Of a stretch of DNA of 15,605 bases, positions 1 through 15,605 are shown piece after piece. Both the position numbers and the translations under genes were made by a program. Positions within the stretch are counted from its first letter, which is position 1. Every line of letters starts with the position of its first letter. The stretch lies in the NCBI GenBank assembly GCA_035528375.1, contig DATKYS010000020.1, positions 1 to 15,605 of the forward strand. Reading direction: 5' to 3'. This stretch comes from a bacterium (GTDB taxonomy: Bacteria; RBG-13-66-14). The notes under the pieces were generated by a model. The model was not told where the DNA came from. It worked only from the letters and a program-made list of their open reading frames with translations, and made no database searches.

Positions 1-418
1 GGGTCGAGGCAAGAATGCGGGCGGGTGTGGACACCCGCCCCTACGTCTAGCCTGGCGAATCGACCCCGTAGGGGCGACCGTCCACGGTCGCCCGTTTGAT
101 TGCGACTCGTAGGAGCCGACCGACGGCGCGCCGTTTAGGTCGGCCCGCGGGCGGACCTGAAGGTCCGCCCCTACGTCATCGCAATCGCAGGTGAGGTCTG
201 CCGCATGTCCCCTCTCCCTCCCAGGGAGAGGGTTGGGGTGAGGGTCGAGGCAGGGAACCTGAAAACGGCGGGGATGGTATCTGCGCCCGAAAGGAAATCC
301 CCGCCCTACATTGAAAACGGGCCGACCTAAAGGTCGGCCCCTACGTCGGAGCCATTGCGGGTGAGGGTCGCCTAAAAACGGCGGGGACTAAAATCCCCGC
401 CCTACATTTCCCAATCCA
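1..418. repeat. Cluster of REP-like palindromic intergenic repeats
   Basis: This stretch holds no gene and is almost wholly made of short hairpins. Perfect or near-perfect stems lie at 19-40 (GGGCGGGTGT arm), 72-93 (GGGCGACCGT), 149-170 (GGGCGGACCT) and 319-340 (GGGCCGACCT). Each is bordered by CTAC or GTAG. A second type, with arms GGCGGGGA/TCCCCGCC, lies at 267-305 (long loop) and 380-401. A third type, based on CCTCTCCCT/AGGGAGAGG with GGGTGAGGG nearby, lies at about 205-247. The same three types recur at 6583-6790, 12168-12300 and 15265-15605. The function is unknown. They behave like REP or small non-autonomous elements confined to gene ends. Confidence 0.85.
374..401 (-). terminator. 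Rho-independent terminator of the permease/umuDC operon, formed by a repeat unit
   Basis: Read on the minus strand, GGCGGGGA pairs with TCCCCGCC across a six-base loop, followed by G and then five T. It lies about 25 bases past the stop of the ABC-2 permease gene. The hairpin is one of the dispersed GGCGGGGA repeats, so a repeat unit appears to serve as the terminator. Confidence 0.7.
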
Positions 419-426
419 CGCCGGAC

Positions 427-1257
427 TCAGCTCCCCGTGCTCTCGTACCGCCGGATGCCCGTCCGCCAAAGAATCCAGGCCAGGGCCACGAAGAACACGA
501 GCACCACCGGCAGCCACACCGCCAGCGTCTGGTACGCCCCGCCCTTATCCAGGAACCAGGACGCCGGCACGATGGAGACCCAGGCCAGCGGGAAGACCCA
601 GGTCAGAAGGCCTTGAATCCACCCGCCGTAGATGGTCAGCGGGTAGTAGCTCAGGTTGTAGAACTCGCCGATGAAGAACCAGTAGAGGGTCTCCACCTGG
701 AGCACGCGGAAGGAGAGTCCGGCGAAGACGACATTCAGCGCCACGATTATCGCCGACCCGGCCGCGAGGAACCCCAGGAAGGCCGGCCAGTTCCACCACA
801 CGTCCGCCACACCGCACTTCACGAACGCCAGGACCGTAATCCCCAGCCGCCCCACCAGGGTCACCAACCAGTAGTCGTTGACCTCGCGGATGAACAGGTG
901 CACCAGGGGCGGGATGGGGCGGATCAGCAGGGAATCGAAGGTCCCCCCGCGGATGTGCTCGCCCACCTCGGCCACGTGGTGCGAGACGAGCTGGGCCAGG
1001 GCCATGGTCGAGGAGGAGACGCCGTATACCAGCATCACCTGCCAGAGGGTCCAGCCCTGGACCTCGTGCACCTGGCCGAAGACCAGGAATATGAAGAGAA
1101 TCTGGCTGGCCATCATGAAGGCCATGAAGAGGTTGCCGGTCCAGAAATCGGCCCGGTAGTCCATCTTGGCCTTGAAGGCCTGGGCGATGAAGGCGCCGAT
1201 GAGCCCCATTCGGGAGCGGCGCCGGGGAGTCCCCGCGGCTTTCACTTCGTCGGACAT
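427..1257 (-). CDS. ABC-2 type transporter permease (DUF990/ABC2_membrane_6-like)
   Basis: The product is a 276-residue integral membrane protein with about six predicted hydrophobic segments (roughly residues 41-60, 71-90, 130-148, 158-182, 215-233 and 245-265). The signature GGTFDSLLIRP at 104-114 matches the G-x-x-D-x-x-L-x-RP motif of the ABC-2 permease family PF06182. Such proteins form the membrane part of an ABC exporter, usually as a pair of different permeases with a separate ATPase. The substrate cannot be told. The start is preceded by GGAG nine bases upstream. The gene follows the small secreted-protein gene by 16 bases and is the last gene of the minus-strand operon. The likely partner permease is at 4447-5244, with four unrelated genes between them. 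No ATPase gene is in the window. Confidence 0.85.
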   Translation of the reverse strand: MSDEVKAAGTPRRRSRMGLIGAFIAQAFKAKMDYRADFWTGNLFMAFMMASQILFIFLVFGQVHEVQGWTLWQVMLVYGVSSSTMALAQLVSHHVAEVGEHIRGGTFDSLLIRPIPPLVHLFIREVNDYWLVTLVGRLGITVLAFVKCGVADVWWNWPAFLGFLAAGSAIIVALNVVFAGLSFRVLQVETLYWFFIGEFYNLSYYPLTIYGGWIQGLLTWVFPLAWVSIVPASWFLDKGGAYQTLAVWLPVVLVFFVALAWILWRTGIRRYESTGS

Positions 1258-1273
1258 AGTTCCAAGCTCCGGC

Positions 1274-1717
1274 TCAGGGGAGGCTCATGACCTCCACGAA
1301 CTCGCCATCGGTGTAGATGTGTACCGCGCCGTCGGAGTTGAGGGCGAAGATGGCGTAGGCGTCCTCCTTGGCGTCGTAGATGATGGAGAGGCTGTAGGGC
1401 CCCTTGCCGGGTATCTGAGAAAATTCGGGGGTGTTGTTCTCGCCCAGAACGTCGAAGACCCGCCCCCCGCCGTTGCAGGCCACGGCGTACCAGGCATCGG
1501 CCGCCGAGTCGTAGAGGGCCGCGATGTCGCACGGGCCGGGACCGGGTATCTCCGCCAGCTTCTCCACCTCCCCGGAGTAGGAGCAGAAAACCTCGCCCTT
1601 GTCGTTGATGAAGTAGGCGATGTAGGCGTCGGCGGCGGTGTCGTGGAAGGCGTCCATCTGGGGCGCGGCCAGGACGGCGGCCGCCAGAAGGAGCGTCATG
1701 AATACGGGTCCGCGCAT
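1274..1717 (-). CDS. Small secreted protein with three 45-residue repeats
   Basis: The 147-residue product is of unknown function. Residues 1-18 form a signal peptide (hydrophobic LLLAAAVLAA then a small-residue cleavage region), so it is probably exported. The mature part consists of three repeats at an exact 45-residue period, starting FHDTAADAYIAYF (24), YDSAADAWYAVAC (69) and YDAKEDAYAIFAL (114). Each continues into a G-x-V-(F/H) strand, and the first two end in an IPGxGP turn. This pattern resembles beta-propeller blades, but three blades are too few for a closed monomeric propeller, so it may oligomerise. The start has a good AAGGAG site. The gene sits 40 bases after umuC and 16 bases before the permease, so it probably shares their transcript. 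No named family was recognised. Confidence 0.8.
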   Translation of the reverse strand: MRGPVFMTLLLAAAVLAAPQMDAFHDTAADAYIAYFINDKGEVFCSYSGEVEKLAEIPGPGPCDIAALYDSAADAWYAVACNGGGRVFDVLGENNTPEFSQIPGKGPYSLSIIYDAKEDAYAIFALNSDGAVHIYTDGEFVEVMSLP

Positions 1718-1757
1718 TTCCCTCTCCTTGGATGGGGGTTGAATCTGTAACGAGGTC

Positions 1758-3077
1758 TCAACCGGCGCGCGCCACGGGCAGCTCCCTCCAGGAGGTGGTG
1801 TAGCGCGGCGAACGCCGGTTCGTCCGGAGCACCCAGGGCTTGGCGAGCCCCTCCCGGGCGTACTGCACCGTCTGCGGCCCGAGCTCCCGGTTGACGCGGT
1901 CCACGGCGCGCATCAGCCGCTCGCCCCGCCTGCGTGGACTGTCGCTCCCGTCCGGAGGCTCCCCCAGCCGGTCGAAGAGGTCGAGCTGAACGGCCCCCGC
2001 GGGGACGATGTCGCCCAGGAGCACCCCGGCCCGCTTGTAGGCATAGCCGGAGCGGAAAATGCGCTTGAGCCCGACGAGGGCGTGGCCCAGCAGCTCGTGC
2101 GTGACGCCGGAGGGCACGGGGAGCACGGCGACCGTGGAGTTGTAGTACTTGGGTCCTTCGCCGAAGTGGCCGGTCATGACGAAGACTGTCAGCACACCGG
2201 CAGCGGAGCTTTGGGCGCGCAGCTTCTCCGCCGACCGGCTGACGAAGCTGGCCACCGCCTCCTGGAGCTCCTCGAGGGTTACGAGCGCCGTGGCGAAGGA
2301 GCGCGTGGTGCAGATGGTCTTTTTGTCCGGCGGCTGGTCCTCCAGCCCGAGGCAGCCGATGCCGCGCAGCTCGTAAACCATCCGCCGACCTACGACCCCC
2401 AGCTTCTTGTCAATCCAGCGGTCGTCGGCGTCCCGCAGCTTCTTGGCCGTGTGGATGCCCGAGCGCTTCAGCCGGCGCGCCAGACGGTCGGCGATGCCCC
2501 AGACGTCCTCCACGGGGAGCCGGGCCAGAACCTCGTCCAGCTCCGCGCCGGGGAGGAGCTCCTTCACCCCCGGTCCGCCGCGGTCAGCCTTGGCCAGCTT
2601 GTTGGCCACCTTGGCCAGGGTCTTCGAGGGGGCGAGGCCGATGGAGACGGGGATGCCGGTCCAGCGCCGAACTGTGGAGCGGATGACCCCGGCGTACGCC
2701 GCCGGATCGCCGAAGCCGGTCAGGTCCAGAAAGCACTCGTCTATGGAGTACACCTCGAAGTCTTCCGAGAAGCGGGCCAGGGTGGACATCACCCGTTGGC
2801 TCATGTCGCCGTAGAGGGCGAAGTTGGAGCTGAAGACGCGGACGCGGTGCTTTTCGATTACGGGCCGCGTCTTGAAGAAGGGCGCGCCCATGGCTATTCC
2901 CAGCGCCTTGGCCTCGTCCGAGCGCGCGATGATGCAGCCGTCGTTGTTGGAGAGCACCACCACCGGCACTCCCGCAAGCTCAGGCTGGAAGACCCGCTCG
3001 CAGGAGGCGTAGAAGTTGTTGCAGTCCACGAGGGCGATGCGTCTTGCGGCGGCCCGCTGCGCGAGAGGGGTTTCCAT
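1758..3077 (-). CDS. umuC: DNA polymerase V catalytic subunit UmuC (Y-family translesion polymerase)
   Basis: This is a 439-residue Y-family DNA polymerase, close to the 422 residues of E. coli UmuC. It copies past damaged bases and is error-prone; in the known system it works with cleaved UmuD and RecA. Visible features are the palm start VDCNNFYASCERVF (about 17-30, Asp18 as metal ligand), SNNDGCIIARSDEAK (43-57), the catalytic YSIDE (110-114, Asp112 and Glu113), and the little-finger region. A sliding-clamp-binding motif QLDLFD lies at 364-369. A C-terminal DUF4113-type tail with RRSPRYTTSW (421-430) is typical of UmuC. The reading frame stays open upstream to 3362. The ATG at 3077 is chosen because the extra 95 residues are low-complexity Arg/Gly/Pro and overlap the DUF72 gene. 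It starts two bases after that gene ends, so translation is probably coupled. Confidence 0.95.
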   Translation of the reverse strand: METPLAQRAAARRIALVDCNNFYASCERVFQPELAGVPVVVLSNNDGCIIARSDEAKALGIAMGAPFFKTRPVIEKHRVRVFSSNFALYGDMSQRVMSTLARFSEDFEVYSIDECFLDLTGFGDPAAYAGVIRSTVRRWTGIPVSIGLAPSKTLAKVANKLAKADRGGPGVKELLPGAELDEVLARLPVEDVWGIADRLARRLKRSGIHTAKKLRDADDRWIDKKLGVVGRRMVYELRGIGCLGLEDQPPDKKTICTTRSFATALVTLEELQEAVASFVSRSAEKLRAQSSAAGVLTVFVMTGHFGEGPKYYNSTVAVLPVPSGVTHELLGHALVGLKRIFRSGYAYKRAGVLLGDIVPAGAVQLDLFDRLGEPPDGSDSPRRRGERLMRAVDRVNRELGPQTVQYAREGLAKPWVLRTNRRSPRYTTSWRELPVARAG

Positions 3078-3079
3078 CC

Positions 3080-3997
3080 CTATCCGACGGCGAGCCGGCT
3101 CTGGAGGGAGCGCGCCGCGGAAAGCGCCTTGCCCTTCGGGTGGTTGTTGAAGTAGAGAAAAACCCGCTTCACCGGCCCGCTCAACAGGCGGATCAACCGC
3201 AGGAGATCGGAGGAGTCCCCCCGCAGCTCCTCGTCCAGGGGGGGCTCGACGTCCGAGGATATAGACCCTTCGCCCAGGGCGCGGACCCTCTCCACCCAGG
3301 GCTCCAGCTCCTCCAGGGCGTAGTCGTAATCGTAGCGCTCCTCGTTCCCGCCTCGCCACCACGCCTCCTTCCGACGGCCGTGGAAGCGGACGTAGGCGGT
3401 GTCGGTGGTAGCCACGAGCACCGGCGGCAGGAGGCCCGGCAGCGCGGGCATGTCCACCGATACGAAGGTCAGTCCCGCCCCGCGCAACGACTCTAGGGTT
3501 TCATCGGTCAGCCAGGAGCGGTGGCGGAACTCCACGGCGGGCTGGAGGTCGCGGAAGGCGTCGGTCGCGGCTCGCAGGTAATCCACATTCCTCCCATCGG
3601 CCTTGAAGCGGTAGGGGAACTGCAACAGGGTGGGGCCGAGCTTCCCCGCCTCGGCCAGGGGCGTCACCGCCGCGCAGTACCGTTCCACGAGCCCGTCGTC
3701 GAGAGTCCCGTAGTCCGACGGATGGGTGATTCCTCCCGGGGCCTTCACGCTGAAGAGGAATCCGTCCGGCGTGACGGCGGCCATCCGGGAGAAGACCCGC
3801 GCCGGCGGGAGCCGGTAGTAGGTGGCGTTCACCTCGACGGTGTCGAAGACCGGCCCGCGCTCACCGGCGAGGAGGTCGGTCTGGGCCGCCGTCCCGGAGT
3901 ACCACGCAAGCATCTCGCCGCGCGGCAGCCCCGGCGGATAGTACACGCCCCGCCAGTCGTCGTAGGAGTAACCGCAGGTCCCGACGCGTATTTCCAT
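3080..3997 (-). CDS. DUF72 (YecE-like) TIM-barrel protein
   Basis: The 305-residue product belongs to the DUF72/YecE family, a TIM-barrel fold whose reaction is not established. Hallmarks are VGTCGYSYDDWRGVYYPP (5-22), the FDTVEVNATYYRLP strand (51-64), FSVKAPGGITH (82-92), LLQFPYRFK (124-132), VEFRHRSW (155-162), YVRFHGR (202-208) and the family's closing YFNNHPKGKA (282-291). The stretch at about 242-275, just before the last strand, is longer than I expect and acidic. The gene lies between umuD and umuC with gaps of only one and two bases, so the three are almost certainly co-translated. That placement suggests a role in the DNA-damage response, which is inference only. Confidence 0.92.
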   Translation of the reverse strand: MEIRVGTCGYSYDDWRGVYYPPGLPRGEMLAWYSGTAAQTDLLAGERGPVFDTVEVNATYYRLPPARVFSRMAAVTPDGFLFSVKAPGGITHPSDYGTLDDGLVERYCAAVTPLAEAGKLGPTLLQFPYRFKADGRNVDYLRAATDAFRDLQPAVEFRHRSWLTDETLESLRGAGLTFVSVDMPALPGLLPPVLVATTDTAYVRFHGRRKEAWWRGGNEERYDYDYALEELEPWVERVRALGEGSISSDVEPPLDEELRGDSSDLLRLIRLLSGPVKRVFLYFNNHPKGKALSAARSLQSRLAVG

Positions 3998-3998
3998 T

Positions 3999-4433
3999 CT
4001 AAAGGCGGTGGATGACGTTGGTCACCACGCCCCAGACCTCGAAATCGCTCTCCTCCCCGATCTCGATGGGCGGGTAGCCGTCGTTCTCGGCGGCGAGGAG
4101 CCAGCCCCCCTCGGTACGCCGGAGCCTCTTGACCACCAGCTCCCCCATGACCACGGCGATGACCACCCGGCCGTCGGCGGGCTCCAGGGAGCGGTCCACG
4201 ATGAGGATGTCGCCGTCGGCGATGCCGGCCCCGACCATGGAATCCCCGGCCACCCGGACGAAGAAGGTGGCCGCCGGGTGCAGGACGAGGTGCTCGTTCA
4301 GATCCAGCCGGTTCTGGATGAAGTCGTCGGCGGGTGAGGGGAACCCGGCCTGGATGTTCGATTCGGCGAGCGGCAGCCCGCCCCCCCCGCCCCGTTCCGG
4401 CCGGAATACCTCGAGCCTGTCGTCCTTCTCCAT
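3999..4433 (-). CDS. umuD: UmuD-like S24 self-cleaving peptidase, polymerase V subunit
   Basis: The 144-residue product aligns by eye with E. coli UmuD. RecA-stimulated self-cleavage of UmuD yields UmuD', the active partner of UmuC. The cleavage site is Ala29-Gly30 in IQAGFPSPADDF. The nucleophile is Ser65 in AGDSM and the general base is Lys102 in VVKRL. The Ser-Lys distance (37) and the site-Ser distance (36) match the E. coli protein. A further family match is DLNEHLVLHPAATFFVRV (44-61). The N-terminal arm before the cleavage site carries a Gly run (15-19) encoded by eight G in a row, possibly slippage-prone. The start has AAAAGGAG upstream. The gene follows the permease at 4447-5244 by 13 bases. 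Confidence 0.95.
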   Translation of the reverse strand: MEKDDRLEVFRPERGGGGGLPLAESNIQAGFPSPADDFIQNRLDLNEHLVLHPAATFFVRVAGDSMVGAGIADGDILIVDRSLEPADGRVVIAVVMGELVVKRLRRTEGGWLLAAENDGYPPIEIGEESDFEVWGVVTNVIHRL

Positions 4434-4446
4434 GGTGTGCTCCTTT

Positions 4447-5244
4447 TCAGCCGCCCTGGACCTCCAGCCGGCGGTAGGCCCGGCGGACCATGAAGGCCGC
4501 CGCCAGGTTCAACGCCACCGCCCAGGCGGCCTGCACGGCCAGGTACTCTGGGGCCTGAGCCAGGGGGATCATGCCGGTGTAGATGGCGATGGGCGTGTAC
4601 ACGGCGCTGCGGAAGGGGAGCCAGTCGGCGACGGGCCGAAGCCAGTCCGGGAAGAAGTTCAGGGGGATGAGGGCGCCGGAGAAGAACCGCTCGGTGAAAC
4701 CCTTGGCCATGCCGATTCCCCAGCCGGCCATCGTCCAGAAGATGATGAGCCCGAATGTAACGTCAATGCCGAACTGGACCGCGACCCCCAGGGCCGTGGA
4801 GGCGACGAAGACCAGCTCCGCCCCCGTCGAGACCGGGGGTTGCATACCGAAAACGAGGCGGCCGAGCACCAGAATGGGCACGCCGATGGCGAGGAGGTAA
4901 AAGAGGCCGCCGCCCAGGGCCTGTCCGTAGTTTATCCCCACGAAGCTCGCCGGGCGGTAGAGGTCCACGGCGATGTCGCCCGAGCGTATCCGCCGCAGTA
5001 TCTGCCGGTCTATGCGGGTGGCGGTCAGGCTGCGCACGACCCGCGTGAGGAAGATGTAGGTGATCATCTGGTCGAGGCTCATCCCGACCAGGACCTCGCG
5101 CCCCCCGTACACCGCCCGCCAGAAGTAGGTGAAGGTCACCAGAACCACCACGGAGTTCACCATCTGGGTGACCACATCGAAGCGGTAGGCCATTATCCGC
5201 TTGATCTCGATCCGGGCGAAAGCGATGTACTTCTCCAGACCCAT
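4447..5244 (-). CDS. ABC-2 type transporter permease, second type (DUF990-like)
   Basis: This 265-residue, six-segment membrane protein has RRIRSGDIAVDLYRP (84-98), the same G-x-x-x-x-x-L-x-RP cytoplasmic signature seen in the permease at 427-1257. Late in the protein is FSGALIPLNFFPDWL (188-202), a feature of this permease family. It would pair with another permease and an ATPase to export an unidentified substrate. The frame is open to 5385, but the added 47 residues are Pro/Arg-rich and non-membrane. The ATG at 5244, starting MGLEKYIAFARIEIKR, fits the family and has a GGGGTGGGG purine stretch upstream. It is the first gene of the minus-strand operon and is followed at 13 bases by umuD. 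No convincing promoter or SOS box was seen in the GC-rich leader; a TATGCT-like box lies about 40 bases upstream. Confidence 0.88.
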   Translation of the reverse strand: MGLEKYIAFARIEIKRIMAYRFDVVTQMVNSVVVLVTFTYFWRAVYGGREVLVGMSLDQMITYIFLTRVVRSLTATRIDRQILRRIRSGDIAVDLYRPASFVGINYGQALGGGLFYLLAIGVPILVLGRLVFGMQPPVSTGAELVFVASTALGVAVQFGIDVTFGLIIFWTMAGWGIGMAKGFTERFFSGALIPLNFFPDWLRPVADWLPFRSAVYTPIAIYTGMIPLAQAPEYLAVQAAWAVALNLAAAFMVRRAYRRLEVQGG

Positions 5245-5316
5245 CCCCACCCCGCCTGAACGCCGGCGCGGTGAAAGGATAGCATAAGCCGCCCCCGCCG
5301 GGGGACGAGGAGGCGT

Positions 5317-5345
5317 AAAAGAAGAGGGACCCCGTGGGGTCCCTC
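5317..5345 (-). terminator. Rho-independent terminator of the secreted-protein gene at 5363
   Basis: A ten-base-pair stem (5324-5345, arms GAGGGACCCC and its complement) is followed on the minus strand by CTTCTTTTACG. It lies 17 bases past the stop codon. It separates the tandem array from the permease/umuDC operon. Confidence 0.85.
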
Positions 5346-5362
5346 CAGGATTGGCTACGGGG

Positions 5363-6343
5363 TTAGAATTTATCCTTGATGACACCCCAAGTTGTTTCCT
5401 CGGTGCTGGAATCGTCGGAGTTTACATCAACGGTGAAGTACCAGGTGTCCTCGTCCCCATTGCCAAGCTCGTCCTCGGCGTACCAGTAAACGTAGATGTC
5501 GCCGAGGTCGAAGCTCTTTTCCGGCTTGTAGCTGATCACGTAGTCGCCGGTCAGGCTAATCTTCGAGATGGTGCACTCGTCGGTCACGATATTGCCGTCC
5601 ACCACGACGATGATGGTATCGAGCACGACCTCGTAATTCGCGTCACAGATCTCAAAGGTGACTGTCGTGTCGCCATGCACACCCGATTCGCCGGGGGCGG
5701 GATTCGGGTTGTCGGTGTAGGGCCCGGTGACATCGTCGTCCACAATGATCCGGAGCATGAAGTCGGACAGCTCGTCGAAGGTCCACTCGACACCGGAGGG
5801 GTCAGGGTAATTGTAGAAGTTCCCGTGGATCGGCTCGGTGGTGTCGGAGCAGAAGTAGGGATACTCGCTGTTATTCTTGATCGCCACGCCGTAGAACACG
5901 TCCCCCTCGTTCAGGATTACCCCGGCGGGGATGATGTTTATCTCGTTCCACCCTTCATTGACGCCGCCGGTGGTCATCACGCCGCCGAGCCTTTCGCCCG
6001 GGAATCCCTCCGCATCGTCGTAGATGGCGAAGAGGTAGGGTGTGAACATGATTCCACCATTGCCTTGGTAGACCATGCCCTGGGTCACGTGGCAGTCCAT
6101 CGGGGCGGTGAACTGAACGGCCCGGCTGTAGTTGTCCTGCCAGTAGTCATCCATCACTCCGTCGTCCCAGATGATGATTTGCCCGGCATTATGCTCGCCC
6201 TTCGGCGGAACGGGGATAGCACCGGGATCGTCGCCCATGACCGAGGTGCGCCCGTCCGAGTCCGCGGAGAGGGTGATTTCGTTGGCCCACCCGATGGAGG
6301 CGATGAGCACCAGCATCAGGGCCGTCATGATTACCTTTTTCAT
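5363..6343 (-). CDS. Secreted modular protein with C-terminal TTWGVIKDKF tail (array member 1)
   Basis: The 326-residue product is of unknown function. Residues 1-20 are a signal peptide ending SIGWA. After a short linker (PVPPKGE) comes a beta-rich domain from about 56 to 204. It shares with other array members a WDDG start, an F-x-AP-x-x-C strand (78-84, FTAPMDC), a YDDAEGFPGERLGG turn and an LRIIVDDD end. An Ig-like domain of the Big_5 sort follows (about 207-306, ending GNGDEDTWYFTV). The tail is TTWGVIKDKF. The protein is very acidic. The frame is open to 6661, but ATG 6343 gives the signal peptide and has AAAGGAG five bases away. The gene has its own terminator and probably its own promoter, so it seems monocistronic. 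Secretion is well supported; a binding or surface role is inference. Confidence 0.85.
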   Translation of the reverse strand: MKKVIMTALMLVLIASIGWANEITLSADSDGRTSVMGDDPGAIPVPPKGEHNAGQIIIWDDGVMDDYWQDNYSRAVQFTAPMDCHVTQGMVYQGNGGIMFTPYLFAIYDDAEGFPGERLGGVMTTGGVNEGWNEINIIPAGVILNEGDVFYGVAIKNNSEYPYFCSDTTEPIHGNFYNYPDPSGVEWTFDELSDFMLRIIVDDDVTGPYTDNPNPAPGESGVHGDTTVTFEICDANYEVVLDTIIVVVDGNIVTDECTISKISLTGDYVISYKPEKSFDLGDIYVYWYAEDELGNGDEDTWYFTVDVNSDDSSTEETTWGVIKDKF

Positions 6344-6374
6344 CTCGACTCCTTTTCGTTCGTTAAACCGGTTT

Positions 6375-6403
6375 TTGTTATTTTTTACCAAAGGGTGCGT
6401 CAA
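6375..6403 (-). promoter_or_regulatory. Weak candidate promoter for the gene starting at 6343
   Basis: On the minus strand, TTGACG (6398-6403) and TAACAA (6375-6380) are separated by 17 bases. The -35 match is good and the -10 match is poor. It lies in an A-rich leader 32 bases before the start codon. Confidence 0.3.
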
Positions 6404-6582
6404 CCGGTCGCAGTCCTTAATGGCAACAAGCGTGCCAGGATGGCGATGTGGACCGAAATCGCTCACCACGGGCCGTTTCAGACATGTCACCACGGTATGA
6501 ACCACGGTCGCCGACCGAATCTGCCCTATCATTTTGGAGGATCCGGTTGAAACTGAACCAGTGCGGTGACCCCACTTTCCGA
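6404..6582. other. Gene-free spacer with three ACCACGG words
   Basis: No gene, RNA or terminator was recognised in this stretch. It lies between the leader of the gene at 5363-6343 and a repeat block. The only structure noticed is ACCACGG at 6465, 6489 and 6501, spaced 24 and 12 bases. This could be an operator array or chance. Confidence 0.4.
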
Positions 6583-6790
6583 CCCGCCCGCGGGCGACCG
6601 TGGACTCATCGCCCCTACGGCGTGTATCCTGTCCGACGTTCGTAGGGGCGGGTGTCCACACCCGCCCGTTCCCACTCTCACCCTGGCCTTCTTATAAATG
6701 TAGGGTGGGGATTCTAATCCCCGCCGCTTTCGCCCCTCACCCTAGCCCGTAGGCGAGCCTCTCCCTAGAAGGGAGAGGGGATACGCGGCG
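6583..6790. repeat. Block of REP-like palindromic repeats
   Basis: The block contains an interrupted GGGCGACCGT hairpin (6592-6618), a perfect GGGCGGGTGT hairpin (6646-6667) preceded by CGTAG, a GGTGGGGA/TCCCCGCC unit (about 6704-6725), and a CCTCTCCCT/AGGGAGAGG unit with CCTCACCCTAGCCCGTAG (about 6735-6783). These are the same families as at 1-418. The block sits between two genes of the secreted-protein array. Confidence 0.8.
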
Positions 6791-6803
6791 GCCCTTCCCA
6801 TAG

Positions 6804-6832
6804 AAAAAGGCCCCCCGCGGGGGAGGGCCTTT
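6804..6832 (-). terminator. Rho-independent terminator of the DNRLRE-domain gene
   Basis: The minus strand shows AGGCCCTCCCCC, a short loop, a GGGGGCCT-type return arm and then five T (top-strand A at 6804-6808). It lies 22 bases past the stop codon at 6855. Confidence 0.85.
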
Positions 6833-6854
6833 CGCCTTTGTTTCGGCAGACGGG

Positions 6855-7874
6855 CTAGTTCCCGGCCTTGATGGCGCCCCAGGTGGTCGTGGTAACGGTA
6901 AGCTCGACATCGAAGGTCCAGACGAAATCGTCGCCTATATCGTTGCCTGCTTCGTCGGCCAGCGCGCCGTCCACGGTGCAGGTGATGGTTTCATCGTAGG
7001 GCAGGTCGTCGTCGGGGGTGAAGGTGCAGACGACATCGAGGGGGTCGGCGTCGTCAATGTCCAGATCGCCGGATATATCGCCGACGGGGGTGTACCAGAC
7101 GGACGCCGCGTGGGAGTCGGTGCTCACGGTCTTATCGCCGGACGCGAGGGTGGTGTCCTGGACGGTAAAGTCAATGGTGGTGGTGTCCACGCCCGAGTCG
7201 TCGTCCTTGCAGTGGAAGACGATGTCGGTGTCTATCGGCGTGTCGGTGTCGCCGTCGTCGGGAGCGAGGTCCTCCACGTAGGGCGGATCGGTGTCGGGCT
7301 CAACCGGGGTGTAGTCAATGTCCAGGTAGGGGTGGTTGCTGCCGGCCTCTTTCGAGTACCAGCGCTGGTAGTACGAGGAGCCGTAGCCCAAGCAGACGAC
7401 GCCGTAGTTGTCGTAGTCGCCGTCAACCCAGGCCTGGACCAGGTCGGTCACGTCGTAGGTTTTCCAGCCGCTGGGGACGCCGGCGTCGCCGCTGGCCCAG
7501 ACCGTGGCGTCGTCGAAGGCGAGCGGGGCCACGAGGGTCGCCTCATCCCAGGACTCGGTAACCCGGTAGATATCAGCATCTAGGGTGCCTGTCGGATAGC
7601 CATCGTAGCAGTAAACGTACATGTCGGCCGAGTTGATGGTGTAGCCATCGAGGCTGGAGAGGTCCCACTGGAGGACCGGCCGCTGATCGTAGTCGGGTTC
7701 CCTGTTAATGCGCAGCTCGGCGGAGCTGCCGTAGGGGCCGGAGCCGGTCCAGATCCAAGTGTCCTGGCTCGGCTCGATCTGGACGGTGTCCGCGGGACTG
7801 TAGGTCACACTGATGGCGGCGCCGAAGGACGACGCGGCAAAGAGACACAACAGAAGGATAGAAGCGTACTTCAT
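6855..7874 (-). CDS. Secreted DNRLRE (CBM96-like) plus Ig-like domain protein (array member 2)
   Basis: The 339-residue product has a signal peptide at 1-19. Residues about 25-190 match the DNRLRE-type carbohydrate-binding fold. They contain SQDTWIWTG (36-44), ELRINREPD (53-61), RPVLQWDLSSL (65-75), a YRVTESWDEATL strand (103-114), TYDVTDLVQAWVDG (139-152) and HPYLDIDYTP (181-190). An Ig-like Big_5-type domain follows (about 196-323). It is close in sequence to the one in the gene at 10934-12025, sharing DIVFHCKDDDSGVDTTTIDF. The end is TTTWGAIKAGN, the most divergent tail of the set, with Asn instead of the final Phe. The start has AAAGGAG upstream. The product is likely exported and may bind polysaccharide; that role is inferred from the domain only. 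Confidence 0.88.
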   Translation of the reverse strand: MKYASILLLCLFAASSFGAAISVTYSPADTVQIEPSQDTWIWTGSGPYGSSAELRINREPDYDQRPVLQWDLSSLDGYTINSADMYVYCYDGYPTGTLDADIYRVTESWDEATLVAPLAFDDATVWASGDAGVPSGWKTYDVTDLVQAWVDGDYDNYGVVCLGYGSSYYQRWYSKEAGSNHPYLDIDYTPVEPDTDPPYVEDLAPDDGDTDTPIDTDIVFHCKDDDSGVDTTTIDFTVQDTTLASGDKTVSTDSHAASVWYTPVGDISGDLDIDDADPLDVVCTFTPDDDLPYDETITCTVDGALADEAGNDIGDDFVWTFDVELTVTTTTWGAIKAGN

Positions 7875-7915
7875 CTTTTTCTCCTTTGGGTAATCGTAGT
7901 TTGAACCATGTTTAA

Positions 7916-7944
7916 ATGATACCGTTTTTACGGCGAGGTTGCAA
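7916..7944 (-). promoter_or_regulatory. Sigma-70-type promoter of the DNRLRE-domain gene
   Basis: On the minus strand, TTGCAA (7939-7944) and TATCAT (7916-7921) are separated by 17 bases. It lies 42 bases before the start codon. Both boxes match four or five of six consensus bases. Confidence 0.7.
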
Positions 7945-7986
7945 GTTTTTTCGTCCTAAACAAGGCGGGTTTCAGCCTGTGGTTGC

Positions 7987-8010
7987 AAAAGGCCCTCCCG
8001 AAGGAGGGCC
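7987..8010 (-). terminator. Rho-independent terminator of the secreted-protein gene at 8035
   Basis: A GGCCCTCC stem closes on a TTCG tetraloop and is followed by TTTT on the minus strand. It lies 25 bases past the stop. It has the same stem as the terminators at 9253, 10886 and 12318. Confidence 0.9.
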
Positions 8011-8034
8011 CTTTGCCGTTCTATCCGAGGTGTG

Positions 8035-9036
8035 TTAGAAATCGGACTTGATCATGCCCCAGGTGGTCGTAACGACGTTCGGGGGCTCTTCCTCGGTGTC
8101 GAAGGTCCATGTGTCCTCGCCCGCGTTGCCCAGGCCGTCCGCGGCTGACCAGTAGACCTCGACGGCCGTCTCGTAGCCGAAGTCGGTGTCGGGATCGTAG
8201 AAGATGCTGAAGGAGCCGTCACCGTTGTCGGTGATGTCGCAGTCCCCGGTCACGACCACCGAGTCAACCTCGACCGCGATGGTGTCGCCGTCCGTGCCGT
8301 AGTCGTCGTCCACGACGTCGAAGGCGATGTTGGCGTCAATCGGAACGTCCACGTCGCCGTCGGGCGGGTCGTAGTTTTCCCCGTAGGGGGGTTCCGCGTC
8401 GTCGTTGAAGTAGGCGCGCATGAGGTAGTTGTACCAGCCGGCGCTCCAGCCGGAGTAATCCTGGAAGTCGTGGTCGTACGGGCCGGCGAAGCCAACCTGC
8501 GGCCCGCCGGTGTCGGCGGTGTTGGTCCAATTGAAGAGGCCGTCGAAGTTGGCGTCATCGTCGTAGATCGGCGGGTCCATGGGCAGGTCTACCCAGACGA
8601 AACCGGAAGAGCCGGTGACTTCGAAATCGCTCTCCCAGAGCAATGAGCCAGTGTCCGGCCACCCGCCTGCATAGTCGTAAAACGCCGCGTGGCAGTAGTC
8701 GGTGCCGCCGGAATACATGTAGTAGTTGATCCGGTAGCCGGTGATGTAGCCCGCGGAGATACCCCAATCCGCGCCGTTGAACCACTTGCCCATCCGGATG
8801 CCGAGGGACGCCCAGGGGCAGTACGAACTCTCGCCGCCGTTGTCGTATAAGAACTCGGTCTCGGAGGGGGGTGGTGGGGGCAGGAACCGCACGGCGCTCG
8901 GCACGGGGGAGACAGGCCCGCTCTGAACGGCAAAGCCCGTGTCGGGGGCGTTGCTGATCGTCAGCTCGTACTCCTTGGCCATGCCCGCTCCCGCCAGAAC
9001 CAGGATAGCCAATGTAGAAACCAAAAGCTTTTTCAC
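8035..9036 (-). CDS. Secreted modular protein with C-terminal TTWGMIKSDF tail (array member 3)
   Basis: The 333-residue product starts at GTG 9036 (MKKLLVSTLAILVLAGAGMA, a signal peptide). This start has GAGGAG seven bases upstream and matches the next array gene. A longer frame reaches 9132 but lies over the promoter. A Pro-rich linker FLPPPPP (51-57) precedes LYDNG and a Trp/Tyr/Gly-rich beta domain (about 62-212). This domain shares its start and end (LMRAYFNDD) with its neighbours but has little similarity in between. An Ig-like domain follows (about 216-313) and then the tail. The last ~75 codons are closely matched by the remnant at 12365-12604. The function is unknown. Expression appears monocistronic. 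Confidence 0.85.
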   Translation of the reverse strand: MKKLLVSTLAILVLAGAGMAKEYELTISNAPDTGFAVQSGPVSPVPSAVRFLPPPPPSETEFLYDNGGESSYCPWASLGIRMGKWFNGADWGISAGYITGYRINYYMYSGGTDYCHAAFYDYAGGWPDTGSLLWESDFEVTGSSGFVWVDLPMDPPIYDDDANFDGLFNWTNTADTGGPQVGFAGPYDHDFQDYSGWSAGWYNYLMRAYFNDDAEPPYGENYDPPDGDVDVPIDANIAFDVVDDDYGTDGDTIAVEVDSVVVTGDCDITDNGDGSFSIFYDPDTDFGYETAVEVYWSAADGLGNAGEDTWTFDTEEEPPNVVTTTWGMIKSDF

Positions 9037-9087
9037 GTTTACTCCTCGTTTTTTTGGGGGGAAGGATTTCACAAATATGCACAAGAC

Positions 9088-9117
9088 ATTATATCGGAGT
9101 ATATCCCATAATGTAAA
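9088..9117 (-). promoter_or_regulatory. Sigma-70-type promoter of the gene at 8035-9036
   Basis: On the minus strand, TTTACA (9112-9117) and a perfect TATAAT (9088-9093) are separated by 18 bases. The predicted transcript start is about 45 bases before the GTG. The spacer contains GGGATATACTCC, an imperfect dyad. The leader between promoter and ribosome binding site has a C6A7 run on the minus strand. Confidence 0.75.
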
Positions 9118-9138
9118 GACATTTTTTTTCATTTATTG

Positions 9139-9176
9139 AGCCTTCATGCTGTTCTTTAATCGAAACCGAACACTCG
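9139..9176 (-). promoter_or_regulatory. Conserved upstream element, copy 1
   Basis: The words AGCCTTCATGCTG and ATCGAAACCGAACACTCG (top strand) begin about 22 bases upstream of the -35 box. They are identical at 10772-10809 and recognisable at 12125-12158, where the flanking sequence has diverged. This could be a regulator-binding site shared by three array genes. Confidence 0.45.
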
Positions 9177-9252
9177 CAATGTATTGGAGAATAAGCCATT
9201 AAAGTTGTTTGTTCACCGATTATCAGGTACATAGCGGGGCGGGACGGCGCCT

Positions 9253-9277
9253 AAAAAGGCCCTCCCGGAGGAGGGCC
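9253..9277 (-). terminator. Rho-independent terminator of the gene at 9301
   Basis: An eight-base-pair stem GGCCCTCC/GGAGGGCC with a TCCG loop is followed by five T on the minus strand. It lies 23 bases past the stop. Confidence 0.92.
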
Positions 9278-9300
9278 CTGTGCCGTTCTATCCGATGCGG

Positions 9301-10668
9301 CTAGAAATCGGCCTTGATCTGGCCCCAGGTGGCTTTCTCAACGCCTTCACCGGTGATGTTGAAACTCCAGACGATGTCGTCGTCGGTCGCGTTGCCCAGG
9401 TCGTCGGCCAGGCCGTCGGCCACGGTGCAGGTGATGGTGTCCGGGGGCAGCGGGTCTTCCGGGTCGAAGGTGCAGACCACATCGTTGATGTCGGAGTCGT
9501 CAATGTCCAGGCTGCCGGAGATGTCGCCGACGGGGGCGTACCCGGTGGATACGGCGCTGGAGCCGGTGCTCATGGCGCGGTTGCCGGGCGTAAGGCTGGT
9601 GTCCTCGACGGTGAAGTCAATGCTCCCGGTGTCCACGCCGATGCCGGGGTCGTAGACGTGGAAGACGATGTCGGTGTCCGGGTCCACGCCGGTGGCGCCG
9701 TCGGCCGGGTCACGCCCGCCCACGGTCGGGGCGGTGGCGTCCACGCCGAAGCTCCAGGTCTCGTCCGAGCCCATCTCGTTGCCCAAGAGGTCGGCCAAGC
9801 TGCCGTACACGGTCACGTCGTAGGTGCCGTCCTCGAAGGGGTCGTCCGGGTTGAAGGTGCAGGTGTAGTCCGAGGGGTCACCGGTGATGTCCAGGCTGCC
9901 CGGCACGTCGGCCTTCGCGCCGTCGTCCACGGCTCCGTCAATGGTCGTATCATCCACGCCCTTGTCGTCGTCCTTGGCGTGGAACACGAACTGGGTGTTG
10001 TCGGCGGTCCACCCGCCGTCCTCCGGGTCCTGGCCGTCCACGTAGGGGCCGGTAAAGTCATCGTCAATGACGACGCGGCACATGTGGGTGTAGTACGCGC
10101 TGTAATCGTACCAGTAACCCAGCCACAGCCAGCAGCTACCGGCATGCTTGGCATCATCCATCAGCACGCCGCCAGAGTCGTAAACATAGCTAAAACCGGG
10201 GTGGAAGACCTGGCCGCTGGTGAGCGTGGCCCCCGCTCCGGAAACGTCCACATCGAACCAGTTAAAGGTTGTGGAGCCGCTGTTGCCGGTGACGGTGAAG
10301 AGGGTGCTGCCGGTGGGGGTGCCGCCGCTGTCGTCGTAGAGCAGGCAGTCAACGTTAATGCTGCCGCCGTTGTACCAGTAGAAGCGGTAAGTCACCAGAT
10401 GGCAGGCGGACGGGGCGGTGAAGGTCGTGGCATAGGGACTGAGGCCGCCCCCAAAATAGCTGTTGCCGGAACCGTCATCCCAGTAAAGCTCAGTCTCACC
10501 GGGGGGGGGCGGCATGTAGCGCAGGCCGCCGGAGGTGGGGGCGACGGGCACGTACTGAATGACAGGGCCCGTGTCGGGGACGCTGCCGACCTCCAGCGTG
10601 TACTCCTTGGCCATGCCCGCTCCCGCCAGAACCAGGATAGCCAATGTAGAAACCAAAAGCTTTTTCAC
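9301..10668 (-). CDS. Secreted modular protein with two Ig-like domains and ATWGQIKADF tail (array member 4)
   Basis: At 455 residues this is the longest array member. It starts at GTG 10668 behind AAGGAG, with the same signal peptide (1-20) as the gene at 8035. A linker YMPPPPGETE (51-60) is encoded through a run of nine C. It leads into a beta domain (about 61-204) with YWDDG, TTFTAPSAC, LLYDDSGGTPTG and CRVVIDDD, as in the genes at 5363 and 10934. Two Ig-like Big_5-type domains follow. The first spans about 208-307 (ends GNEMGSDETWSF); the second spans about 313-436 (starts APTVGGRDPADGATGV, ends IVWSF). The second resembles those of the genes at 6855 and 10934. The tail is ATWGQIKADF. The gene is flanked exactly by the two ~351-bp direct repeats. 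The function is unknown; export is well supported. Confidence 0.87.
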   Translation of the reverse strand: MKKLLVSTLAILVLAGAGMAKEYTLEVGSVPDTGPVIQYVPVAPTSGGLRYMPPPPGETELYWDDGSGNSYFGGGLSPYATTFTAPSACHLVTYRFYWYNGGSINVDCLLYDDSGGTPTGSTLFTVTGNSGSTTFNWFDVDVSGAGATLTSGQVFHPGFSYVYDSGGVLMDDAKHAGSCWLWLGYWYDYSAYYTHMCRVVIDDDFTGPYVDGQDPEDGGWTADNTQFVFHAKDDDKGVDDTTIDGAVDDGAKADVPGSLDITGDPSDYTCTFNPDDPFEDGTYDVTVYGSLADLLGNEMGSDETWSFGVDATAPTVGGRDPADGATGVDPDTDIVFHVYDPGIGVDTGSIDFTVEDTSLTPGNRAMSTGSSAVSTGYAPVGDISGSLDIDDSDINDVVCTFDPEDPLPPDTITCTVADGLADDLGNATDDDIVWSFNITGEGVEKATWGQIKADF

Positions 10669-10720
10669 GTTTACTCCTTGGTTTTTTTGGGGGGAAGGGT
10701 TTCATAAATATGCGCAAGAC

Positions 10721-10750
10721 ATTATATCGAAGTATATCCCATAATGTAAA
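10721..10750 (-). promoter_or_regulatory. Sigma-70-type promoter of the gene at 9301-10668
   Basis: On the minus strand, TTTACA (10745-10750) and TATAAT (10721-10726) are separated by 18 bases. It is the same promoter as at 9088-9117 with one change in the spacer. Confidence 0.75.
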
Positions 10751-10771
10751 GACATTTTTTTTCATTTATTG

Positions 10772-10809
10772 AGCCTTCATGCTGTTCTTTAATCGAAACC
10801 GAACACTCG
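10772..10809 (-). promoter_or_regulatory. Conserved upstream element, copy 2
   Basis: It is identical to 9139-9176 and lies at the same distance from its promoter. It is part of the long direct repeat, so by itself it gives no independent sign of selection. Confidence 0.45.
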
Positions 10810-10885
10810 CAATGTATTGGAGAATAAGCCATTAAGGTTGTTTGTTCACCGATTATCAGGTACATAGCGGGGCGGGACGGCGCCT

Positions 10886-10910
10886 AAAAAGGCCCTCCCG
10901 GAGGAGGGCC
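10886..10910 (-). terminator. Rho-independent terminator of the gene at 10934
   Basis: It has the same GGCCCTCC/GGAGGGCC stem and five-T tail as at 9253-9277. It lies 23 bases past the stop. Confidence 0.92.
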
Positions 10911-10933
10911 CTGTGCCGTTCTATCCGATGCGG

Positions 10934-12025
10934 CTAGAAATCGGCCTTGATCACGCCCCAGGTGGTCGTAACGACGTTCGGGGCTTCCTCGGTGTCGAAG
11001 CTCCAGACGAAATCATCGCCCATCTCGTTAGCCTCGAGGTCGGCCAGTGCGCCGTCCACGGTGCAGGTGATGGTGTCCTCGTAGGGCAGGTCCGCGTCGG
11101 GGGTGAAGGTGCAGACGACATCGAGGAGGTCGGCGTCGTCAACGTCCAGGTCGCCGGCAATCTCACCGGCCGGGGAAGCGCCGAGCCGCGCGGCGGCGCC
11201 GGTGCTCACCACGAGAGATGCGCCCAACGTCGTGTCCTCGGCGGTGAAGTCTATGGTGGTGGTGTCCACGCCCGAGTCGTCGTCCTTGCAGTGGAAAACG
11301 ATGTCGGAGTCTATCGGCACGTCGGACTCACCGTCGGTGGGTTCCATATCGGCCACGAAGGGTGGGGTGGTGTCGGGCTCGGACAAGTCGTCGTCAACGA
11401 AGACGCGGATCAGCATGGCGCCGAAGGTGTCATAGTCGGACCAGCTGCCTCCGTCGAAATACCACCACGCCGAGTCGGCGGGTCCCGGGCCCTGGTTGTC
11501 CTGGGGGGCGTTGTCCTGGCCCTCGATGGAGTCGTCGCTCATGGCGAAGAACACGTCGCCCGTGCTGAGCAACGGCCTCGTCGCCAGATCGAACCGGACC
11601 CAGGTATCGCCTGAGTGAGAGCCCTCATAGAAGGTCTCGTACCCGCCCAGAAGACTGTTGTTGCGGTCCGGCTTGCCGGGCACGCCGACGTCCTCGCCCA
11701 GGATGTCGATGAAGAAGTTGCGGGCCGAGGAGTTGAAGCAGCACAGCTTGACGGCGACCACGAGGCAGTCGTAGGGCGCGATGAACTTCGAGGCGAAGCC
11801 GGCTATCCCTCCGCTCCAGTGGTAGTAGGCGCTGCCGTTGTCGTTGTAGAGCTCCTCCTCGGTGAGCGGCATGGGGGAGAGCGTGACGTAGTGCTCACCC
11901 GAAACCGGCGGTGTACCGCCAGTCAACGCTCCGCCGGTGTCGACCGAGACGGCCAGCTCGTGCACCTCGGCCGGGCTCGCACCGGCGAGGACCAGGAGCG
12001 CCAATGTAGCCACTAGCTTTTTCAC
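10934..12025 (-). CDS. Secreted modular protein with TTWGVIKADF tail (array member 5)
   Basis: The 363-residue product starts at GTG 12025, behind AAGGAG, with a signal peptide MKKLVATLALLVLAGASPA. The frame is open to 12109 but the extra residues are not signal-like. The beta domain (about 58-212) has LYNDNG, FIAPYDC (81-87), an ILGEDVGVPGKPD turn (108-120) and LIRVFVDDD (205-213). The layout matches the genes at 5363 and 9301. The Ig-like domain (about 221-345) is nearly that of the gene at 6855. The final EEAPNVV plus tail matches the remnant at 12365. The protein is thus a mosaic of segments found in different neighbours. No enzyme motif was seen. Confidence 0.86.
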   Translation of the reverse strand: MKKLVATLALLVLAGASPAEVHELAVSVDTGGALTGGTPPVSGEHYVTLSPMPLTEEELYNDNGSAYYHWSGGIAGFASKFIAPYDCLVVAVKLCCFNSSARNFFIDILGEDVGVPGKPDRNNSLLGGYETFYEGSHSGDTWVRFDLATRPLLSTGDVFFAMSDDSIEGQDNAPQDNQGPGPADSAWWYFDGGSWSDYDTFGAMLIRVFVDDDLSEPDTTPPFVADMEPTDGESDVPIDSDIVFHCKDDDSGVDTTTIDFTAEDTTLGASLVVSTGAAARLGASPAGEIAGDLDVDDADLLDVVCTFTPDADLPYEDTITCTVDGALADLEANEMGDDFVWSFDTEEAPNVVTTTWGVIKADF

Positions 12026-12074
12026 GATTGACTCCTTGTTTTCTTGCAGGGGGTTTTGGAGAGGGGTTCGAGGC

Positions 12075-12103
12075 ATCCTAGAGCAGAATTTCCAAAGATA
12101 CAA
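12075..12103 (-). promoter_or_regulatory. Weak candidate promoter of the gene at 10934-12025
   Basis: On the minus strand, TTGTAT (12098-12103) and TAGGAT (12075-12080) are separated by 17 bases. Each matches four of six consensus bases. The leader here differs from those of the two preceding genes. Confidence 0.35.
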
Positions 12104-12124
12104 GGGCATTTTGTCTATTTTTTA

Positions 12125-12158
12125 AGCCTTCATACTGTATATCGAAACCGGACACTCG
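12125..12158 (-). promoter_or_regulatory. Conserved upstream element, diverged copy 3
   Basis: AGCCTTCATACTG and ATCGAAACCGGACACTCG (top strand) match the elements at 9139 and 10772 with two substitutions and a shorter gap between the words. The adjoining promoter region is not conserved, so the words may be under selection. Confidence 0.45.
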
Positions 12159-12167
12159 TTGCGATGA

Positions 12168-12300
12168 CGTAGGGGCTGGTGTCCACACCCGCCCGTCTCA
12201 ACCCCTCTCCCCCACACTCCCCCCAGAGGGGGGAGGGAGTATATGGCAGCCCTCACCCTTAATCCCGTCGGCGCGCCGCTCCCACGGGGAGAGGGAAAAT
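12168..12300. repeat. Block of REP-like palindromic repeats
   Basis: It contains a GGGCTGGTGT/ACACCCGCCC hairpin with one G-T mismatch (12173-12194), a CCTCTCCCCCACACTCCCC/GGGGGGAG unit (about 12200-12240), and a unit with CCCGTCGGCGCGCCGCTCCC and GGGGAGAGGG (about 12249-12297). The last unit recurs at about 15308-15360. The block occupies the gap between the last complete array gene and the truncated remnant. Confidence 0.8.
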
Positions 12301-12317
12301 CGGCCGCACCGGTCCGC

Positions 12318-12342
12318 AAAAAGGCCCTCCCGGAGGAGGACC
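12318..12342 (-). terminator. Terminator downstream of the truncated array remnant
   Basis: It has the same stem as the other array terminators, except that one arm reads GGTCCTCC on the minus strand. This makes a U-G pair in the RNA. Five T follow. It is still likely functional although the gene is broken. Confidence 0.75.
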
Positions 12343-12364
12343 CTGTGCCGTTCTCGAAGATGGG

Positions 12365-12604
12365 CTAGAACTCGGTCTTGATCACGCCCCAGGTGGTCGT
12401 AACGACGTTCGGGGCTTCCTCGGTGTCAAAGGTCCATGTGTCCTCGCCCGCGTTGCCCAGGCCGTCCGCAGCGGACCAGTAGACCTCGACGGTCGTCTCA
12501 TAGTCGAAATCGTCGGGCAGATCATAGAGCACGTTGAATGAACCGTCACCGTTGTCGGTGATGTCGCAGTCCACGGTCACGTCCGTCCCCTCGATAAAGG
12601 GCTG
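12365..12604 (-). pseudogene. 5'-truncated remnant of a TTWGxIK-tailed secreted protein gene
   Basis: The frame runs from an in-frame TAA at 12605-12607 to the stop at 12365 and encodes only the end of an Ig-like domain plus EEAPNVV and the tail TTWGVIKTEF. From the motif CDITDNGDGSF onward, about 70 codons match the end of the gene at 8035-9036 at roughly nine bases in ten. The signal peptide and middle domain are absent. The only possible starts are internal GTG codons without a ribosome binding site. The break lies about 30 bases short of the hslV promoter. It reads as the eroded end of the array. Confidence 0.8.
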
Positions 12605-12635
12605 TTAAAGCAATGCCCAAGTTTATTATTTCCGC

Positions 12636-12664
12636 TTGCCGTAAGGGTTTGACGGATTTATAAT
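12636..12664 (+). promoter_or_regulatory. Sigma-70-type promoter of the hslV operon
   Basis: TTGCCG (12636-12641) and a perfect TATAAT (12659-12664) are separated by 17 bases. The predicted transcript start is near 12671, about 17 bases before the hslV ATG. The stretch is AT-rich against a GC-rich background. Confidence 0.75.
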
Positions 12665-12687
12665 TAGACCCGTGGGGGTAGAGAAAG

Positions 12688-13239
12688 ATGAAAAAAATGA
12701 GCTTTTCCGATTTACGGGCGACGACCGTCCTCTGCGTCCGCCGCGAGGGGAAGGTGGCCCTGGGCGGCGACGGCCAGGTCACCCTGGGCGATACGATATT
12801 AAAGGGCAGTGCCAAGAAGGTACGCAAGCTCCTGGACGGCAAGGTCCTGGCCGGTTTCGCCGGCGGCGTGGCCGACGCCATCACCCTCTTCGAGAAATTC
12901 GAGGGGATGCTTGAGGATCACCCGATGAGCCTCTCCAAGGCCGCCGTGGAGCTGGCGAAAATCTGGCGCACCGACAAGTACCTGCGCCGCCTGGAGGCGG
13001 TCCTCCTGGTGGCCGACACCGAGGAGACCCTTTTGATCTCCGGCTCGGGCGAGGTCATCGCCCCCGACGACGAGGTGGCCGCGGTGGGCTCCGGAGCGGG
13101 TTACGCCAGCGCCGCCGCCAAGGCCCTCGTCAAGCACACCGACCTCTCCGCCCGGGCCATCGTCGAAGAGGCGCTTTCCCTGGCCGGCGAAATCTGCATC
13201 TACTCGAACCAGAACATCACCGTCCTGGAGCTGGAGTAG
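12688..13239 (+). CDS. hslV: ATP-dependent protease subunit HslV (ClpQ)
   Basis: This 183-residue threonine peptidase forms the double-ring core of the HslVU protease, which degrades proteins unfolded by the ATPase HslU in the cytoplasm. The sequence [11 protein letters not shown] precedes [11 protein letters not shown]. This implies an 11-residue propeptide and Thr12 as nucleophile. Counted from Thr12, the other active-site residues fall where expected: Asp28 (mature 17) in GGDGQVTLG, Lys44 (mature 33) in SAKKVRKL, and Ser135 (mature 124) in [31 protein letters not shown] (57-72) and [15 protein letters not shown] (86-100) are also typical. A second ATG lies three codons in; the first is chosen as nearer the GGGGGTAG stretch. 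No hslU lies next to it, which is unusual. Confidence 0.96.
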
Positions 13240-14390
13240 TGCGCGGGCTGCCCCTTTTCCTGCTCGCATCCCTCCTGATCACCGCATCCCCGGCCGCCGA
13301 GGTCGTCGAGGGCGAGGTCGTCTACGAGCCGACACCGGCGGTGGCGACCTCCGACCTGCGCGTCTTCAACGAGGGCGCCGCCACGGTGGTGGAGGTCGAG
13401 CTCGCCGGAATCCAGGGCCTCGTACTGCGGCGCTCGGGCTCCGCCCTGGTCCTGGACCTCCCCGCCGACGAGTCGCCCGGCGTCACCCGGACGTTCCCCG
13501 GCGCGGGCTTCGTGGACGAGGTGGTCCTGCGGCCGCACCCCCGGGAGACCGGTTACCAGCTCCGGGCGCTGTTGTGGCCCGGCGAGTACCTCTACCGGGC
13601 CGACCGGCACGGCGACGCCATCCGCCTCGAGGTGCGCGACGCCTACGGCAAATCACCCGAGGCGCTCAAACCCGACGCCAATTTCGACCGTCTGCGCATC
13701 CGCCGCGTGGTGATTGACCCGGGGCACGGCGGGGACTACACCGGCACCGGAGGCTTCTCGGGCCGCTACCTGGAAAAAACCCTCGTCCTGCCCATCAGCT
13801 TCTACCTGGCCAACCTCCTGGAGCGCAACCTGGGGCTGGAGGTCATCCTGACCCGGACCGCCGACACCAAGATCGGCCTCCACGGGCGCACCCTCATGGC
13901 CAACACGGCCCAGGCCGACCTCTTCATCTCGATCCACCTGAACGGACATTCCAACACCGCCGCCCACGGGGCGGAGACCTTCTTCCTGGCCGACGCGCTG
14001 ACCTCCGAGGACCGCGCGCTGGCCCACCTGGAGAACGCCGACTTCGAGCTGGACCCCGACCTGCCCATGAAAACCTCCGACGAGCTCTCCTTCATCCTGG
14101 GCGATCTCATGCAGAGCGAGTACCTAGAGGAATCCCAAAGCCTGGCCTCCTGCGTGCAGCAGAAGCTGGTCTATAACCTGGGCTGCAACGACCGGGGGGT
14201 GAAGCAGGCCAACTTCTACGTCCTGCGCGGGACGCAGATGCCGGCGATTCTGGTCGAGGTGGGGTTTTTGACCAACGAGAGCGAGGAGGTGCGCCTGGCC
14301 GACCCGGCGTACCAGTACGAGGCGGCCTACGCCGTCTACCGGGGCGTCGCCGAGTTCAAGGAGCAGTTCGAGCGCGGACTTATGGAGTAA
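13239..14390 (+). CDS. N-acetylmuramoyl-L-alanine amidase with N-terminal AMIN-like domain (AmiC type)
   Basis: This 383-residue zinc hydrolase cuts the bond between N-acetylmuramic acid and L-alanine in peptidoglycan, typically during cell separation. It starts at a GTG that overlaps the hslV stop by one base, pointing to translational coupling. Residues 1-20 form a signal peptide ending SPAA. Residues about 35-135 look like an AMIN domain (DLRVFNEGAATVVEVELAG), which in known amidases targets the septum or wall. The Amidase_3 domain (about 154-376) has zinc ligands His163 (DPGHGG), Glu179 (YLEKTL) and His233 (SIHLNGHSN), and the catalytic Glu340 (ILVEVGFLTN). All key residues are present. 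The insert of about 250-300 resembles the regulatory helix region of AmiC proteins. Confidence 0.93.
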   Translation: MRGLPLFLLASLLITASPAAEVVEGEVVYEPTPAVATSDLRVFNEGAATVVEVELAGIQGLVLRRSGSALVLDLPADESPGVTRTFPGAGFVDEVVLRPHPRETGYQLRALLWPGEYLYRADRHGDAIRLEVRDAYGKSPEALKPDANFDRLRIRRVVIDPGHGGDYTGTGGFSGRYLEKTLVLPISFYLANLLERNLGLEVILTRTADTKIGLHGRTLMANTAQADLFISIHLNGHSNTAAHGAETFFLADALTSEDRALAHLENADFELDPDLPMKTSDELSFILGDLMQSEYLEESQSLASCVQQKLVYNLGCNDRGVKQANFYVLRGTQMPAILVEVGFLTNESEEVRLADPAYQYEAAYAVYRGVAEFKEQFERGLME

Positions 14391-14392
14391 CG

Positions 14393-15223
14393 ATGAGCAA
14401 CTTCCCCTACGACGCCGGCAACGCCGGAGATTTGATCAAGCACGAGTGGCTGCTACGTTCGCTCGACTGGATACTCCCCCGCGGGACGTACCTGGACGCC
14501 TTCGCCGGGGTCCCCAACCGCCGGCTGGTCCCCAAGGTGGCGGACCGGCTGCTGGCCGCACCGGCGGAGCTGCGCCTGCGAGGCGTCCAGAAGGATACCA
14601 TGGCGCAGGGCTATTACCTGGGGAGCACCGAGCTGGCCCGACGCCACAAGAGCGATCCCCAGGTGATGGTCTTCGAGGAGGACCCGATCAAAAAGGCCGA
14701 GTTAGAAAAGGCCGGTTTCGCGATCCTGGAGCTTCCCGGTGGGAGTGGCTATAACGCCCTCCGGTCCGAGAACCTGGCCGCCATGCCGCCCATCCAACTC
14801 GCGCTGGTTGATCCCTACAATGTCATCGAGAAACCGGATGAGCGGGAGCTGGCCCCCGAAACTTTCTGCAAGGACATGGGCCAGTTCCCGGGTGCGGTGC
14901 TCTTCTTCGTCCCCGACAGGAATCCCGGCAGCCATTATGGTATCGTATACCGTAAGCGTCTGGCGTGCCTTTCGCTTCGACGGCCCGTCTTACGTGCCAT
15001 CGTCCCACCACTTTTAAATTCGGGCATCCGTGGGGAGGACAGCTGTTTCGCCGAGCTGCTCTACCTGCCCGAACCCGACGCAGCCTGGTTCGACGTGGAA
15101 CGGCGCATCGTTAGTTTACGAACCGGAGCCCGGGCCGTGGCCACCACCCTGGGGCTGCACTTCGAGAGCCGGACGCGGCCGGCCTACGAGTACGACCGAG
15201 TGGAGTTCATCCGCCCGCTGTAA
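14393..15223 (+). CDS. RlmJ-like class I methyltransferase, diverged
   Basis: The 276-residue product aligns by eye with the 23S rRNA adenine-N6 methyltransferase RlmJ. YDAGNAGDLIKH (6-17) corresponds to HAGNHADVLKH; YLDAFAG (33-39) to the cofactor-binding YLDTHAG; YYLGSTELARR (74-84) to the PGSPLIAR stretch; and FEEDP (94-98) to the acidic motif. LALVDPYNV (136-144) stands at the catalytic LIDPPYE. One proline of the DPPY motif is missing, giving DPYN, so the substrate or activity may differ from RlmJ. The second half, with AVLFFVPDRNPG, is less similar. The start lies two bases after the amidase stop, with GGAG in the preceding codons, so it belongs to the hslV operon. A different nucleic-acid or protein methyltransferase is possible. 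Confidence 0.72.
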   Translation: MSNFPYDAGNAGDLIKHEWLLRSLDWILPRGTYLDAFAGVPNRRLVPKVADRLLAAPAELRLRGVQKDTMAQGYYLGSTELARRHKSDPQVMVFEEDPIKKAELEKAGFAILELPGGSGYNALRSENLAAMPPIQLALVDPYNVIEKPDERELAPETFCKDMGQFPGAVLFFVPDRNPGSHYGIVYRKRLACLSLRRPVLRAIVPPLLNSGIRGEDSCFAELLYLPEPDAAWFDVERRIVSLRTGARAVATTLGLHFESRTRPAYEYDRVEFIRPL

Positions 15224-15264
15224 GCGGCCCCGGCACTCGTTACGTCAGGCGTCGCTTTTAAAGA

Positions 15265-15605
15265 ACGAATGTGGGGCGGGGAATCCTTTCCCCGCCGCTT
15301 TTTATAAGGCAGCCCTCACCCCCATTCCCGTCGGCGCGCCGCTCCCACGGGGAGAGGGGGCAGGTGACGGCCCTCACCCTGGCCCGTAGACGAGCCTCCC
15401 CCCAAAGGGGGGGGACTGCGGGCCGACCTAAAGGTCGGCCCCTACGAGGGAAATCGGGCGGCTCGAAATGTAGGGCGGGGATTTTAATCCCCGCCGTTTT
15501 CACGCCCCGACCCTCACCCCCACCCTCTCCCTAAAAGGGAGAGGGGGCAGGTGACGGCCCTCACCCCGGCCCGTCCCTCGTCAATTGCGCTGACGTAGGG
15601 GCCGA
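15265..15605. repeat. Large block of REP-like palindromic repeats at the window end
   Basis: There is no gene here. From left to right it holds the GGCGGGGA unit serving as terminator, a CCCGTCGGCGCGCCGCTCCC unit (about 15308-15360), a GGCCCGTAGACGAGCCTCC unit (about 15370-15413), a perfect GGGCCGACCT hairpin (15420-15441) followed by CCTAC, a GGCGGGGA/TCCCCGCC unit (15474-15495) with TTTT, and a CCTCTCCCTAAAAGGGAGAGG unit (about 15523-15545). The window closes inside another GACGTAGGGGCCGA unit. Confidence 0.85.
15275..15303 (+). terminator. Rho-independent terminator of the hslV operon, formed by a repeat unit
   Basis: GGCGGGGA (15275-15282) pairs with TCCCCGCC (15289-15296) and is followed by GC and five T. 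It lies about 50 bases past the methyltransferase stop. The hairpin is one of the dispersed repeats of the window. Confidence 0.75.

What the first reader, a model, noticed from the sequence alone, without database searches (positions are those of the whole stretch)
5363..12604. Conserved C-terminal tail (TTWGxIKxxF-like) on a family of otherwise different secreted proteins
Five complete products and one remnant end in nearly the same ten residues: TTWGVIKDKF, TTWGAIKAGN, TTWGMIKSDF, ATWGQIKADF, TTWGVIKADF and TTWGVIKTEF. All the complete ones begin with a signal peptide, while the middles range from a DNRLRE fold to unrelated beta domains. A short tail kept at the very end of mosaic exported proteins is how sorting or anchoring signals look (compare LPXTG, PEP-CTERM and type IX secretion domains). 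Unlike LPXTG or PEP-CTERM tails it has no hydrophobic helix and no Arg cluster, so it would be a different class. Shared ancestry alone could also explain it.
Basis: partly seen in the sequence, partly recalled or inferred. Interest (0 to 1): 0.8.

Follow-up and report, generated by a model that had tools for sequence, protein, structure and literature searches.

The report
Short tail tag on exported proteins
Many different exported proteins of this uncultured bacterium, and of a wide group of its relatives, end in almost the same ten amino acids, which looks like a previously undescribed address label or docking peptide read somewhere in the cell envelope.

Summary
Five complete signal-peptide proteins and one 5'-truncated remnant end in [TA]TWGxIKxxF. 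Genome-wide, 54 places match a WGxIK-then-stop pattern, against 3 for the reversed pattern. They give about 55 ORFs with consensus V-E-E-[TS]-[ST]-W-G-x-I-K-A-x-[FY]-stop; most have no detectable Ig domain. The genome is Candidatus Coatesbacteria.

The tail, as [ST]WGxIKA[LM][FY]R-stop, occurs across FCB-type phyla: on tens of proteins per genome in Eisenbacteria-type genomes, on one small FN3-domain protein per genome in Ignavibacteria and relatives. A tail-blind search found that protein in 61 of 61 genomes; all 50 read end in the tail, whose columns average 0.90 major-residue frequency against 0.50 in the body. 'Just the last Ig strand' is refuted.

The tail sits where T9SS sorting domains sit, and no own tail protein carries one. 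In 296 genomes not chosen by tail, all 93 carriers encode the T9SS translocon SprA, but 136 SprA genomes lack the exact motif. Best reading: a short C-terminal docking or sorting peptide read by an envelope receptor co-inherited with T9SS. Receptor, conformation and protein location are unknown. No library model or open-access paper searched describes it.

The parts
5363..6343 (-). Exported protein 1 (326 aa), signal peptide MKKVIMTALMLVLIASIGWA, no significant Pfam domain; tail TTWGVIKDKF at 5366-5395
6855..7874 (-). Exported protein 2 (339 aa), signal peptide MKYASILLLCLFAASSFGA, CBM96/DNRLRE + Big_5; tail TTWGAIKAGN at 6858-6887
8035..9036 (-). Exported protein 3 (333 aa, GTG start), signal peptide VKKLLVSTLAILVLAGAGMA; tail TTWGMIKSDF at 8038-8067
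9301..10668 (-). Exported protein 4 (455 aa, GTG start), signal peptide VKKLLVSTLAILVLAGAGMA, two Big_5 stretches; tail ATWGQIKADF at 9304-9333
10934..12025 (-). Exported protein 5 (363 aa, GTG start), signal peptide VKKLVATLALLVLAGASPA, Big_5; tail TTWGVIKADF at 10937-10966
12365..12604 (-). 5'-truncated remnant (79 codons), similar to the C-terminal part of protein 3, keeps tail TTWGVIKTEF at 12368-12397

Best explanation
The last 10-14 residues (V-E-E-x-[ST]-W-G-x-I-K-A-x-[FY], in most relatives ending ...[LM][FY]R) are a short C-terminal docking or sorting peptide. SHOWN: proteins with different bodies carry it at the very C-terminus; most have a Sec signal peptide; selection acts on the peptide and is stronger than on the adjoining domain; it takes the place of the type IX secretion (T9SS) C-terminal sorting domain and was not found together with it; and in the samples tested it is found in genomes that encode the T9SS translocon SprA. 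INFERRED: after Sec export the tail hangs off a short linker (often V-E-E) and is bound by one conserved receptor in the periplasm or outer membrane. That receptor would be co-inherited with T9SS (possibly a shuttle, translocon or outer-membrane factor) and would hold or route the protein to the envelope site where it works. In Ignavibacteria and relatives the receptor would have one main ligand, an FN3-domain protein kept as a single gene; in Coatesbacteria family f1 and Eisenbacteria/Krumholzibacteria-type genomes the same tag has spread to tens of surface-type proteins. My confidence that it is a functional terminal docking/sorting peptide is about 0.75; that T9SS itself reads it, about 0.3-0.35.
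For: C-terminal excess: 54 hits vs 3 in the reversed control; 43-65 hits in each of the 7 genomes of family f1. Strictly terminal: 36 terminal, 0 internal. Positions not fixed by the search pattern are conserved too: S/T at -1 in 55/55, V at -5 in 50/55, A at +5 in 45/55, F/Y at +7 in 43/55. Synonymous codons vary there, so the peptide is selected, not the DNA. Bodies differ: Big_5 14/51, CBM96 8/51, most others no Pfam hit. Signal peptide 42/50 vs 17/87 neighbours. Tail-blind search: 61/61 genomes have the small FN3 protein; all 50 read end in [ST]WG[SM][IL]K[AES][MLI]F[RK]; major-residue frequency 0.90 in the tail, 0.50 in the body. CTD slot: in genome G021 the same FN3 domain in 17 of 18 other proteins is followed by a T9SS-type Q-N-[YF]-P-N-P-F domain (read by eye). 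0/51 own tail proteins match TIGR04183 although the genome has 52 such domains. SprA in 49/50 tail genomes; in 296 genomes not chosen by tail, 93 carriers (reversed control 0), all with SprA, vs 136/203 of the rest (Fisher p 2e-13, ignoring phylogeny).
Against: No receptor was identified and no experiment exists. T9SS is not sufficient: Coatesbacteria families f2-f4 have SprA and T9SS domains but background-like tail counts, and 136 SprA genomes lack the exact motif (some of these carry variant tails). A single-copy universal carrier in Ignavibacteria looks more like a component with a binding motif than a changing set of substrates. Two own tail proteins have a lipobox-like start, unusual for T9SS cargo (own knowledge). 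Genes near the FN3 protein (Maf, flippase-like, SpoIID, MATE) name no machine. Conformation is unresolved: AlphaFold gives a low-confidence helix (pLDDT 67-69), while hydrophobic moments do not favour a helix in the Coatesbacteria tails. 43 of the 55 own bodies link into one mosaic BLAST cluster, so descent contributes.
Confidence: 0.6

Rival explanations
1. A new, minimal T9SS secretion signal: the tail itself is read by the SprA/PorV-type translocon and the proteins are carried across the outer membrane, as an alternative to type A, B and C domains.
For: Tail occupies the CTD slot after the same FN3 domain, is not found with the CTD, and tail implies SprA in 93/93 and 49/50 genomes. In F. 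johnsoniae the C-terminal helix of SkpA touches the base of PorV, so a C-terminal helix on this machine has a precedent (PMC10994853).
Against: Known CTDs are beta-fold domains of 43 residues or more (PMC11969387, PMC10202324, PMC12618676); none is a 10-residue peptide. SprA genomes without the tail are common. The single universal FN3 carrier is not substrate-like.
Confidence: 0.3
2. The tail is the last element of an Ig/FN3 domain and is similar only by common descent of the domain.
For: In the window the genes are a tandem array with related bodies (25-46% identity to protein 5) and shared leaders, so descent explains part of the local similarity.
Against: Most tail proteins have no Ig domain by Pfam. 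In protein 5 the Big_5 match ends at residue 355 of 373, before the tail. The tail is much more conserved than the body in a tail-blind sample. AlphaFold puts it outside the FN3 sandwich as a lower-confidence appendix.
Confidence: 0.06
3. An in-plane membrane anchor, like the C-terminal amphipathic helix of PBP5: the tail fixes proteins to a membrane without a receptor.
For: Conserved W, I, F/Y and K/R; AlphaFold predicts a helix in the FN3 family.
Against: Near-invariant W, G, I and K suggest a specific partner; net charge ranges from -3 to +4; helix moment is not raised in Coatesbacteria tails; two tail proteins look like lipoproteins, which would not need it.
Confidence: 0.08
4. The tail is a beta-strand peptide (alternating G-x-I-x-A-x-F/Y) that adds to the edge of a barrel or sandwich, for instance as a signal to an Omp85/BAM-type protein or by donor-strand pairing.
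For: Conserved G, I, A and F/Y fall at alternating positions; strand moment is modestly raised (mean z about +1).
Against: Carriers show no sign of being barrels; AlphaFold suggests helix, not strand, in the FN3 family; the spacing differs from the published beta-signal (own knowledge).
Confidence: 0.12

Closest known systems
T9SS type A C-terminal domain (TIGR04183 / PF18962), including the 43-55-residue short form of Prevotella intermedia
   Same: C-terminal, on Sec-exported proteins with diverse bodies, in SprA-encoding bacteria, follows the same FN3 domain
   Different: Type A is a beta-fold domain with motifs B, D and E; the tail is about 10 residues, lacks those motifs and matches no CTD model; the two were not found together on the proteins scanned
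T9SS type B (TIGR04131) and type C CTDs
   Same: Alternative C-terminal signals read by the same machine
   Different: About 100-235 residues; no sequence likeness to the tail
LPXTG / PEP-CTERM / GlyGly-CTERM / MYXO-CTERM sorting tails
   Same: Short conserved motif at the C-terminus of many mosaic exported proteins
   Different: No transmembrane helix or basic cluster after the motif; no NCBIfam match; sortase-type enzymes not tied to it (not searched)
Conserved C-terminal docking peptides such as FtsZ-CTP and SSB-Ct, and the SkpA C-terminal helix on PorV
   Same: About ten residues (SkpA helix longer), terminal, contact a partner protein, kept more strictly than the rest
   Different: Here on exported proteins, with the same peptide on many different bodies; partner unknown
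PBP5 C-terminal amphipathic membrane anchor
   Same: C-terminal element on a Sec-exported soluble domain
   Different: The tail is sequence-specific rather than merely amphipathic; charge variable

Membership tests
T9SS type A CTD (TIGR04183/PF18962) | Matches the Por_Secre_tail profile | tested here: not met
   0 of 51 own tail proteins match NCBIfam TIGR04183 at E<=1e-3, while the genome has 52 matches elsewhere
T9SS type A CTD (TIGR04183/PF18962) | beta-fold domain of 43-100 residues with motifs B, D, E | tested here: not met
   The conserved unit is about 10-14 residues; AlphaFold of the FN3 family shows it as a terminal appendix outside the sandwich
T9SS substrate (any signal type) | N-terminal Sec signal peptide | tested here: met
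   42 of 50 by a heuristic, versus 17 of 87 neighbours
T9SS substrate (any signal type) | Host encodes the SprA translocon | tested here: met
   Own genome and phylum; 49/50 tail genomes, 45 over the curated cut-off; 93/93 in a sample not chosen by tail
T9SS substrate (any signal type) | Secretion depends on SprA/PorV | not testable with these tools
   needs a sprA or porV mutant
LPXTG/PEP-CTERM-type sorting signal | Motif followed by a hydrophobic helix and basic residues at the C-terminus | tested here: not met
   The stop follows 3-6 residues after WGxIK; no hydrophobic stretch; no NCBIfam hit
LPXTG/PEP-CTERM-type sorting signal | Co-occurring sortase, exosortase or rhombosortase | not tested
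Last strand of a Big_5/FN3 domain | Conservation no higher than the rest of the domain, and always attached to that domain | tested here: not met
   0.90 vs 0.50 mean major-residue frequency; only 14/51 carriers have Big_5
Amphipathic C-terminal membrane anchor | Raised helical hydrophobic moment | tested here: inconclusive
   z -0.3 in Coatesbacteria tails, +0.8 in the genome contigs set

The most novel reading that the evidence does not exclude
A previously undescribed class of C-terminal envelope-targeting peptide of about ten residues, ancestral in the FCB superphylum, used by one core FN3 protein in many lineages and expanded to tens of proteins in others, and read by its own receptor, either as a new entry route into T9SS or as a separate anchoring pathway.
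Probability: 0.45. Interest if true: 0.85.

Novelty: new variant of a known kind. Interest (0 to 1): 0.75.

Why it matters
The T9SS signals described so far are whole beta domains, and sortase-type signals carry a membrane helix. A 10-residue peptide of neither sort, nearly invariant across FCB-type phyla and on tens of exported proteins per genome in some of them, would define a new targeting or docking route in the envelope of largely uncultured bacteria. It would give a testable role to many 'hypothetical' exported proteins, and the single-copy FN3 carrier in cultivable Ignavibacteria makes the question directly testable.

Tried and rejected
Last strand of the Ig domain: rejected by conservation and by carriers without Ig. 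DNA-level repeat or recombination site: rejected because codons vary at conserved positions. Chance: rejected by reversed-pattern and shuffle controls. T9SS CTD membership: rejected. Partner in the gene neighbourhood: only Maf, flippase-like, SpoIID and MATE genes recur near the FN3 carrier, not across phyla. AlphaFold of a window protein failed (mean pLDDT 42). The PDB fold search of the FN3 family gave only generic FN3-like matches. Amphipathic helix as a general rule: not supported in Coatesbacteria tails. Exact motif strings and T9SS-plus-phylum searches in open-access papers found nothing.
Full report
1. Observation. One search lists the ORFs. On the minus strand, five complete ORFs and one fragment end in TTWGVIKDKF, TTWGAIKAGN, TTWGMIKSDF, ATWGQIKADF, TTWGVIKADF and TTWGVIKTEF. 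The DNA pattern for WGxIK followed within 3-18 bases by a stop-like codon hits 7 times in the window (6 places) against a shuffle mean of 0.02. The complete ORFs have AGGAG-like sequences and typical Sec signal peptides. The sixth is a 79-codon fragment without signal peptide.

2. It is genome-wide. In the 2.63-Mb own genome the same pattern gives 54 hits against 3 for the reversed pattern. Reading the ORFs gave 55 distinct proteins. The consensus includes residues that the pattern did not ask for: V at -5 (50/55), S/T at -1 (55/55), A at +5 (45/55) and F/Y at +7 (43/55), most often with the stop right after. Codons at the conserved positions vary, so the peptide is selected, not the DNA. In the own-genome ORFs read, 36 motifs were terminal and none internal. 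By one heuristic, 42 of 50 tail ORFs have a signal peptide against 17 of 87 neighbouring ORFs; the heuristic is home-made, so this is an indication rather than a measurement.

3. Bodies differ. Pfam finds Big_5 in 14 of 51, CBM96 in 8, and little else; NCBIfam adds DNRLRE and Omp28-type. Two carriers in L025 start like lipoproteins. After removing tail and signal peptide, BLAST single linkage gives 11 body clusters, but 43 proteins fall in one mosaic cluster, so shared modules and descent do contribute. In the window the genes form a tandem array with duplicated leaders, and the bodies are 25-46% identical to protein 5.

4. Who else has it. Among 14 genomes of the phylum, the 7 of family f1 have 43-65 hits each against 0-3 in the control; f5 has a few that read as real tails (such as WGLIKALYR-stop); f2-f4 are near background. 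The phylum is Candidatus Coatesbacteria: the titled record CP070633.1 (L126) lies in G044, whose SprA match has the same contig coordinates and E-value as that of G005, a phylum mate of the window. The titles that name a group are Eisenbacteria, Krumholzibacteria, Effluviviaceae, Zixibacteria, KSB1, Ignavibacteria and relatives, Chlorobi-type, Calditrichota, Delongbacteria, Neomarinimicrobiota, Coatesbacteria, Bacteroidetes-labelled MAGs and one Gemmatimonadota-labelled MAG; a fair number say only 'bacterium'. Nearly all matches are C-termini of signal-peptide proteins. Copy number differs: roughly 15-75 hits against 0-2 control in most Eisenbacteria/Krumholzibacteria-type genomes, and background-like numbers with the loose pattern in Ignavibacteria-type genomes.

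5. A tail-blind test of conservation. In Ignavibacteria and relatives the carrier is a small protein (about 140 aa) with a fibronectin-III-like domain. I removed the tail, built a profile of the body (A4) and searched 61 genomes of the class: every one has a match. All 50 that I read end in the tail, with variants such as TWGMIKEMFR and TWGSLKAMFR. In these 50, mean major-residue frequency is 0.90 over the last ten columns and 0.50 over the body; columns at 0.9 or more are 7/10 against 8/104. This set was not selected by the tail, unlike A2, where tail invariance is partly by construction. In 296 genomes of the same phylum not chosen by tail, 93 have the exact pattern, one per genome except one with two, and the reversed control has none. 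The family has no Pfam or NCBIfam model. AlphaFold (mean pLDDT 87) shows the sandwich plus a terminal helix over the tail with pLDDT 67-69; Foldseek finds only generic FN3-like matches.

6. Relation to T9SS. All 14 Coatesbacteria match SprA (12 over the curated cut-off), carry 24-70 type A sorting domains, and have PorU-like matches that pass the cut-off in only 2. No own tail protein has a type A domain. In genome G021 the FN3 domain of the tail protein recurs in 18 other proteins read, 17 of which continue into a Q-N-[YF]-P-N-P-F T9SS-type domain (the script counted only the Y form, the rest were read by eye), so the tail stands where the domain would stand. SprA is present in 49 of 50 tail genomes. 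In the 296 genomes, all 93 tail carriers have SprA against 136 of the other 203; the p-value of 2e-13 ignores phylogeny and is descriptive. The converse fails: many SprA genomes lack the tail, including Coatesbacteria f2-f4. A second pass over 56 genomes that had missed the strict pattern found the small protein with variant tails in 8 (for example WGSLKAMFQ, WGMLKEMFR, WGSIKAMFLD) and no match in those sampled without SprA.

7. Mechanism. The best reading is a docking or sorting peptide bound by an envelope receptor. Shown: position, conservation, export signal, non-overlap with the T9SS domain, co-occurrence with SprA. Inferred: binding by a receptor, and its effect on location. Hydrophobic moments do not favour a helix in Coatesbacteria and slightly favour a strand, so the bound shape is open too. 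A plain membrane anchor is disfavoured by the variable charge and the near-invariant G and K.

8. Novelty and limits. Exact motif strings are absent from the open-access papers searched, and no sorting-type NCBIfam model matched even at E 10, although short models can be missed by HMMER's filters and subscription papers are not held. Two IMG/VR contigs also encode the tail. Sortase, exosortase and rhombosortase families were not searched. The receptor is unknown. Within these limits it is a new variant of the known kind 'C-terminal sorting or docking signal', and could prove a separate class.

Noticed in passing
L093-L204 (Ignavibacteria-type loci), e.g. L094:476-871: A small exported FN3-domain protein, one per genome in many lineages and near-invariant at its C-terminus, has no Pfam or NCBIfam model; in Ignavibacteria it often sits next to Maf and a flippase-like gene.
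   Followed up: partly
window 8035-9132 and 9301-10765: Proteins 3 and 4 share near-identical leaders and signal peptides (upstream ORF beginning MKKNVFTLWDILRYNVL...), a sign of recent tandem duplication or gene conversion.
   Followed up: no
L025:964-2101: Two adjacent tail proteins start like lipoproteins (VSC and LSC before the presumed lipid cysteine), so the tail coexists with lipid anchoring.
   Followed up: no
L331 (3152-3184) and L332 (214-246): Two IMG/VR contigs encode proteins with a perfect tail (TWGGIKAFYR, TWGSIKAFYR); probably host DNA in viral bins, or cargo genes.
   Followed up: partly
L047 (own genome contig C100): An array of six related tail ORFs with two broken relatives lacking the tail (84 and 149 codons).
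   Followed up: no
G000 and the 13 other Coatesbacteria genomes: Candidatus Coatesbacteria encode SprA and 24-70 type A sorting domains, i.e. a T9SS outside Bacteroidota proper.
   Followed up: partly
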